Source: Rothia mucilaginosa (lineage in GTDB: Bacteria > Actinomycetota > Actinomycetes > Actinomycetales > Micrococcaceae). Taken from it: a stretch of 64,000 nucleotides of DNA. Numbering within the stretch: position 1 is the stretch's first letter; each line of letters starts with the position of its first letter. The translations under genes were made by a program, and so were the position numbers. Of the stretch, positions 1-64,000 are shown in pieces. The stretch is from positions 1-64,000 of the forward strand of contig NZ_CP079822.1 of NCBI RefSeq assembly GCF_019334805.1. The letters are read 5' to 3'. The notes beneath the pieces were generated by a model, which searched no databases, was not told where the DNA came from, and worked only from the letters and a program-made list of their open reading frames with translations.

Positions 1-1429
1 TGTGGAGCGGGGTGTTCGCCCGGTCGCTTCGAGCCCCCTTGCGCGTATTGCTGCGGCTACGCAGCGTGCGCGAGGGGGCGCTTCGCCGCGCCCGGAACCC
101 GGCGCAGAACCCGGTGTATCTACTGCGGCTGAGCGGAGTGTTGAGACTGCGGGCGCTGAGGCTGTTGAGGTTGCTGGCGCTGGGGTTCGTGAGACTGTTG
201 CGCGTGAGGATTCTTCCCGCCCGGCTTCTCGCGTGCCCACCCCGCTGACCTGATGCGTTCTGGCGCCCGCTCCCTGCCCGCCGCCGCTGCGGCGAACACG
301 CAGGGTGTGCGCCTGTACGCCTCCTCGGTGTCTGAGGACGCCGACCCGGCGCTCGGTCTGGACGAGACCTGCGCCTGAAGCTGCTCAGCGCCCTGCAGGG
401 CATGGGCACCGCCGAAGAGGAATCCGGCAAGGAGCCGCGACGGCGGAAGCACCCAAGCCGACTGCACCCAAGCCTACACCCGCCAAGCCCGCAGCTCCAA
501 AACCGGTCGCGCCGTCGGTAGTCGCTACGCCGAAGCCTGCCGCGCCCAAGCCGGCACCTCCGAAACAGGCTCAGCCTGCGGCGGGGGAGAGCGCTTCTGC
601 TCCCGTGCAGGAGGCTGAACCGCAGTCTCCGGAACCTCAGCCGCCCGCAGCCCCCGTAGCTATGCCCGCTGAACACGCCAAGCCGGTTCGTCCGACCCCG
701 GCGCTGTTCGGTAAGGTTCAGGTTGCCGCGCCCGCAGAGGCATGCATGCCGGAAGAACCCGTTGCGCTGGAAGAACTGGCGCGCCGGAAGAAACCCCCGC
801 AGAGGCACTCGCAGAAGACGAGTCCGCCTGCGGTGCTCGCATCCACCCGCAGCAGGTGCGTGAAATGCACGAGAACTTCGCGGAACGCTCCCGCCCATTG
901 TGCTCATCGGCCCCATGGCGGCAGGTAAGACCTACATTGGTACGCACCTGGCGCGTTTCTACGGCTACGAGTTCCTCGACGCACCATTGTGGAACGCTAC
1001 GGCGAAGTCTCCGAGATCTTCGAGATTTTTGGTGAGGCACACTTCCGCGAGCTCGAACGCAAAACCATTGAAGAGGTCCTCACCTCGCCCGTGTACCGCA
1101 ACACGGTGTTCTCCCTGGGCGCGCCCATGACCGATTCGGTGGCGGAGCTGCTCAGGCGAATGCGTGGTGTACATCCTCGTTGATGCTGACACCGTCACCC
1201 CGCGCATTACCGGCAACAAGACCCGCCGCCTGTTGCAACCGAACCCGGTTGAGCCGGTGGACCGAAATTTTTGAGCGCCGCCGCAGCCGATACGAAGAGC
1301 TGGCGCACTTCACCTGGATGCACGAGGCGGCCGCCCCATCACCGAGATGACGCCGAGATCCAGGCGTACGTGACCGCAACCCGTGCCTCCCGTGCGCAGC
1401 GCCCCCAAAGCATAACCCCTCACCTGTGA
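1..1429 (+). pseudogene. aroK: Shikimate kinase with long N-terminal extension, frame-disrupted and 5' truncated
   Basis: Shikimate kinase phosphorylates shikimate in the chorismate pathway. The kinase part begins near 893: the P-loop GPMAAGKTYIGTHLARFYGY is read from about 900, then EVSEIFEIFGEAHFRELE in another frame from about 990, then VYILVDADTVTPRI and ERRRSRYEELAHFT in further frames. The tail ends at the TGA at 1427-1429. Upstream, pieces in alternating frames join into an Ala/Pro/Glu-rich segment (PKPTAPKPTPAKPAAPKP near 460-520), so the kinase seems to sit at the end of a longer protein that enters from before base 1. At least eight frame changes are needed. All conserved blocks survive, so I infer sequence error rather than a dead gene. 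aroB follows within 10 bases. Identity of the kinase part is firm; the extension is unexplained. Confidence 0.75.
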
Positions 1430-1437
1430 AAGGACAC

Positions 1438-2556
<1,119 letters not shown>

Positions 2557-2634
2557 GTGACGGGTCCCGTACATTTACCGGATGCACCCGCCACGCGGCT
2601 GCCAGCATATGCACACCAGCATGCGGCAGCGGGC

Positions 2635-2663
2635 GGGGTGCCACAGAAAAACTGTGGCGCCCC
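2635..2663 (+). terminator. Hairpin after aroB
   Basis: GGGGTGCCACAG and CTGTGGCGCCCC form a 12-bp stem with one mismatch around an AAAAA loop. No T-run follows, so this may be a weak terminator or simply a structured spacer between aroB and efp. Confidence 0.4.
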
Positions 2664-2781
2664 TGCTAGGCAAATTCGTGCGCATCCTGTAGAATGTACG
2701 GGACATATTTTGCTCATTGAAAACTTAGCGCCGCGCCGGGTACCACTACGGCGTGAGCGTCGATGACACGAAGGAGAGCCC

Positions 2782-3345
2782 ATGGCATCCACCACCGATA
2801 TTAAGAACGGCGCCCGTCCTGAAGATTGACGGCAACCTCTGGTCCGTCGTAGAGTTCCAGCACGTTAAGGCCCGGTAAGGGCGGCGCATTCGTCCGCACC
2901 AAGCTGCGCAACGTTACCTCCGGCAAGGTCGTCGACCGCACCTTCAACGCTGGCGCTAAGATCGAAACCGCAACCGTTGACCGCTCCGACTACCAGTACC
3001 TGTACCAGGACGGCGACGACTACGTCTTCATGGACATGAAGACCTACGACCAGATCAACGTTCCCGCAACCGTTGTCGGCGACGCAGCAAACTACATGCT
3101 CGAGTCCCAGACCGCAACCATCGCAATGCACGAGGGCAACCCCCTGTACATTGAGCTGCCCGCATCCGTGGTCTCGAAATCACCTACACCGAGCCCGGCC
3201 TGCAGGGTGACCGCTCCACCGGCGGCACCAAGCCCGCAACCGTTGAGACCGGCTACGAGATCCAGGTTCCCTGTTCCTGGAGACCGGTACCAAGGTCAAG
3301 GTTGACACCCGCACCGGTGAGTACCTCGGTCGCGTGAACGACTAA
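2782..3345 (+). pseudogene. efp: Translation elongation factor P, frame-disrupted
   Basis: EF-P relieves ribosome stalling at proline runs. The start is ATG 2782 after AAGGAG. After MASTTDIKNGA an extra C (near 2811) shifts the frame, and a second insertion lies near 2872. The long central part [20 protein letters not shown] through [20 protein letters not shown] is intact. Two deletions (near 3172 and 3270) shift the C-terminal part, which ends with [13 protein letters not shown] at the TAA 3343-3345. With four single-base corrections the protein is a normal 187-residue EF-P. Every event lies in a short C or G run, typical of sequencing error. The stop overlaps the nusB start (TAATG). Confidence 0.85.
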
Positions 3346-3755
3346 TGAATTCGCGTACGAAAGCCCGATTGCGCGCCCTCGAAGTGCTCTTCGAGGCGGA
3401 TCAGCGCAACGAAGATTATATTGAGGTACTCCGCCGCCGCCGACTGTACACGGTAGCGCAGATTTCTGCATACTCTGAGGAAATCATTCGTGGCGTCCGC
3501 GACCACGACGAAGAAATCCGCGAGTTTGTGAGACTTACGCCCCGTGACTGGTCCTTCGAGCGTATGCCCGCCGTGGACCGTGCCGTGCTGCGTATTGGCA
3601 CTTGGGAGCTTCTGTACAATGACGAAGTTCCGGATGCTGTCGCAATTTCTGAGGCTGTCGGTCTGGCGCGTGTGCTGTCCACGAATGAATCTCCGAAGTT
3701 CGTGAACGGTCTGCTGGATAAGCTCCGTCAGGTGAAGCCGACCCTGCTCGCGTAA
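3345..3755 (+). CDS. nusB: Transcription antitermination factor NusB
   Basis: NusB binds boxA RNA with NusE (S10) and supports rRNA antitermination. The 136-residue protein carries the family hallmarks: N-terminal TKARLRALEVLFEADQR, central DWSFERMPAVDRAVLRIGTW, and EAVGLARVLSTNESPKFVNG near the C-terminus. ATG 3345 overlaps the efp stop, so the two genes are translationally coupled. This is the first gene in the window with an undisturbed frame. A strong terminator follows. Confidence 0.95.
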   Translation: MNSRTKARLRALEVLFEADQRNEDYIEVLRRRRLYTVAQISAYSEEIIRGVRDHDEEIREFVRLTPRDWSFERMPAVDRAVLRIGTWELLYNDEVPDAVAISEAVGLARVLSTNESPKFVNGLLDKLRQVKPTLLA

Positions 3756-3837
3756 GACGTCCCGCCGCGACATGCCCGCCACCTATGGCTGGTTGGTTTG
3801 CCGCCGTTGAGGATGCACCCGCAGGGGAGCGTACGTG

Positions 3838-3884
3838 AACCCCCCGCCGTACTGTAGTTCGCTACAGGACGGCGGGGGTTTCTG
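3838..3884 (+). terminator. Rho-independent terminator after nusB
   Basis: AACCCCCCGCCGT and ACGGCGGGGGTT flank an inner CTGTAG/CTACAG stem, and the right arm runs into TTTCTGT. This ends the aroK-aroB-efp-nusB group. Confidence 0.8.
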
Positions 3885-4028
3885 TGTCTACGCTGCGTTT
3901 GGCTGGCGCAGTTCTGCGTGGGGTTCCGGATTTGGTGCGGATGCGCTTGCTGGGTTCGGCGGTATTCGAGGCTTTGCCGGAGCCCGTGGATAGGGGCTGG
4001 TGGTAACAGGCGAGGCTTCACCGGACAA

Positions 4029-4091
4029 CGCGGGCGGGGGAGTGCCCCCTCTGCGGCGCTGAGCGCCTCGAGGACGGAGCCCCCGCCCGCG
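4029..4091. repeat. Perfect 12-bp inverted repeat enclosing a smaller hairpin
   Basis: CGCGGGCGGGGG (4029-4040) and CCCCCGCCCGCG (4080-4091) are perfect reverse complements, with GGCGC-TGA-GCGCC between them. It would fold into a two-level stem. No T-run follows. Confidence 0.6.
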
Positions 4092-4170
4092 TGCCCGGTA
4101 TGCGCCTCGTGCAGTATCAGCTATTCGCTTTGAGCGGATGCGGTCGCCCCGCGTGCCCGGTATGCGCCTC
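4086..4170. repeat. Two 23-bp direct repeats
   Basis: The block CCCGCGTGCCCGGTATGCGC plus CTC occurs at 4086-4108 and again at 4148-4170. A diverged relative (CGATATGCGCCTCCA) lies near 5136-5150, just before the second lipoprotein copy, so the element may be part of the duplicated unit. Confidence 0.6.
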
Positions 4171-4370
4171 TATGCATACCTCAGATATGCCCTTGTCTGC
4201 ACCGATATGAACGGAACATTGCCAAGTGGACAAATAGTGAGCCGGGGTGTGTGCTCTGTGGATATATGTTAGGGTAATGGCATCAACCGATAACATTCCG
4301 CTGAATTCCACACGTTGTTGCGTGGATAATTCTGCGGTTTACACAACCACACACCAGAAAAGAACCAACA

Positions 4371-5070
4371 ATGATGTTCAACCGTACTTCTATTGCCGCG
4401 CTCTCTGCGGCGATGATGCTCACCCTGTCGCTGTTCCGGCGGCGCGCAGGTCAACGCAGAATCGAGCGCTTCCACTTCCGCGAGCACTGAATCCGCAAGC
4501 GCCGAAGCTTCCGCAACCCCCACTCCTTCACCTACCCCGACCGGCCCGTCTGGCTCCGAGATTGTACTGGTTCGCCCGAGCGTGGACACCAATAATGATT
4601 CGAAGGAAGCTGAAAACGCGGCGCTTGTCGCAGCGTACGCCGTATTGGACCAGCATCTACGTGTTAAGAACGCATGGGTGCATGGAGATCTGGAGCATAC
4701 CAGCGATGAGGAACTATTGCAGTATGTAGATAAGCGCATTCTTGAAAGCGTTAAAAAGCAGGTAGAGTCTATGCGTAAGCTCGCTGTATCCGCTCCTGTG
4801 GAAGGCGATATTGTTTTCCGTGATGTTCGCTTTCCCTCTATCTACAGTTTGGAGCACTCTGACGGTTCTAAGCCGTCGCAGCCTAACGCTGGTATAGCCA
4901 TCACCTACTGTGAAGATACCAGCAATATTCGTATGTCTGACGGGCGTAGGCTGAACGCCAGCCAAACACGGAGGATTTTTATCGTTCGACGTGATGACGG
5001 GGCATATGTTCTCGGCAGTACCGATATTGAGCATGAAGGTTGTGACTATGAGGTAGACGAGGTTGTCTAA
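4371..5070 (+). pseudogene. Secreted lipoprotein, tandem copy 1, frameshifted in the lipobox
   Basis: I do not recognise the family. Read from ATG 4371, MMFNRTSIAALSAAMMLTLS is a lipoprotein signal peptide almost identical to that of the copy at 5212. Aligned with that copy, two bases are missing near 4428-4432, where the lipobox cysteine should be. From there a second frame runs on to 5070. It begins with a Ser/Ala/Glu/Pro-rich linker (ATPTPSPTPTG) and continues as a folded domain with NAWVHGDLEHTSDEELLQYV, ITYCED and a late cysteine (HEGCDYEVDEVV). The two domain cysteines recur in copy 2 and may form a disulphide. It is either a sequence error or a recently broken duplicate. Confidence 0.6.
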
Positions 5071-5211
5071 CCTCCGCCCTTAATCTAATGGGACGCATAT
5101 CGGGCACACGGGGAGGCTACCCCGCCTGTGTTGCTCGATATGCGCCTCCAGCAGTCACCGTTTCATAGCCGTCTTTTGGCGGCACAACCACACACCAGAA
5201 AAGAACCAACA

Positions 5212-5906
5212 ATGATGTTTAACCGTAGTTCTATTGCCGCGCTCTCGGCGGCAATGATGCTCACCCTGTCCGCATGTTCTGGCGGCTCGCAGGTCAACGC
5301 AGAATCGAGCGCATCCACTTCCGCGAGCGCTGAATCGGCAAGCGCCGAAGCTTCCGCAACCCCCACTCCTTCACCTACCCCGACCGGTTCTGAGGTTGTC
5401 GAAATCCGTGCCGCCGTTGACACCACCGTTGACTCAGAAGAAGCACGAAAAGCTGCAGGAGAAGCTGCTAAGCAAGTGCTGGAACAGGACGTGCGCCTTC
5501 GGAATGCCTGGATGCAGGGGAACCTGGAACATACCAGTGAAAAGGATCTCGCTAAGTATATGGAACCGAAGGGCGTTAAAAGCACCCTGGATGGTTTTGC
5601 GGACTTACGTGAAACACTTCAGGAAGGGCCGTTCAGTGGGCAGATTGAAATCCGCGATGTAGAAGTAGTCGAAGTATCTGCCTCAACGGACCAAACGGGC
5701 AGAGCACCCCTAACGCCGTTGTTCGTGTGCAGTATTGCGAAGACTGGGGAAGCCTTCGCTGGCCAACCGGCGAACCTATTGTTCTTGATGATTCTCTCGC
5801 AACAGAGGAAATGCGCGAGAACATTATGATTCGTCGACCTGACGGTGTGTTTGTGATTCAGAGTGGCCGCAAAGTTCAGGGTGACTGCAAGCCCTCGCAG
5901 CACTAA
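5212..5906 (+). pseudogene. Secreted lipoprotein, tandem copy 2, frame-disrupted near the C-terminus
   Basis: ATG 5212 opens MMFNRSSIAALSAAMMLTLS followed by ACSGG, a good signal peptide with lipobox LSAC, then a Ser/Ala/Thr/Pro linker and NAWMQGNLEHTSEKDLAKYM, matching copy 1. The open frame runs to 5829, but its last 45 residues do not match copy 1. From about 5665-5690 the matching sequence is in the next frame: VRVQYCED, then NIMIRRPDGVFVIQSG, ending QGDCKPSQH at 5906. So one base is probably missing or added there. About 35 bases upstream of the ATG (ACAACCACACACCAGAAAAG) are shared with copy 1, so the duplication included the translation start region. Function unknown; a membrane-anchored extracellular domain is inferred. 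Confidence 0.6.
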
Positions 5907-5918
5907 CGCTTTCAGAAA

Positions 5919-5977
5919 TGGGAAGGTACTTGAAGTACATCTGAGTGTGCTTCAACTACCTTCCCACTTCTATTTTT
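5919..5977 (+). terminator. Terminator after the lipoprotein pair
   Basis: TGGGAAGGTACTTGAAG and CTTCAACTACCTTCCCA pair with one mismatch, and CTTCTATTTTT follows. It isolates the pyr operon from upstream transcription. Confidence 0.75.
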
Positions 5978-6114
5978 GGCCTCATGCTATAGACGTGCTT
6001 CTTCAATAGGTGCTTCTGATATCCCCGCAGCCCCTCACCGTGAGCGGTCTCTCGCCGAACCTGAACGTAGCCTGTGAACTGTGGTACCCTACTAGAAGCA
6101 CAAAACCTTTAAAT

Positions 6115-6147
6115 CCGTCCCGTGAGGCGGGGAAGGAGACGGCTATG
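6115..6147 (+). promoter_or_regulatory. PyrR-binding leader hairpin overlapping the pyrR ribosome site
   Basis: CCGTC (6115-6119) pairs with GACGG (6138-6142), and an inner CCC/GGG encloses the loop GTGAGGCGG. The sequence GTGAGGCGGGGAAGG resembles the known PyrR-binding loop. The Shine-Dalgarno AAGGAG (6133-6138) lies within the 3' side of the stem, and ATG 6145 follows. Protein-bound hairpin would hide the ribosome site, which is translational repression as described for mycobacterial pyr operons. Pairing is seen; regulation is inferred from that precedent. Confidence 0.75.
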
Positions 6148-6813
6148 CCTGGGTCAACTGTACCCACATCCGGCGCGAATCAGGGGCGAAATGTAACCGC
6201 AGCCCCCCATTCGGCAACCCCTCAAAGCACCTCCGAGGACGCGACCACCGTCGGCCGCACCATCCTCAGCGAGGACGAAATCCGCCGCGCCCTCACCCGC
6301 ATCGCCTATGAAATTATTGAAACCAATAAAGGCGTAGAAAACCTCGTACTCATCGGCATCCGCTCCCGCGGCGTGCCCCTCGCCGTACGACTCGCAGCCC
6401 GCATCCAAGCCATCGAGCCGAACTTCAACGCAGAAACACGAATCGGTGCCCTGGACATCACCGCCTACCGCGACGACCAGCGAACCGGCGGCGCCACCTC
6501 CCCAGAAACCGCAGGGGAAAGCATCATGCCCACCATCGGCATTGAAGGCAAAACCGTAGTCCTCGTTGACGACGTCCTCTACTCCGGCCGCACCGTACGC
6601 GCCGCCCTCGACGCACTCAACGCCCACGGACGACCCGCCCTCGTACGCCTGGCAGTCCTCGTAGACCGCGGACACCGGCAACTACCCATCCGCGCCGACC
6701 ATGTGGGCAAAAACCTGCCCACCAGCGCTAGCGAAACCGTGCGCGTCGTACTGACTGAAACCGACAACGCAACAGACCGAGTTGACATTATCCAGCTGGG
6801 AGGGCTCTCATGA
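6145..6813 (+). CDS. pyrR: PyrR bifunctional regulator / uracil phosphoribosyltransferase
   Basis: PyrR senses UMP/UTP and represses pyr mRNA, and it also has uracil phosphoribosyltransferase activity. The 222 residues include [32 protein letters not shown], and the PRPP-binding loop [13 protein letters not shown] at about 138-150. The first 35 residues are a polar, low-complexity extension not found in shorter PyrR proteins. ATG 6145 is chosen because AAGGAG lies seven bases upstream. An in-frame GTG at 6010 would place the leader hairpin inside the coding region. The stop overlaps the pyrB start by four bases (ATGA). Confidence 0.95.
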
Positions 6814-7811
6814 AGCATCTGCTCGACACCCGCGAACTAACCCGCGAAGAAGCCATCGAAATCCTTGACGTCGCCGACTACATGGCGCAGGTCAAAGCCG
6901 AAAACCGCACCCTCAACGTGCTCAACGGCAAGACCGTCGTCAACCTCTTCTTCGAGGACTCCACCCGAACCCGCCTCTCCTTCGAAGCCGCAGAGAAGCG
7001 CCTGGGCGCCGCCGTCACCAACTTCTCCGCTTCTGGCTCCTCCCTGTCTAAGGGCGAGTCGCTCAAGGACACCGCGCAGACCCTCAAGGCGATTGCCGCG
7101 GATGCGTTCGTGATTCGCCACTCGGCATCCGGCGCACCGCAGCGCCTCGCCGAGGCAGGCTGGACCGACATCCCCGTACTCAACGCGGGTGACGGCACCC
7201 ACGCGCACCCCACCCAGGCACTGCTCGACGCCGTGTCCCTGCGCCAGTACAAGGCAGAACGCGACGGCCTCGACAGCCCCCGCGGCACCGACCTGTCCGG
7301 CATGCGCGTGCTCATCGTCGGCGACATCCTGCACTCGCGCGTGGCACGCTCCAACCTCTGGCTGCTGACCACCCTCGGTGCGCAGGTCGTCTTCGTCGCG
7401 CCGCCGACCCTGCTGCCGCTGAACACCGCCTCCTGGGTTGAAGAAGCAGGCGTAGAAATCTTCCACGACTTCGACGAAGCCATCGCCACCAACCCGGACG
7501 CCGTCATGCTGCTGCGCATCCAGAAGGAACGCATGAACGCCGCGTACTTCCCCTCCGCAGAGGAGTACACCGAGCTGTGGGGCCTGACCGCCGAACGCTT
7601 CGCAACCCTGCAGGCGCAGCCGCAGCCGGTCGCAATCCTGCACCCGGGCCCCATGAACCGCGGCCTGGAAATCTGCACCGAAGCCGCCGACGCCACCAAC
7701 TCCTGGGTCTTGCGCCAGGTCAGCAACGGCGTGGCGCTGCGCATGGCGGTGCTCTACCTGCTTCTGACCGACGGCTCCAGCGCCAAGCTCTACGCCGGCG
7801 ACGAATCCTAA
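6810..7811 (+). CDS. pyrB: Aspartate carbamoyltransferase catalytic subunit
   Basis: PyrB joins carbamoyl phosphate and aspartate, the second step of UMP synthesis. The 333-residue protein has the carbamoyl-phosphate site [13 protein letters not shown] near residue 50, the SKGESLKDT loop, and [14 protein letters not shown]. No pyrI regulatory gene is near, as usual in Actinobacteria. A 4-base overlap with pyrR indicates coupled translation. The residues after the usual C-terminus ([14 protein letters not shown]) are a short polar tail. Confidence 0.97.
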
Positions 7812-7841
7812 ACGACCTTCCTAACGAGAGGAACCAACACC

Positions 7842-9143
7842 ATGAGCAAGTACCTGATTAAGGGCGCAAGCCTCTACGGCGAAAAGGTCGCCGACATCCT
7901 CATCGAGGACGGCGTGATTAGCCGCATCGCAGAGAACATTGACGCCGCAGATGCACAGGTCGTCGAGGCGGCAGGCCAGGTGGCGCTACCCGGCCTGGTC
8001 GACATCCACACCCACCTGCGTCAGCCCGGCTACGAGGCATCCGAAACCGTCGAGACCGGCACCCGCGCAGCAGCCCTGGGCGGCTACACCGCAGTGTTCG
8101 CCATGGCAAACTCCATGCCCGTGGCAGACACCGCCGCAGTCGTTGAGCAGGTTGACCGCCTCGGCAAGGAATCCGCATGGTGCCGCGTGCAGCCCATCGG
8201 CGCAGTGACCGTGGGTCTGAAGGGTGAGCGCCTCTCCGACATTGGCGGCATGGCGAACTCCACCGCGAACGTGCGCGTGTTCTCTGACGACGGCATGTGC
8301 GTGTACGACCCCGCCGTGATGCGTCGCGCCCTCGAATACGTCAAGACCTTCGACGGCGTTATTGCGCAGCACGCGCAGGAGCCGCGCCTGACCGAAGGCG
8401 CCCAGATGAACGAAGGTAAGGTGTCCGCTGATCTGGGTCTGACCGGTTGGCCCGCCGTCGCTGAAGAGGCAATCATTGCCCGCGACGTGCTGCTGGCTGA
8501 GCACCTGGACTCCAAGCTGCACATCTGCCACCTGTCCACCAAGGGCTCCATTGAGGTTGTGCGCTGGGCTAAGTCCCGCGGCGTGAAGGTGACCGCGGAG
8601 GCAACCCCGCACCACCTGCTGCTCACCGACGAGACCGCACGCACCTACGACCCGGTGTTCAAGGTGAACCCGCCGCTGCGCACCGAAGAGGACGTCATGG
8701 CGCTGCGTCAGGCAGTTGCTGACGGCATCATCGACGTGATTGGTACCGACCACGCACCGCACCCGGCAGAGACCAAGGAATGCGAATGGGCATGCGCTGC
8801 CAACGGTATGACCGGCCTGGAGCAGGCACTGTCCATCATCCAGATGACCCTGGTTGACACCGGCATGATTACCTGGCGCGATGTGGCACGTATCCTCTCC
8901 GAGGAGCCCGCGAAGATTGGTCGCCTAGACCACGAGCAGGGCCGCCCGCTTGCCGAAGGCGAACCGGCAAACATTGTGCTGGTCGATCCGAAGGCAACCC
9001 GCGTCATCAAGCCGGAGGAGCAGGCAACCAAGGGTAAGAACAACCCCTACCGCGGCATGGAGGTGCCCGGCTCGATCCGTGCAACCTTCTACGCTGGCCA
9101 CCCGACCGTGCTGAACGGCGAGCTGGCAACCCCGCGCCGCTAA
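7842..9143 (+). CDS. pyrC: Dihydroorotase
   Basis: PyrC closes carbamoyl-aspartate to dihydroorotate. The 433 residues belong to the class I amidohydrolase type: metal ligands in DIHTHLRQPG, a later HICHLSTKGS, and IGTDHAPHPAETKE with its catalytic aspartate. The start is ATG 7842, preceded by GAGAGGA. It lies 30 bases after pyrB in the same operon. Confidence 0.97.
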   Translation: MSKYLIKGASLYGEKVADILIEDGVISRIAENIDAADAQVVEAAGQVALPGLVDIHTHLRQPGYEASETVETGTRAAALGGYTAVFAMANSMPVADTAAVVEQVDRLGKESAWCRVQPIGAVTVGLKGERLSDIGGMANSTANVRVFSDDGMCVYDPAVMRRALEYVKTFDGVIAQHAQEPRLTEGAQMNEGKVSADLGLTGWPAVAEEAIIARDVLLAEHLDSKLHICHLSTKGSIEVVRWAKSRGVKVTAEATPHHLLLTDETARTYDPVFKVNPPLRTEEDVMALRQAVADGIIDVIGTDHAPHPAETKECEWACAANGMTGLEQALSIIQMTLVDTGMITWRDVARILSEEPAKIGRLDHEQGRPLAEGEPANIVLVDPKATRVIKPEEQATKGKNNPYRGMEVPGSIRATFYAGHPTVLNGELATPRR

Positions 9144-9330
9144 CCCGCGAGGCGAACCGCGTTGTGACCGTACGTGGTGATTGCGCCTGGGCGGTGGTAG
9201 GTTCACGCCTGCCACCGCCTCGCCGGGAGGTTCAACCGCGCCGGGAGCACCGCCCCCAACCTCACCAACCCAGACCCACCAACCCGGCCGAGATCATCGA
9301 CCGAGACCCCAACCGAAAGAGAGAACCTTC

Positions 9331-9870
9331 GTGGGAAAGTTCCTGACCGCCGTCATCTGCATCGCCCTGGTCGCCCTGTGCATCTACGGCATGTGGCACG
9401 GATGGCGCTCGCGCCTGGCACGCCAGGCGAACATGTTCGGCTCCCTCAAGGAAGTTCCCGAACGCTACGAGGGCATGACCGCTGACGCCGCTTTCGAGGG
9501 CGAGTACGTCAGCACCACGATTTTCGGTAACTGGCTGGACCGCGTGGGTTTCGATTCGCTCGGCTTCAAGAGCAAGTCCACCCTGCTGATTTACCCGGAC
9601 AGCATCATCTTCACCCGTAACGGCGCGAAGGACCTGTGGATTCCGGCGAAGAAGCTCGCAGTCATCACCACCGACCGCGGTATGGCGGGTAAGGTTGTGG
9701 AGAAGAACGGCCTGGTCGTGATTGGTTGGACCCTCGACGGTCACCGCGTGCAGACCGGCTTCCGCACCCGCTACGCCGAGGACAAGCAGGCGGTACTGCA
9801 GGAGCTGCGCCGCATCGCCCCGAACGCGGTGGATGCGCCCGAGAAGTGGGCGGCAGAACCGGAAGCCTAA
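9331..9870 (+). CDS. Membrane-anchored PH-like domain protein of the pyr operon
   Basis: A small protein of this kind lies between pyrC and carA in many Actinobacteria; its function is unknown. It has 179 residues. One N-terminal membrane segment (FLTAVICIALVALCIYGMW) is followed by a soluble part with alternating strands (LLIYPDSIIFTRNGAKDLWI, then VVIGWTLDGHRVQTGFRTR) like the bacterial PH-like domain assigned to these proteins. GTG 9331 is chosen because it starts just before the membrane segment and AAGAGAG lies upstream. An upstream in-frame extension would add a Pro-rich stretch with no match to the family. Confidence 0.75.
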   Translation: MGKFLTAVICIALVALCIYGMWHGWRSRLARQANMFGSLKEVPERYEGMTADAAFEGEYVSTTIFGNWLDRVGFDSLGFKSKSTLLIYPDSIIFTRNGAKDLWIPAKKLAVITTDRGMAGKVVEKNGLVVIGWTLDGHRVQTGFRTRYAEDKQAVLQELRRIAPNAVDAPEKWAAEPEA

Positions 9871-10013
9871 ACCCCGGACAAACCGCGAAACGTATAGATT
9901 TTGCCCCACGGCAGGCGAACACCCCGCCGAAGGCACCATAGACTACCCCGGAACCTGCACGGTAGAGGCCGTACAGGAAGCGGGGGAGAACACCAGAGAA
10001 AAGGAAGAAGAGC

Positions 10014-11201
10014 ATGACTGACATGACACGATCCGGCGCCCTGCGTACGGACCGCGCGATGCTCGTCCTGGAGGACGGCACCGTCTACCGCGGCTATGGC
10101 TACGGCGCAACCGGCGCGTCCCTGGGCGAGGCGGTTTTCTCGACCGGTATGACCGGCTACCAGGAAACCCTGACCGACCCCTCCTACGCGGGTCAGATTG
10201 TGGTTCAGACCGCTCCCCATATTGGCAACACCGGCGTGAACACCACCGACGCTGAGTCCCGCAAGATTTGGGTTGCAGGCTACGTGGTTCGCGACGCAGC
10301 ACGCGTGGCATCCAACTGGCGTTCTGAGCGCACCCTCGACGAAGAGCTCATCGAACAGGGCATCGTCGGTATTCAGGGCATTGACACTCGCGCCCTGACC
10401 CGCCGCCTGCGTTCGAGCGGTTCGATGCGTGCGGGCGTGTTCTCCGGTGAGCACGCAGAACGCCCCGAAGCTGAACTGCTGGAGGAGGTGCGCGCCTCCG
10501 AGCCGATGGCTGGCCGTAAGCTCGCTGACTCCGTTTCGGTTGACACCGCCTACACCGTTGAGCCGCACCAGTTCAACTGGTTCGCACCCCCGGTCGCAAC
10601 CATTGTTGCCCTGGACCTGGGCATTAAGTCGATGACCCCGCAGCGTTTCGCTGAGCGTGGCGTGCGCGTGCACGTGCTGCCCGCAAGCGCAACCCTCGAG
10701 GACATCTACTCCCACAACCCTGACGGCGTGTTCTTCTCCAACGGCCCCGGTGACCCGGCAACCGCTGACGAGCAGGTTGAGCTGCTACAGGGCGTGCTGC
10801 GTAAGGGCACCCCGTTCTTCGGCATCTGCTTCGGTAACCAGCTGCTCGGCCGCGCCCTGGGCTTCGGCACCTACAAGCTGCCTTTCGGCCACCGCGGCAT
10901 CAACCAGCCGGTCATGGACAAGACCACCGGCAAGGTTGAAATCACCGCGCAGAACCACGGCTTCGCTGTGGACGCGCCGATTGGCGACTACGTGACCGCA
11001 CCGAACGCCGAGTTCGGTCAGGTCATGGTCTCCCACGTGGGTCTGAACGACAACGTGGTTGAGGGCCTGACCTGTAAGGACATCCCCGCGTTCTCCGTGC
11101 AGTACCACCCCGAGGCTGCTGCGGGCCCGCACGATTCCGCCTACCTCTTTGACCGTTTCATCGACCTGATGGTCGCAACCAAGACTGCAAAGGAAGCATA
11201 A
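10014..11201 (+). CDS. carA: Carbamoyl-phosphate synthase small (glutaminase) subunit
   Basis: CarA releases ammonia from glutamine and passes it to CarB. The 395 residues show the CarA N-terminal domain (ALLVLEDGT-like start, [20 protein letters not shown]) and a class I glutamine amidotransferase domain. That domain carries the nucleophile in [16 protein letters not shown] and the His/Glu pair in [12 protein letters not shown]. The start is ATG 10014 after AGGAAGAAG. The TAA abuts the carB ATG with no gap, giving tight coupling for a 1:1 complex. It supplies both pyrimidine and arginine synthesis. Confidence 0.97.
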
Positions 11202-14200
11202 ATGCCTCGTCGTACTGACCTTAATAGCGTCCTCGTCATCGGTTCCGGCCCTATCGTCATCGGTCAGGCAGCGGAATTCGACTACTCCGGCACTCAGGCG
11301 CTGCGCGTGCTGAAGGAGGAGGGCGTGCGCGTCATCCTCGTGAACTCGAACCCGGCAACCATCATGACCGACCCCGAGTTCGCGGACGCCACCTACATTG
11401 AACCCATCACCCCCGAGGTGATTGAGAAGATCATCGAGAAGGAAAAGCCGGACGCAATCCTGCCGACCCTGGGTGGTCAGACCGCGCTGAACGCGGCTAT
11501 CTCCCTGGATGAGCGCGGCGTGCTCGCCAAGTACAATGTTGAGCTGATCGGCGCGAACATTGAGGCGATTAACCTCGGTGAGGACCGTGAAGCATTCAAG
11601 GGCGTGGTGGAGCGCGCCGGCGGCGAGTCTGCCCGCTCGGTGATCGTTCACTCCATGCCGGAGGCGCTGGAAGCCGCTAAGGAGCTGGGCTACCCGATGG
11701 TGGTCCGCCCCTCCTTCACTATGGGTGGTCTCGGCTCGGGTATGGCGTACAACGAGGAAGACCTCTACCGTATTGCCGGTGCCGGTATTCAGTACTCGCC
11801 GACCAGCGAGGTCCTGCTGGAGGAGTCCATCCTCGGCTGGAAGGAATACGAGCTGGAGATGATGCGTGACACCAACGACAACGTCGTGGTCGTCTGCTCC
11901 ATCGAAAACTTCGACCCCGTGGGCGTGCACACCGGTGACTCCATCACCGTGGCCCCCGCACTGACCCTGACCGACCGTGAGTTCCAGAAGCTGCGCGACA
12001 TCGCGATCAACGTGATTCGTGAGGTTGGCGTGGACACCGGTGGTTGTAACATCCAGTTCGCGATTGACCCGAAGACCGGCCGCATCATCGTCATTGAGAT
12101 GAACCCGCGCGTGTCTCGTTCTTCGGCGCTCGCGTCGAAGGCTACCGGCTTCCCGATTGCGAAGATTGCGACCAAGCTGTCCCTGGGTTACACCCTGGAT
12201 GAGATTCCGAACGATATCACCCAGAAGACCCCGGCATCCTTCGAGCCGACCCTCGACTACGTGGTCGTGAAGGTTCCGCGCTTCGCGTTTGAGAAGTTCC
12301 CGGCTGCTGACCCGACCCTGACCACCACCATGAAGAGTGTTGGCGAGGCTATGGCTCTGGGCCGTAACTTCACTGAGGCTCTGCAGAAGGCTATGCGTTC
12401 GCTGGAGCAGAAGGGCGCGTCCTTCTCGTTCAAGCCGCTGTCCCTGTCTGAGGCTGAGCTGGCTGAGCTGATTGAGAAGACTAAGGTTGCGACCACTCAG
12501 CGTATTTACCAGGTTCAGCAGGCTCTGCTGGCCGGTGCTACCGTGGAGCAGCTGCACGAGGCTACCAAGATTGACCCGTGGTTCCTGGATCAGCTGGTGC
12601 TGCTGAATGAGGTTGCCGGCGTGGTTCACGCTAAGCGTGACCACCTGGATCCGGAGACCCTGAAGCTGGCTAAGCGTCACGGTTTCTCGGACGCTCAGAT
12701 TGCTGAGATTATCGGCTCTTCTGAGGATGTTGTGCGCGGTGTTCGCCACGCTCTGGGTATCCGCCCGGTCTTCAAGACTGTTGACACCTGTGCCGCCGAG
12801 TTTGAGGCGTTCACTCCGTACCACTACTCCTCCTACGACCTGGAGGATGAGGTTGCGCACCACGAGAAGCCCTCGATTATGATTCTGGGTTCGGGCCCGA
12901 ACCGTATCGGTCAGGGTATCGAGTTCGACTACTCCTGCGTGCACGCTTCGCTGGTGCTGCGTTCGCTCGGTTACGAGACTGTCATGGTCAACTGCAACCC
13001 TGAGACTGTTTCGACTGACTACGATATTTCGACTCGCCTGTACTTCGAGCCGCTCACCCTTGAGGATGTGCTTGAGATTGTTGAGTCGGAGCGTCGTACC
13101 GGCGGTCTGATGGGCGTGTTCGTTCAGCTGGGCGGTCAGACTCCGCTGAAGCTGGCTCGTGCCCTGAAGGATGCGGGCGTGCCGATTCTGGGCACCACCC
13201 CCGAGGCTATTGACCTGGCTGAGGACCGCGGCGAGTTCTCTCGCGTGCTGGAGGAGGGCGGCCTGATTTCGCCCAAGAACGGTACCGCGTTCACTTTCGA
13301 GGGTGCTAAGCGCATCGCCGATGAGATTGGTTACCCGGTTCTGGTTCGTCCTTCGTACGTGCTGGGTGGCCGTGGCATGGAGATCGTCTACGATGAGGCG
13401 AACCTGGCACGCTACCTGGAGAACGCTACCGAGGTTTCGCCTTCGCAGCCTGCTCTGATTGATAAGTTCCTTGAGGACGCTATCGAGATTGACGTTGACG
13501 CCCTGTTCGACGGCGAGGAGCTGTACTTGGGCGGCGTCATGGAGCACATTGAGGAAGCCGGTATTCACTCGGGTGACTCCTCTTGTACTCTGCCTCCGAT
13601 TACTCTCGGCCCGGACATCATCGCGAAGGTGAAGGACGCTACCGAGAAGATTGCTCGCGGTACCGGTGTGCGCGGCCTGATTAACATTCAGTTCGCGTAC
13701 GTGTCTGAGAACCTGTACGTGATTGAGGCGAACCCGCGTGCCTCTCGTACTGTTCCGTTCGTGTCGAAGGCTACCGGCGTGCAGATGGCTAAGGCTGCTG
13801 TGCTGATTGGTCTGGGCAAGAGCATTGCGGAGCTGAAGGCTGAGGGCTACCTGCCGTCGAACATGGATGGCGCGTCCCTGCCTGAGGAGACCGCGATTGC
13901 TGTGAAGGCTGCGGTTCTGCCGTTCGCTCGTTTCCGCACTCCCGAGGGTGTGGTGGTCGATTCGCTGCTGAGCCCGGAGATGCGTTCGACCGGTGAGGTC
14001 ATGGGTCTGGATAAGCACTATGACACCGCGTTCGCGAAGGCTCAGGCTGGTGCTGGTTCGCCGCTGCCGACCTCCGGTAAGGTGTTCATTTCGGTGGCTA
14101 ACCACGATAAGCGTAACGTCATTATTTACGCGAAGATGCTGGAGTCGCTGGGCTTCGAGATTGTTTCGACCGGTGGTACCGCTGAGATTCTGCGCCGTAA

Positions 14201-14522
14201 CGGCCTGAACTCGGTGATTGTGGCTTCGAAGTTCGCTGAGGCGAATGGCGACCACTCGATTGTGGACATGGTCCGCAACGGTGACATTGACCTGATTCTG
14301 AACACCCCTGCCGGTGGCGCTGCTCGTAGCGATGGTTACGAGATTCGTGCCGCTGCGGTTTCGGTGGGCTGCCCGGTCATGACCACTATTTCTGAGTTCG
14401 CTGCGGCTGTTCAGGCGATTAATGCTCTGCGTGAGCACAGCTGGGACATCATGAGCCTGCAGGAGCACGGCGTTCAGCTGGCTGCCGCTGTGGATGCTCG
14501 TTCTGAGGGTGGCGAGGCGTAA
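11202..14522 (+). CDS. carB: Carbamoyl-phosphate synthase large subunit
   Basis: CarB makes carbamoyl phosphate from bicarbonate, ammonia and two ATP. At 1106 residues it has full family length. It holds two homologous ATP-grasp halves: [20 protein letters not shown] opens the first and [20 protein letters not shown] opens the second (from about residue 560). A C-terminal allosteric domain ([20 protein letters not shown] onward) is of methylglyoxal-synthase type. [20 protein letters not shown] and [20 protein letters not shown] are the paired metal/ATP sites. Its stop overlaps the pyrF start (TAATG). Confidence 0.98.
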
Positions 14523-15379
14523 TGTCCGCCGCTTTTGGTGATCGCCTGGCGAAGGCGATGGCGGAGCGCGGCCCGCTGTGTGTGGGTATTGACCCGCATC
14601 CGAACCTGCTGGAGCAGTGGGGTCTTGAGGATTCCGCTGCCGGCCTGGCTGCTTTTACTGAGGCGGTCTATGAGGGTTGCGCCCCGTTTGCGGCGGCATT
14701 GAAGCCTCAGGTGGCGCTGTTTGAGCGTCACGGTTCGGCTGGTCTTGCTGTGCTGGAGGCGCTGTTCGCCCGCGCTGCCGCTGATGGTGTGCTGATTGTT
14801 GCTGACGCTAAGCGCGGCGATATCGGTTCGACCATGAAGGCGTACGCGGATGCGTGGCTCGGCTCGTCTTCGCCGCTGGGTACCGATTCGGTGACTTTGA
14901 GCCCGTATCTGGGTTTTGAGTCGCTGCGTCCGGCGCTGGATTTGGCGGATGAGAATGACCGCGGCACGTTCGTGCTGGCGCTGACCTCGAACCCTGAGGG
15001 TAAGAGCGTTCAGCACGTGGGCGCATCGGAGTCCGAGGGCGCGGTGGCCAAGCGCATTATTGCCGCGGCGGTAGCCGAGAACGCCTCCCGCCAGTGGGAG
15101 CAGATGGGCCCGTGCGGCCTGGTGGTCGGTGCGACCGTCGGCCAGGCGCTGGTTGACCTGGGTATTGACCTGGGTTCCTTCAACGGCCCGATTCTGTCGC
15201 CGGGTTACGGTGCGCAGGGCGCTTCGGCGGCTGATCTATACCGCGTGTTTGCTGGCGTTGAGTCGCAGGTGCTGGTGAATTCTAGCCGTGGCGTGCTGGC
15301 CGCTGGTCCCTCGGTTGAGGGCCTGGCGCAGGCTGCGCAGGCGGCTCGTGATGACCTGTTGGCGGCTCGCGGCGCATAG
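14522..15379 (+). CDS. pyrF: Orotidine 5'-phosphate decarboxylase
   Basis: PyrF makes UMP, the last step of the pathway. The 285 residues belong to the longer type found in actinobacteria: LCVGIDPHPNLLEQWG at the N-terminus, the catalytic DAKRGDIGSTM near residue 98, and ILSPGYGAQGAS in the phosphate-binding end. It overlaps carB by one base. pyrD and pyrE are not in this window. Confidence 0.95.
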   Translation: MSAAFGDRLAKAMAERGPLCVGIDPHPNLLEQWGLEDSAAGLAAFTEAVYEGCAPFAAALKPQVALFERHGSAGLAVLEALFARAAADGVLIVADAKRGDIGSTMKAYADAWLGSSSPLGTDSVTLSPYLGFESLRPALDLADENDRGTFVLALTSNPEGKSVQHVGASESEGAVAKRIIAAAVAENASRQWEQMGPCGLVVGATVGQALVDLGIDLGSFNGPILSPGYGAQGASAADLYRVFAGVESQVLVNSSRGVLAAGPSVEGLAQAAQAARDDLLAARGA

Positions 15380-15433
15380 TTCGCGTGTTGCGTGAGGGGC
15401 GTGTGCTCCGGGTGGATTCTGTTGAGGGTCTGC

Positions 15434-15455
15434 TCGGGGTGCGCGCCCCTTTTGC
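15434..15455 (+). terminator. Possible terminator after pyrF
   Basis: GGGGTGCGCGCCCC followed by TTTT makes a short GC stem and T-run. The stem is only about five pairs, so this is tentative. Confidence 0.35.
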
Positions 15456-15786
15456 GTACCCCTCGTGCGTGCCTGTTTTATCGCATTTTTTCGGTACACC
15501 CGCATGCATAATTTTGCCGCCGTGCACTCGCGCCGATGCGAGTTTGCTCACCTCTGTAGCGGGGGAGTGCGCCCGCTCTATGAGGTGCGTGCGTGGCTCC
15601 ACTTTTGATAGGGCGAATACTCCGCTATGCTATAGGGGTACTCCCTGATATTTACGTGCTGACGTGCGTAGACGCATTGTTGGTGCGAGGGTGAGTGCCG
15701 CGGGTGGAACGAGGATTCTCGTGTCATCCGTGTTACATTAGTTGATAAGTAAAATTCTATAACTCGCAGAAATGGGGGACCCAACC
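15456..15786. other. Promoter-containing spacer before mihF
   Basis: No gene is seen in this stretch. AT-rich sequence at 15735-15765 (ending CTATAACTC) probably carries the mihF promoter, but no clean -35/-10 pair stands out. Confidence 0.35.
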
Positions 15787-16167
15787 ATGCCGCTGACTCC
15801 GCTAACTGAGGATGCGCGCGCCTCCGCCCGCGAGAAGGCAGTACTTGCCCGAGCACACCGCCAGGAAATTAAGCGTGCACTGAGTGACCGTGAACTTTCC
15901 GTGCGTCAGGTGCTCGACATGGTCGATTCCGACCCTGCACTGGCTAAAATGCCGGTGGGGCAGATGTTGCGCGCACTTCCGGGCATTGGTGCCGTTCGAG
16001 CTGAACGCATCATTGAAGAACTTCATATTGCACCGACTCGCCGCCTTGGCGGCCTTGGTGTACACCAGCGTCGCAAGATGGTGGAGTACTTCAACCGTAA
16101 TTCGCGGTATTTGAACCGTGCACGTCGCAGGACTAATACTCTGCCTCCTGAATCTTCTCAGCCCTAA
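15787..16167 (+). CDS. mihF: Actinobacterial integration host factor, nucleoid-associated protein
   Basis: This protein bends and organises DNA and is specific to Actinobacteria. It has 126 residues, with LTEDARASAREKAVLARAHR, then a helix-two-turn-helix region including MPVGQMLRALPGIGAVRAER and EELHIAPTRRLGGLGVHQRR, the DNA-contacting signature. ATG 15787 gives the family N-terminus (PLTPLTEDAR); an upstream in-frame ATG at 15772 would add five residues. gmk follows 41 bases later, the standard actinobacterial order mihF-gmk-rpoZ-coaBC. Confidence 0.93.
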   Translation: MPLTPLTEDARASAREKAVLARAHRQEIKRALSDRELSVRQVLDMVDSDPALAKMPVGQMLRALPGIGAVRAERIIEELHIAPTRRLGGLGVHQRRKMVEYFNRNSRYLNRARRRTNTLPPESSQP

Positions 16168-16208
16168 TACCTCGTGCCTTCAGCCGATGAAGGTGCAGTA
16201 AGGAAGCT

Positions 16209-16766
16209 ATGTCTCAGCCGACTCTCACCGTACTGGCTGGCCCCACTGCTGTTGGCAAGGGTACGGTGTGCCAGTACATTCGTGAGAACTACCCGAACGT
16301 GTGGTTCTCTGTTTCCGCTACCACTCGTGATCCTCGCCCCGGTGAGGTTGACGGTACTCACTACTATTTCGTTTCGATGGAAGAGTTTGACCAGATGATT
16401 GCTGACGGTCAGATGCTTGAGTACGCTGTGGTGCACGGTAAGAACAAGTACGGTACTCCGCGCGCTAAGGTCCAGGAGGCTCTGGATGCTGGCCGCCCGG
16501 TGATCCTTGAGATTGACCTGCAGGGTGCTCGCCAGATTCGCGAGACCATGCCTGATGCTCGCCTGATTTTCTTGGCTCCTCCGAGCTGGGATGAGCTGGT
16601 GTCGCGTCTGGTGGGTCGAGGTACCGAGAGTGAGCAGGAGCAAGCTCGTCGCCTTGAAACCGCGAAGGTTGAGCTGGCTGCTGAGAAGGAATTTGACGTC
16701 ACGGTCGTCAACGACTCTGTTGAGCGTGCGGCGAAGGAGATTGCTGAGCTGATTGGCGCCGCCTAA
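16209..16766 (+). CDS. gmk: Guanylate kinase
   Basis: Gmk phosphorylates GMP to GDP. The 185-residue protein has the P-loop [15 protein letters not shown] near residues 8-22, the GMP site [20 protein letters not shown], and [12 protein letters not shown]. The start is ATG 16209 after AAGGAAG. Its terminator lies 70 bases downstream. Confidence 0.97.
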
Positions 16767-16839
16767 TCTGCATGCTTTGCGTTTGCGGTGGGGCTAGAGT
16801 TTCTTCCGACCTGTAGTTCTGCCGCGAGGCGTTGTGAAG

Positions 16840-16883
16840 GGTGGGGGTTTCGAAGAGTTTTCTTCGGGCCCCCACCTTTTTCT
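16840..16883 (+). terminator. Rho-independent terminator after gmk
   Basis: GGTGGGGGTTTCGAAG and CTTCGGGCCCCCACC pair around AGTTTT and run into CTTTTTC. Confidence 0.8.
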
Positions 16884-17052
16884 ATGGGCTGACACCTTTT
16901 GTCCAGGCTGGTACGTGCGTTTTAGCCGTTGAGAGGGTAGAATAGTTCTTTAGTTTTGACCGTGCCCTCAGTGCGCCCGGTTTGCGCCATAGCGCGAACG
17001 GTGTGCGGGGGTGTTCGGTACGTACATTCCATCAAGCTATTTGGAGTTTTTA

Positions 17053-17511
17053 GTGGCAAACGAAATCAAGGAACACGAGGACTACAACTTCGTTGACGGT
17101 GTCGCTCCCGAGGGCATCGTGAGCCCCAGCGCTGACGCGCTGATTGAGAAGGCGGAGTCCAAGTACGGCCTGGTGATTTTCGGTGCCCGCCGTGCACGCC
17201 AGATTAACGCGTACTACGCTAACCTGCAGGACAATACTGCTGCGCACGTTGGCCCGCTGGTTGACGCTGAGTCGAACGAGAAGTCCCTGTCGGTGGCAAT
17301 GCGTGAAATCATTGCTGACCGTGTTGTGGCGGAGCACCGCCCGGACGCTAAGTTCGACGAGGACGGCTACCCGATTCCCGAGGATCTGTCCGCTGTGATT
17401 GATTTCAGCGCGGCTGAGTTCTCTGGCGCTATCGAGGAGGAGTACATCCCCGCAGGTAGCGAAGAGGTTATTGCTATCGAAGAGGTTATCCTCGACGAGT
17501 CCGCTGAGTAA
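17053..17511 (+). CDS. rpoZ: RNA polymerase omega subunit
   Basis: Omega helps assemble and stabilise RNA polymerase. The 152 residues contain DALIEKAESKYGLVIFGARR followed by ARQINAYY, the omega core, and EKSLSVAMREIIADRV. After the core comes an acidic tail of about 50 residues (FSGAIEEEYIPAGSEEVIAI and beyond) that is longer than in many omegas. The start is GTG 17053, which gives MANEIKEHEDYN and has TTGGAG seven bases upstream; an upstream in-frame GTG at 17011 has no ribosome site. coaBC follows 30 bases later. Confidence 0.9.
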   Translation: MANEIKEHEDYNFVDGVAPEGIVSPSADALIEKAESKYGLVIFGARRARQINAYYANLQDNTAAHVGPLVDAESNEKSLSVAMREIIADRVVAEHRPDAKFDEDGYPIPEDLSAVIDFSAAEFSGAIEEEYIPAGSEEVIAIEEVILDESAE

Positions 17512-17541
17512 TCTGCTTCTACAAGGATTCTTTGACGTACC

Positions 17542-18981
17542 ATGCGCATTATCGTTGGTATTGGAGGGGGCATTGCTGCGTACAAGGCGGCGATGCTCCT
17601 TCGTCTTTTTGCGAAGAATGGCGACGAGGTGATTGCCATGCCCACCCCGAACGCGACGAAGTTCGTGGGTGTTCCCACTCTGGAGGCGCTGAGCGGCAAC
17701 CCCGTCTCAACGGACGTATTTGACCGCGTGCCGGAGGTGAACCATGTGCGTCAGGCTGAACAGGCTGACGCTGTGGTGATTGCCCCGGCGACCGCTGATT
17801 TGCTGGCTCGTTTGGCGGCTGGTCGTGCGGATGATCTGCTGTCCTCTACGGTGTTGACGACGCACGCCCCGGTGATTTTGGCGCCGGCGATGCACACCCA
17901 GATGTGGGAGCATCCGGCGACTCAGGCGAATGTGCAGACGCTGCGTTCGTGGGGTTATCACGTGATTGAGCCTGCGATTGGGCGTTTGACGGGCCCGGAT
18001 TCTGGTCCGGGTCGCATGCCTGAGCCGGAGGATATTTTCACGGTGGCTCTGGATGTGATTGCCCGCTTCCCGAAGGGTCAGGTGCACCCGGTGTACACGC
18101 CCGGTTACGCGCCGACTGAGCCCCTGTACACGGGTACGGAGCAGGAGCGTATGGCGGCGGCGCGTGCGGCGACGCTGACTTCGGCGCTGCTGGGCCAGGG
18201 TGATTCGGGCAAGACTGAGCCTGGTCAGATTGAACCCAGCCAGGCAACTGGCGCATCCGAATCGCTGCGTGGCCCTCTGGCTGGTCGCCTCGTGGTCATT
18301 ACCGCCGGCGGTACCCGTGAGGCGCTGGACCCGGTACGCTTCCTCGGCAACCGTTCGACCGGCAAGCAGGGTGTGGCGCTCGCGGAGGCGGCACGCGACC
18401 TGGGCGCGACCGTTCACCTGATTGGTGCGAACCTTGAGGTTCCTGCGCCGGAGGGTGTGCAGGTGACCCGCGTGGTGAGCGCCCTGGAGCTGCGCGAGGC
18501 GACCCTTGAGGCGAGCGCGGCGGCAGATGTGCTGATCATGTCTGCGGCGGTGGCTGATTTTAGGCCCGCCGAGTTTGCCGAGTTCAAGATTAAGAAGAGC
18601 GCCGATTCTGAGGATGCGCCGGTGATTCAGCTGGTGCGCAACCCGGATATTCTGCGTGAGGTCGTGGTGCGCCGCCAGCAGGCTCGTGAGGCAGGGGAGA
18701 GCACCCTCGGTCCGAAGCTCATTGTTGGTTTTGCGGCGGAGACCGGTTCGGCGGAGAAGACTCCGTTGGAGCTGGGTCGTGAGAAGCTGCAGCGTAAGGG
18801 CACGGACTTCCTGGCGGTCAATACGGTGGGTGTGAATCGTGGTTTCGGCACGGACGATAACACGATTACGCTGCTGTCGACTCTGAATGATGAGGCGCCG
18901 GTGTTCTCCGGTTCGAAGAAGGAACTGTCCGTGCGTCTGTTGGAGCATGTGGCGGCGTTCCTGCCTGAGCTTTCTGCCTAA
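17542..18981 (+). CDS. coaBC: Bifunctional phosphopantothenoylcysteine decarboxylase / synthase
   Basis: CoaBC carries out two steps of coenzyme A synthesis: CoaB joins cysteine to phosphopantothenate, then CoaC decarboxylates it. The 479 residues split into a flavoprotein CoaC half (IIVGIGGGIAAYKAAMLLRL, APATADLLARLAAGRADDLL, APAMHTQMWEHPA) and a CoaB half from about residue 250 (VITAGGTREALDPVRFLGNR, AAVADFRPAEF, FAAETGS). The linker (GDSGKTEPGQIEPSQATGAS) is low complexity. metK and priA, which often follow, are not here. Confidence 0.96.
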   Translation: MRIIVGIGGGIAAYKAAMLLRLFAKNGDEVIAMPTPNATKFVGVPTLEALSGNPVSTDVFDRVPEVNHVRQAEQADAVVIAPATADLLARLAAGRADDLLSSTVLTTHAPVILAPAMHTQMWEHPATQANVQTLRSWGYHVIEPAIGRLTGPDSGPGRMPEPEDIFTVALDVIARFPKGQVHPVYTPGYAPTEPLYTGTEQERMAAARAATLTSALLGQGDSGKTEPGQIEPSQATGASESLRGPLAGRLVVITAGGTREALDPVRFLGNRSTGKQGVALAEAARDLGATVHLIGANLEVPAPEGVQVTRVVSALELREATLEASAAADVLIMSAAVADFRPAEFAEFKIKKSADSEDAPVIQLVRNPDILREVVVRRQQAREAGESTLGPKLIVGFAAETGSAEKTPLELGREKLQRKGTDFLAVNTVGVNRGFGTDDNTITLLSTLNDEAPVFSGSKKELSVRLLEHVAAFLPELSA

Positions 18982-19070
18982 GCTTTTGGCCTGAGCTTTC
19001 TGTCTAAGACAACCTGGCGCATCCGCGTATAGTTGCGGAGCGTTCATAGTTCGAAACGTTCGTGGCGTGG

Positions 19071-19112
19071 AGCCCGTGCGGTGCCTCCTGTGGGAGGTAC
19101 CGTGCGGGCTTT
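19071..19112 (+). terminator. Rho-independent terminator after coaBC
   Basis: AGCCCGTGCGGTGCCTCC and GGAGGTACCGTGCGGGCT pair, allowing G-U, around TGTG, then TTTGCTGT follows. Confidence 0.75.
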
Positions 19113-19379
19113 GCTGTACCCTCCAAATCTGCTATACCCCCGGCTCTGCTGCCTGCCTGCTCCTCCGTAGCTCTGCCGCCCGCCTTCTTCTGTAGCCCCC
19201 TTGGAGAGCATTATGCGCAAGCACTTGTGATGCGGGTTTCTTTCTTCTGGGGTTCACTCGGGGGAGTGCCTCATATTTCTGTCATACTGGTGAAATTTCT
19301 GACCGTACCCCTGAACCGTCAGATAAAGGTCTTGTATCATGGCATAGAGAGTATTTCGCGTTGAAGGGGAAGAAGCACC
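19113..19379. other. Spacer before rapZ
   Basis: No gene is seen. The stretch is likely to hold the promoter of the rapZ-yvcK group, but I cannot place it. Confidence 0.3.
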
Positions 19380-20294
19380 ATGCCCGAGAATCAGAGCAAG
19401 CCCGCCACGGTAGAGTCCGCCCAGAGTGAGGAGCGCCCTCAGATTCTGGTGATCACCGGTATTTCCGGTGCAGGCCGCAGTACTGTCGCAAATGTACTGG
19501 AGGATGAGGGCTGGTACGTTATCGATAACATCCCGCCGCAGATGCTCGGTTCCCTGGCTGAGCTGGTGACCCGCGACGGTGCGCGAGTTCCGAAGGTGGC
19601 GCTCGGTATTGACGTTCGCGCCCGCGCCCTGTTCTCCGATCTTCCCGCTGCGATTGAGACTCTGCGCAAGTCCGATATTGACTTCTCCATGCTCTTCCTT
19701 GACGCCAAGGATGAGACCATTATTGCCCGCTACGAGGCTCAGCGCCGCCCGCACCCGCTGCAGGGTGAGGGCCGCGTCCTCGATGGCATCCGCGCTGAAC
19801 GCACTCTCTTTGAAGGTCTGCGCCTCGCTTCTGACCGCACCATTGACACCACCGGCATGAACGTTCACGAGCTGGCTCGTACCGTGCGTGAAATGTTCGC
19901 TGAGGGTGCGGATAAGAAGCTGAACCTGACCGTGATGAGCTTCGGCTTCAAGTACGGTGCGCCTTCGGACGCTAACTATATGGCTGATATGCGTTTCATC
20001 CCGAACCCGCACTGGGTTCCGGAGCTGCGCCCCCTGACCGGTCAGGACGCCCCGGTGCGCGACTACGTGCTGGAGCACGCGGGCACCGAGGAGTTCATCA
20101 GCAACTACCTTGCGGCTCTTCGCCCCGTGCTTGAGGGCTACCGCCGCGAGGGCAAGTACTACGCCACCATCGCTATTGGCTGCACCGGTGGTAAGCATCG
20201 TTCCGTGGCTGTGACGGAGGAACTGGCTCGTCGTCTCTCTGCTTTCGGTGAGCTGAACGTGAATGTTCAGCACCGTGACAAGGGCCGCGAGTAA
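19380..20294 (+). CDS. rapZ: RapZ/YvcJ-family nucleotide-binding protein
   Basis: The family binds nucleotides; in enterobacteria RapZ is an RNase adaptor, and its job in Actinobacteria is not settled. The 304 residues hold a P-loop ITGISGAGRSTVANVLED near 25-42, in which Arg replaces the usual Lys, as I recall for actinobacterial members. Also present are the WYVIDNIPPQML block and the C-terminal domain (VMSFGFKYGAPSDA, DMRFIPNPHW, IAIGCTGGKHRSVAV). It sits with yvcK and whiA, the conserved trio. uvrC, which usually precedes it, is absent here. Confidence 0.93.
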   Translation: MPENQSKPATVESAQSEERPQILVITGISGAGRSTVANVLEDEGWYVIDNIPPQMLGSLAELVTRDGARVPKVALGIDVRARALFSDLPAAIETLRKSDIDFSMLFLDAKDETIIARYEAQRRPHPLQGEGRVLDGIRAERTLFEGLRLASDRTIDTTGMNVHELARTVREMFAEGADKKLNLTVMSFGFKYGAPSDANYMADMRFIPNPHWVPELRPLTGQDAPVRDYVLEHAGTEEFISNYLAALRPVLEGYRREGKYYATIAIGCTGGKHRSVAVTEELARRLSAFGELNVNVQHRDKGRE

Positions 20295-20402
20295 GTTTTT
20301 CCCGGCGCGTCCCAACCACCGCGTCGTGATTCATTAGCCGCCGTCCGGCCCCGCACCCGTGGGACCGGCATACCATTCCTTCCGGGTATGTGAGGTATTA
20401 CT

Positions 20403-21455
20403 ATGTCCACCCATTCGACCAGTTATGACACTCAGGGTATTCCGCGCCTGCCGGCTCTGCCGACTCAGGCTCTGCGCCTGTTGAAGACCACGCACCGTTC
20501 GCCGAAGGTCACGGCGATGGGCGGCGGCCACGGGCTGTACGGTTCCCTGTCTGCGCTTCGCCACGTCACGCCTGATTTGACGGCTGTTGTGACGGTTGCT
20601 GACGATGGCGGTTCGTCGGGTCGTTTGCGTGAGGAGATGGGTATTCTCCCTCCCGGGGACTTGCGTATGGCGCTTTCTGCGCTGTGTGATGACACCGATT
20701 GGGGTCGCACGTGGCGTGATGTGATGCAGCATCGTTTTAGCGCGCCCGAAGGTTATGAGGGTGAGTTCCCGCTGGATTACCACGCTCTCGGTAACCTGCT
20801 GATTGCTACTCTCTGGCAGCTGCTGGATGACCCGGTTGCCGGTCTGGACTGGGCGGGTGCCCTGCTGAACGCGCGCGGCCGCGTGCTACCGATGGCGCTG
20901 GATCCGATGGTCATTTACGGCACCGTGCTGCGTGAGCATAACGGTGGCGGTATTGAGCGTGTGAAGGTGGTCGGCCAGGTGAACCTCTCGAAGGAGGAAC
21001 GGGTTCACGATATTGGTCTGACCCCTGAGAATGCTCGCCCCTGCCCGGAGGCGCTCTCCGCTATTGAGGAATCCGATTGGATTGTTTTGGGTCCGGGTTC
21101 GTGGCGTACGTCGGTTCTGCCGCATCTGCTGTTGGACGCTCAGCGTGAGGCGATTATCCGCACGGAGGCGCGCCGCTGCGTGGTCATGAACCTCTCCGAT
21201 GATAAGGAGACGGTCGGTTTCACCCCGGCAACGCACCTGGATTTGTTGCGCCAGTACGCCCCGAAGCTTCACCTTGACGCGGTGATTGCTGACGCTGACA
21301 TGCAGGCTGATCACCGTTCCGAGCTGGAGCGGGAGGCTTCTGCGATGGGTGCGAAGGTTGTGTGGGCGCATCTGCGTTCGAGCTCCCAGCCGAATGTGCA
21401 CGACCCGCTGAAGCTTGCGGCTGCGTATAACGAAGCGTTTGAGCTGAGCTCTTAG
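20403..21455 (+). CDS. yvcK: YvcK/CuvA-family gluconeogenesis and cell-envelope factor
   Basis: Members bind UDP-sugars and affect carbon metabolism, cell shape and peptidoglycan synthesis. The 350-residue protein has the glycine-rich VTAMGGGHGLYGSLSALRHV, VTVADDGGSSGRLREEMGIL followed by PPGDLRMALSAL, the HALGNLLIATL block, and IVLGPGSWRTSVLPHLL. The first 35 residues are an extension. It lies between rapZ and whiA. The start is ATG 20403; spacing to rapZ is 108 bases. Confidence 0.92.
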   Translation: MSTHSTSYDTQGIPRLPALPTQALRLLKTTHRSPKVTAMGGGHGLYGSLSALRHVTPDLTAVVTVADDGGSSGRLREEMGILPPGDLRMALSALCDDTDWGRTWRDVMQHRFSAPEGYEGEFPLDYHALGNLLIATLWQLLDDPVAGLDWAGALLNARGRVLPMALDPMVIYGTVLREHNGGGIERVKVVGQVNLSKEERVHDIGLTPENARPCPEALSAIEESDWIVLGPGSWRTSVLPHLLLDAQREAIIRTEARRCVVMNLSDDKETVGFTPATHLDLLRQYAPKLHLDAVIADADMQADHRSELEREASAMGAKVVWAHLRSSSQPNVHDPLKLAAAYNEAFELSS

Positions 21456-21561
21456 ATTGACTGGCTTGGATTTGCGGCTCAGGCGTGATGCTTGAGCTGG
21501 CTGTTTTGTGCGCTCTTTTCCTGATTTTTAGACTTTAACACTACGCCCAGAAGGACCTTTC

Positions 21562-22527
21562 ATGGCATTAACCACGCTCGTCAAGGACGAACTCGCCAAC
21601 TACGAGGCAACGAAAGTCTCTGCTCGTAAGGCAGAAATCTCTACGATTCTGCGTTTTACCGGAGGCCTGCACATCGTCTCGGGGCGAATCGTGGTGGAGT
21701 CTGAGGTCGACCACGAGGCAACCGCCCACCGCATGCGCCGCACCATCGCGGAGATTTACGGTCACGACTCTGAGCTGACCAGCGTCAGCGGTGGTGGCCT
21801 GCGTCGAGGCGGCCGCTACATTGTGCGTGTGGATCACGGCGGTGAGGCACTGGCTCGCCAGACCGGCCTGCTGGATTTGCGTGGCCGCCCGGTGCGTGGC
21901 CTGCCGCCGGCTGTGGTGAACGGCTCCCTGCAGGACGCCGAGGCGGTTATGCGCGGTGCGTTCTTGGCGCACGGTTCGCTGACTGAGCCGGGTCGTTCCT
22001 CCTCCCTGGAGATTACCTGCCCCGGTCCGGAGGCGGCACTCGCGCTGGTGGGTGCGGCTCGTCGCCTGGAGATTATTGCGAAGGCACGCGAGGTGCGCGG
22101 CACCGACCGTGTGGTGGTGCGTGACGGCGAGACCATTTCGCAGCTGCTGGAGCGTATGGGCGCGACTAGCACCCTGACCACGTGGCGTGAGGCGCGCACC
22201 CGCAAGGAGGTTCGTGCGACCGCGAACCGTCTGGCGAATTTTGATGATGCGAACCTGCGCCGTAGCGCTCAGGCGGCTGTTGCGGCGAGCGCCCGCGTGG
22301 AGCGTGCCCTGCAGATTCTGGGGCATGAGGCGCCGGATCATCTGCGTTATGCCGGTGAGCTGCGTGTGCTGCATAAGCATGCGTCGTTGGATGAGCTGGG
22401 TCGTCTGGCTGATCCGCCGATGACGAAGGACGCGATTGCGGGCCGTATTCGTCGCCTGCTGGTGATGGCTGATAAGCGTGCTTCGGAGCTGGGTGTTCCC
22501 GGTACTGAGTTGCCGCGCGAGGACTAA
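21562..22527 (+). CDS. whiA: WhiA DNA-binding regulator
   Basis: WhiA combines a LAGLIDADG-like domain with a C-terminal helix-turn-helix. In Streptomyces it drives sporulation septation; in non-sporulating relatives it affects cell division. The 321 residues include [20 protein letters not shown] at the start, [20 protein letters not shown] in the middle, and [20 protein letters not shown] in the DNA-binding end. The start is ATG 21562 after AGAAGGA. The gene is intact. The glycolytic genes often found after it (gap-pgk-tpi) are not in this window. Confidence 0.95.
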
Positions 22528-22649
22528 GCGAAGGCTAGATTCTGCTCTCAAACGGTGTGGGAAGCTCGTGTGGCTGAGGTGTTTGTGACGGCTTTGTGAC
22601 AAGCCGCAACCCGCTGTTTTTGAACAAAAACCGCATATTTTTCAAAAAT

Positions 22650-22702
22650 GAACCTGTGGATGGCTCCTTTCGCGCCGATCGAGGGGAGTTATCCACAGGT
22701 TC
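22650..22702. promoter_or_regulatory. Inverted repeat containing a consensus DnaA box
   Basis: GAACCTGTGGAT (22650-22661) and ATCCACAGGTTC (22691-22702) are perfect 12-base inverted arms. The right arm includes TTATCCACA at 22689-22697, the exact consensus DnaA box; the left arm read on the minus strand gives CCATCCACA. It lies about 50 bases before comEA. Binding is inferred only. Confidence 0.5.
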
Positions 22703-22748
22703 TTTGCGTGCGCTCGTGCGTTCACGCGCGTGAGCCTAGGGTAGGGGT

Positions 22749-24017
22749 ATGACGAGCATGACCCCCAACCCCGACCAGAATGCTGTACAGAGCCCTGTGC
22801 AAGACAACGCACCCCAGCAGGGTGGCACAGCCCAGCCGGGCGGCGCGCAGCGTAGCGCCCGTTCCCTGATGAACAGCCTCTACCGCAGCCCCCGCGCCCG
22901 CAAGAACGGTGCGCCGGATGCCGAGGACACCGTACCTCTGGCTATTGCCGCTGAGGTAACGCCCGCGGAGGTAGCTGCCGAAGAAGCTGAGGCACCGCAG
23001 CCTGAATTTTCGCTGCCTAATTCTTCTCAGCCCGGCACCGCACAGCCCAGGGCGAGCCAGCCCGTACCTACCGGCGACCCTGTACCTACCAGCAAGCCCA
23101 CGGCATCCCAGCCGGAGTCGAATGGTTGGGCTGACTGGGATCAGCAGCCCGATTGGAACGAGGTGGACGACTGGGCGGAGTGGGAGCAGACCGATCAGCC
23201 CGGCACCACCCGCAGTGCCCGTTGGGGCTTGTCGCCGCGCGTGCTGCTTCTGGTGGCGGTGTTGGCGTTGGTTGCCGTGGTGTGGGGTGTGACCCAGTTT
23301 TCGGCGGCGCCGCGTGCCGAGCAGGTCGCCTCCCCGGGCGCTTCTGCCGAGTCGGTGCAGGCGGTGGGTGCCCAGCAGAGCCCCGGAACTCAACCCGGCA
23401 CCCAGTCCGCTACTCAATCTACTGCCCAGCCGGGCGCTAACCCGAGTGAATCTGCGCAGGGTGGCGCCTCCGGTGAGGCTACCGTGCGGGTGCACGTGGC
23501 GGGTGCCGTGAACAATCCCGGCGTGTACACGCTACCCGCGCAGGGTCGTGCCGTGGATGCGATTGCCGCCGCCTCCGGTGCCGCCGCGGATGCTGACCTG
23601 GACCGCGTAAACCTTGCCGGTGCGCTCAGTGACGGGGTGCAGATTTATGTGCCCCATCGTGGTGAGACGGCTGCTCCGGCGCAGATTCAGCCCAATGGTG
23701 GAACGGCAAATGCGGGTCAGGGTAACGCGGCGAATGGTGCAGCGCAGAACGGCGCTTCTCAGGGTGGCACTCAGCCTCAGCCTGCGCGCACGCTAACTCC
23801 TGCGGGCAGCGCGCAGAAGGGTTCAACCCCGGTGAACATTAACACCGCCACCGCTGAGGAGCTACAGACCCTGCCGCGTATTGGTCCGGCGATGGCTCAG
23901 CGCATTATTGCCTGGCGTGAGGCGCACGGCGGTTTCCGTAGCGTGGATGAGCTGGATGCGGTGCCTGGCATTGGTCCGTCGATGCTGGAGAATCTGCGTC
24001 CGCTGGTGACGGTCTAA
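22749..24017 (+). CDS. comEA: ComEA-like competence DNA receptor
   Basis: ComEA binds incoming DNA at the membrane and hands it to ComEC. The 422 residues run as follows: about 155 disordered residues rich in Pro, Gln, Ala and Glu; a membrane segment VLLLVAVLALVAVVWGVTQF near 161-180; an Ala/Ser/Gln linker; an SLBB domain (VRVHVAGAVNNPGVYTLPAQ) near 240-310; a second Gln/Asn/Gly linker; and a C-terminal helix-hairpin-helix domain (VNINTATAEELQTLPRIGPA, then VPGIGPSMLENLRP). The long cytoplasmic N-terminal region is unusual next to the short B. subtilis protein. The stop overlaps the comEC start (TAATG). Confidence 0.92.
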   Translation: MTSMTPNPDQNAVQSPVQDNAPQQGGTAQPGGAQRSARSLMNSLYRSPRARKNGAPDAEDTVPLAIAAEVTPAEVAAEEAEAPQPEFSLPNSSQPGTAQPRASQPVPTGDPVPTSKPTASQPESNGWADWDQQPDWNEVDDWAEWEQTDQPGTTRSARWGLSPRVLLLVAVLALVAVVWGVTQFSAAPRAEQVASPGASAESVQAVGAQQSPGTQPGTQSATQSTAQPGANPSESAQGGASGEATVRVHVAGAVNNPGVYTLPAQGRAVDAIAAASGAAADADLDRVNLAGALSDGVQIYVPHRGETAAPAQIQPNGGTANAGQGNAANGAAQNGASQGGTQPQPARTLTPAGSAQKGSTPVNINTATAEELQTLPRIGPAMAQRIIAWREAHGGFRSVDELDAVPGIGPSMLENLRPLVTV

Positions 24018-26062
24018 TGCCCCGGCAAAACCGCAGGCCGAACCGCCCGCAGGCAGGGGAGCAGGAACTCTTTCCCGGTTCCTTGCGCCTCACCCGGCGC
24101 CTCATCCGGTCCGCGGCTACGGCGTATGACCGCGTCCGCTACCGCTGGAGCATCGGCGCTGAACGGTGGCGTACCCGCCGTGATGAGCAGGAGCTGCGCG
24201 CCCAGGGAAGCCTCATTCACCTGGACTTTCGCCTGAGTTTTACGGTGCTGGTGCTGTGGGCTTTTACCGCGGCGGCGCTGACCGTGGGTACGTGGCGGGT
24301 GGTGCATCCGCTGGCGTGTGTGCTCATTGCCCTGCTGGGGTGCCTGGTGATTCTGCTGTTCTTTCCGCCGCGTGCGGTGATGCCCTACAGCCTGCTCTTT
24401 CGCACGACCGGTCAGCTGGTTTTTCTGGCGTGTATTGTCACGGTTCAGGCGGTGCTTTTGTGCGCTACGGGGGTGGATGCATCCCGCGCCACCCTGCAGC
24501 AGGCGCAGGGTGCCTCGCTTCGTCTGAATGGCACGGTGGAGCAGGTTCGCCGCGTGGATCCGCGCACTACTCTGGTGGTCATTAAGCTGGAGGAAATTCA
24601 GGGGCGGAGCGTGCGTGCGCTGGTGAATGAGCGGGTACGCGTGTATCGGCGTGACGGTTCGGCAAAGAGCGCCGCGCAGCGCCTGGAGGCACGTTCGGCG
24701 GCGAGCTCGGCAGCTCAGCAACAGGGGAGCGGTACCGCGCGCTCGCAGGCGATTTATCCGGGCATGAAGGTGACCGCTCTCGGCACGGTGGAGTTCAACG
24801 GTTCCACGGCGAAGCTGAGCGGCGCAACTATTTTTCCTGCGCCCGCCTACGGTACCGGGTCGAACGCTGTCACCCGGACGGCGGCGGAGCCGTACCTGTC
24901 CACGCTCAAGGAGCAGCTGCGCACCCGCGCCCTGGACGCCCTCGGCACGGAGTCGGCGGCACTGGTTTTGGGTACCGCCTACGGGGATGATTCGCTGATG
25001 AGTTCGACCGCGCGGGAGGAGTATAAGCTCAGCGGGCTCAGCCATATTACGGCGGTGTCCGGGGCGAATATTGCCATTGTGTTTTTGGGTGCGTACCGGC
25101 TAGTGTTGACGGTTCGCCCGTACCGCCTCGCCAGCGCATACCTGCTGTTCCGTTCCTGGATACAGCGGTTGCGGGGGAGAGGCGCGGCTCGTTCTCGCCG
25201 CCCCGCGTACCCCCGCCACGCCGCCCCCGCTCAACAATCGGCCTACCCGCAACAACCTACCCCGCCAAATGCCCACGCCCTGCCGCCGCTCGTGCATCGG
25301 CTGAGCACCCTCGCCATTCCGCACCGCGTCATGGTGCTGTGCGGGGTCGCGGCGGTGCTCGCCTACGCCATGCTGCTGGACTCTGAGGGTTCCGTGATTC
25401 GTTCCCTCGCCATGGGTCTGCTCGGCGCTTACGCGATGCTGCGCGGTTCGGGCCGCCAGTCCTTGGCGGCGCTGCAAACAACGGTACTGACGTGTCTGCT
25501 TGCCGCCCCGCACCTCGCCGTGGATATGGGGTTCGCCCTGTCGGTGACGGCAACCTCCGCGCTGATTCTGCTGGGCCCGCCGCTGATTCGCCTGCTCATG
25601 CGCGTCATGCCGGTGTTCTGCGCGGAAATGCTCGCCGCGCCGATTGTGGCGTCCCTGTGGTGCACTCCGCTGATTTTGGCGATGAGCGGTAAGGTGCCGC
25701 TCTACTCGGTTCCGGCGAACCTGATTGCCGCTACTTTAGCGCCGCTGAGTATGCTCGCCGGGCTGGCGGCACTCGGATTCATGCTCCTGGGTCTGCCCAC
25801 TGCGGCGGATCTGTGCCTGCGTGCCGGTGGCCTTGCCGCGCAGGGCATCGAGTGGGCGGCACACACTGCCGCGCACGCGCCGGGTAACCCGTGGGAGCCC
25901 GGTTCGAGCGTGCCGGCGGTGGTGTGTAGCGCCCTCTGCGTGCTGGCGTTGAGCATTGCCCTCTGGTGGGTGGATGCGCGCCGCTACCGTGCGGTCACGC
26001 ACCGGCAGTATTTGCGGGTGGTACCGCGCACCGCGCGCTCCCATCAGCCCGCCCGTCCCTGA
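24017..26062 (+). CDS. comEC: ComEC/Rec2 DNA-uptake channel
   Basis: ComEC forms the inner-membrane channel for transforming DNA. The 681 residues begin with a basic stretch and membrane helices near residue 75, then an OB-like extracytoplasmic part (LRLNGTVEQVRRVDPRTTLV). The competence core follows, with LSGLSHITAVSGANIAIVFL near residue 340 and several further helices. The protein ends about 30 residues after its last helix (IALWWVDARRY), so the C-terminal metallo-beta-lactamase domain of the longest ComEC proteins is missing. A Pro/Ala/Gln-rich loop lies near 390-420. Translationally coupled to comEA. Confidence 0.92.
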   Translation: MPRQNRRPNRPQAGEQELFPGSLRLTRRLIRSAATAYDRVRYRWSIGAERWRTRRDEQELRAQGSLIHLDFRLSFTVLVLWAFTAAALTVGTWRVVHPLACVLIALLGCLVILLFFPPRAVMPYSLLFRTTGQLVFLACIVTVQAVLLCATGVDASRATLQQAQGASLRLNGTVEQVRRVDPRTTLVVIKLEEIQGRSVRALVNERVRVYRRDGSAKSAAQRLEARSAASSAAQQQGSGTARSQAIYPGMKVTALGTVEFNGSTAKLSGATIFPAPAYGTGSNAVTRTAAEPYLSTLKEQLRTRALDALGTESAALVLGTAYGDDSLMSSTAREEYKLSGLSHITAVSGANIAIVFLGAYRLVLTVRPYRLASAYLLFRSWIQRLRGRGAARSRRPAYPRHAAPAQQSAYPQQPTPPNAHALPPLVHRLSTLAIPHRVMVLCGVAAVLAYAMLLDSEGSVIRSLAMGLLGAYAMLRGSGRQSLAALQTTVLTCLLAAPHLAVDMGFALSVTATSALILLGPPLIRLLMRVMPVFCAEMLAAPIVASLWCTPLILAMSGKVPLYSVPANLIAATLAPLSMLAGLAALGFMLLGLPTAADLCLRAGGLAAQGIEWAAHTAAHAPGNPWEPGSSVPAVVCSALCVLALSIALWWVDARRYRAVTHRQYLRVVPRTARSHQPARP

Positions 26063-26216
26063 CCGACTGACCCTGACCGACTACCCCTAACCACCGCTAG
26101 AGGCATCTGAGAAGAAAACGCTATGATGGATACTCGAGACTCTACCCGCGCAGCACCCCCGTGCGCAGCGGGGCCGAGTTCAGCCCGTACCCTGCAGATA
26201 AAGGCGAGTGATAAGC

Positions 26217-27251
26217 GTGTCCGAGCGCAAGCGTTCAACCCAGCGTGGTGGTTCCCGAGGCTACGCCCGCCGAGGCGGCCCCGCCCTCGACACCGCGTGG
26301 CGTACCGTCACCCCGGCACCCGCCGTCATGCTCTACGGCCCGGAGGAGTACTTCGCCTCCCGCGCTGCGGCGCGCCTGCGTGAGTTGTTCCGCAGCATCC
26401 ACCCGGAGGTGGACCGCGTTCAGATTAACGCCGCCACCTACACGGCGGGGGAGCTGATCCTGCACGCTTCGCCCTCCCTGTTCGGTTCGGCGAAGATCAT
26501 TGAGGTTGAGAACGTTGCCTCCATGAGTGATGAGTTTTTGACCGATACGCTCGCCTACCTGAACGCCCCCGAGCCGGACATCATGCTGATTCTGAACCAC
26601 TCGGGCGGTAACCGCGGCAAGAAGCTCATCGACCTGGTGCGCTCCCAGTTCGTGCTCATTAACTGCAAGGCGCTCAAGACCGATCGCGAGAAGAGCGAGT
26701 TCTTGGCGGGGGAGTTCGCCGCCGCCCAGCGCCCGATTACCGGCGGCGCCCTGGCGTTGCTGACTGCCGCCTCCTCCGACACTGCGGAGCTTGCCGCCGC
26801 CTGCCAGCAGCTGCTCTCTGACGTACCCGGCGAAATCACCGAGGAGGTGGTGAACCGCTACTACGGCGGCCGCACCGAGGTCACCGCGTTCCGTGTCAGT
26901 GACGCGGCGATTTCCGGTAACGCCCCGGAGGCTCTGCGTCTGCTCCGTCACTCCCTTGCCACCGGCACGGAGCCGATTCCGATGCTTGGCGCGCTCGCTA
27001 TGCGTATCCGCAATATTGCGCGCGTGCATCACGTGCGTATGAGCGCTAATGAGCTGGCGCGTGAGGTGGGTATGTCACCGTGGCAGGTTGAGCAGGCTCA
27101 GCGTGACGGCCGCCGTTTTACCGGCGCCCAGCTGGCGCATATTGTTCAGCTTCTGGCTGATGCGGACGCCCAGCTGAAGGGTGAGTCGCAGGATGCTGTG
27201 TATGCGGTGGAGCAGGCTGTTTTGGCGATTGCTCTACCTCCGCGCCTGTAG
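26217..27251 (+). CDS. holA: DNA polymerase III delta subunit
   Basis: Delta opens the sliding clamp as part of the clamp loader. The protein is about 344 residues: VMLYGPEEYFASRAAARLRE near 35-55, LFGSAKIIEVENVASMSDEF, LILNHSGGNRGKKLIDLVRS, and the C-terminal GTEPIPMLGALAMRIRNIAR. This matches the short actinobacterial HolA. GTG 26217 is chosen because AAGGCGAG lies eight bases upstream; an in-frame GTG at 26208 would add three residues. comEA-comEC-holA is a common actinobacterial order. Confidence 0.92.
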   Translation: MSERKRSTQRGGSRGYARRGGPALDTAWRTVTPAPAVMLYGPEEYFASRAAARLRELFRSIHPEVDRVQINAATYTAGELILHASPSLFGSAKIIEVENVASMSDEFLTDTLAYLNAPEPDIMLILNHSGGNRGKKLIDLVRSQFVLINCKALKTDREKSEFLAGEFAAAQRPITGGALALLTAASSDTAELAAACQQLLSDVPGEITEEVVNRYYGGRTEVTAFRVSDAAISGNAPEALRLLRHSLATGTEPIPMLGALAMRIRNIARVHHVRMSANELAREVGMSPWQVEQAQRDGRRFTGAQLAHIVQLLADADAQLKGESQDAVYAVEQAVLAIALPPRL

Positions 27252-27266
27252 TGCATAATAGAGCCC

Positions 27267-27908
27267 ATGCTCGAAATTCTGAAGAAAATTTTCTTTGCCC
27301 TGCTGCCCTTCCTGCAGAAGGCGGCAGAGGATGCCCTCAACGACGCTACTGCGTCTAAGGGCGGCTCCGAGTCCTCCCAGAAGAGTGAGTCCCGCGGGGA
27401 TGAATCTCGTCAGCGCGAATCTCGTCAGGGTGAGGCTCGTACCTCCGGCTCTTCGGCGCCTAAGCCGAGCGCCCCGAAGCCTTCCGCACCGGCTACCGGC
27501 GCGTCGAACGGTTCGGATTACCCGGGCGATTACCGCGACATGATCAACTTTGAGTATTCGCCCTCCCTGGATGGCGACGCTGACCCGGGTGAAATCGTGT
27601 GGACGTGGGTTCCCTTCGAGGAGGACCACTCGCAGGGTAAGGACCGCCCGGTGCTTCTGGTGGGTCGTGACGGTGAGTACCTGCTGGCGCTGATGATGAC
27701 CAGCAAGGATCATAATAACCGTGAGCACGCTGATCCGAATTACCTTGATATTGGTTCGGGCCCGTGGGATCCGCAGGGCCGCGCTTCTGAGGTGAAGTTG
27801 AACCGTGTGATTCGTGTTCGTCCGGATGCGATGCGCCGTGAGGGCGCGATTATGCCGGAGGATACGTTCCGCCTGATTGAGCGTGCCTGGACTCGCCATA
27901 ACGGCTAA
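27267..27908 (+). CDS. Orphan PemK/MazF-like protein with hydrophobic N-terminus
   Basis: The C-terminal 110 residues look like the PemK/MazF fold: PGEIVWTWVPFEEDHSQGKD followed by RPVLLVGRDGEYLLALMMTS and the late RPDAMRREGAIMPEDTFRLI. MazF-type toxins cleave RNA. Before this come a hydrophobic/amphipathic N-terminus (MLEILKKIFFALLPFLQKAA) and a 60-residue Ser/Glu/Pro linker, unlike free toxins of about 110 residues. No antitoxin-sized gene lies next to it: holA ends 15 bases upstream and a 250-base gap follows. It may be a housekeeping, membrane-associated relative rather than an active toxin. The family call is moderate; activity is unknown. Confidence 0.7.
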   Translation: MLEILKKIFFALLPFLQKAAEDALNDATASKGGSESSQKSESRGDESRQRESRQGEARTSGSSAPKPSAPKPSAPATGASNGSDYPGDYRDMINFEYSPSLDGDADPGEIVWTWVPFEEDHSQGKDRPVLLVGRDGEYLLALMMTSKDHNNREHADPNYLDIGSGPWDPQGRASEVKLNRVIRVRPDAMRREGAIMPEDTFRLIERAWTRHNG

Positions 27909-28024
27909 CCCCTGTGCTTGATGCCGGGAATCTGAGGGTGACCGGCGTTAGATGTGGGGGCTACGTGTAGCGGTTTTCACAGTATTTTTCTCTCCGCGAG
28001 GGTCTGTCGTGGAGGCTGTTCATC

Positions 28025-28033
28025 TGGTATTAT
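28025..28033 (+). promoter_or_regulatory. Extended -10 promoter of rpsT
   Basis: TG-G-TATTAT is an extended -10 element. No strong -35 is seen. It would start a leader of about 120 bases before rpsT. Confidence 0.45.
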
Positions 28034-28043
28034 GTGTGGTTGA

Positions 28044-28119
28044 GTGTCCGATGGTCATCGGGCACTGCTGGCCGGTTGCCATAGGCATCCCCACGCCGCT
28101 CAGTCGATGATCGGCCAGC
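28044..28119 (+). promoter_or_regulatory. Structured rpsT leader
   Basis: Two stems are visible: GTGTCCGATG/CATCGGGCAC (28044-28053 with 28056-28065, allowing G-U) and GCTGGCCG/CGGCCAGC (28067-28074 with 28112-28119). S20 autoregulates in E. coli; a comparable role here is inference. Confidence 0.45.
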
Positions 28120-28161
28120 GTCGCCCTCACCGACCAATAAGACAAAACAGAAAGTTTAATT

Positions 28162-28425
28162 GTGGCTAACATTAAGTCTCAGAAGAAGCGTATCCTCACC
28201 AACGAGAAGGCTCGCCTGCGCAACAACATTGTAAAGTCCGAGCTGAAGACCGCGACCCGCAAGGTCAAGGCTGCTGTTGAGGCACAGAACAAGGAAGCAG
28301 CTGTTGAGGCTCTGCGTTTTGTGAACCGTAAGCTGGACAAGGCTGTTTCCAAGGGTGTTCTGCACAAGAAGACCGCTGCAAACAAGAAGTCCGGTCTTGC
28401 TACGCTGGTAAACAAGGCTTTCTAA
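28162..28425 (+). CDS. rpsT: 30S ribosomal protein S20
   Basis: S20 binds 16S rRNA in the 30S body. The 87-residue lysine-rich protein is typical: [40 protein letters not shown], and [12 protein letters not shown] at the end. The start is GTG 28162, the only start that gives the family MANIKSQ N-terminus; the ribosome site (GAAAG) is weak. It is monocistronic, with its own promoter and terminator. Confidence 0.97.
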
Positions 28426-28468
28426 AACTTGCGGGGTACGTGAGTACCTCTCTGGTTTAAGGGCAGAG

Positions 28469-28518
28469 ACCCCCTGTGTTCCCCCTCCTCTAAGGGGAAC
28501 GCAGGGGGTTTCTTTTTC
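28469..28518 (+). terminator. Rho-independent terminator after rpsT
   Basis: ACCCCCTGTGTTCCCC pairs with GGGGAACGCAGGGGGT around CTCCTCTAA, followed by TTCTTTTT. Confidence 0.85.
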
Positions 28519-28532
28519 GTGTATAGTTGGGG

Positions 28533-28705
28533 TTAAGGAGTTAAACGACCCCTCTGAAACCCTGAGCCTCACCTATCGGTGTGGCAATAACGCTCGGGCG
28601 GCCGCGGCTTTATGCTTCGGTCTAGAAGACATCGGGGGCACCACCGGTTAACTCCTTATAACTTGTGTGAAGGGCATCCTGCTAAGTGGCGGGATGCCTT
28701 TTGCT
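28533..28705 (+). ncRNA. Structured RNA of unknown family, copy 1
   Basis: This is a stand-alone transcript unit with no reading frame. TATAGT at 28522-28527 is a likely -10. AAGGAGTTAA (28535-28544) pairs with TTAACTCCTT (28648-28657) as a closing stem. Inside are CCC(T)GAGC/GCTCGGG with a CACC-TATC-GGTG tip, GGCCG/CGGTC, GTCT-AGA-AGAC, and a CCCC/GGGG pairing. The 33 bases from GCGGCCGCGGCTTTATGC to GAAGAC are identical in copy 2. A terminator hairpin (GGCATCC/GGATGCC, 28673-28698) with TTTT ends it. It does not match SRP, tmRNA, RNase P or 6C RNA as I know them; the multibranched form also differs from rod-like 6S RNA. The structure was read by eye. Confidence 0.65.
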
Positions 28706-28921
28706 ATGCCCGTAAGGAACCTAAAACTAAGTGAAACGCCGTTCCTGTCGTAAAGAGAAAAGGTGGCATCTAGCAAAACCTTTTTCAAAATAGTGGGTAA
28801 ATTGTGACTATTTGCTGCTCATGCTGATGACTGGGAAGTGGAGCCCGCAGCCTGCGACCCAATTGAGTAGTAGCAAGCCAGTAATACAAAGACAAATGAC
28901 GAAATAGGAAGATAGATTTTC
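28706..28921. other. AT-richer spacer between the two RNA copies
   Basis: No gene or clear repeat is seen. The AT-rich end near 28900-28921 (GAAGATAGATTTTCGTG) leads into the second RNA promoter. Confidence 0.4.
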
Positions 28922-28934
28922 GTGTATACTTGGG

Positions 28935-29107
28935 CTCAAGGAGTTAGACGATTCCTCTGTAACCCTGAGCCTCGCCTATTGGTGTGGCAATAATGCTTGG
29001 GCGGCCGCGGCTTTATGCTTCGGTCTAGAAGACCGTCGGGGGCGTCACCGGCTAACTCCTCATAACTTGTGTGAAAGGCATCCTGCTAAGTGGCGGGATG
29101 CCTTTTG
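28935..29107 (+). ncRNA. Structured RNA of unknown family, copy 2
   Basis: This is a second copy 402 bases downstream, roughly 85 percent identical, with its own -10 (TATACT, 28925-28930) and terminator (GGCATCC/GGATGCC then TTTT, 29077-29106). The closing stem is GGAGTTAG/CTAACTCC, where copy 1 has GGAGTTAA/TTAACTCC: an A-U pair replaced by G-C. In the second stem GAGC/GCTT replaces GAGC/GCTC, and at its tip GCC/GGT replaces ACC/GGT, both still pairing. Changes that keep pairing argue for a selected RNA fold. The terminator loop (TGCTAAGTGGC) is unchanged. Confidence 0.65.
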
Positions 29108-29174
29108 CTATACCCGCACGCTGTGGTTTTATGGCACAGATTTCGGGGAGGCGCCCGCCCGGTGACGAAACCGC

Positions 29175-29202
29175 TTGCGGGTCGCGCGGGAGCCCGTATA
29201 GT
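29175..29202 (+). promoter_or_regulatory. Promoter of the PAC2 gene
   Basis: TTGCGG (29175-29180), a 16-base spacer and TATAGT (29197-29202) form a good -35/-10 pair 120 bases before the gene. Confidence 0.5.
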
Positions 29203-29325
29203 GGGAACTATCGGCGGTACCGCACACCGCCCGCGCCCTAGCAATAGTGCCGCATAGACGGCACCGGGGGAGTGAGCACCGCCGATACACACCACACAAC
29301 CACCGACCACGAGCTAAGGACAACG

Positions 29326-30348
29326 ATGAGCCAGCCGAACTTCCCTCCCGCCCGACTCTTTGACGCTTTCGCCAAGCCCGCCTCCACAGAACAGCCCGCG
29401 AAGAAAGGCCTGCTCGGCAAGCTACGCCTGAGCGAATCCTCCGAGGAGGACAACTACACGACCGTCATGCTGGTCGGTTTCAACTCCGCGAAGGAACCCC
29501 CGGGCAACGGTGAGGACGCCCTCGACGTGATTCACCGCGCGTTCGACCCGTGCGATGAGAGCCCCGGCTTCGACATGGACGACTTCTACGACTATGCCTC
29601 CGTCGCCCCGCAGCTGCTGAACAATGACGACTCCGAATCCACGGTTCTGGTGTGGCCCAAGGTTTTCTACAACATGGTCACCATCCCGGAGCGCCGCCTG
29701 CGCCTGCTCGTGGTGACCGGCCCCGCCCCGAGCCTGTGCCTGCAGCGGTTCATGACCCGCTTCTTCAAGTACGTAAAGAAGCTCCACGTGGACCACGCGA
29801 TCTTCGTTGAGACCTTTGAGGATCAGGTGGCGCACACCCGCCCGTACCCGTACACGCTGACCACTCACGACGAGAAGCTGGCAGCTATCCCCGGTATTCT
29901 GCACGAGGACTACACCGGCCCCACCTCGGTGACGATGGCAATGTCTGCGCTCGCCGCCGAGCACGGCCTGTCCTCCTCGGTCATGTTGCGCATGAGCATC
30001 CCGGGGTATCTGAGCTTTGACCAGCAGAACCCGCGCGCGGTCGTGAGCCTGATCGAGGCGCTGGAGGTCATCCTCGGCATTAAGGTCGAGTCTGAGGAGT
30101 ATGACCGCCTGCGCGCCCACGCTGATGAGTGGGAGGCGGAGCTTGCCGAAGAAATGGCGAAGGACTACGAGAAGGTTGAGCTGGTGCGTGAGATTGAGCA
30201 GAGGATGGATTCGACTCTGCGCACTGTCTCCGGTGAGGTGATTGCCGAGGATATTGAGGGCTACCTGGATTCCCTCAGCGGCTCCTCCGGGACCGAGAAT
30301 CCTGCCGAGGATGGTACGGATTCCGTGGAGGATTCTTCGGAACGTTAG
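29326..30348 (+). CDS. PAC2-family protein (proteasome assembly chaperone 2-like)
   Basis: PAC2-family proteins are related to a eukaryotic proteasome assembly chaperone; in Actinobacteria they are conserved, often without a defined role. This one has 340 residues: TTVMLVGFNSAKEPPGNGED near 45-65, VWPKVFYNMVTIPERRLRLL, a VTGPAPSL turn, and GPTSVTMAMSALAAEHGLSS. A coiled, acidic C-terminal segment (DEWEAELAEEMAKDYEKVEL) follows. The start is ATG 29326, preceded by CTAAGGA; an upstream in-frame start at 29272 lacks a ribosome site. It is 25 kb from the pupylation genes. Confidence 0.8.
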   Translation: MSQPNFPPARLFDAFAKPASTEQPAKKGLLGKLRLSESSEEDNYTTVMLVGFNSAKEPPGNGEDALDVIHRAFDPCDESPGFDMDDFYDYASVAPQLLNNDDSESTVLVWPKVFYNMVTIPERRLRLLVVTGPAPSLCLQRFMTRFFKYVKKLHVDHAIFVETFEDQVAHTRPYPYTLTTHDEKLAAIPGILHEDYTGPTSVTMAMSALAAEHGLSSSVMLRMSIPGYLSFDQQNPRAVVSLIEALEVILGIKVESEEYDRLRAHADEWEAELAEEMAKDYEKVELVREIEQRMDSTLRTVSGEVIAEDIEGYLDSLSGSSGTENPAEDGTDSVEDSSER

Positions 30349-30367
30349 GTCCGTTCGCACATATGGC

Positions 30368-30408
30368 GCGGGTATGGGAAAATGATAGGTAACTATGCCC
30401 ATACCCGC
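30368..30408. repeat. 11-bp inverted repeat between PAC2 gene and lepA
   Basis: GCGGGTATGGG and CCCATACCCGC are perfect inverted arms around 19 bases. No T-run follows, so this is either a weak terminator or a leader structure for lepA. Confidence 0.45.
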
Positions 30409-30435
30409 AGCCAGCATCTCGAAAGGATGATGTGA

Positions 30436-32286
30436 TTGGCACCGATGTCGAAGAACCCGCCCGTTCCGGCGGCGACCGACCCCGCGATTATTCGCAATTT
30501 CTGCATTATCGCCCATATTGACCACGGTAAGTCCACCCTCGCAGACCGTATGCTGCAGGCCACCGGCGTGGTTGCCCCGCGCGATATGAAGGCGCAGTAC
30601 CTGGACCGCATGGACATTGAACGTGAACGCGGTATCACGATTAAGTCCCAGGCTGTGCGCATGCCCTGGGATGTTGACGGCACCTCCTACGCGCTGAACA
30701 TGATTGACACCCCCGGCCACGTGGACTTCACCTACGAGGTTTCCCGCTCCCTGGCCGCGTGTGAGGGTGCGCTTCTGCTCGTGGACGCCGCCCAGGGTAT
30801 TGAGGCTCAGACCCTGGCGAACCTGTACCTGGCGATGGAGAACGACCTGACCATCATCCCGGTGCTGAACAAGATTGACCTTCCCGCGGCTCAGCCCGAT
30901 AAGTACGCTGAGGAGCTGGCGAACCTGATTGGTTGCGAGCCGGACGAGGTTCTGCGCGTATCGGGTAAGACCGGTGAGGGTGTTGAGGCTCTGCTGGACC
31001 GTATTGTGGAGGCGATTCCCGCCCCGCAGGGTGACGCATCCGCCCCGGCGCGTGCCATGATTTTTGACTCGGTGTACGACTCGTACCGCGGTGTGGTCAC
31101 CTATGTGCGTGTTGTGGACGGTAGCCTGCAGCCGCGTCAGAAGATTAAGATGATGTCCACCGGCGCTGAGCATGACCTGCTCGAAATCGGTGTGATTTCG
31201 CCGGAGCCTGTCCCGTCGAAGGGCCTGGGTGTGGGCGAGGTGGGCTACCTCATTACCGGTGTGAAGGACGTCCGTCAGTCCCGTGTGGGTGATACCGTCA
31301 CCTCCGCCGCGAAGCCTGCGCAGGAGTCCCTGGGTGGTTACGAGGACCCCAAGCCGATGGTGTTCTCGGGCCTGTTCCCGATTGATGGTTCGGACTACCC
31401 GGCGTTGCGTGACGCGCTGGATAAGCTGAAGCTTAACGACGCCGCGCTGATTTACGAGCCGGAGACTTCTGCCGCTCTGGGCTTTGGTTTCCGCTGTGGC
31501 TTCCTGGGTCTGCTGCACCTGGAGATTGTGCGTGAGCGCCTGGAACGCGAGTTCAACCTGGATCTGATTTCGACCGCACCGAACGTTATTTACGACGTGG
31601 TAGATGAGGCGGGTAACGCTAAGCGCGTGACCAACCCGAGCGAATTCCCCGAGGGCAAGGTCGCGACGATTCGCGAGCCCATGGTGGCGTGTACGATTAT
31701 TGCCCCGAGCGAGTACATTGGTGCGATTATGGAGCTGTGCCAGGCTCGCCGCGGCCAGATCGGCGGCATGGATTACCTGTCCGAGGATCGTGTGGAGATG
31801 CGTTACCGCCTGCCCCTGGCAGAGATTGTGTTCGACTTCTTCGATCAGTTGAAGTCCCGTACCCGCGGTTACGCGTCGCTGGACTGGAAGTTCGACGGTG
31901 AGGAAGAGGCCGACCTGGTGAAGGTCGACATCCTGCTGCAGGGTGAGAAGGTGGATGCGTTCAGCGCCATTACTCACCGCGATAAGGCGTACTCGTACGG
32001 CCTGATGATGACTTCTAAGCTGCGTGAGCTGATTCCTCGCCAGCAGTTTGAGGTGCCGATTCAGGCGGCTATCGGTTCGCGTATTATTGCCCGCGAGAAT
32101 ATCCGCGCGATGCGTAAGGACGTTCTGTCGAAGTGTTACGGCGGCGATATTTCGCGTAAGCGTAAGCTGCTGGAGAAGCAGAAGGAAGGCAAGAAGCGCA
32201 TGAAGATGGTCGGTCGTGTGGAGGTTCCTCAGGAAGCCTTCATTGCGGCACTGTCTTCGAGCGAGGAGAAGGAAAAGAAGAAGTAG
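30436..32286 (+). CDS. lepA: Translation elongation factor 4 (LepA)
   Basis: LepA/EF4 is a ribosome GTPase that aids initiation and back-translocation. The 616 residues include G1 [15 protein letters not shown] near residue 30, G2 [12 protein letters not shown]3 DTPGHVDF, G4 NKIDL and the LepA C-terminal domain ([20 protein letters not shown]). The start is probably TTG 30436, eight bases after GAAAGGA; the next in-frame ATG at 30445 is 17 bases away and would lose only three residues. hemW follows, a frequent bacterial neighbour. Confidence 0.96.
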
Positions 32287-32336
32287 CCTCTTTCGCTGCT
32301 GTAGCTTTTCCGGCTGTGTGCTGACCTGTTTGAGTG

Positions 32337-32374
32337 GAGAACCCGGCTGGTGCCTCGTGTACCGCCGGGTTCTC
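32337..32374 (+). terminator. Hairpin after lepA
   Basis: GAGAACCCGGC and GCCGGGTTCTC are perfect inverted arms 51 bases after the lepA stop. The 3' side lacks a T-run. Confidence 0.5.
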
Positions 32375-32442
32375 TGCGCCCCGCCTGTTGCACGCCGCCC
32401 ATTTAATTCCCCCAACCTCTACACCTAGTTCCAGGAGGCAGA

Positions 32443-33729
32443 ATGCCCGCCCAGCCCACCGGCGCCCCCGCACCCCGCGACGGGCGCATCCCCGCCACCA
32501 GCGCGGCAGGATGCGAAACCCGCGACTTCAGCCTCTACGTACACATCCCCTTCTGCTCCGTACGCTGCGGCTACTGCGACTTCAATACCTATGCCACCGA
32601 AGACTTCGGCGACGGCATCGGCCTCGGCACCTACGCCAACGACGCCATCGCAGAAATCCTCTTCGCCGCCCGCACCCTCGAAGCATCCGGCGTCGCAAAA
32701 CGCCCCATGCACACCGTCTTCTTCGGAGGCGGCACCCCCACCAAACTGCCCGCCCGCGACCTCGTACGCATCCTGCAGGCAGCCATCGACGTATTCGGCC
32801 TCGTCGAAGGCGCAGAAGTCACCACCGAAGCGAACCCCGACTCCGTCACCCGCGAGGACCTGCAAACCCTCAAGGACGGCGGCTTCACCCGCGTATCCTT
32901 CGGCATGCAGTCCGTCGTCCCCGAGGTGCTACAGGTGCTCGACCGAACCCACACGCCGTCGAACGTACCGAAGGTCGTCGCCTGGGCTAAGGAGGTCGGC
33001 CTGCAGGTGTCTGTGGACCTGATTTACGGTTCGCCGGGGGAGAGCCTGCAACAGTGGGAGCAAAGCGTTCGCGCCGCGATCTCTTACGAACCGGACCATA
33101 TTTCCGCGTACTCGCTCATCGTGGAAGACGGCACGAAGCTTGCCGCGCAGATTCGCCGCGGCGAATACACCATGCCCGACGAAGACCTCATGGCAGACAT
33201 GTACCTGCTCGCCGAAGAGCTACTCACCGAAGCCGGCTACAACTGGTACGAGGTCTCCAACTACTCGCGCAGCGAGGACACCCGCAGCGACCACAACCTC
33301 GCCTACTGGCGCAACCAGGACTGGTGGGGCATCGGCCCCGGCGCGCACTCGCACGTGAACGGTACCCGCTGGTGGAACGTGAAGCACCCGGTGCCGTACG
33401 CGCAGCAGGTGCGTGCGGGGGAGTCCCCGGCGGCGGCACGTGAGGTGCTGGACACCGCCACTCGTGCTTTTGAGACGATTATGCTCATGATCCGTGTGCG
33501 TGAGGGCCTGGCGATGCGCGAGCTGCTCGCCGTGCACGATGAGGCGCAGCTGGGCGCCTCCCTGCGCTGGCTGGTTTCTCAAGCTCTGATTGAGCCTGAT
33601 GCTTTAACTTCTCAGGCTGAACCTGACCCTGAAGCTCACGTGCGCCTGACATTGAAGGGCCGCCTGCTGGGGGACGCGGTTACCCGTGAGCTGCTCCCGG
33701 AAGTCTCGGAAGAGCACGAGGAGCACTAA
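32443..33729 (+). CDS. hemW: Radical SAM heme chaperone HemW
   Basis: HemW is related to oxygen-independent coproporphyrinogen oxidase but acts in heme delivery. The 428 residues have the radical SAM cluster motif CSVRCGYCDFN near 43-53, VFFGGGTPTKLPARDLVRIL, SVDLIYGSPGESLQQWEQSV, and WWGIGPGAHSHVNG. The CxxxCxxC spacing with Phe after the last cysteine pair fits HemW rather than HemN. The start is ATG 32443, behind CCAGGAGG. Confidence 0.93.
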   Translation: MPAQPTGAPAPRDGRIPATSAAGCETRDFSLYVHIPFCSVRCGYCDFNTYATEDFGDGIGLGTYANDAIAEILFAARTLEASGVAKRPMHTVFFGGGTPTKLPARDLVRILQAAIDVFGLVEGAEVTTEANPDSVTREDLQTLKDGGFTRVSFGMQSVVPEVLQVLDRTHTPSNVPKVVAWAKEVGLQVSVDLIYGSPGESLQQWEQSVRAAISYEPDHISAYSLIVEDGTKLAAQIRRGEYTMPDEDLMADMYLLAEELLTEAGYNWYEVSNYSRSEDTRSDHNLAYWRNQDWWGIGPGAHSHVNGTRWWNVKHPVPYAQQVRAGESPAAAREVLDTATRAFETIMLMIRVREGLAMRELLAVHDEAQLGASLRWLVSQALIEPDALTSQAEPDPEAHVRLTLKGRLLGDAVTRELLPEVSEEHEEH

Positions 33730-33837
33730 GAAATACCTGCGTGATAAGGGGCTTTTCAGCTGGAGCTGCGCCTTGGCTTAAACCTGTTGTAGCTCCGCTT
33801 GATCCCTATCCCTGCTGCCGCCTGCGCGCGGCGTACA

Positions 33838-33881
33838 CCCCGGAATCGCCGTAATATTTCGGTGATTTCGGGGCGTTTTTT
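33838..33881 (+). terminator. Rho-independent terminator after hemW
   Basis: CCCCGGAATCGCCG and CGGTGATTTCGGGG pair around TAATATTT, then GCGTTTTTTG. Confidence 0.8.
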
Positions 33882-34432
33882 GTGGGTTCAGAAAAATTTT
33901 TAAAAATTTTTTCGGGGCTTTTTGGAGGAATGTCAGGGGAGTACTAAACCTTACACGGGCGTGCTAATTGTTCGCATTTGTGCTGGACTAGCTGAAAGAA
34001 TTTTCCACTCTTTCATACCATTTTTAGGGTGCGTATTTTTCGAATACTTTCCTGAGAAAAATTTTCCCAAAACCTCTAATTTCAAGTTGTGGTTGAAGGT
34101 TACGCTGTGCCATAATAGGTCATGGCAGGACGGTATATGTCTAACAGCGTGTTCTCGTCTTTGCTGAAGTTGAGTGAATACGGTTGTGGGCTCCTGGTAA
34201 CAGGGGCCCACGATCGTTTAACAACGATTATGTACAGCACCATTCGGTAGAGTTTGCGGCACTTCACGCGCACTGGGCAAAGAAGCCCCGGCAGAAGAAC
34301 CCGCAAGCCCTACACGCGCAGAACCAGCGGACACAGAACACCCGACAGCCGCAGAATCAACAACGGCAGGCACGGGCCCGCCTTAGTGGCGCCTCCGCCA
34401 GTAGCCTGTAGAGTAGCAGTACTTAAACGTAG
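33882..34432. other. AT-rich gene-free stretch
   Basis: From 33890 to about 34170 the sequence is much richer in A and T than its surroundings (AAAAATTTTTAAAAATTTTT). No frame looks like a protein. A GTGGGCTCCTG/CAGGGGCCCAC hairpin lies at 34186-34211. 34260-34400 reads as low-complexity polar sequence in two frames with no start, possibly the remnant of a gene tail. Confidence 0.4.
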
Positions 34433-34461
34433 AACGCCCCGCACACAACGTGCGGGGCGTT
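34433..34461 (-). terminator. Hairpin downstream of the minus-strand DUF4870 gene
   Basis: AACGCCCCGCA and TGCGGGGCGTT are perfect arms around CACAACG. Read on the minus strand it is followed by CTACGTTT, a weak T-rich tail. Confidence 0.5.
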
Positions 34462-34519
34462 CAGCGTAAAAGCTATCAGCGCGGTCCTAGAATCACGTGG
34501 TTATGGGGCAGCGCGGTTT

Positions 34520-34939
34520 TTAGGACTCGGTAGATTCTGCGTTCTCGGTGGAGTAGAAGCGGTCCAGCAGGCGCGGGTTAAAGCGGTAGCTGTACGGCTC
34601 ACCGCGGTTCACCTCAATGCCGGCACGCAGCGACGCAATAGCCATGAACAGCCACACGAGCGCGCCCAGAACCATAGCAATGTTACCCATGCCGGGCAGG
34701 AACGATACAACCCACAGCACCACCAGGGCAATGGAGGGCAGGAGGGTGAAGTTCATCGCCTCGCGAGCTTCCTGCTCAGCGAAGGGTGCGTTATTGCGGC
34801 TGACGTAGAAAACCGCTGCGGAAGGAATGATGCCGAGAATGCCGCCGAAATGAGCGAGAGTCGCACGGTTGCGGTCCTGAATCACGCTAATCTTACGGGT
34901 TTTCTGAGGCCCGGTTGCCGGGCGAACATCGTTAGTCAC
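34520..34939 (-). CDS. DUF4870-like small membrane protein
   Basis: A 139-residue protein with a soluble N-terminus and two to three membrane segments: ATLAHFGGILGIIPSAAVFY near 27-46, LLPSIALVVLWVVSFLPGMG, and IAMVLGALVWLFMAIASLRA. The motif NAPFAEQEAREAMNF is the DUF4870 signature. The function of the family is unknown. The start is GTG 34939, with CCAGGA upstream; a longer frame to 35065 would add residues with no match to the family. It stands alone between hemW and the DUF3097 gene. Confidence 0.8.
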   Translation of the reverse strand: MTNDVRPATGPQKTRKISVIQDRNRATLAHFGGILGIIPSAAVFYVSRNNAPFAEQEAREAMNFTLLPSIALVVLWVVSFLPGMGNIAMVLGALVWLFMAIASLRAGIEVNRGEPYSYRFNPRLLDRFYSTENAESTES

Positions 34940-35214
34940 GAAAATCCTGGTTCGATAGAAGTTTCTTGTGGTGATCACCGAAGCCGGTGGATCTGCCCTC
35001 CGAGGAGGTGAGTCGTTTGAGCGGTGGTGACCTAAGAGTGTAGTGATGGTGCAACATAAACCCACAGGGGCAATACCACACGCTCAACCATTGTACCGCT
35101 TGAGCGGGCAAAACCCACAGGATAATGCCCTGGAGGGAAAGGTTCTGAGCAAGCTCACACCTACGCCCGCAGACGGGGGCGGAATAACGGGTTGCGGGTG
35201 CGGTTAGGGTGGGG

Positions 35215-36084
35215 TTAGGCGCCCGGCTCGGTCAGAAAATCAATGAGCGATTCGACCGGACCGAGCAGCGTGGGGTCCAGGTCAGCGTAGGAGTCAACGC
35301 GGGAGAGGATGTGCTTCCACGCCTGCGCCACATCCGCCTGCGTTTCATGCGGCTGACCCAGACGACGCAGCGTGCCCTTCTTGAAGTCCTCACCGCGCGG
35401 CACCTGCGGCCATGCCTTCAAACCCAGCACCGAGGGCTTGACTGCCTGCCAAATATCGATGAACGGGTGACCCACAATCTTTACGTGCCCGGCGGCACCC
35501 GGCACAGCCATCGCCTCCGCGACAATGCGCTGCTCCTTCGTGCCCTCAATCAGGTGGTCGACCAGAATACCCAGGCGGCGGCCCGGGCCCGGCGCGAACT
35601 CACGAACAGCGCCGGCAAGATCATCCACGCCGTGCAGCGGCTCCACAACAATGCCCTCAACGCGCAGATCGTGGCCCCAGACCTTCTCCACCAGCTCGGC
35701 GTCGTGCAGACCCTCAACCCAGATGCGGGAGGCGCGCGCCACCCTAGCCGGGGCGTTCTTCACCGCAATAGAACCGGAACGAGAAATCGTGCGCTTCGGC
35801 TCCTTCGCAGCCACCGGGGCGACAATCTCAACGGGCTCACCCTCGATCAGGTAGCCAGGGCCCAGCGGGAAGTTCTTCACGCGACCCTTCGCATCCTCGA
35901 GTCCGAAGAAGAGGGCACCGCCGATGCGTTCAGCCTTCACGACCTCACCCACCCAGCCGTTAATATCCTCAATGAGCAGGCCGCGGCGCAGCGGCACCTT
36001 ACGCGGGGGCGGCGCCTGGCGGCTCATGCGGGCGGCGTTTAGATCCTGGGCACCCCAGCCGTAGGGGGAGTGGTGGGTACTCAA
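35215..36084 (-). CDS. DUF3097 family protein
   Basis: DUF3097 is restricted to Actinobacteria and usually lies near hemW and dnaJ, as here. The function is unknown. The 289 residues include VPLRRGLLIEDINGWVGEVV near 30-50, a SRIWVEGLHDAELVEKVWG block resembling a Toprim-type metal site, GILVDHLIEGTKEQRIVAEA, and KIVGHPFIDIWQAVKP. The start is ATG 36084, read toward lower coordinates, preceded by GGAGA. It diverges from dnaJ across a 250-base gap. Confidence 0.88.
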   Translation of the reverse strand: MSTHHSPYGWGAQDLNAARMSRQAPPPRKVPLRRGLLIEDINGWVGEVVKAERIGGALFFGLEDAKGRVKNFPLGPGYLIEGEPVEIVAPVAAKEPKRTISRSGSIAVKNAPARVARASRIWVEGLHDAELVEKVWGHDLRVEGIVVEPLHGVDDLAGAVREFAPGPGRRLGILVDHLIEGTKEQRIVAEAMAVPGAAGHVKIVGHPFIDIWQAVKPSVLGLKAWPQVPRGEDFKKGTLRRLGQPHETQADVAQAWKHILSRVDSYADLDPTLLGPVESLIDFLTEPGA

Positions 36085-36287
36085 CGTATTCTCCTTTGGG
36101 GCGGTAGGGGCAGCAGAGCCGGTAGGGCGGTGGCAGCGCCGGAACAGTTTAGAGAGAACCGGCAGGGGAACTAAAACAGGGGTCGGGCACCCCGCAGATT
36201 AAGCGGATAGCGGGAGCGACCCCCTTTCAGCCTAGCCATTGTATCGGGTCGGGGGTAGTATCCCCTAGAATTGATACGACCATTGTT

Positions 36288-36312
36288 GGCGGTGCACTCA
36301 TCGAGCACCGCC
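36288..36312. promoter_or_regulatory. Inverted repeat in the dnaJ leader
   Basis: GGCGGTGC and GCACCGCC are perfect arms with a 9-base spacer, 24 bases before the dnaJ start. TAGAAT at 36266-36271 may be the -10. The arrangement recalls the CIRCE operator (9-base spacer), but the arm sequence is different. Confidence 0.4.
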
Positions 36313-36336
36313 ATCGTCTCGAGAGGAAGGAAACGC

Positions 36337-37473
36337 ATGAGCCACTACGATACTCTCGGCGTATCGAACGACGCCAGCCCCGAAGAGATCAAGAAGGCGT
36401 ACCGAAAGAAGGCACGCCAGCTGCACCCCGACGTGAACCCCTCCGAGGACGCAGCCGAAGAGTTCAAGCGCGTCACCCTCGCCTACGAGGTGCTCTCCGA
36501 CCCTGAAAAGCGTCGCAACTATGACACCACCGGCGACGAACAGGGCCGCGCAGGCTACCCCGGAGGCGGCGGCTACCCGGGCGGCGGATTCAGCGGCTTC
36601 GGCGGTTTCGAGGACCTGCTGAACATGTTTACCGGCGGCGCGGCAGGTGCCCGCGGCCCCGCATCCCGTATGCGTCAGGGCCAGGACGACCTGATTACCG
36701 TCTCCATCAGCCTGCAGGACGCCGTGTTCGGTGTTGAGAAGACCATTGAGCGTCGCTCCGCCGTGACCTGTAAGTCCTGTAACGGTGAAGGCACCGCAGA
36801 GGGCACCCAGCCCGAAACCTGCACTACCTGCTCCGGTCACGGTTTCATGCAGCGCCGTGTGCAGTCCATCCTCGGTACCGTCATGCAGCAGGTTGAATGC
36901 CCCGACTGCCACGGCTACGGCACCGTCATCAAGACTCCCTGCCCTGAATGCCACGGTCAGGGCCGCGTCCGTGAAGATGTGCCGCTGACCTTCAACGTTC
37001 CCGCCGGCGTGCACGACCAGGCGCGTATCCGCCTGCGCGGCAAGGGCGAGGCCGGTCTGTACGGTGGCCCCAATGGCGACCTGTACATTGACCTGAACGT
37101 CAAGCGCGACAAGTACTTTAGCCGCGAGGGCGACAACCTGGTCACCACCGTGAACATCCCCATGGTTGCGGCGGCGCTGGGTACCACCATCCCGTTGAAG
37201 ACTTTCGACGGCGACCAGGAAGTTGTTATCCCCGCAGGCACTCAGAGCGGTGACGTGATCACCCTCAACGGCCTGGGCGCAACCGTGCTCGGCACCGAGC
37301 GTCGCGGCGACCTGCTGGTGCGTATCCAGGTGGTCACCCCCACCGACATGACCGAAGAACAGCGTGAACTGCTGCGCCAGTTTGCCGCCCTGCGCGGTGA
37401 ATCCCTCACTGAGGGTTCGCAGGTCAAGCACCGCGGCGGTCTCTTCTCCCGCCTGAAGGACCAGTTCAAGTAG
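36337..37473 (+). CDS. dnaJ: Chaperone DnaJ
   Basis: DnaJ delivers unfolded proteins to DnaK and stimulates its ATPase. The 378 residues contain the J domain with HPD ([11 protein letters not shown]), a Gly/Phe region ([19 protein letters not shown]), four zinc repeats of CxxCxGxG type ([32 protein letters not shown]) and two C-terminal client domains. This matches the second actinobacterial DnaJ, normally paired with hrcA, but no hrcA precedes it. ATG 36337 is chosen because GAGAGGAAGG lies just upstream. Confidence 0.95.
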
Positions 37474-37496
37474 GATCCCTACACCAATCTGAGGAT

Positions 37497-37534
37497 GCGG
37501 CGGGTGCGGTACTCAACCCGCACCCGCCGCTTTC
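37497..37534 (+). terminator. Terminator after dnaJ
   Basis: GCGGCGGGTGCGG and CCCGCACCCGCCGC pair around TACTCAA, followed by TTTCCTGTT. Confidence 0.65.
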
Positions 37535-37658
37535 CTGTTAGCGCTGCTGTTAGTACTGCTGACAGGAAGCGCTGTACGTGCCCGCGCTAAGCCACACACC
37601 TATTTCACACGCCACCCGCACACTACCCACGCTTTCAAACCGCACCTCAAGGAGAACC

Positions 37659-38432
37659 ATGAGCGCCCCCATCTTCTACATCAGCACGGAAGAATACGAC
37701 GCACTCACCCCCGGCGCCATCTGCGCGCTCGGCGGCTCCGAAGGCAAGCACGCCCTCGTCAAGCGCCTTGAGCTCGGCGAACGCATCGACCTGGGTGACG
37801 GCACCGGCCGCCGCGCACTCGGTACGGTCGCCTCCATTAACGCGGACGGTGTGAGCGTGCAGGTGCAGGAGCTACGCGAGGAACGTAGCGTGCCCTCTAT
37901 CTACCTGGTGCAGGCGCTCGCGAAGGACGGTCGCGACCTGCTCGCCATCGAAACCGCGACCGAGCTAGGCGTGTACGGTGTGCTTCCGTGGAGTGCGGAC
38001 CGGTCCATCGTGCGGTGGAAGGGGGAACGCGCCTCCAAGGCACACACCAAATGGCAGAACACCGTCACCGCCGCCGCGAAGCAGTCGCGCCGTGCGCTCA
38101 TTCCCGAAGTGTACGACCTGTACAACACCGCCGACCTGGTGGAACTCATTGAAGAAGTAGCCGGCTCGGAGCAGTCTGCCGCCGTGTTCATCCTGCACGA
38201 GCAGGCCACCGAACGACTGAGCGCCCTGGCACGCACGCTTGTAGAGGCGGAGAACCTGCCCGAAGAGATCTACCTGCTCGTCGGCCCCGAGGGCGGCATC
38301 AGCGACCGCGAGGTGCAGCTCTTCACCGAGGCCGGCGCACAGCTGGCACTACTCGGTGACGAGGTGCTGCGCTCCTCCACCGCCGGGTCCGCCGCCATGT
38401 GCACCCTGAACGTGGTGCTGGGTCGCTGGTAG
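37659..38432 (+). CDS. rsmE: 16S rRNA (uracil1498-N3)-methyltransferase
   Basis: RsmE methylates U1498 in 16S rRNA. The 257 residues show the PUA-like N-terminal domain (EGKHALVKRLELGERIDLGD) and a SPOUT knot domain with LVQALAKDGRDLLAIETATE, WQNTVTAAAKQSRRALIPEV, LLVGPEGGISDREVQLF and DEVLRSSTAGSAAM. The start is ATG 37659 after AAGGAG. Confidence 0.94.
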   Translation: MSAPIFYISTEEYDALTPGAICALGGSEGKHALVKRLELGERIDLGDGTGRRALGTVASINADGVSVQVQELREERSVPSIYLVQALAKDGRDLLAIETATELGVYGVLPWSADRSIVRWKGERASKAHTKWQNTVTAAAKQSRRALIPEVYDLYNTADLVELIEEVAGSEQSAAVFILHEQATERLSALARTLVEAENLPEEIYLLVGPEGGISDREVQLFTEAGAQLALLGDEVLRSSTAGSAAMCTLNVVLGRW

Positions 38433-38586
38433 AGCACCTCCGGTAGAGCGCCGCCGCTCAAGTCCAGCTCCGGCACAGTCCAGCCGGTAAAAGCGCCTGC
38501 TAGAACCTAGCTGATAGAGCCCACCCCGAGCGTGACACATCACGCACATCTATACTTGTAAATACATCACTAGCCAAGGAGCCCAT

Positions 38587-39714
38587 ATGACTACCTCCCG
38601 ACCTCTATCAACCGCGCGCACCGTATCCTTCAAGAGCGCCACAGAAATGATTGCCGTGCTCGGCCCGCAGGACGCGCACCTGGCAATTATCGAGGACTAC
38701 TTCGAGCAGATTAGCCTGCGCCCCAAGGACCTGGACGTGCTCATCACCGGCCCCTCCGAGGCCGTGAACACCGCCGCAAAGCTGCTGAACGAACTGCGCG
38801 TGCTCTCCAGCCACGACACGCAGATTACCGTGCAGGTCATTCACCGCCTCATGGGCATGCTCGGCGACGAACTGAGCAACCCGGCGCACTCGCTGTCCAC
38901 CAGCATCCTCTCCACCCGCGGCACCACGATTCGCCCCAAGACCATTAACCAGAAGAAGTACGTGGACGCTATCGACGCGAACACCGTCATCTTCGGCATC
39001 GGCCCGGCGGGTACCGGTAAGACCTACCTCGCCATGGCGAAGGCTGTGCAGGCGCTGCAGACCCACGAAGTGAACCGCATTATCCTCACCCGCCCCGCCG
39101 TGGAAGCCGGTGAGCGTCTGGGCTTCCTGCCCGGCACCCTCAACGAGAAGATCGACCCGTACCTGCGCCCGCTCTACGACGCACTGCACGACATGCTCGA
39201 ACCCGAAACCATCCCCAAGCTCATGGAGGCGGGCACCATCGAGGTCGCACCGCTGGCGTACATGCGCGGCCGCACCCTCAACGACGCATTCATCATCCTT
39301 GACGAGGCGCAAAACACCACCGCCGAGCAGATGAAGATGTTCCTGACCCGCCTGGGCTTCGGCTCGAAGATGGTCATTACCGGTGACATCACCCAGATTG
39401 ACCTGCCCGGTGGCGCCGCATCCGGTCTGAAGCAGGTGCGCAACATTCTGCAGGGTGTGGAGGATATTCACTTCAGCATCCTGGAATCCTCTGACGTGGT
39501 TCGCCACACCCTGGTGTCGAACATTGTGTCCGCCTACGATCAGTGGGGCGAAGACCAGAAGGCAATGGAACGCAAGCGCAACCGCAAGGTCAAGCGCGCC
39601 ACCATCGAGGCCGCAGCCGAAAAGCTGCTGGACCGCGCCGGCATTAACGGCGGCTCCGAAAAGAACGCCGCGCAGAACCCCGACAACGCACAGACCACCC
39701 CGGAAGGACGCTAA
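38587..39714 (+). CDS. phoH: PhoH-family ATPase
   Basis: PhoH-like proteins are ATPases linked to RNA metabolism and lie next to ybeY in most bacteria. The 375 residues include an N-terminal KH-like part (IAVLGPQDAHLAIIEDYFEQ), Walker A FGIGPAGTGKTYLAMAKAVQ near 137-156, LTRPAVEAGERLGFLPGTLN, and Walker B AFIILDEAQNTTAEQMKMFL. The C-terminal 40 residues are basic and Asn/Ala-rich. ybeY follows after three bases, so the two are coupled. Confidence 0.93.
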   Translation: MTTSRPLSTARTVSFKSATEMIAVLGPQDAHLAIIEDYFEQISLRPKDLDVLITGPSEAVNTAAKLLNELRVLSSHDTQITVQVIHRLMGMLGDELSNPAHSLSTSILSTRGTTIRPKTINQKKYVDAIDANTVIFGIGPAGTGKTYLAMAKAVQALQTHEVNRIILTRPAVEAGERLGFLPGTLNEKIDPYLRPLYDALHDMLEPETIPKLMEAGTIEVAPLAYMRGRTLNDAFIILDEAQNTTAEQMKMFLTRLGFGSKMVITGDITQIDLPGGAASGLKQVRNILQGVEDIHFSILESSDVVRHTLVSNIVSAYDQWGEDQKAMERKRNRKVKRATIEAAAEKLLDRAGINGGSEKNAAQNPDNAQTTPEGR

Positions 39715-39717
39715 ACG

Positions 39718-40239
39718 GTGGCAGAGATCGAATTCGACTGTGAAGAACCCGCAACCGGTGCCGACCCGGCAACCGATGCTTTCATCCGCGAATCTTTCGA
39801 AGCGGTAGACACCGAGGTGCTCACCCGCCTCGTCGAGCACGCCTTCAAGCGCATGCACCTTGCCGATGACACCTACCTGTCCATCGCCATCGTGAACGAA
39901 GACGAAATGGAGCGCGTGCACATCGAATGGATGGACCTGCCCGGCGCAACCGACGTGATGAGCTTCCCCATGGACGAGCTGGAACCGGGAACCCCCGAAA
40001 ACCCCTCCAGCGGCATGCTCGGTGACATCATCCTCTGCCCGCCCGTCGCCGCCCGTCAGGGCGCAGATGCGGGCCACAGCACCCTCGACGAGCTGTGCCT
40101 GCTCACCACCCACGGCATTCTGCACTGCCTCGGCTACGACCACGGCACCGCCGAAGAGGAAGCTGAAATGTTCGGCATTCAGCGCTCCATCCTCGAAGAG
40201 TTCCTGGGCCGCCCGGCACCGGTCGAAACCCGACACTAG
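39718..40239 (+). CDS. ybeY: Endoribonuclease YbeY
   Basis: YbeY is a zinc-dependent endoribonuclease needed for 16S rRNA 3' maturation and ribosome quality control. The 173 residues have LSIAIVNEDEMERVHIEWMD, ATDVMSFPMDE and the three-histidine zinc motif LTTHGILHCLGYDH near 132-145. GTG 39718 is chosen, three bases after the phoH stop. Confidence 0.95.
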   Translation: MAEIEFDCEEPATGADPATDAFIRESFEAVDTEVLTRLVEHAFKRMHLADDTYLSIAIVNEDEMERVHIEWMDLPGATDVMSFPMDELEPGTPENPSSGMLGDIILCPPVAARQGADAGHSTLDELCLLTTHGILHCLGYDHGTAEEEAEMFGIQRSILEEFLGRPAPVETRH

Positions 40240-40248
40240 GGGAGCGGC

Positions 40249-41724
40249 GTGGACATTCTATTCACGGCCCTCCTCGCCGTTCTCGCGCTCTGCCTGACCG
40301 TGGTCGCGGCGATCGCCGAAACTGCGTTCACCTACCTGCCGCACAACGAGGCTGAGGAAGCGGTGGAGGCACACCCGGACACCCTCGGTGCCCGCGTCCT
40401 GCAGCGTACCCTCGACGGTGACTCCGAGGCATACACGCACCCGCTGCGCCTGACCCGCCTCATTGCGGCGGCCGCCGCGGTGCTCGCCACCATGACCTGC
40501 CTGCTGAACCTGGTCGAGGTGCACGCGCTCGCCGTCGTGCTGACCCTCGTGATTGTTGCGCTGGTGGGCTACCCGATTCTGCACGTGCTGGCGCGTTCGG
40601 TGGGTCGTAACCGCCCGGTTGCGTCGATTCGTGTGCTGGCTCGACCGGTGCACTACCTGTCGGTTCTGCTGAGCCCGGCGACCGGTCTGCTCGATAAGCT
40701 CAGTGTGCGCCTGGCGCCGGAACGTTCGGCTGAGGCCCCGGTCGGCGTGTTCGATGAGGAGGAGTTGCGCGAGTTCCTGGACCGCGCCTCCGATGCTGAA
40801 ACCATTGAGGACGACGAGGCGCAGATGGTGCAGTCCGTCTTTGAGATGGACGATACCCGCATCCGTTCGCTCATGGTTCCGCGTACCGACATGCTCACCG
40901 CCAGCCGTGACACCCCTCTGCGTGAGGCACTGAGCCTGTTCCTGCGTTCGGGTTATTCCCGTATGCCGGTGATTGGTGATTCGAGCGATAAGATTCTGGG
41001 CGTGCTCTATCTGAAGGATGCGATGCGCGCCTTCATCCTGCATTCGGAGTCTCCGGAGGGTACCGCCCTGCCGACCGTAGTTGAGCTGATGCGCCCGGCT
41101 CGTTTTGAGCCCGAGTCGAAGCGCGCCATGGACCTGCTGCGTGAGATGCAGCGCGAGTCCACGCACGTGGCGATTGTTGTTGACGAGTACGGCGGCACCG
41201 CCGGTCTGATCACGCTTGAGGACCTGATTGAGGAGCTGGTCGGCGACATTTCTGATGAGTACGACCATGAGCGCCCCGAGTACACGCTGAACGATGACGG
41301 CACGTTCCGTCTCTCTGCCCGTCTGGGTATTGATGAGCTGGGCGAGATTTTCGGCCGTGAACTCGACGATGAAGATGTTGATACGGTAGGCGGTCTGCTC
41401 GCTAAGCATCTGGGCATGGTGCCGATTGTCGGTTCTGAGATTGAGCTTGACGGCATTCATATTCGTGCGATTGGTTCGTCGGGCCGCCGCCACCAGGTGG
41501 ACATGTTGCAGGCGTGGTATGAGCCGCCTCGTGATGAGCAGCGGCAGAACGCTGAAGGTTCCGCGGCGTCCTTCCCGGAGTCTCACGCCCTGAAGTCTGA
41601 GGCCGCTGACATTCTCACCGTGGATACCGAGCCGCCCGCTGTGGCTGAGCCGCACGCACATCCGGATCTTCCGGGAGATATTGCAGAGGCCGAACCTGCC
41701 ACCGATACGCACGGCAACCGCTAG
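40249..41724 (+). CDS. CNNM/CorC-type transporter-associated protein (DUF21, CBS pair, CorC domain)
   Basis: Members act in Mg2+ transport or resistance; older annotations call them hemolysins without good basis. The 491 residues have three to four N-terminal membrane helices (FTALLAVLALCLTVVAAIAE and further to about 135) and VFDEEELREFLDRASDAETI. A CBS pair follows (IRSLMVPRTDMLTASRDTPL; VAIVVDEYGGTAGLITLEDL), then a C-terminal CorC/HlyC domain (LSARLGIDELGEIFGRELDD) and an acidic tail. GTG 40249 is behind GGGGAGCG. It lies between ybeY and era, the common order. Confidence 0.92.
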   Translation: MDILFTALLAVLALCLTVVAAIAETAFTYLPHNEAEEAVEAHPDTLGARVLQRTLDGDSEAYTHPLRLTRLIAAAAAVLATMTCLLNLVEVHALAVVLTLVIVALVGYPILHVLARSVGRNRPVASIRVLARPVHYLSVLLSPATGLLDKLSVRLAPERSAEAPVGVFDEEELREFLDRASDAETIEDDEAQMVQSVFEMDDTRIRSLMVPRTDMLTASRDTPLREALSLFLRSGYSRMPVIGDSSDKILGVLYLKDAMRAFILHSESPEGTALPTVVELMRPARFEPESKRAMDLLREMQRESTHVAIVVDEYGGTAGLITLEDLIEELVGDISDEYDHERPEYTLNDDGTFRLSARLGIDELGEIFGRELDDEDVDTVGGLLAKHLGMVPIVGSEIELDGIHIRAIGSSGRRHQVDMLQAWYEPPRDEQRQNAEGSAASFPESHALKSEAADILTVDTEPPAVAEPHAHPDLPGDIAEAEPATDTHGNR

Positions 41725-41864
41725 ATACCGAACATAGATGCACAGCATCTTCCCTAACACGCTTTGAGTCGGCCGCCCCGCCCCGAAAAGGCGCAGGCAG
41801 ATGAGGCTGGCACCCCACACACCCCGCCCGGGGTTTGACCCCGGGATTTGATAAGGAGAAACAC

Positions 41865-43022
41865 ATGGACCAGGAGTACACCCCGCTCGATTTGAGCACT
41901 CTGGACTTGAGCACCCCGCTGCCGACCTACCCGGAGAATTTCCGCTCGGGCTTCGCGTCGCTGGTGGGCCGCCCGAATGCGGGTAAGTCTACTTTGACGA
42001 ACGCTATGGTCGGTCAGAAGGTGGCTATCACCTCGAACCGTCCGCAGACGACCCGCCACACGATCCGCGGTATTGTGCACAAGGACGAGTACCAGCTGAT
42101 TCTGGTGGACACCCCGGGTATTCACCGCCCCCGCACTCTGCTGGGTGAGCGTCTGAACGACCTGGTGGCAAGCACCCTTTCGCAGGTGGATGTGCTGGGC
42201 TTCTGCATTCCGGCGAATGAGAAGATCGGTCCGGGTGACCGTTACATTGCCTCGCAGCTGGTGGCGTCGAGCAATAAGCCGGTGGTTGCTATTGTGACGA
42301 AGGCTGACACGGTGAGCTCTGAGGAGCTGCGTGAGCAGCTGCTGGCTGTTGAGGCGCTCGGCGAGGAGGTCATGAGCGCTGAGCGTGCGGCTCGTGCTAA
42401 GCGCGCCGCGCATCGTGCGAAGCAGAAGGGTAAGGGCCCCAAGGGTAAGGGCGGCAAGAATGATGCTGTGCCTTTCGCGAAGGGTTCGGGTCCTGCGGCT
42501 AAGCGCCGTGCCGGTGAGGTTGCTGAGCCGATGCCGGTTGACGGTAAGGGCGGCTGGGCTGCGATTATCCCGGTGTCTGCTGTGAAGCATTTCCAGGTGG
42601 ATGCGGTTGCTGACCTGCTGGCGCAGTACACTCCGCTGTCGCCGCCGCTATACCCGGAGGGTGAGCTGACCGATGAGCCGGAGGCAACCCTCATCGCGGA
42701 GCTGGTGCGTGAGGCCGCTCTGGAGGGTGCGCGTGAGGAGCTACCCCACTCGATTGCTGTGACGGTTGAGGAGATGGAGTTCCGTGAGGGTCGCCCGGCG
42801 GATAACCCGCTGCTGGATGTGCACGTGAACCTGTTTGTGGAGCGTGAGTCGCAGAAGTACATCATTATCGGTAAGGGCGGCTCGAATCTGCGCAAGATTG
42901 GTACGAAGGCTCGTGAGCAGATTGAGGCGCTGCTCGGTACCCGCGTTTACCTGAATATTCATGTGAAGGTTGCGAAGGAATGGCAGTCTGACGCGCGTGC
43001 GTTGAACCGCCTGGGATTCTAG
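41865..43022 (+). CDS. era: GTPase Era with a lysine-rich insertion
   Basis: Era is a GTPase that helps 16S rRNA maturation and 30S assembly. The 385 residues exceed the usual 300. G1 is GRPNAGKST at 35-43, G3 DTPG at 82-85, G4 TKAD at 145-148 and G5 SA at 238-239. A KH RNA-binding domain follows with EFREGRPADNPLLDVHVNLF and IIIGKGGSNLRKIGTKAREQ. Between G4 and G5 lies an insertion of about 60 residues (roughly 171-229), rich in Lys, Gly and Ala (AKQKGKGPKGKGGKND), which is absent from most Era proteins. The start is ATG 41865 after AAGGAG; an in-frame start at 41835 would add ten residues. Confidence 0.95.
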   Translation: MDQEYTPLDLSTLDLSTPLPTYPENFRSGFASLVGRPNAGKSTLTNAMVGQKVAITSNRPQTTRHTIRGIVHKDEYQLILVDTPGIHRPRTLLGERLNDLVASTLSQVDVLGFCIPANEKIGPGDRYIASQLVASSNKPVVAIVTKADTVSSEELREQLLAVEALGEEVMSAERAARAKRAAHRAKQKGKGPKGKGGKNDAVPFAKGSGPAAKRRAGEVAEPMPVDGKGGWAAIIPVSAVKHFQVDAVADLLAQYTPLSPPLYPEGELTDEPEATLIAELVREAALEGAREELPHSIAVTVEEMEFREGRPADNPLLDVHVNLFVERESQKYIIIGKGGSNLRKIGTKAREQIEALLGTRVYLNIHVKVAKEWQSDARALNRLGF

Positions 43023-43135
43023 TAGCTTTCCTGAGCGCATCGCCCAGAGAATTTGCGCTGAGAGGTCACCCCTGCGAGGTCACCCCGAAAGGTGGCCCTG
43101 AGAGGTTGTCTTCGGGGTGGGCGCGCATCCATAGT

Positions 43136-43185
43136 TTTCACCCGGTGGCTTGCAGAAATATGTGCATGCCTCCGGGTGAAACTTT
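43136..43185 (+). terminator. Terminator after era
   Basis: TTTCACCCGG and CCGGGTGAAA are perfect arms, followed by CTTTTC. A second stem (ACCCCGAA/TTCGGGGT) lies just upstream at 43082-43119. Confidence 0.6.
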
Positions 43186-43261
43186 TCACTCTCATTCGGC
43201 GCTCATAGGGAAGAGTGTTACTCTGAGAAAGCACTTGCTCACCGGCAGAAAGAGAAAAGGT

Positions 43262-44701
43262 ATGCCCCAGGCACCTCGTTTACGAAGCACCGGTCGTCAT
43301 ATGCGCACGACGGTGATGACTTCAAACCGCAATAAGTGGATTGCTCTGCTTATTGCTTGCATGCTCGTCATTGTTGTTGGCTTTGGTGGCGTGGTGGCTC
43401 TGCGTATGCGCAATAATCTGCATACTCAGGAGCTGAACATCAGCAATTACAAGGACGGCCTGGAGAACGGCGCCTTGGACATTCTCGTGATTGGCTCCGA
43501 TACCCGTAAGGGTAATAACGGCGCGTACGGTGATGAGGATGACCGCAATTCTGAGGCTCGCGCGGACGTGATGATGCTGCTGCAGATCAGTAAGGACCGT
43601 AAGAACGTGAGCGTGCTGTCGTTCCCGCGTGACTTGATGGTTGATGTTCCGCAGTGTACTGATCCTGAGACCGGCACCGTGTACCCGGCTGAGGAGAACG
43701 TTCAGATTAACGAGTCTCTGTCTCGCGGTGGTGCCGGTTGTACTGTGGCGACCATTAGCAAGCTGACCGGTGTGAATATTGACCACTTTATGTTGGTGGA
43801 CTTTAACGCTGTGAAGGAGCTGTCGAAGGTCGTCGGCGGCGTTCAGGTGTGTGTGGACGCTCCGATTGATGACGAGTACAGTGGCCTGAAGCTTCCTGCG
43901 GGTACTTCCACTGTTGAGGGTGAGCAGGCTCTTGCATTCTTGCGTAGCCGCCACGGCTTCTCGGATGGTTCCGATATTGGTCGTATTCAGGCTCAGCAGG
44001 GCTTCTTGTCTTCGCTGCTGCGTAAGGTGAAGAGCGAGGGTACTCTGTCGAATCCTGGCCGTCTGATTAATATTGCTGAGGCGATTACTCAGAACGTGAC
44101 GGTGGATAAGAACCTGGGTAATATCAGCACTCTGGCGGGTGTTGGTGCGACTCTTGGTGGCGTGGACCTGTCGAACGTTGTGTTTGCGACCGTGCCGACT
44201 GAGCCGTGGAGCCAGGATGAGAACCGTCTGCAGGTTTCTGCGGATGCTGCGAACGTGTTCCAGCGTCTGCGTGATGATAAGTCGCTGAAGGAGGAGAAGG
44301 CTCCGGAGGCGCCGGCTACTGCTGCCGCTCCGGTTCAGCTGGATCGTACGGTTCCGGTGAACGTGTACAACGCGACCGGTCTGGATGGCCGCTCGGCTAC
44401 GATCGCTTCGGTGATTGAGGGCCTGGGCTACACGAATGTTACTCCGGGTACCTCCGCTAGCCCGACGAACTTCACCACGGTGTTCTACTCGACCGGTTAC
44501 GAGGCGGAAGCGAAGGAAATCGCCGCGAAGCTGAACGTAACCCGCGTGGTGGCTACTGAAGAGGTTCTGGGCGTGTCGGTGACGATTGGTACTGACTTCC
44601 CGTCCGGTGAGGCGATGGAGAAGCAGGAGGCTGCGATTGCGGGTAACGCGACCGGTCAGACTGCTGATCAGCACAAGTGCCAGACTGCTTTCGCCTACTA
44701 G
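43262..44701 (+). CDS. LytR-CpsA-Psr family cell-wall glycopolymer ligase
   Basis: LCP proteins attach teichoic acids or similar polymers to peptidoglycan from lipid carriers. The 479 residues begin with a short basic cytoplasmic part and one membrane helix (WIALLIACMLVIVVGFGGVV near 27-46). The LCP domain follows (ILVIGSDTRKGNNGAYGDED, SVLSFPRDLMVDVP, GGVQVCVDAPIDDEYSGLKL, ALAFLRSRHGFSDGSDIGRI), with arginines in the known phosphate-binding places. A C-terminal LytR_C domain (VPVNVYNATGLDGRSATIAS) closes it. ATG 43262 has GAAAAGG upstream. Confidence 0.92.
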   Translation: MPQAPRLRSTGRHMRTTVMTSNRNKWIALLIACMLVIVVGFGGVVALRMRNNLHTQELNISNYKDGLENGALDILVIGSDTRKGNNGAYGDEDDRNSEARADVMMLLQISKDRKNVSVLSFPRDLMVDVPQCTDPETGTVYPAEENVQINESLSRGGAGCTVATISKLTGVNIDHFMLVDFNAVKELSKVVGGVQVCVDAPIDDEYSGLKLPAGTSTVEGEQALAFLRSRHGFSDGSDIGRIQAQQGFLSSLLRKVKSEGTLSNPGRLINIAEAITQNVTVDKNLGNISTLAGVGATLGGVDLSNVVFATVPTEPWSQDENRLQVSADAANVFQRLRDDKSLKEEKAPEAPATAAAPVQLDRTVPVNVYNATGLDGRSATIASVIEGLGYTNVTPGTSASPTNFTTVFYSTGYEAEAKEIAAKLNVTRVVATEEVLGVSVTIGTDFPSGEAMEKQEAAIAGNATGQTADQHKCQTAFAY

Positions 44702-44745
44702 GTTGTAGCTAGTAGAACATAGCGCAGATACGTGAATATTGAGTG

Positions 44746-44783
44746 AAGGGGCGTAGCGCCAGAAATGGTGGCTGCGCCCCTTT
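44746..44783 (+). terminator. Terminator after the LCP gene
   Basis: AAGGGGCGTAGCGCC and GGTGGCTGCGCCCCTT pair with small bulges around AGAAAT, followed by TTGTCGTT. Confidence 0.6.
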
Positions 44784-44862
44784 GTCGTTGATTCTTTCCA
44801 GATGATGGACGGCTTCCCGGGTGCCCTGCCACCGCCTCCGACCCCTGTGATAGCGTGGAGGC

Positions 44863-44946
44863 ATGACTATTGACGGTGAGAGCATGCGCGGGGTTACCCG
44901 CCAGGCAGTGAACCTGCTGCTTATTCGCCGGAACGGGGCACGCTAG
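44863..44946 (+). CDS. Leucine-rich leader peptide of leuA
   Basis: A 27-residue frame (ATG 44863 to TAG 44946) ends NLLLIRRNGAR. Three consecutive leucine codons (CTG CTG CTT, 44914-44922) are followed by an isoleucine codon, just before the 5' arm of a terminator. This is the layout of a leader peptide for transcription attenuation by charged tRNA-Leu. GGAG lies close before the ATG; an internal ATG at 44884 is an alternative start and keeps the leucine run. Leucine attenuators upstream of leuA are known in Actinobacteria. Confidence 0.75.
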   Translation: MTIDGESMRGVTRQAVNLLLIRRNGAR

Positions 44947-44973
44947 AATCTGCCGCAACCGTTCCGGCTTTTT
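44927..44973 (+). terminator. Attenuator terminator of leuA
   Basis: GCCGGAACGG (44927-44936) and CCGTTCCGGC (44959-44968) are perfect 10-bp arms followed by TTTTT. The 5' arm starts inside the leader peptide, five bases after its leucine codons. A ribosome stalled there would be placed to affect this fold. Confidence 0.75.
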
Positions 44974-45005
44974 GACGCGGCATCTCACCTTCGCATCCTT
45001 TCTGA

Positions 45006-46853
<1,848 letters not shown>

Positions 46854-46926
46854 GCGATAGCCGTACATGCTTTGTGCAAGGTTTTCGGGTGACCGCTGGT
46901 GGGTGACCGTTAGCCGTGCATGATGT

Positions 46927-46966
46927 GGGGGCGGGATGCATACTGGGAGTATGTATCCCGCCCTTA
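46927..46966 (+). terminator. Strong hairpin after leuA
   Basis: GGGCGGGATGCATACT and AGTATGTATCCCGCCC pair around GGG with one mismatch, followed by TTACGCG. A weak T-tail, but a very stable stem. Confidence 0.65.
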
Positions 46967-47037
46967 CGCGTTAATGTGCGCAGGTGTTGTGTGCATCGGC
47001 GTGCTGTGGGGCGAATAATCTGCTGGGAGGAACTCTC

Positions 47038-47940
47038 ATGAAAAGCTACGCGATGGTGTTTAGCCCCGTTGATGCGGCGGGCACCGATTCTTCTGTTCGT
47101 GCCTGGAATTATGAGCTGCACGGTGGTGATGATACTGCTCTGCCTGCAGGTTGCCCTGAGGTGTGGGAGGCTGGCTGGGTGGGTTCGACCGGTCCCGGTA
47201 TTGAGCAGGATCAGTGGCCGCGCAGTACTTTTACTGGTTTGCCGATGCAGCATATTTTTACGGTGAGGTTGCCGGGGGAGTACCTGCCGGATGCGCAGAA
47301 GTATCCGGGCGTTGTGGCATTCTCTTTCTTTGCCGGTGATGGCCAGTTCGCTGAGGATGAGGCGACTGAGGGTGTTGCTAATGCTGCTAGTGATGACCCG
47401 TTTGAGGTGCAGTATGCGCAGGCGCGGGTGCATCCGTATCAGTTGTTGTTGCGCGATATTTTGGATGCCGAGTTTGCGGTGCTGTACCTGAGTGAGGAGG
47501 AGTTCTCGTCCCGCACGCCGCCGCCGCAGGATGTGCGCCGGCCCGGTGAGCATCGTGGTGAGGAGGAGAGCTTCAGCGCCTGGGCTTTGGCGGATCAGCA
47601 GCAGCCGCTGGCTCGTAAGCCTGCTCTGGTGGGGTGGGTTCCGACGGATGACCCGAATGCAGGTAAGGTCCCCAGTGATGTGTTTGAGAATGTGGACTCG
47701 CAGACTGGTTATTTGAGTCCTTTCGATTGGGATGCTGAGGATTCGGCGTGGTTTGAGTGGGCGAAGCCGCTAATTGCGGTGGGTACTCACCTGGGTGGCA
47801 CTCATTTTTATGCGCAGGCTCTGCCGGAGGGTCTGACGGCTCGTTATATTGAGTTCGATGAGTTTGATGTGCTGAATTTTGGGTGCGGTAGCGCTGTTTT
47901 TGATTTTGAGACGGGTGTTTTCGACTGGTCGTGCGGCTAG
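47038..47940 (+). CDS. Hypothetical acidic protein, possibly DUF1963-like
   Basis: I do not recognise this 300-residue protein with confidence. It is acidic, without signal peptide or membrane segment. It has many aromatic residues and short strand-like blocks: MQHIFTVRLPGEYLPDAQKY, VVAFSFFAGDGQF, ALVGWVPTDDP, GGTHFYAQALPEGL and the end LNFGCGSAVFDFETGVFDW. The pattern of Gly/Asp turns and the last block faintly resemble the YwqG/DUF1963 fold. The start is ATG 47038 after GGGAGG. It stands alone between leuA and uppP. Confidence 0.6.
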   Translation: MKSYAMVFSPVDAAGTDSSVRAWNYELHGGDDTALPAGCPEVWEAGWVGSTGPGIEQDQWPRSTFTGLPMQHIFTVRLPGEYLPDAQKYPGVVAFSFFAGDGQFAEDEATEGVANAASDDPFEVQYAQARVHPYQLLLRDILDAEFAVLYLSEEEFSSRTPPPQDVRRPGEHRGEEESFSAWALADQQQPLARKPALVGWVPTDDPNAGKVPSDVFENVDSQTGYLSPFDWDAEDSAWFEWAKPLIAVGTHLGGTHFYAQALPEGLTARYIEFDEFDVLNFGCGSAVFDFETGVFDWSCG

Positions 47941-48183
47941 TATGCTTGCACCGGTGACGCACCTTTGATGCGCCGGAGAGCGCGCATTTGAGGTGTTTGC
48001 GCGGCCTCCTTGAGCCATGGGTGAACCGTGGATGAGCTATGGATAAGCCCCGGTTGCACCGCGGTGTACCTCCTGAAACGGCACCCTGAGCGTTTCAGAG
48101 TGTGGACGGGGCGGTTTGCGGAAGTTTCACATCACCTTCGGCGAACCACCCCGGGCGGGTGCGCCTCCTGTATCCTTGAATGC

Positions 48184-49032
48184 GTGGAATGGATTCAAGC
48201 AATTATTTTGGGCTTTGTTCAGGGCCTGACCGAATTTCTGCCGATTTCGTCATCGGCGCATCTGAACATTGTTGGCCAGATCCTGCCGGAGAAGGCTGAC
48301 CCGGGCGCCGCGTTTACCGCAATCACCCAGCTGGGTACTGAGACCGCGGTCTTGATTTTTTTCTGGCGCGATATTGTGCGCATTGTGAAGGCGTGGTTTG
48401 GCGCTCTTACCGGTCGTGTACCGCGCAATGACCCGGATGCCCGCATGGGTTGGCTGATTATTATTGGCTCCCTGCCCATCGGCGTTCTGGGCCTGCTGCT
48501 GGAAGACTACATTGACACCCAGTTCCGTAGCCTGTGGATTGTGGCGACTATGCTGATTGTCTTCGCTGTGTTCCTGGGTCTTGCGGACCGTTTTGGCCGC
48601 GAGCAGCGTGAGCTGAAGGACCTGACGTTCCGTCACGGCCTGCTGTACGGTTGCGCACAGGCGCTGGCACTGATCCCGGGTGTTTCCCGTTCGGGCGGTA
48701 CGATTACTGCGGGTCTGTTCATGGGGTACACCCGTGAGGCTGCGGCACGTTACTCGTTCCTGCTGGCCATGCCTGCCGTGTTCATGTCTGGCCTGTACAA
48801 GACCTTCAAGGTGGTCACCGGCGAGGAAGCTACCGGCTACTACGGTATCCCCTCGACTATCGTGGCTACTCTGGTTGCGTTTGTGGTGGGTTACCTGATG
48901 ATTGGCTGGTTCCTGAAGTACGTGTCGTCGAAGTCCTACGGCATTTTCATCTGGTACCGTATTGCGCTCGGTATCCTGATTTTCGTTGGTCTGGGCACTG
49001 GCGTTCTGAACGCTACTTCTTCGGCGTTCTAA
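48184..49032 (+). CDS. uppP: Undecaprenyl-diphosphate phosphatase (UppP/BacA)
   Basis: UppP recycles the lipid carrier for cell-wall synthesis and can confer bacitracin resistance. The 282-residue membrane protein opens [20 protein letters not shown] followed by ISSSAHL, the conserved glutamate/serine motif, and has [20 protein letters not shown] as the second active-site block, plus about eight helices. GTG 48184 fits the family N-terminus. No ribosome site precedes it, and TATCCT at 48171-48176 would place transcription start close to the GTG, so a leaderless message is possible. A terminator follows. Confidence 0.95.
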
Positions 49033-49057
49033 GGCTTTAGCCCTCAGCGTGATATGA

Positions 49058-49096
49058 CATACCCGTCCGTGAGTTTCTCACGGGCGGGTATTCTTA
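49058..49096 (+). terminator. Rho-independent terminator after uppP
   Basis: ATACCCGTCCGTGAG and CTCACGGGCGGGTAT pair around TTT, then TCTTATT. Confidence 0.8.
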
Positions 49097-49190
49097 TTGG
49101 AGTAGATTTTTTGGCACCCGCATGCCTTGAGGTTGGGCGGCGGGTGTGGCGCGTCCACCGGTTGTGGGCGTTTTTACGGAAAGGAAACCC

Positions 49191-50507
49191 ATGCGAGCTT
49201 GGGATGCCCCCGCCTCTGTGACTCTGCCCGGTCAGGCTGCGTTGCCGCGTATTTTTGATACCGCGGCTGGTGAGATTGTTCAGGTTCAGGAGGATAAGGC
49301 GGCGAGCCTGTACGTTTGCGGTATCACCCCGTACGACGCGACGCATATGGGTCACGCCTCCACCTATGTTGCTTTTGACTTGCTGCACCGCGCCTGGCTG
49401 GATGCGGGCGTGCCGGTCACCTACGTGCAGAACGTGACCGATGTGGACGACCCGCTGCTGGAGCGTGCGACCGCCACGAACGTGGATTGGCGTGAGCTGG
49501 CTGAGGATCAGACGGAGCTGTTCCGCACCGATATGAAGGCGCTGAACGTGATTCCGCCTGCGCACTATGTGGGTGTGGTGGAGTCCATTGAGTGGATGTT
49601 CCCGCTGATTGAGGATTTGCTGCGCCGCGGCCTGGCGTACCGCGTGCCCGGTTTCACGGATGAGCAGGGTGTGGTGCATCCTGACGGTGACGTGTACCTG
49701 GACTTGAAGGCTGTGCATGAGCTGCCTGCGAACGCTGAGGGCTACTCGTGGGAGCCGGGCGAGGTCTGCCACCTGAGCCGTGATGAGATGCTGGAGATTT
49801 TCGCTGAGCGCGGCGGCGACCCGAACCGTGCCGGCAAGCGTGACGCACTGGATCCGCTACTGTGGCGTGTTGAGCGTGAGGGCGAGCCGAGCTGGGATGC
49901 CGGCGAGCTGGGCGCGGGCCGCCCGGGCTGGCATATTGAGTGCACGATGATTGCCCGCCGTTTTGTGGATGGTTCGCTGACCGTTCAGGCGGGCGGTAAC
50001 GACCTGACGTTCCCGCACCACGATTTGGGTGCGGGTCACTCGTGGGCTGTGTCTGCACGCCCGCACGCTAAGCATTACGCGCACACCGGCATGGTCGGTT
50101 TGGACGGCCACAAGATGAGCAAGTCCCGCGGCAACCTGGTGCTGGTTTCGCGTCTGCGTGCAGCCGGTGAGGATGCGAACGCGGTGCGTCTGGCGATTAT
50201 GGGTCAGCATTACCGTTCGGATTGGTTCTGGACTGATGAGCTACTGGAGCACGCGAAGGCTCGCCTGGACACCTACCGTCATGCGGTGTCGGTGGCTGAG
50301 GGCCGTGAAGGTTCCGAAGGTGTCACCGATGAGGCGGCGGTTGAGCTGCTGGCTGCTGTGCGTGAGGCGCTCGGCGAGGACCTGAACGCTCCGGCGGCGT
50401 TGGCGGCTGTGGATGCGTGGGCTGTGAAGGCTCTGGCGGACACCACCGTCGGCGGTGGCGCGCTGGTGCGTGACATCCTGGCGGCACGCCTGGGCGTGGT
50501 CCTCTAA
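49191..50507 (+). CDS. mshC: Cysteine:GlcN-Ins ligase of mycothiol synthesis
   Basis: MshC joins cysteine to glucosaminyl-inositol, a step of mycothiol synthesis found only in Actinobacteria. It is related to cysteinyl-tRNA synthetase. The 438 residues have the zinc/HIGH region [20 protein letters not shown] near 40-60, [42 protein letters not shown] and the [13 protein letters not shown] loop. No tRNA anticodon-binding domain follows, which separates it from CysS. The start is ATG 49191 after AAAGGAAA. Confidence 0.96.
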
Positions 50508-50508
50508 G

Positions 50509-50631
50509 ATGGCTTCGTCGGTCGTGGAGGAGCTGTACGCTTTTCGCCCGTATGACCGTGAGACGGTCGATGCGCTCGCAGCAGAGATGTTAGCTGAGGT
50601 TCGCGCATACGAGGCGCAGGAGGAAGCGTAG
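50509..50631 (+). CDS. Possible 40-residue protein after mshC
   Basis: ATG 50509 starts one base after the mshC stop and encodes MASSVVEELYAFRPYDRETV plus a helical, Glu/Ala-rich end to the TAG at 50631. It would be coupled to mshC. No family is recognised and it could be chance. Confidence 0.3.
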   Translation: MASSVVEELYAFRPYDRETVDALAAEMLAEVRAYEAQEEA

Positions 50632-50661
50632 GGCTTCTGAGAGCGATATGAGCCCAACAAA

Positions 50662-50710
50662 GGGGGTGGGTGATCCGGGAATAATCCAGGGTCACCCACC
50701 CCTTGCGTTT
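50662..50710. terminator. Bidirectional terminator between mshC and the restriction gene
   Basis: GGGGTGGGTGA and TCACCCACCCC pair across 18 bases, with TTGCGTTT on one side and TTTGTTGGG on the other strand. The flanking genes converge here. Confidence 0.6.
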
Positions 50711-50750
50711 AACCGGTTATTGAACCGGATGACTGGCAGCTGTTGAGTGG

Positions 50751-53700
50751 CTAGTCTTCGGTATCTACAAATTCCTCGCGGAAAATCTGTTCACCGGCGA
50801 GAACCTCATCAAGGAGTTTCTCCTGAGCGGGTTCCAGATGCACCAGGTGCGTAAGAGTGTAGAGCAACCGCTCATACTCTTCGCTCCAAGCTTCCGGCCA
50901 TTCTCGCTGAACAATATCGTTGAGCGAGGAGCTCCGGTTTGTCTTCGGCTTCTTGAGGCGGTACTTAGCCCACATACCTAGTACCCGATTACCCCCGACG
51001 GTGTAGTCGAAAACGCGCTTCTCCACGTTCTCACAGCGTGCCCGACCGAAGGAGACGGTACCCCTCACAGGAGTATTCTGTTTCTCAGCAAGCTCATCGG
51101 TTACTGAGTTCGGCAAGAAACTAGGTTGTTTGGTTGGCATTGTCCTGCCCATGTCTACCGTCGGGGTCGGCAGGACGTAGTCTGCACCTTCGGGAATCTG
51201 GTGTAGGTACTTCATACCCGGTAGCGGCTCGCCGCGCTCACCGTAGGTGTGCAGCCACACGACCTGCTTACCAAGCTGAACGGCGCGTTCCCAGAGCTTC
51301 GGGTCAGCGGTGAGGGGCACACGAATACCCGCCTGCTGGAGTGGCTTGTCAAAGGTGCGCACGTATCCGGGATGTCCAGTAAGTGCCGCCAGGTAGTAAA
51401 CGAGATTGCCGGGGGCATTGTCGCCGAAACGTTCACGTAGCATCTGCTTGGCAGGTTCGGTGAGGTTGGGGACACCGCTCACGTTTAGCACCGGGTGAGC
51501 ACGGCCACCACGATTATTAAAAGCATCCAAATCAGGGATGAGGGTGCTGAAATGAAGACCCGGGCCCGCCTTGGGGTAGTGTGCGTGCTGCTCCACAATA
51601 AAAATCTGCCCTGGGACGCGATGCTCCCATAGCTCAGGACGTTCCCTCTCCAAAAGACGAGAATCAGCCAAGATGTACTGCCGGTCAAAGGAACGATATC
51701 CTACCGGTACAATATTTGGCGCATCCGGAATAACCTCGCGAGCAATCTGATCGTTAAGGCTTTCACGACTCCCTTGGAAAGTATCCTTCCCGGGAAGTGG
51801 TTTTTTACCTTTGAAGATACTGGTGCTAGGCGTCTCCTTAAAACGCTCAGTACGTACTTCTAAATCATTACCTTCGATAAGTTCCACCCAGCGTTCCTGC
51901 AATACAGTTTCAGCGGGAGCATAGACCCAGGTCTTGTTGGGTTTTATCCCCTGGAAATTTTTGGTATAAAAATCTACCAATTCGGGGTAGCTATCCCAGT
52001 CACCACCCGCTTCGGGAGCGAACTTATCACCCCACCCGGAACGCACCGGTTCAAACTCTGCGCCATCCAGGTTGAGGGCGGCAAGAGCCTGCATTTTCTC
52101 CTCAAGTTTTCCGTGCAGGGCAACGTAGCGGATATCCGCAGGGGTTTCCTCATCGGTATTTTCTTCACGCAGGAACAGAGCAATAGATACCGGAGTCTCG
52201 ATATCGAAAACAGCTGTTCCCTTGGGTGGGCGCTTACCCTCAGGGGTCACGTTAATAATCCATCCACGGCTGGCGGAACGGCGAATATATTCACGCATCC
52301 CTGCGAATCCCGGTCCCTTCAGATAGCCAGATGCGGTAATAAAACAGACCGCACCTGCACGTTTGGATCTATCGGGCTGACCCTCCAAAGCACGGAAAGA
52401 ATCCTCAAAGACCTTCCAGAAAGCCCAGCGCCAGAAGTAGACGTACAGGTTCTTCAGCACATACTCGAACTTGCCCATGCCGGGGGCACGGAAGTCATCC
52501 AGAATAGGGGAGGCAACTTCGGGTGAGCGGAAACCCGACTCCACCCAGCCGCCCATACCCTCCGCCTTATCCTTATACGGCGGATTACCAATGCACACCT
52601 GAATGGGCACCTCACGCTTCACCCTAGTTGCCTTATTCGACAGCTGAGAGAGCAGGCGCAGGGTCTGACTGTTCACCGGCTTCTGCTTAGCGTAGGGGTC
52701 GCTCAGAGTATCAGCTACATAGAGATTTAGACCGTCCTCAGGAATATCAGCACCCATCTCTTTAAGCGTCTCGTTCAGACGGAGCTCAGCCACGGAGAAA
52801 GGACCCGACTGTAGCTCAAAGCCGTACAGGTTCTTTGCCAGACGGTTCAGGGCACGAGTACGTGCAGCGGGAGCGAGGCTCTCCGTCTTCGCCACCCTAT
52901 GCATCACCGACAGAGGATAGGTGCCGGTACCCATCGCCGGGTCAATCACGGACACACCCTCACTCGCCAGACCGTGTTCCTTGCCCAGGTAGGCACGCAG
53001 AGCGTCATCTACCAGGCGCACCATCTGGTCCACCACCTCAACGGGGGTGTAGTAGCTACCAGTTGTCTTACGCTGCTCGGGGTTATAGACCTTCAGGAAG
53101 TGCTCATAAAGGTGCAGGTATACGTCTGACTTACCGCTGGAAATATCTGGCCATGACGCAGCGTTCATCACACGCACAATAACAGCCAAAGTGCTATACA
53201 AGGAACTTTCCTCATCCAGATGCTCAGTGAGAAGACTCAACGCATTGCCCAGCAGGCCATGCTGAGAACGCAAACGACCCGCCATGGTCGAGAACGTCTC
53301 AAGGCTCAGGTCGTGACCTTCTGAGAGAGCAACCACCAGCGAAAACACCACCGTCTGTGCAAAGCTATCGGCAAACTCTTCATTACTGGTACTCGGGGCG
53401 AGAGTATCGCGCCAATCCTTACGTAGACCCACCAGCGGGGGAGGAATCACAAAATCTTCCTCGCCCTTCTTCTTAGCTTTCGCCTGATCCGCTTTATAGG
53501 TCTTTTCCTGCGCGGAAAGACCCAAAAGCATCTCTTCACGTAGCAAAGCCGCAAGGGGAGCGAGAGTTTCCACCAGCTGTCCAGCGCTCTTAATCGGAGC
53601 GGGAACCCAACGCAAAAAGTTGAGGAAGAACGTCGCGAGAGCATCCGGTGCGCTCAGCGTGCCATGGCCGCTAAAAGAACCATGCATATGCACCGCGTCG

Positions 53701-54125
53701 TACCCGGTGCTTGTCAGCACCGGTTCGCCATAACGGTACAGACGCCATTCGGTGCCGTTGGTGTACAAAAGGTTAGGAAGGTTCCGCAGACGCTGCCACT
53801 GCTTATACTCGTGGCTCTTCTTAGTGAAAGAAGCGGGATCAATGTTCTTACCCGGAGCCTTCAGCTCCACGTAACCGGTTAAAACACCATCGACCATGAT
53901 GGCGTAATCGGGGCGAACCAGACCCTCAGAAACTAGACCCCCCCCCGCGGTTTTCAGCGAGGTTTCACGGACGGTCACAACCTTCATCGAATGCAAAGCG
54001 CCAAAGTCCTGCAACAGGGTAGCGACCGGGTTCGTCAGCTGAGCCTCCGGTTCACCATCCCCAACGCGCAGATTCTCCCGCACCTGCCTGCCGAACTCGG
54101 CAATTAGTGAGTTGAAATCAGTCAC
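50751..54125 (-). CDS. Single-chain restriction-modification enzyme (type ISP-like, without helicase)
   Basis: The 1124-residue protein seems to combine nuclease and DNA adenine methyltransferase. Residues 1-160 resemble the type I/ISP nuclease: VRPDYAIMVDGVLTGYVELK, with the D...ExK pattern near 73-89. Methyltransferase motif I is VIDPAMGTGTYPLSVMHRV near 393 and motif IV is NPPY at about 514. The region after 700 matches the ISP-type target-recognition end in style (FNNRGGRAHPVLNVSGVPNL). The helicase of true ISP enzymes (about 1600 residues) is missing, so it could also be a type IIG enzyme. GTG 54125 has GGAAAGAG upstream. Codon use looks less GC-rich than its neighbours, suggesting transfer. 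It stands alone on the minus strand. Confidence 0.85.
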   Translation of the reverse strand: MTDFNSLIAEFGRQVRENLRVGDGEPEAQLTNPVATLLQDFGALHSMKVVTVRETSLKTAGGGLVSEGLVRPDYAIMVDGVLTGYVELKAPGKNIDPASFTKKSHEYKQWQRLRNLPNLLYTNGTEWRLYRYGEPVLTSTGYDAVHMHGSFSGHGTLSAPDALATFFLNFLRWVPAPIKSAGQLVETLAPLAALLREEMLLGLSAQEKTYKADQAKAKKKGEEDFVIPPPLVGLRKDWRDTLAPSTSNEEFADSFAQTVVFSLVVALSEGHDLSLETFSTMAGRLRSQHGLLGNALSLLTEHLDEESSLYSTLAVIVRVMNAASWPDISSGKSDVYLHLYEHFLKVYNPEQRKTTGSYYTPVEVVDQMVRLVDDALRAYLGKEHGLASEGVSVIDPAMGTGTYPLSVMHRVAKTESLAPAARTRALNRLAKNLYGFELQSGPFSVAELRLNETLKEMGADIPEDGLNLYVADTLSDPYAKQKPVNSQTLRLLSQLSNKATRVKREVPIQVCIGNPPYKDKAEGMGGWVESGFRSPEVASPILDDFRAPGMGKFEYVLKNLYVYFWRWAFWKVFEDSFRALEGQPDRSKRAGAVCFITASGYLKGPGFAGMREYIRRSASRGWIINVTPEGKRPPKGTAVFDIETPVSIALFLREENTDEETPADIRYVALHGKLEEKMQALAALNLDGAEFEPVRSGWGDKFAPEAGGDWDSYPELVDFYTKNFQGIKPNKTWVYAPAETVLQERWVELIEGNDLEVRTERFKETPSTSIFKGKKPLPGKDTFQGSRESLNDQIAREVIPDAPNIVPVGYRSFDRQYILADSRLLERERPELWEHRVPGQIFIVEQHAHYPKAGPGLHFSTLIPDLDAFNNRGGRAHPVLNVSGVPNLTEPAKQMLRERFGDNAPGNLVYYLAALTGHPGYVRTFDKPLQQAGIRVPLTADPKLWERAVQLGKQVVWLHTYGERGEPLPGMKYLHQIPEGADYVLPTPTVDMGRTMPTKQPSFLPNSVTDELAEKQNTPVRGTVSFGRARCENVEKRVFDYTVGGNRVLGMWAKYRLKKPKTNRSSSLNDIVQREWPEAWSEEYERLLYTLTHLVHLEPAQEKLLDEVLAGEQIFREEFVDTED

Positions 54126-54401
54126 AATACTCTTTCCTTTGCCCCATAATTCGTGGGCACTAAGGTGTTTCTGCCCGCCAAGGATTCTGGCGAACTCCCC
54201 TCAAGTCTAACCAAAAATGAGTAGCCCTCATTGCTCAGTGGTCATCGCTCCATCCATGCCGTCGCCCTATCACGCCCGCGGGGTAATGCGCCACAGCCGA
54301 TTTGCAGACTCCGCTAAAATAGAAAAGGACTTTTTCCGTACCCTAGTTCGCTGCAAAGCGCGAACAGCACAGACTGACCCAAACCCGAGGAGAACCACCC
54401 C

Positions 54402-55478
54402 GTGAGCAGCGGCACCCACACCCCTACCGGCGCAATCAACCGCCGCGGCCCCTTCCGCCCCGGCGAGCGCGTCCAAATCACTGACGAACGCGGCCGCATC
54501 ACCACCATCACCCTCGCCGAAGGCGGCGAATACCACTCCCACAAGGGCTTCCTCAAGCACGACGACCTCATCGGCGCACCCGAAGGCACCGTCATCGCCA
54601 ACACTCACGGCATCCTCTACCAGGCGCTGCGCCCCCTCTACAAGGACTTCGTGCTCTCCATGCCGCGCGGCGCAGCCGTCGTCTACCCCAAGGACGCCGC
54701 GCAGATTATCGTCAAGGCAGACATCTTCCCCGGCGCACGCGTCGTCGAGGCAGGCGTCGGTTCTGGCGCACTGTCCATCGCCCTGCTGCGTGCAGTCGGC
54801 GACTACGGTTGCGTGCACTCCTTCGAACGTCGCGAAGAGTTCGCGGACGTCGCCCGCGGCAACATTGAAACCATGTTCGGTGGCCCCCACCCGGCGTGGA
54901 AGCTGAGCATCGGCGACCTGCAGGACACCCTTCCGCAGGTTGAAGAGCCCGGCAGCGTCGACCGCGTCGTACTCGACATGCTCGCACCCTGGGAATGCCT
55001 GGACGCTGTAGCGGAGGCGCTCGCACCCGGCGGCGTGCTCATCTGCTACGTTGCGACCGTGACCCAGATGTCCCGCCTGGTTGAGGGCATGCGCCTGGAC
55101 GGCCGCTTCACCGAACCCGAATGCGACGAAACCATTGTGCGCGGCTGGCACGTGGAGGGCCTGGCGGTCCGCCCCGACCACCGCATGGTTGCACACACCG
55201 CGTTCCTGGTCGTGGCTCGTCGCCTGGCTGACGGTGCGGTGCGTCTGGCACCGAAGCGTCGCGCGTCCAAGACTGATTTCTCTGAAGAGGATATGAACGC
55301 GTGGATTCCCATGAACGTGGGTGAGCGTGAGGTGACCGATAAGAAGATTCGCCGCGCAGCCCGCGATGCGAAGAACCTTGCCGCTCACGCCGCACGCGCG
55401 AACGAGATTGCGCTCGAACAGAACGGTACCGCGCAAAACGACAGCGCAGCAGCTGAGGCGACTGAATCCGCCGAATAA
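54402..55478 (+). CDS. trmI: tRNA (adenine58-N1)-methyltransferase TrmI
   Basis: TrmI methylates A58 in the T-loop of tRNA as a tetramer. The 358 residues have the N-terminal barrel (FRPGERVQITDERGRITTIT), SHKGFLKHDDLIGAPEGTVI, the SAM site VVEAGVGSGALSIALLRAVG near 112-131, and LDMLAPWECLDAVAEALAPG. The last 60 residues are a charged, Ala-rich tail not needed for the fold. The start is GTG 54402 after CGAGGAG. It directly precedes the pupylation genes, as in mycobacteria. Confidence 0.95.
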   Translation: MSSGTHTPTGAINRRGPFRPGERVQITDERGRITTITLAEGGEYHSHKGFLKHDDLIGAPEGTVIANTHGILYQALRPLYKDFVLSMPRGAAVVYPKDAAQIIVKADIFPGARVVEAGVGSGALSIALLRAVGDYGCVHSFERREEFADVARGNIETMFGGPHPAWKLSIGDLQDTLPQVEEPGSVDRVVLDMLAPWECLDAVAEALAPGGVLICYVATVTQMSRLVEGMRLDGRFTEPECDETIVRGWHVEGLAVRPDHRMVAHTAFLVVARRLADGAVRLAPKRRASKTDFSEEDMNAWIPMNVGEREVTDKKIRRAARDAKNLAAHAARANEIALEQNGTAQNDSAAAEATESAE

Positions 55479-55496
55479 TTTGAACCACCTTTGACC

Positions 55497-55530
55497 TGCG
55501 GGGGCACGGGCGTTGCCTGGAGCCCCCGCA
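55497..55530. repeat. Inverted repeat after trmI
   Basis: TGCGGGGGC and GCCCCCGCA are perfect arms 18 bases after the trmI stop, without a T-run. It may partly separate trmI from arc. Confidence 0.4.
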
Positions 55531-55612
55531 GTGCACTCACCAGGCTACTCACTGTGCCCAACCACCCGCATCGAGTAGCCGCCGACAAGGACGAACAGCT
55601 AAAGGAGCTACC

Positions 55613-57439
55613 GTGTCCACCCACGAATCTGCAGATCAGGCAGGAACCCCCCAGTACGGCACCGCCCACAGTGCAGCCAGCGCGGCACCGCACTACTCGG
55701 CTGCTTTCGGGTCGACCTCCCTGCCCGGCAGTCAGCCCGTCAGCGCGCAGGAGTATGACGCCGTGCTGCGTCGACTCTCCGCGGCGGAGGCAACCCGCGA
55801 CAATATGAGCCGACAGATTCGTGGTGCGGGGGAGAAGAACCGCAAGCTCGTTGAAGCAATCACCAGCATGCGCTACCAGGTGGAGCGTCTGCGCGCGTCC
55901 CTGTCGCAGAATGTTATGCCGCCGCTGAATTCGGCGATTGTGCTGGCGGTGCATGAGGGCCAGACCATGACCTACGAGCAGGTCGCTGACGATAAGACTC
56001 CCGCCGAGATTGACACCTACCTGGATGTTCAGGTGAGCGGGCGCATGATGCGTATTCCCGTGTCCCCGCTCATTGACCTGTCCACGCTGACCCCCGGCAT
56101 GACCGTGCTGCTCAACGATAAGACCGAGGCGGTCGTTGCCCTAGACACCGAACCCTTCGGTGACGTGGTGACCGTGCGCGAGGTGCTGGATGAGCAGCGC
56201 GTGCTGGTTGATACGTCCTCGGGTGCTCAGCAGGTGGCGCGCGTGGCTGGTTCCCTCGACATTGAGCAGCTACGCACCGGTGACGCGGTCACGCTCGACA
56301 CCCGCACCCGCATGCTGACCTCGCAGGTTCCCGCCTCCCGTTCGCAGGAGCTGGTTCTGGAAGAGATCCCGGACGTCACCTATGAGCAGATTGGTGGCCT
56401 GGGCGCGCAGATTGAGCAGATTCGCGACGCGGTGGAGCTGCCGTACCTGCACCCCGAGATTTTTGAGCGCTACCACCTGGCGCCGCCCAAGGGTATTCTG
56501 CTGTACGGTCCTCCCGGTAACGGTAAGACCATGATTGCTAAGGCTGTGGCGAACTCCCTGGCGGCTCGTGCAGCTGCGCTGAACCCGGGTTCGGCTACTC
56601 GCGGCTATTTCTTGAACATTAAGGGCCCCGAGCTGCTCGATAAGTTCGTCGGTGAGACGGAGCGCCAGATTCGCGATATTTTTGTTGCTGCCCGTGAGAA
56701 GGCGGAGGCGGGCCACCCGGTCGTCGTGTTCTTTGACGAGATGGAGTCGCTGTTCCGTATGCGCGGTTCGGGTCGTTCTTCCGATATTGAGACGACCATC
56801 GTGCCGCAGCTGCTGGCCGAAATTGACGGTGTGGAGTCGCTGCAGAACGTCATCGTGATTGGCGCGACCAACCGTGAAGACCTCATTGATGCCGCGGTGA
56901 TGCGCCCGGGCCGACTCGACCTGAAGATCCGCATTAACCGCCCGGACGTCGCCGGTGCGGCAGAGATTTTCGGCCTGTACCTGACCGAGGACCTGCCCCT
57001 GGACGCTGCGGAGGTCGCTGCCGCCGGTTCGACCCGCGCCGCCCTGACCGCGATGATTGCGGCGGCGGCAGGTCAGCTGTACGCGCGCACCCCCGCCACG
57101 GCGTACGCTGTGGCGACCGTGGATTCTTCCATGGCCGTTGGTTCTGGTGCGAGCGCGAACCTGTCCACGCACACGCTGTACCGCGGCGATTTCGCTTCGG
57201 GCGCGGTGATTCGCAACATTGTGGACCGTGCGAAGAAGGCCGCGATTAAGGAGCAGCTGCAGGCGCTGACCGCCGGTGCGGATGCCTCGAGCGTTGGTAT
57301 TGGTACCCGTCACCTGCTGGAGGCGGTGCGCGCCGAGTTTGAGGATCAGGTGGACTTGCCGCCGCTGCCCGATATTGAGGATGCGCTCACCGTTGCCGGT
57401 GTGCGTGGCCGCCTGGTGTCGGTGGAGCCGCCGCGCTAA
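55613..57439 (+). CDS. arc: ARC/Mpa AAA+ ATPase lacking the proteasome-docking tail
   Basis: ARC (Mpa in mycobacteria) is a ring ATPase that binds Pup with its N-terminal coiled coil and unfolds tagged proteins. The 608 residues contain the coiled coil (EYDAVLRRLSAAEATRDNMS near 45-90), an OB region, Walker A LLYGPPGNGKTMIAKAVANS near 296, Walker B VVFFDEMESLFRMRGSG near 373, and ATNREDLIDAAVMRPGRLDL. The end is VAGVRGRLVSVEPPR; the C-terminal Tyr-Leu motif that opens the 20S gate is missing. With no prcBA nearby, this suggests an unfoldase working without a proteasome, as in Corynebacterium. GTG 55613 has AAAGGAG upstream. Confidence 0.93.
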   Translation: MSTHESADQAGTPQYGTAHSAASAAPHYSAAFGSTSLPGSQPVSAQEYDAVLRRLSAAEATRDNMSRQIRGAGEKNRKLVEAITSMRYQVERLRASLSQNVMPPLNSAIVLAVHEGQTMTYEQVADDKTPAEIDTYLDVQVSGRMMRIPVSPLIDLSTLTPGMTVLLNDKTEAVVALDTEPFGDVVTVREVLDEQRVLVDTSSGAQQVARVAGSLDIEQLRTGDAVTLDTRTRMLTSQVPASRSQELVLEEIPDVTYEQIGGLGAQIEQIRDAVELPYLHPEIFERYHLAPPKGILLYGPPGNGKTMIAKAVANSLAARAAALNPGSATRGYFLNIKGPELLDKFVGETERQIRDIFVAAREKAEAGHPVVVFFDEMESLFRMRGSGRSSDIETTIVPQLLAEIDGVESLQNVIVIGATNREDLIDAAVMRPGRLDLKIRINRPDVAGAAEIFGLYLTEDLPLDAAEVAAAGSTRAALTAMIAAAAGQLYARTPATAYAVATVDSSMAVGSGASANLSTHTLYRGDFASGAVIRNIVDRAKKAAIKEQLQALTAGADASSVGIGTRHLLEAVRAEFEDQVDLPPLPDIEDALTVAGVRGRLVSVEPPR

Positions 57440-57579
57440 ACCGTGCGCCCGCATGAGCCGGGCGGCGCGAGCCCACTCAACTGTGCGATTAGCCCACACC
57501 CCGCGCTTATCCCGCATCAACCCAGCATTACCGCAGGTCCAAAGCCTTTAAATGGTATAGATTTTTTCAGGAGAACCCC

Positions 57580-59391
57580 ATGAACTCCACCCCCAGCTAC
57601 GGCGTGCACCGCATTATGGGTGCCGAAACCGAGTACGGCGTCATCGCCCCCTCCGCGCCGGGCACCAACCCGACCGTGCTGTCCGCACTGGTGGTCAACA
57701 CCTACGCCAAGCTCGCCTTCCGCCGCGGCGCCGCCTTCCGCGAGCAGCTGCAGCGCCGCGCCCTGGCGGAGGAGCTGACCGCCGAGCAGGCACGCCAGGC
57801 AGAGAACTACTCGACCACCACCCCCGAGGGTCAGTGGCTGGGTGAGTCCGAGTCGCCGCTGCGTGACGCGTTCGGCCAGGTTCAGGACGCCTCCACCGCC
57901 CACTCGAGCCAGATGACGCACACCCGCACCGAGCTGACCAGCGAAGACATCGCCCTGGAGATCATGCGTGAGGCGGGCGTTCAGGCACCGGGTGAGCCCG
58001 CCGAGCCGCGCAGCGCCCTGGATGCGCTCGCCGGTGTGCACGGCCGCGGTGGTTTCCCGGAGCGTCTGGACTGGGACCGCGTGACCATGAATGCGATTCT
58101 GCCTAATGGTGCGCGCCTGTATGTGGATCACGCGCATCCGGAGTATTCGTCGCCGGAGGTTCTGACCCCCGCCGACGCGGTGCTCTATGACGCTGCCGGT
58201 GACGCGCTGGCGTACGAGTCGCTGGTGGAGTTGGACAACCACGCGCAGGATTTGCCGCAGGTGAAGCTGTACAAGAACAATACCGATTCGAAGGGCCAGT
58301 CGTACGGCGCCCACGAAAACTACCTGATTAGCCGTGATGTTCCGTTTGAGCAGGTTGCGGATGCGCTCCTGCCGTTCTTTGCGACCCGCGCAATTTTTAC
58401 GGGTGCGGGCCGTGTGGGTATTGGTACGCACGGTGAGGTTCCGGGTTTTCAGATTAGTTCGCGTGCTGATTTCTTTGAGCGCACGATTGGTCTGGAGACC
58501 ACGATTCGCCGCCCGATTGTGAATACGCGCGATGAGCCGCATGCGGACGAGTCGAAGTACCGCCGCCTGCACGTGATTCCGGCGGATGCGAACATGTCGC
58601 ACTATTCGAACCTGTTGAAGTTTGGCACGGCGGCGCTGGTGATGAACCTGATTGAGTCGCACAGCGAGCAGGCTCCGGTTCTGCCGGGTGTGCGTCTGTC
58701 TGATCCGGTGGCGGCGATGCACGCGGTCAGCCACGATTTGTCGCTGTCGGTTCAGCTGCCGTTGGCGCCGTCTTCGGCGACCTTGCCGAACCCGGTGTCC
58801 ACGAGCGGTTCTGCGAGTGCCCTGCAGATTCAGCGCGCCTACTATGAGGCCTCCCGCGCGCACGAGGAGTCGAACCCGGCGGGTGTGGATGCCGCGACCG
58901 CGCAGATTCTTGATCTGTGGGGCGAGGTTCTGGATGCCCTGGAAACCAACCCGCTCTCGCTGGCGGATCGTCTGGATTGGGTGGCGAAGTATGCGCTGGT
59001 GCGCGGCTATGTCGCTCAGGGCGTAGATTATGCGAATCCGAAGTTGAAGGCTCTGGATTTGCAGTACGCTGATATTGACCCGTCGAAGAGCCTGTATCAC
59101 CGTCTGGTGGCGCGTGGCCGTATGCGCACGCTGTTCTCTGCGGAGCAGATTGAGCGTGCGACGACTGAGCCGCCGCGTGAGACGCGCGCGTTTTTGCGTG
59201 GCACGTTGATGGCGCGTTGGCCGGAGGAGATTCTGGGTATTAACTGGGATACGGTATCCTGCCGCGGCAGGTATTCGAAGGATTTGACTCGTTTTACGAT
59301 GATGGAGCCGACCCGCTACGGTGCCGCCGAGGTGGAACCGCTGCTGGATGAGGTGAACCATTCGGATGAGCTGCTGAACCGCCTGCGCTAG
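57580..59391 (+). CDS. dop: Depupylase/deamidase Dop with enlarged loops
   Basis: Dop removes Pup from targets and deamidates Pup ending in Gln. It shares the glutamine-synthetase-like fold of PafA. The 603 residues show MGAETEYGVIAPSAPGTNPT at 11-30, RLYVDHAHPEYSSPEVL with the catalytic Asp at 183, LYKNNTDSKGQSYGAHENYL, NTRDEPHADESKYRRLHVIP, and DLQYADIDPSKSLYHRLVAR. It is about 100 residues longer than mycobacterial Dop. The extra sequence lies between the N-terminal motif and the Asp motif (roughly 45-165), where the regulatory Dop loop sits. ATG 57580 has CAGGAG upstream. Confidence 0.94.
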   Translation: MNSTPSYGVHRIMGAETEYGVIAPSAPGTNPTVLSALVVNTYAKLAFRRGAAFREQLQRRALAEELTAEQARQAENYSTTTPEGQWLGESESPLRDAFGQVQDASTAHSSQMTHTRTELTSEDIALEIMREAGVQAPGEPAEPRSALDALAGVHGRGGFPERLDWDRVTMNAILPNGARLYVDHAHPEYSSPEVLTPADAVLYDAAGDALAYESLVELDNHAQDLPQVKLYKNNTDSKGQSYGAHENYLISRDVPFEQVADALLPFFATRAIFTGAGRVGIGTHGEVPGFQISSRADFFERTIGLETTIRRPIVNTRDEPHADESKYRRLHVIPADANMSHYSNLLKFGTAALVMNLIESHSEQAPVLPGVRLSDPVAAMHAVSHDLSLSVQLPLAPSSATLPNPVSTSGSASALQIQRAYYEASRAHEESNPAGVDAATAQILDLWGEVLDALETNPLSLADRLDWVAKYALVRGYVAQGVDYANPKLKALDLQYADIDPSKSLYHRLVARGRMRTLFSAEQIERATTEPPRETRAFLRGTLMARWPEEILGINWDTVSCRGRYSKDLTRFTMMEPTRYGAAEVEPLLDEVNHSDELLNRLR

Positions 59392-59594
59392 TACGCTAGT
59401 GGCACCTCACCATCCCTAAACCCACATCAACTCACATTCTTCCCCGGGGCGAATACCCCCATTCGGAAGAGTAAAAACCACATAACCCACAGGTAGGGTG
59501 CAGGAGAATCTGGGTACCAAAACCCTTACACCCCGCACCCGACCCCACTCAAAACTTATTTGTCCACAACCGCAAACCCCTTGAGGAGAGAACC

Positions 59595-59789
59595 ATGAGC
59601 CGCGAACGCATTAACGCGCAGCAGACCGAAACCACCGCAGCCGAGCAGGAGCAGGAACTGACCCTAGCCGCCTCCCACGTTGTCTCTGACGTGAGCGAGG
59701 TCGACGACCTGCTCGACGAAATTGACGGCCTGCTCGCTGAGAACGCTGAAGACTTCGTCACCGGCTTCGTCCAGAAGGGCGGCGAGTAA
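59595..59789 (+). CDS. pup: Prokaryotic ubiquitin-like protein Pup
   Basis: Pup is attached through its C-terminal glutamate to lysines of target proteins. The 64-residue protein is polar, with a central helical region (VSDVSEVDDLLDEIDGLLAE) that binds the ARC coiled coil, and ends FVTGFVQKGGE. Because the last residue is already Glu, deamidation by Dop is not needed before ligation. The start is ATG 59595 after TTGAGGAGAG. It is followed 29 bases later by pafA; prcB and prcA, which come next in mycobacteria, are missing. Confidence 0.95.
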   Translation: MSRERINAQQTETTAAEQEQELTLAASHVVSDVSEVDDLLDEIDGLLAENAEDFVTGFVQKGGE

Positions 59790-59818
59790 CCGGCGCACCT
59801 GCGCGCCGGGTCAGCATC

Positions 59819-61291
59819 ATGGAACACCGTATTTTCGGCATTGAAAGCGAATTCGGGCTCAGCTACGTCCCGCACGGGCTCGGTCGGCTGAGCATCGAAG
59901 AGTCCGCCGCCGCCCTTTTCAAGCCCGTCCTGGATCAGTGGCGTTCAACGAACGTCTTCCTGCCCAACGGCGGCAGGCTCTACCTTGACGTGGGTTCGCA
60001 CCCCGAGTACGCCTCCGCCGAGTGCGGCAGCATTGATGAGCTGCTCGCGCAGGAACGCGCCGGTGAGCTGCTGTTCGCTGACCTGGCGCGTACCGCCCGC
60101 AAGCGCCTGCTCGCCGGTTCGGAGGGTCGCCCCCTCGACGGTGAGCTGTACCTGTTCAAGAACAACGTGGACTCGGCGGGCAACTCCTACGGTAGCCACG
60201 AGAACTACCTGATTAGCCGCAAGCTGCAGTTTAACGACCTGATTAAGCAGCTCGTGCCGTTCCTGGTGACCCGCCAGATTCTGGTGGGCGCCGGCAAGAC
60301 TCACCCGCAGGGCGGCCCGGTGCCCGGTTCGACCGACCCGGCGTCCAGCACGGGTGTGCCCTCGTACTCGTTCTCGCAGCGTGCTGACCACATTTGGGAG
60401 GCGGCGTCCACCTCGACCTCCCGCGCTCGCCCGCTCATTAACACTCGCGATGAGCCGCACGCGGACGCTTCGAAGTTCCGCCGCATGCACGTTATTAATG
60501 GCGACTCGAACATGGCGGAGCCGACGACCCTGCTGAAGATTGCCAGCACCGACCTGGTGCTGCGCATGCTGGAGGATCGCTTCCCGGTCACGAGCCTGGA
60601 TATTGTGTCCGTCCCGGCGGCTCTGCGCGCCATCAGCCACGACCTGACCGGCACCGCAACCTTCGAAACCACGGACGGTAAGCACTACACGGCGTTGAGC
60701 GTTCAGCGTCACTACCTGGATGCGGCACGCCAGTACGTGCAGCAGTACGGCGCGCACCACCGTCACGTGGAATACGCCCTGGACCTGTGGCAACGCACCC
60801 TGGACGCTATCGAGTCCGGCGACTACAGCAGCATCGATACTGAGATTGACTGGGCGATTAAGAAGAAGCTCCTGGACGCGTACATTGCCCGCGCCCGCGC
60901 GGCTGGTCAGCCTGCCGATTATGCGAGTGCCCGCATCCGTCAGCTGGATTTGGCGTACCACGACATCGACCCGGACCGTAGCGTCTTCCACGCGCTGGTT
61001 CGTCGCGGTGCGGTCAAGCGCATCCTGCCTGAAGGTGCTGCGGAGGCGGCGAAGACTCAGCCGCCGAACACTCGCGCTCTGCAGCGTTCGCGTTTCATTA
61101 ATGCGGCGGTTGCGGCGGGGGAGCAGTTCACCGTGGATTGGGTGCATTTGAAGCTCAACGCCTACCCGCAGCACACGCTGGTGTGTAAGGACCCGTTTGC
61201 TACCGGCAGCGAGGAGCTTGAGGAGGTGCTGAGCCTGTTGGCGTCTAAGGCGCGTCAGCATCAGGAGGCGGCATTCCCGCCGCCCTGCTAA
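59819..61291 (+). CDS. pafA: Pup-protein ligase PafA
   Basis: PafA uses ATP to join the Pup glutamate to a target lysine. The 490 residues open MEHRIFGIESEFGLSYVPHG, where family members read IxGIETEFG with the metal-binding glutamates. They include RLYLDVGSHPEYASAEC with the catalytic Asp at 57, LYLFKNNVDSAGNSYGSHEN, NTRDEPHADASKFRRMHVIN and QLDLAYHDIDPDRSVFHALV. An insertion of about 20 residues (HPQGGPVPGSTDPASSTGVP, near 161-181) is unlike the usual sequence. ATG 59819 has no clear ribosome site; coupling to pup is likely. Confidence 0.94.
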   Translation: MEHRIFGIESEFGLSYVPHGLGRLSIEESAAALFKPVLDQWRSTNVFLPNGGRLYLDVGSHPEYASAECGSIDELLAQERAGELLFADLARTARKRLLAGSEGRPLDGELYLFKNNVDSAGNSYGSHENYLISRKLQFNDLIKQLVPFLVTRQILVGAGKTHPQGGPVPGSTDPASSTGVPSYSFSQRADHIWEAASTSTSRARPLINTRDEPHADASKFRRMHVINGDSNMAEPTTLLKIASTDLVLRMLEDRFPVTSLDIVSVPAALRAISHDLTGTATFETTDGKHYTALSVQRHYLDAARQYVQQYGAHHRHVEYALDLWQRTLDAIESGDYSSIDTEIDWAIKKKLLDAYIARARAAGQPADYASARIRQLDLAYHDIDPDRSVFHALVRRGAVKRILPEGAAEAAKTQPPNTRALQRSRFINAAVAAGEQFTVDWVHLKLNAYPQHTLVCKDPFATGSEELEEVLSLLASKARQHQEAAFPPPC

Positions 61292-61521
61292 ACAGCGCTG
61301 TTAGACGGCACCCCTAAACAGCACCGCTAGAAACGCTCTGATGAGGGGAAACCCGCCGGCGGTCGGGGTTGTCAACCTTCGGGAACACCTCGGCCGCGAC
61401 ACAGCCTGAACACAGCTACGTGCCGTAGCATAAAACAGCTAAACCTATACCTGTAAACTGTTCTGTGGCACACGGGCATTCACACGCCCCACTCTCACAG
61501 AAAACCCCAGAGGATAACACT

Positions 61522-62565
61522 ATGACCAAACGCTCTAAGCTCACTATTTTCGGTGCCAGCGCGGCAGCTCTCGCGCTCGCACTGTCTGCATGTGGCGCAC
61601 AGTCTAATAATGGCGACCTGTCTAAGGTGCAGTACACCTTGAAGAACGCGACCGCTGAGCCGGAGGCGTCTTTCGCGACTCCCTTCGCCGCTTCTAGCCC
61701 CTCCGCGTACGTGATTGAGGAAGGTAACGGCGACTCCATCAACGATGGTGACTACGTGCTCGTTGAGGCTGCCGTATTCAACGGCACCGACGGCAAGCTC
61801 AACGGTTCCACTTACTCCAGCGAGCCGATTCTGCTGCCGATTAACGATCAGCTGAAGCAGGCTGCACCGCAGGTGTACGAAACCCTGAAGAAGATTAAGG
61901 TTGGCGGTTCTTTCTCGTACACCACCAACGTTCTGCAGCAGCGCAGCACCGCGGGCGTGACCACTACGACCGCTTCGCCCGGTGCCGCAACTAACGTTGA
62001 GGTGTACACCGTAAAGACGAAGCTGCCCAAGTACGCAACCGGTAAGGCTGTCGAGGCTGACCCGTCGCTGCCGTCCTTCACTCTGGATGAGTCCACCGGC
62101 AAGGCTGAGATTAAGCTGCCCGATAATAAGCCTGAGGTCACCGAGCTGACCGCTAAGACCCTCGTTGAGGGCGAGGGCCCCGAGGTCAAGGAAACCGACA
62201 CCGTGTACGTGCGCTACATTGGCGTGCAGTACTCCGACGGTAAGGTTGTCGACGGCAACTACGACGCCGCCACCCCGATGGGCATCTCCCTGCAGGGCGT
62301 TATCAAAGGCTGGACTCAGGGTCTGAAGGGTAAGAAGGTCGGCTCCCGCGTTGAGCTGGTCATCCCGGCGGACCTGGCGTACGGTAACGACACCGGCGGT
62401 TCCAAGCCTTCGGGTACTCTGGTGTTCGTGGTTGATATTCTGGGTGCGGAGGAGAACCCGCAGACCCTGCAGCGTGCCCAGGCGGCTTCTAGCGCGGCTG
62501 CTGCGGAGGCGAGCGCCTCGGCAACCGCAACCCCGGCGGCTACCGCTTCGGCTACCGCGCAGTAG
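61522..62565 (+). CDS. FKBP-type peptidyl-prolyl isomerase lipoprotein
   Basis: An exported folding helper anchored by a lipid. The 347 residues start with a signal peptide ending in the lipobox LSAC (MTKRSKLTIFGASAAALALA, then LSACGAQ). The first, poorly conserved FKBP-like domain spans about 60-190 (DGDYVLVEAAVFNGTDGKLN; ETLKKIKVGGSF). The second is clear from about 220 (VYVRYIGVQYSDGKVVDGNY; GVIKGWTQGLKGKKVGSRVE; IPADLAYGND). The Ala/Ser/Thr-rich tail is low complexity. ATG 61522 is chosen because AGAGGA lies upstream and the signal peptide begins there. Two FKBP genes after pafA is a common actinobacterial arrangement. Confidence 0.92.
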   Translation: MTKRSKLTIFGASAAALALALSACGAQSNNGDLSKVQYTLKNATAEPEASFATPFAASSPSAYVIEEGNGDSINDGDYVLVEAAVFNGTDGKLNGSTYSSEPILLPINDQLKQAAPQVYETLKKIKVGGSFSYTTNVLQQRSTAGVTTTTASPGAATNVEVYTVKTKLPKYATGKAVEADPSLPSFTLDESTGKAEIKLPDNKPEVTELTAKTLVEGEGPEVKETDTVYVRYIGVQYSDGKVVDGNYDAATPMGISLQGVIKGWTQGLKGKKVGSRVELVIPADLAYGNDTGGSKPSGTLVFVVDILGAEENPQTLQRAQAASSAAAAEASASATATPAATASATAQ

Positions 62566-62660
62566 CCCACATTTTTATACCGCGCTCGCCGCTTATATGA
62601 CGTAGGCGGCGGGCGCACCCACTATTTCGATTCATTTCGAACCAATCAAAGGAGACACCC

Positions 62661-63056
62661 ATGTCTTTCGGTCAGCGTAACCTCGACCGCGAAAAGCCCG
62701 AAATCGATTTCCCCGAGGGCGACGCCCCCACCGAGCTGGTCATCACCGACCTGATCGAGGGTGCAGGCGCTGAGGTTGTTCCCGGCTCCCGCGTGCTCAC
62801 CCACTACGTTGGTGTGGCATTCTCCACCGGTGAAGAGTTTGACGCGTCCTGGAACCGCGGTGAGCCGCTGCCGTTCCAGGTGGGCGTTGGCCAGGTTATC
62901 CGCGGCTGGGATGAGGGTCTGCTCGGCATGAAGGTCGGCGGCCGTCGTCGCCTGGAGATTCCCGCCGACATGGCGTACGGTGACCGCGGCGCAGGTTCGG
63001 TCATTAAGCCCGGCGAGGCCCTGATTTTCGTGGTGGACCTGCTGGACGTCCGCTAA
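62661..63056 (+). CDS. Cytoplasmic FKBP-type peptidyl-prolyl isomerase
   Basis: A 131-residue single-domain isomerase without a signal peptide. Motifs are VLTHYVGVAFSTGEEFDASW, FQVGVGQVIRGWDEGLLGMK, RRRLEIPADMAYGDRGAG and ALIFVVDLLDV. Aromatic and Asp residues of the FKBP pocket (Tyr, Phe, Asp, Trp) are present. ATG 62661 has AAAGGAG upstream. It is probably co-transcribed with the lipoprotein gene 95 bases before it. Confidence 0.95.
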   Translation: MSFGQRNLDREKPEIDFPEGDAPTELVITDLIEGAGAEVVPGSRVLTHYVGVAFSTGEEFDASWNRGEPLPFQVGVGQVIRGWDEGLLGMKVGGRRRLEIPADMAYGDRGAGSVIKPGEALIFVVDLLDVR

Positions 63057-63118
63057 GGACTAGCCGGTAAGGTTCTCGCGTTTTTCGCGCTTCTCACGTA
63101 AGACGCGCAGAGACGCGT

Positions 63119-63164
63119 AGCCCGGTGCTTTCTCCCGATTGTGGGAGGGGCACCGGGCTTTTTT
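63119..63164 (+). terminator. Rho-independent terminator before pafB
   Basis: AGCCCGGTGC and GCACCGGGCT pair, with inner CTCCC/GGGAG, then TTTTTT. Confidence 0.85.
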
Positions 63165-63242
63165 GTGCCCGCACCCGCGCGTTCCTCCCGCCGCCCCGCA
63201 CACTGAGTAAGTGCCGCGGAACACACACGGTATGATTGAACC

Positions 63243-64000
63243 ATGTCCACCGCAGCTCAGCTTTACATGACTCTTCACCGCCTCGCCACCGCCGCCGAGG
63301 CACCCGACACCGCAACCCGAACCCAGGGCATCAGCCGCAACGAGCTACTGACCCTGCTCGGTGTCAAGACGCGCGCGAACGGCTCCCTCAGCGAGTCGCA
63401 GGAACGCGCCTTTGAGCGAGCCAAGCAGACCCTGCGTGATGCCGGCGCGCGCATCACCCACGTGACCACAGATCTGGGGGAGCGCTACCGCCTCGAAACC
63501 AGCAACGCCGCTAAGCTGCCCGCCTGGAACCCCACTGCCGAGGAGTTCCGCCTCATCAACACCATCCTGCGCGGCTGGGAAGGCACCGAGCTGCAGGATG
63601 ATGCCTACCGCATCCTGCGTAAGATTGCGCTGACCAGCGAGAACCTCACCGATGAGGCGCTCGCCGCTGCGAAGATTCTGGAGCCGAAGACCGGCAAGCG
63701 TCAGCGTGCGAAGAACCTGTACGCCTACCGTGAGCCCCTTCAGCGCATTTACTTTAGCGATAACCCGCACCTGAACGAGCTGTTTACCGCCTATGCGGAG
63801 CGTAAGACGGTCACGTTCACCTATCAGACGGCTGCCGGTGCGACCCGCGTACAGGAGAAGGTCAGTGTTGCCGGTATCGGTTACCGTTACGGCACCTGGT
63901 ATTTTGTCGGCTACTACACTGAGAGCGCGGAGCGTAAGGAGTACACGTTCCGTGCCAGCCGTATTCAGAAGCTCACGATGCTTTCACGTATCGATTCGAC
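63243..64000 (+). CDS. pafB: PafB-like WYL-domain regulator, 3' truncated by the window
   Basis: PafB with PafC activates the DNA-damage response in mycobacteria. The visible 252 residues include an N-terminal winged-helix part (AQLYMTLHRLATAAEAPDTA; SRNELLTLLGVKTRANGSLS) with an ERAKQTLRDAGARI block. A WYL domain starts near 180 (TVTFTYQTAAGATRVQEKVS; GIGYRYGTWYFVGYYTESAE). The gene continues past the window. ATG 63243 follows the preceding terminator, so it has its own promoter. Its place after pafA supports PafB. Confidence 0.88.
   Translation, partial: MSTAAQLYMTLHRLATAAEAPDTATRTQGISRNELLTLLGVKTRANGSLSESQERAFERAKQTLRDAGARITHVTTDLGERYRLETSNAAKLPAWNPTAEEFRLINTILRGWEGTELQDDAYRILRKIALTSENLTDEALAAAKILEPKTGKRQRAKNLYAYREPLQRIYFSDNPHLNELFTAYAERKTVTFTYQTAAGATRVQEKVSVAGIGYRYGTWYFVGYYTESAERKEYTFRASRIQKLTMLSRIDS

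Follow-up and report, generated by a model that had tools for sequence, protein, structure and literature searches.

In contact-dependent inhibition, the route by which CdiA-CT toxins are delivered, the immunity factor CdiI is a protein, and solitary immunity genes that are kept without a toxin are known from these loci as orphan immunity genes. In type III toxin-antitoxin systems (ToxIN), an RNA neutralises a ribonuclease toxin by binding to it. Temperate phages carry MuF polymorphic toxins, and in the available part of their description (Jamet et al., 2017, PMC5576092) the toxin gene is followed directly by a small ORF that encodes an immunity protein. In the portions of the literature accessible to us, immunity to polymorphic toxins is described as protein-based.

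The system considered here shares features with each of these. Like the MuF toxins, as far as the available part of their description goes (PMC5576092), it combines a head protein that has a variable C-terminal toxin domain with a small element directly 3' of it; here, however, the element encodes a structured RNA and in most cases lies opposite to the toxin gene. It differs from CdiA-CT/CdiI of Burkholderia pseudomallei in having no protein CdiI and in its proposed delivery by phage. As in type III toxin-antitoxin systems, an RNA gene is adjacent to the toxin and the RNA would neutralise a ribonuclease by binding, but the RNA lies downstream, mostly on the opposite strand, and is single except in one genome (G593). 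There is no upstream tandem-repeat antitoxin, and the toxin matches CdiA-CT and belongs to a phage head protein. As with the orphan immunity of contact-dependent inhibition, a solitary determinant is kept without a toxin, whereas the determinant here would be an RNA.

Based on its position, its predicted structure with covariation, its association with the toxin domain and its occurrence as solitary copies, some of them with phage-like flanks, we consider it probable that this RNA serves as the immunity factor (antitoxin) against a polymorphic toxin carried by phages. If true, an RNA that counteracts a tRNase delivered by phage would link the fields of type III toxin-antitoxin systems and polymorphic toxins, would explain toxins that have no immunity ORF, and would give bacteria a direct reason to go on carrying a phage RNA once the phage itself has gone. 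Titles and abstract openings on MuF toxins, on CdiA RNA antitoxins or decoys, on orphan immunity in connection with MuF, on prophage ncRNA morons and on Rothia sRNAs, drawn from a literature with few subscription journals, included none describing such an arrangement. A full-text search for polymorphic toxins together with RNA antitoxins returned, judged by title, only work on type II toxin-antitoxin systems. The first-pass annotation of this DNA could not see the phage origin of the RNA or its link to a CdiA-CT-like toxin.

Two copies of a structured RNA downstream of rpsT

The window, by which we mean the whole 64,000-nucleotide stretch analysed, comes from Rothia mucilaginosa, an inhabitant of the mouth. 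The features described in it are all on the forward strand. The rpsT ORF (ribosomal protein S20; 28162..28425) is followed by a terminator hairpin (28464..28518, from the sequence), and immediately 3' of this hairpin lies the first of two RNA copies. With their terminators, copy 1 (subtype A) occupies 28529..28706 and copy 2 (subtype B) 28932..29109. A pairwise match gives wider extents of 28525-28710 and 28930-29114 with 90% identity (E 2e-67), in agreement with the tandem pair reported by the first-pass annotation. Its spacing of 402 bases was about right, as the covariance-model starts (28527 and 28930) are 403 bases apart. Also found as described were the similar -10-like boxes in the sequence upstream of the copies (TATAGT, 28522-28527; TATACT, 28925-28930), the near-identical hairpin terminators (about 28671-28705 and about 29074-29107) and an invariant core, which had been put at 33 bases and extends over 34 alignment columns. 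A promoter scan of 28400-29200 detected no sigma-70-like -35/-10 pair. The annotation had seen no reading frame in either copy; short ORFs of at least 20 aa are present in the long RNA copies, the longest (48 aa) in one copy of genome G014, and none is common to all.

The closing stem of copy 1 pairs 28535-28544 with 28648-28657 and that of copy 2 pairs 28938-28947 with 29052-29061, and an AATAA motif is found at 28586 and 28989, respectively. The A-U to G-C change reported in this stem was recovered, the pair being G-C in four and A-U in two of six sequences. Among 54 RNAalifold pairs from six close sequences, only one has changes on both sides. The core folding energy of the two window copies is unremarkable (for copy 1, z -2.0, equalled by 8 of 200 shuffles; for copy 2, z -0.8, equalled by 47 of 200), and the minimum-energy fold of copy 2 differs from the copy 1 fold. 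Strong structural support comes from distant homologues only. In a hand alignment of nine sequences, three compact (described below) and six long, the closing stem pairs in 84 of 90 cells and double changes occur in 4 of its 10 pairs; covariation is weak between the two copies and clear with the distant homologues. Compared with the compact form, the long form of R. mucilaginosa has inserted hairpins, GCAAUAA and a separate terminator.

An Rfam scan of the 64 kb window gave no match at gathering score, and the RNA had correctly been set apart from SRP, tmRNA, RNase P, 6C and 6S RNA, none of which was found at that score. At a loose threshold, nine matches were obtained in 28400-29200, all far below the gathering score and none credible, and the vicinity of the compact RNA had no Rfam match at E 1. 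All of this fits the earlier proposal of a structured RNA from outside the recognised families, free-standing rather than a riboswitch. The RNA is found in both orientations relative to its neighbours, and solitary copies occur elsewhere in the absence of these neighbours; both points speak against its being the leader of a single gene. It likely acts in trans. Mimicry of the ribosomal GTPase centre or of 6S RNA was a further idea that we set aside; the Rfam scans were the test that bore on it.

Two copies with their own -10-like boxes on the host chromosome would also suit a host housekeeping small RNA (6S, Ms1 or SRP-like) that was acquired by a phage. We regard this as highly improbable, given that just 6 of 35 Rothia genomes are known to carry the RNA (R2, the covariance model of the compact form, was not applied to each of the 35), that it has no Rfam match and that some copies have phage-like flanks.

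Prophage and solitary copies in Rothia

Homologues of the window copies were recovered by a DNA search of 35 Rothia genomes, among which G000 is the window's own, in G000, G013 and G014, with two copies in each. G013 carries a prophage of ~33 kb, inserted at the 3' end of rpsT, in which the gene order is head protein, RNA, scaffolding protein and major capsid. In the prophages of G028 and G015, which carry related head genes, the same gap holds a compact homologue of about 86 nt on the opposite strand. The blocks common to the compact and long forms are AATAA, GGGCGRCC and GGTCTAGAAG, and their gapped pattern occurs in 5 of the 35 Rothia genomes, against none of 35 for the reversed control. 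The compact RNA is predicted to fold into a long closing stem and two hairpins, with a T-run 3' of the stem. Five of the six positions that differ between G028 and G015 fall in paired columns. On the RNA strand, both sequences form the full set of 29 pairs, vs 25 and 24 on the other, a comparison that favours the RNA strand because the structure was predicted on it.

Searching 395 genomes of the family with R2 added one more strong copy, in R. aerolata (G002). No phage head genes lie alongside it; its flanks resemble, in DNA alignment, the start of the phage scaffolding gene and the end of the head-protein gene (tblastn E 0.067 and 0.27). Toxin-free copies are present in four genomes (G000, G014, G013 and G002). 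Further weak matches were obtained at L130 (covariance model R1) and in G286 (R2), and those at L126 and L131 (R1) and at L174 (R2) were set aside as they look like terminator-type hairpins. A BLAST search of phages and plasmids with copy 1 gave no match. The gapped core pattern in viral contig L161 was dismissed as chance, as none of six G013 phage proteins had a tblastn match in the contig and no similar closing stem was seen by eye. Terminator tails of the form TTTTnCTATRCC were rejected as a phage-specific mark, since each of six Rothia genomes contains 1-6 such tails; two of the tails follow what looks like a tRNA end.

A scan of viral contigs with the core pattern matched one contig, which is identical to the G013 prophage over 13,130 bases and is thus not an independent case. 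Homology of G013 to the window stops at the rpsT stop (28425) and resumes from 28405 beyond the prophage, and this break places the phage attachment site in the last ~20 bases of rpsT (28405-28425). A hairpin similar to the rpsT terminator is also found immediately 5' of the solitary RNA in G013. In the window, local alignment identified a remnant like the start of a phage scaffolding-protein gene (RBS and first codons; 28710..28750), for which 1 of 2000 mononucleotide shuffles aligned as well with the prophage sequence 3' of its RNA. A repeat like the integrase-side sequence of the prophage follows at 28788..28815 (motif GTAAATnGYGACnA at 28797), and its G013 counterpart lies beside the integrase end and near the right prophage end. 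Because of this remnant and this repeat, the window copies are best read as survivors of decayed prophage DNA. Flank tests, which measure likeness to the phage copy against 2000 mononucleotide shuffles, gave a signal downstream of copy 1 in G000 (1 shuffle as good) and in G014 (8). They gave nothing in five of the seven comparisons: upstream of copy 2 in G000 and G014 (164 and 342), downstream of copy 2 in G014 and G000 (1666 and 1688) and upstream of copy 1 in G000 (1846).

Other DNA is found at this site in related genomes. A 2 kb element lies at the same rpsT 3' end in G014, and four ORFs (228, 134, 119 and 82 aa; L119:1423-3794) are located in it and between the RNA copies; they are possibly remnants of a toxin tip or immunity gene, an idea that gained no support from protein families, there being no Pfam or PHROG match. 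In G027, a close relative without the RNA, the place of the window's two RNAs, 3' of the rpsT terminator, is taken by 0.9 kb of different sequence, and a 198-aa ORF with weak matches only lies in the rpsT-PAC2 gap (L120:8587-9180). The capsid genes of G028 and G015 (L133 and L135/L137) show an in-frame TGA in the search matches, so these prophages may be defective.

Subtypes A and B stand in opposite order in G000 and G014 while the flanks stay put, which suggests gene conversion or recombination. Such swapped flanks, together with the variation of head-protein extensions among related phages, would also be expected of a DNA element, that is, a hairpin or recombination site for swapping toxin tips whose resemblance to an RNA is secondary. 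This is hardly probable in view of the better pairing of the G028 and G015 sequences on one strand (29 pairs against 25 and 24, with the structure predicted there), the terminator-like T-run at the end of the compact Rothia and G593 copies, and the promoter-like TTGAAA-17-TATGCT of the G013 copy.

A probable toxin domain and the RNA beside its gene

The head proteins have an N-terminal VG15/MuF-type domain (PF25310 is above cut-off in the G013, G593 and G510 proteins), and a portal gene lies upstream of the head gene in G013, G028 and G015 and, by annotation, in Gordonia phage GMA4. As in MuF/VG15 toxins, the head protein carries a C-terminal toxin domain. The predicted fold of this domain fits the CdiA-CT family of tRNases, its best match in a fold search being CdiA-CT (PDB 4g6v, CdiA-CT/CdiI of Burkholderia pseudomallei); on the question of a ToxN/CptN/TenpN-type fold, absence from the match list excludes nothing. 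The Pfam CdiA_C model scored the G013 domain below cut-off (E 0.029) and did not match the G015 domain. With the domain as query, Foldseek returned no match at E 0.001 and a sequence search of solved structures returned nothing, and the model of the full-length head protein is poor (pLDDT 57.9). Head-protein extensions differ between related phages. Two related prophages have a different extension (L177:3001-3520, with a weak EndoU match, and L178:251-780), and their gap holds a small open frame, possibly for a protein immunity factor. Variants of the toxin domain also occur in metagenomes, at least 101 and 8 of them in two sets of matches.

Within Rothia, the domain was found in 3 of 35 genomes, and the RNA is at its 3' end in all three (Fisher p 0.003, shared descent ignored); G000, G014 and G002 have the RNA without the domain. 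Two sets of viral contigs whose head genes are related (80 and 51, with 6 shared by name) together comprise 125 distinct contigs. Two of these encode the domain and both have the RNA. In the available stretches of the other 123, the domain was not found and no RNA match was better than E 0.3, the RNA being sought with two models that barely see GMA4. A domain-only search of 396 genomes of the order gave three matches outside Rothia, in G593, G510 and G669, the last of them partial (positions 93-139 of 150), and a search of 50,697 phage records retrieved only GMA4, under two accessions.

The RNA is adjacent to the toxin gene in all seven loci looked at, with G669 a weak case. The toxin stop codon of G593, G510 and G669 is overlapped or adjoined by a hairpin RNA encoded on the opposite strand, and in GMA4 the RNA starts about 10 nt after the toxin stop on the toxin strand. 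Overall, it is opposite to the toxin in five of the seven loci and on the same strand in two. Compared with 200 dinucleotide shuffles, folding was better than expected for the RNA of G593 (z -6.9, none as good), its second tandem copy (z -3.1, 2 as good) and the RNA of G510 (z -4.3, none as good), whereas the RNA of G669 (z -1.3, 22 as good, strand uncertain) folds no better than chance and has a different core; the ends in these genomes were picked by eye after folding both strands, so the z-scores are optimistic. The GMA4 RNA gave z -4.1 with no shuffle as good (z -2.2 and 7 on the other strand), and that of Rothia G028 z -3.0 with one.

The loop GAAAUAA is present in G028, G015, G002, G510, GMA4 and the two G593 copies. 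In the long form it reads GCAAUAA, and G669 is without the loop sequence. Across 1.9 Mb of loci (overlaps counted; GMA4 not included), TTGAAATAACA occurs only in those of G028, G002, G510 and G593. Between the two copies in G593, four pairs of the closing stem are changed on both sides. Matches of R2 to G510 and GMA4 are weak (E 0.011 and 0.079, from searches of small size) and R1 finds nothing in G593, G510 and G669; membership of one family therefore rests on position, shape and loop together. The second G593 copy (L309:1249-1342) follows a repeat of the 3' end of the toxin gene and is an example of a duplicated RNA outside Rothia.

No immunity ORF common to all of the gaps was found. The compact Rothia regions contain no ORF of 20 aa, with the RNA there instead, and the G669 gap contains none of 25 aa. 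The gaps of G510 and G593 hold unrelated ORFs of 32-57 aa, and three of the six frames are open throughout the 92-nt gap of GMA4, so a small immunity protein is possible in these three.

A proposed role in immunity

The simplest reading of these sequences is that the RNA itself would block the toxin. The toxin, the C-terminal CdiA-CT-like and putatively tRNase domain of the VG15/MuF-type head protein, would presumably be injected together with the phage DNA, and a lysogen would have to survive toxin that is injected by kin phages or leaks from its own late genes. The RNA would have a gene of its own, located at the 3' end of the toxin gene, where an immunity gene is expected. In five of seven loci this gene runs opposite to the toxin gene, so the RNA could be produced in the lysogen while the late operon is silent. 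Its predicted structure is a long closing stem that bears a hairpin whose loop contains AAUAA, and in this form it would inhibit the tRNase by binding to it, possibly acting as a decoy for tRNA. On decay of the prophage, the RNA would be kept alone, presumably under selection, as orphan immunity, in the form of the two tandem subtypes of the window and the one R. aerolata copy; in G593 the copy is duplicated. With regard to expression, a conserved TGTTAAAAT lies upstream of the RNA in G028, G015 and G002, and in G028 the RNA is preceded by ~24 bases, on its own strand, by a site weakly resembling a promoter (one of 3 such sites, with 0.5 expected).

The position of the RNA between the toxin and scaffold genes in Rothia prophages might also indicate an antisense or cis regulator of phage mRNA, acting on toxin or scaffold expression, and not a toxin inhibitor. 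In G013, duplex energies with the toxin start and the scaffold start were equalled by 6 and 3 of 200 shuffles, compared with 64 for the capsid and 93 for the portal gene. However, the same test in G028 and G015 gave 126-194 of 200 as good, orientation relative to the toxin varies between phages (five opposite, two same), and solitary copies persist without toxin and scaffold genes, so we consider regulation of this kind unlikely. Very unlikely, in our view, is a cofactor of the toxin protein, for example in capsid loading or processing. The RNA does adjoin the toxin tip of the head protein and has a structured core with a conserved loop, yet it is not clear why a cofactor should be kept where the toxin is missing, as in the toxin-free copies of four genomes.

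Returning to the RNA as antidote, we lean slightly towards a wider form of this proposal, in which a CdiA-CT-like tRNase delivered by the virion is neutralised by an RNA family that is spread across phages of several actinobacterial families, bacteria keep subtypes of this RNA as orphan immunity, and the AAUAA loop mimics part of the target tRNA, perhaps tRNA-Tyr, which is encoded beside two of the seven loci. These tRNA-Tyr genes lie directly beyond the RNA in the phage-like region of G510 (L313:3417-3500) and in GMA4 (L315:2031-2112), and may be a pointer, if only a hint, to the target of the toxin.
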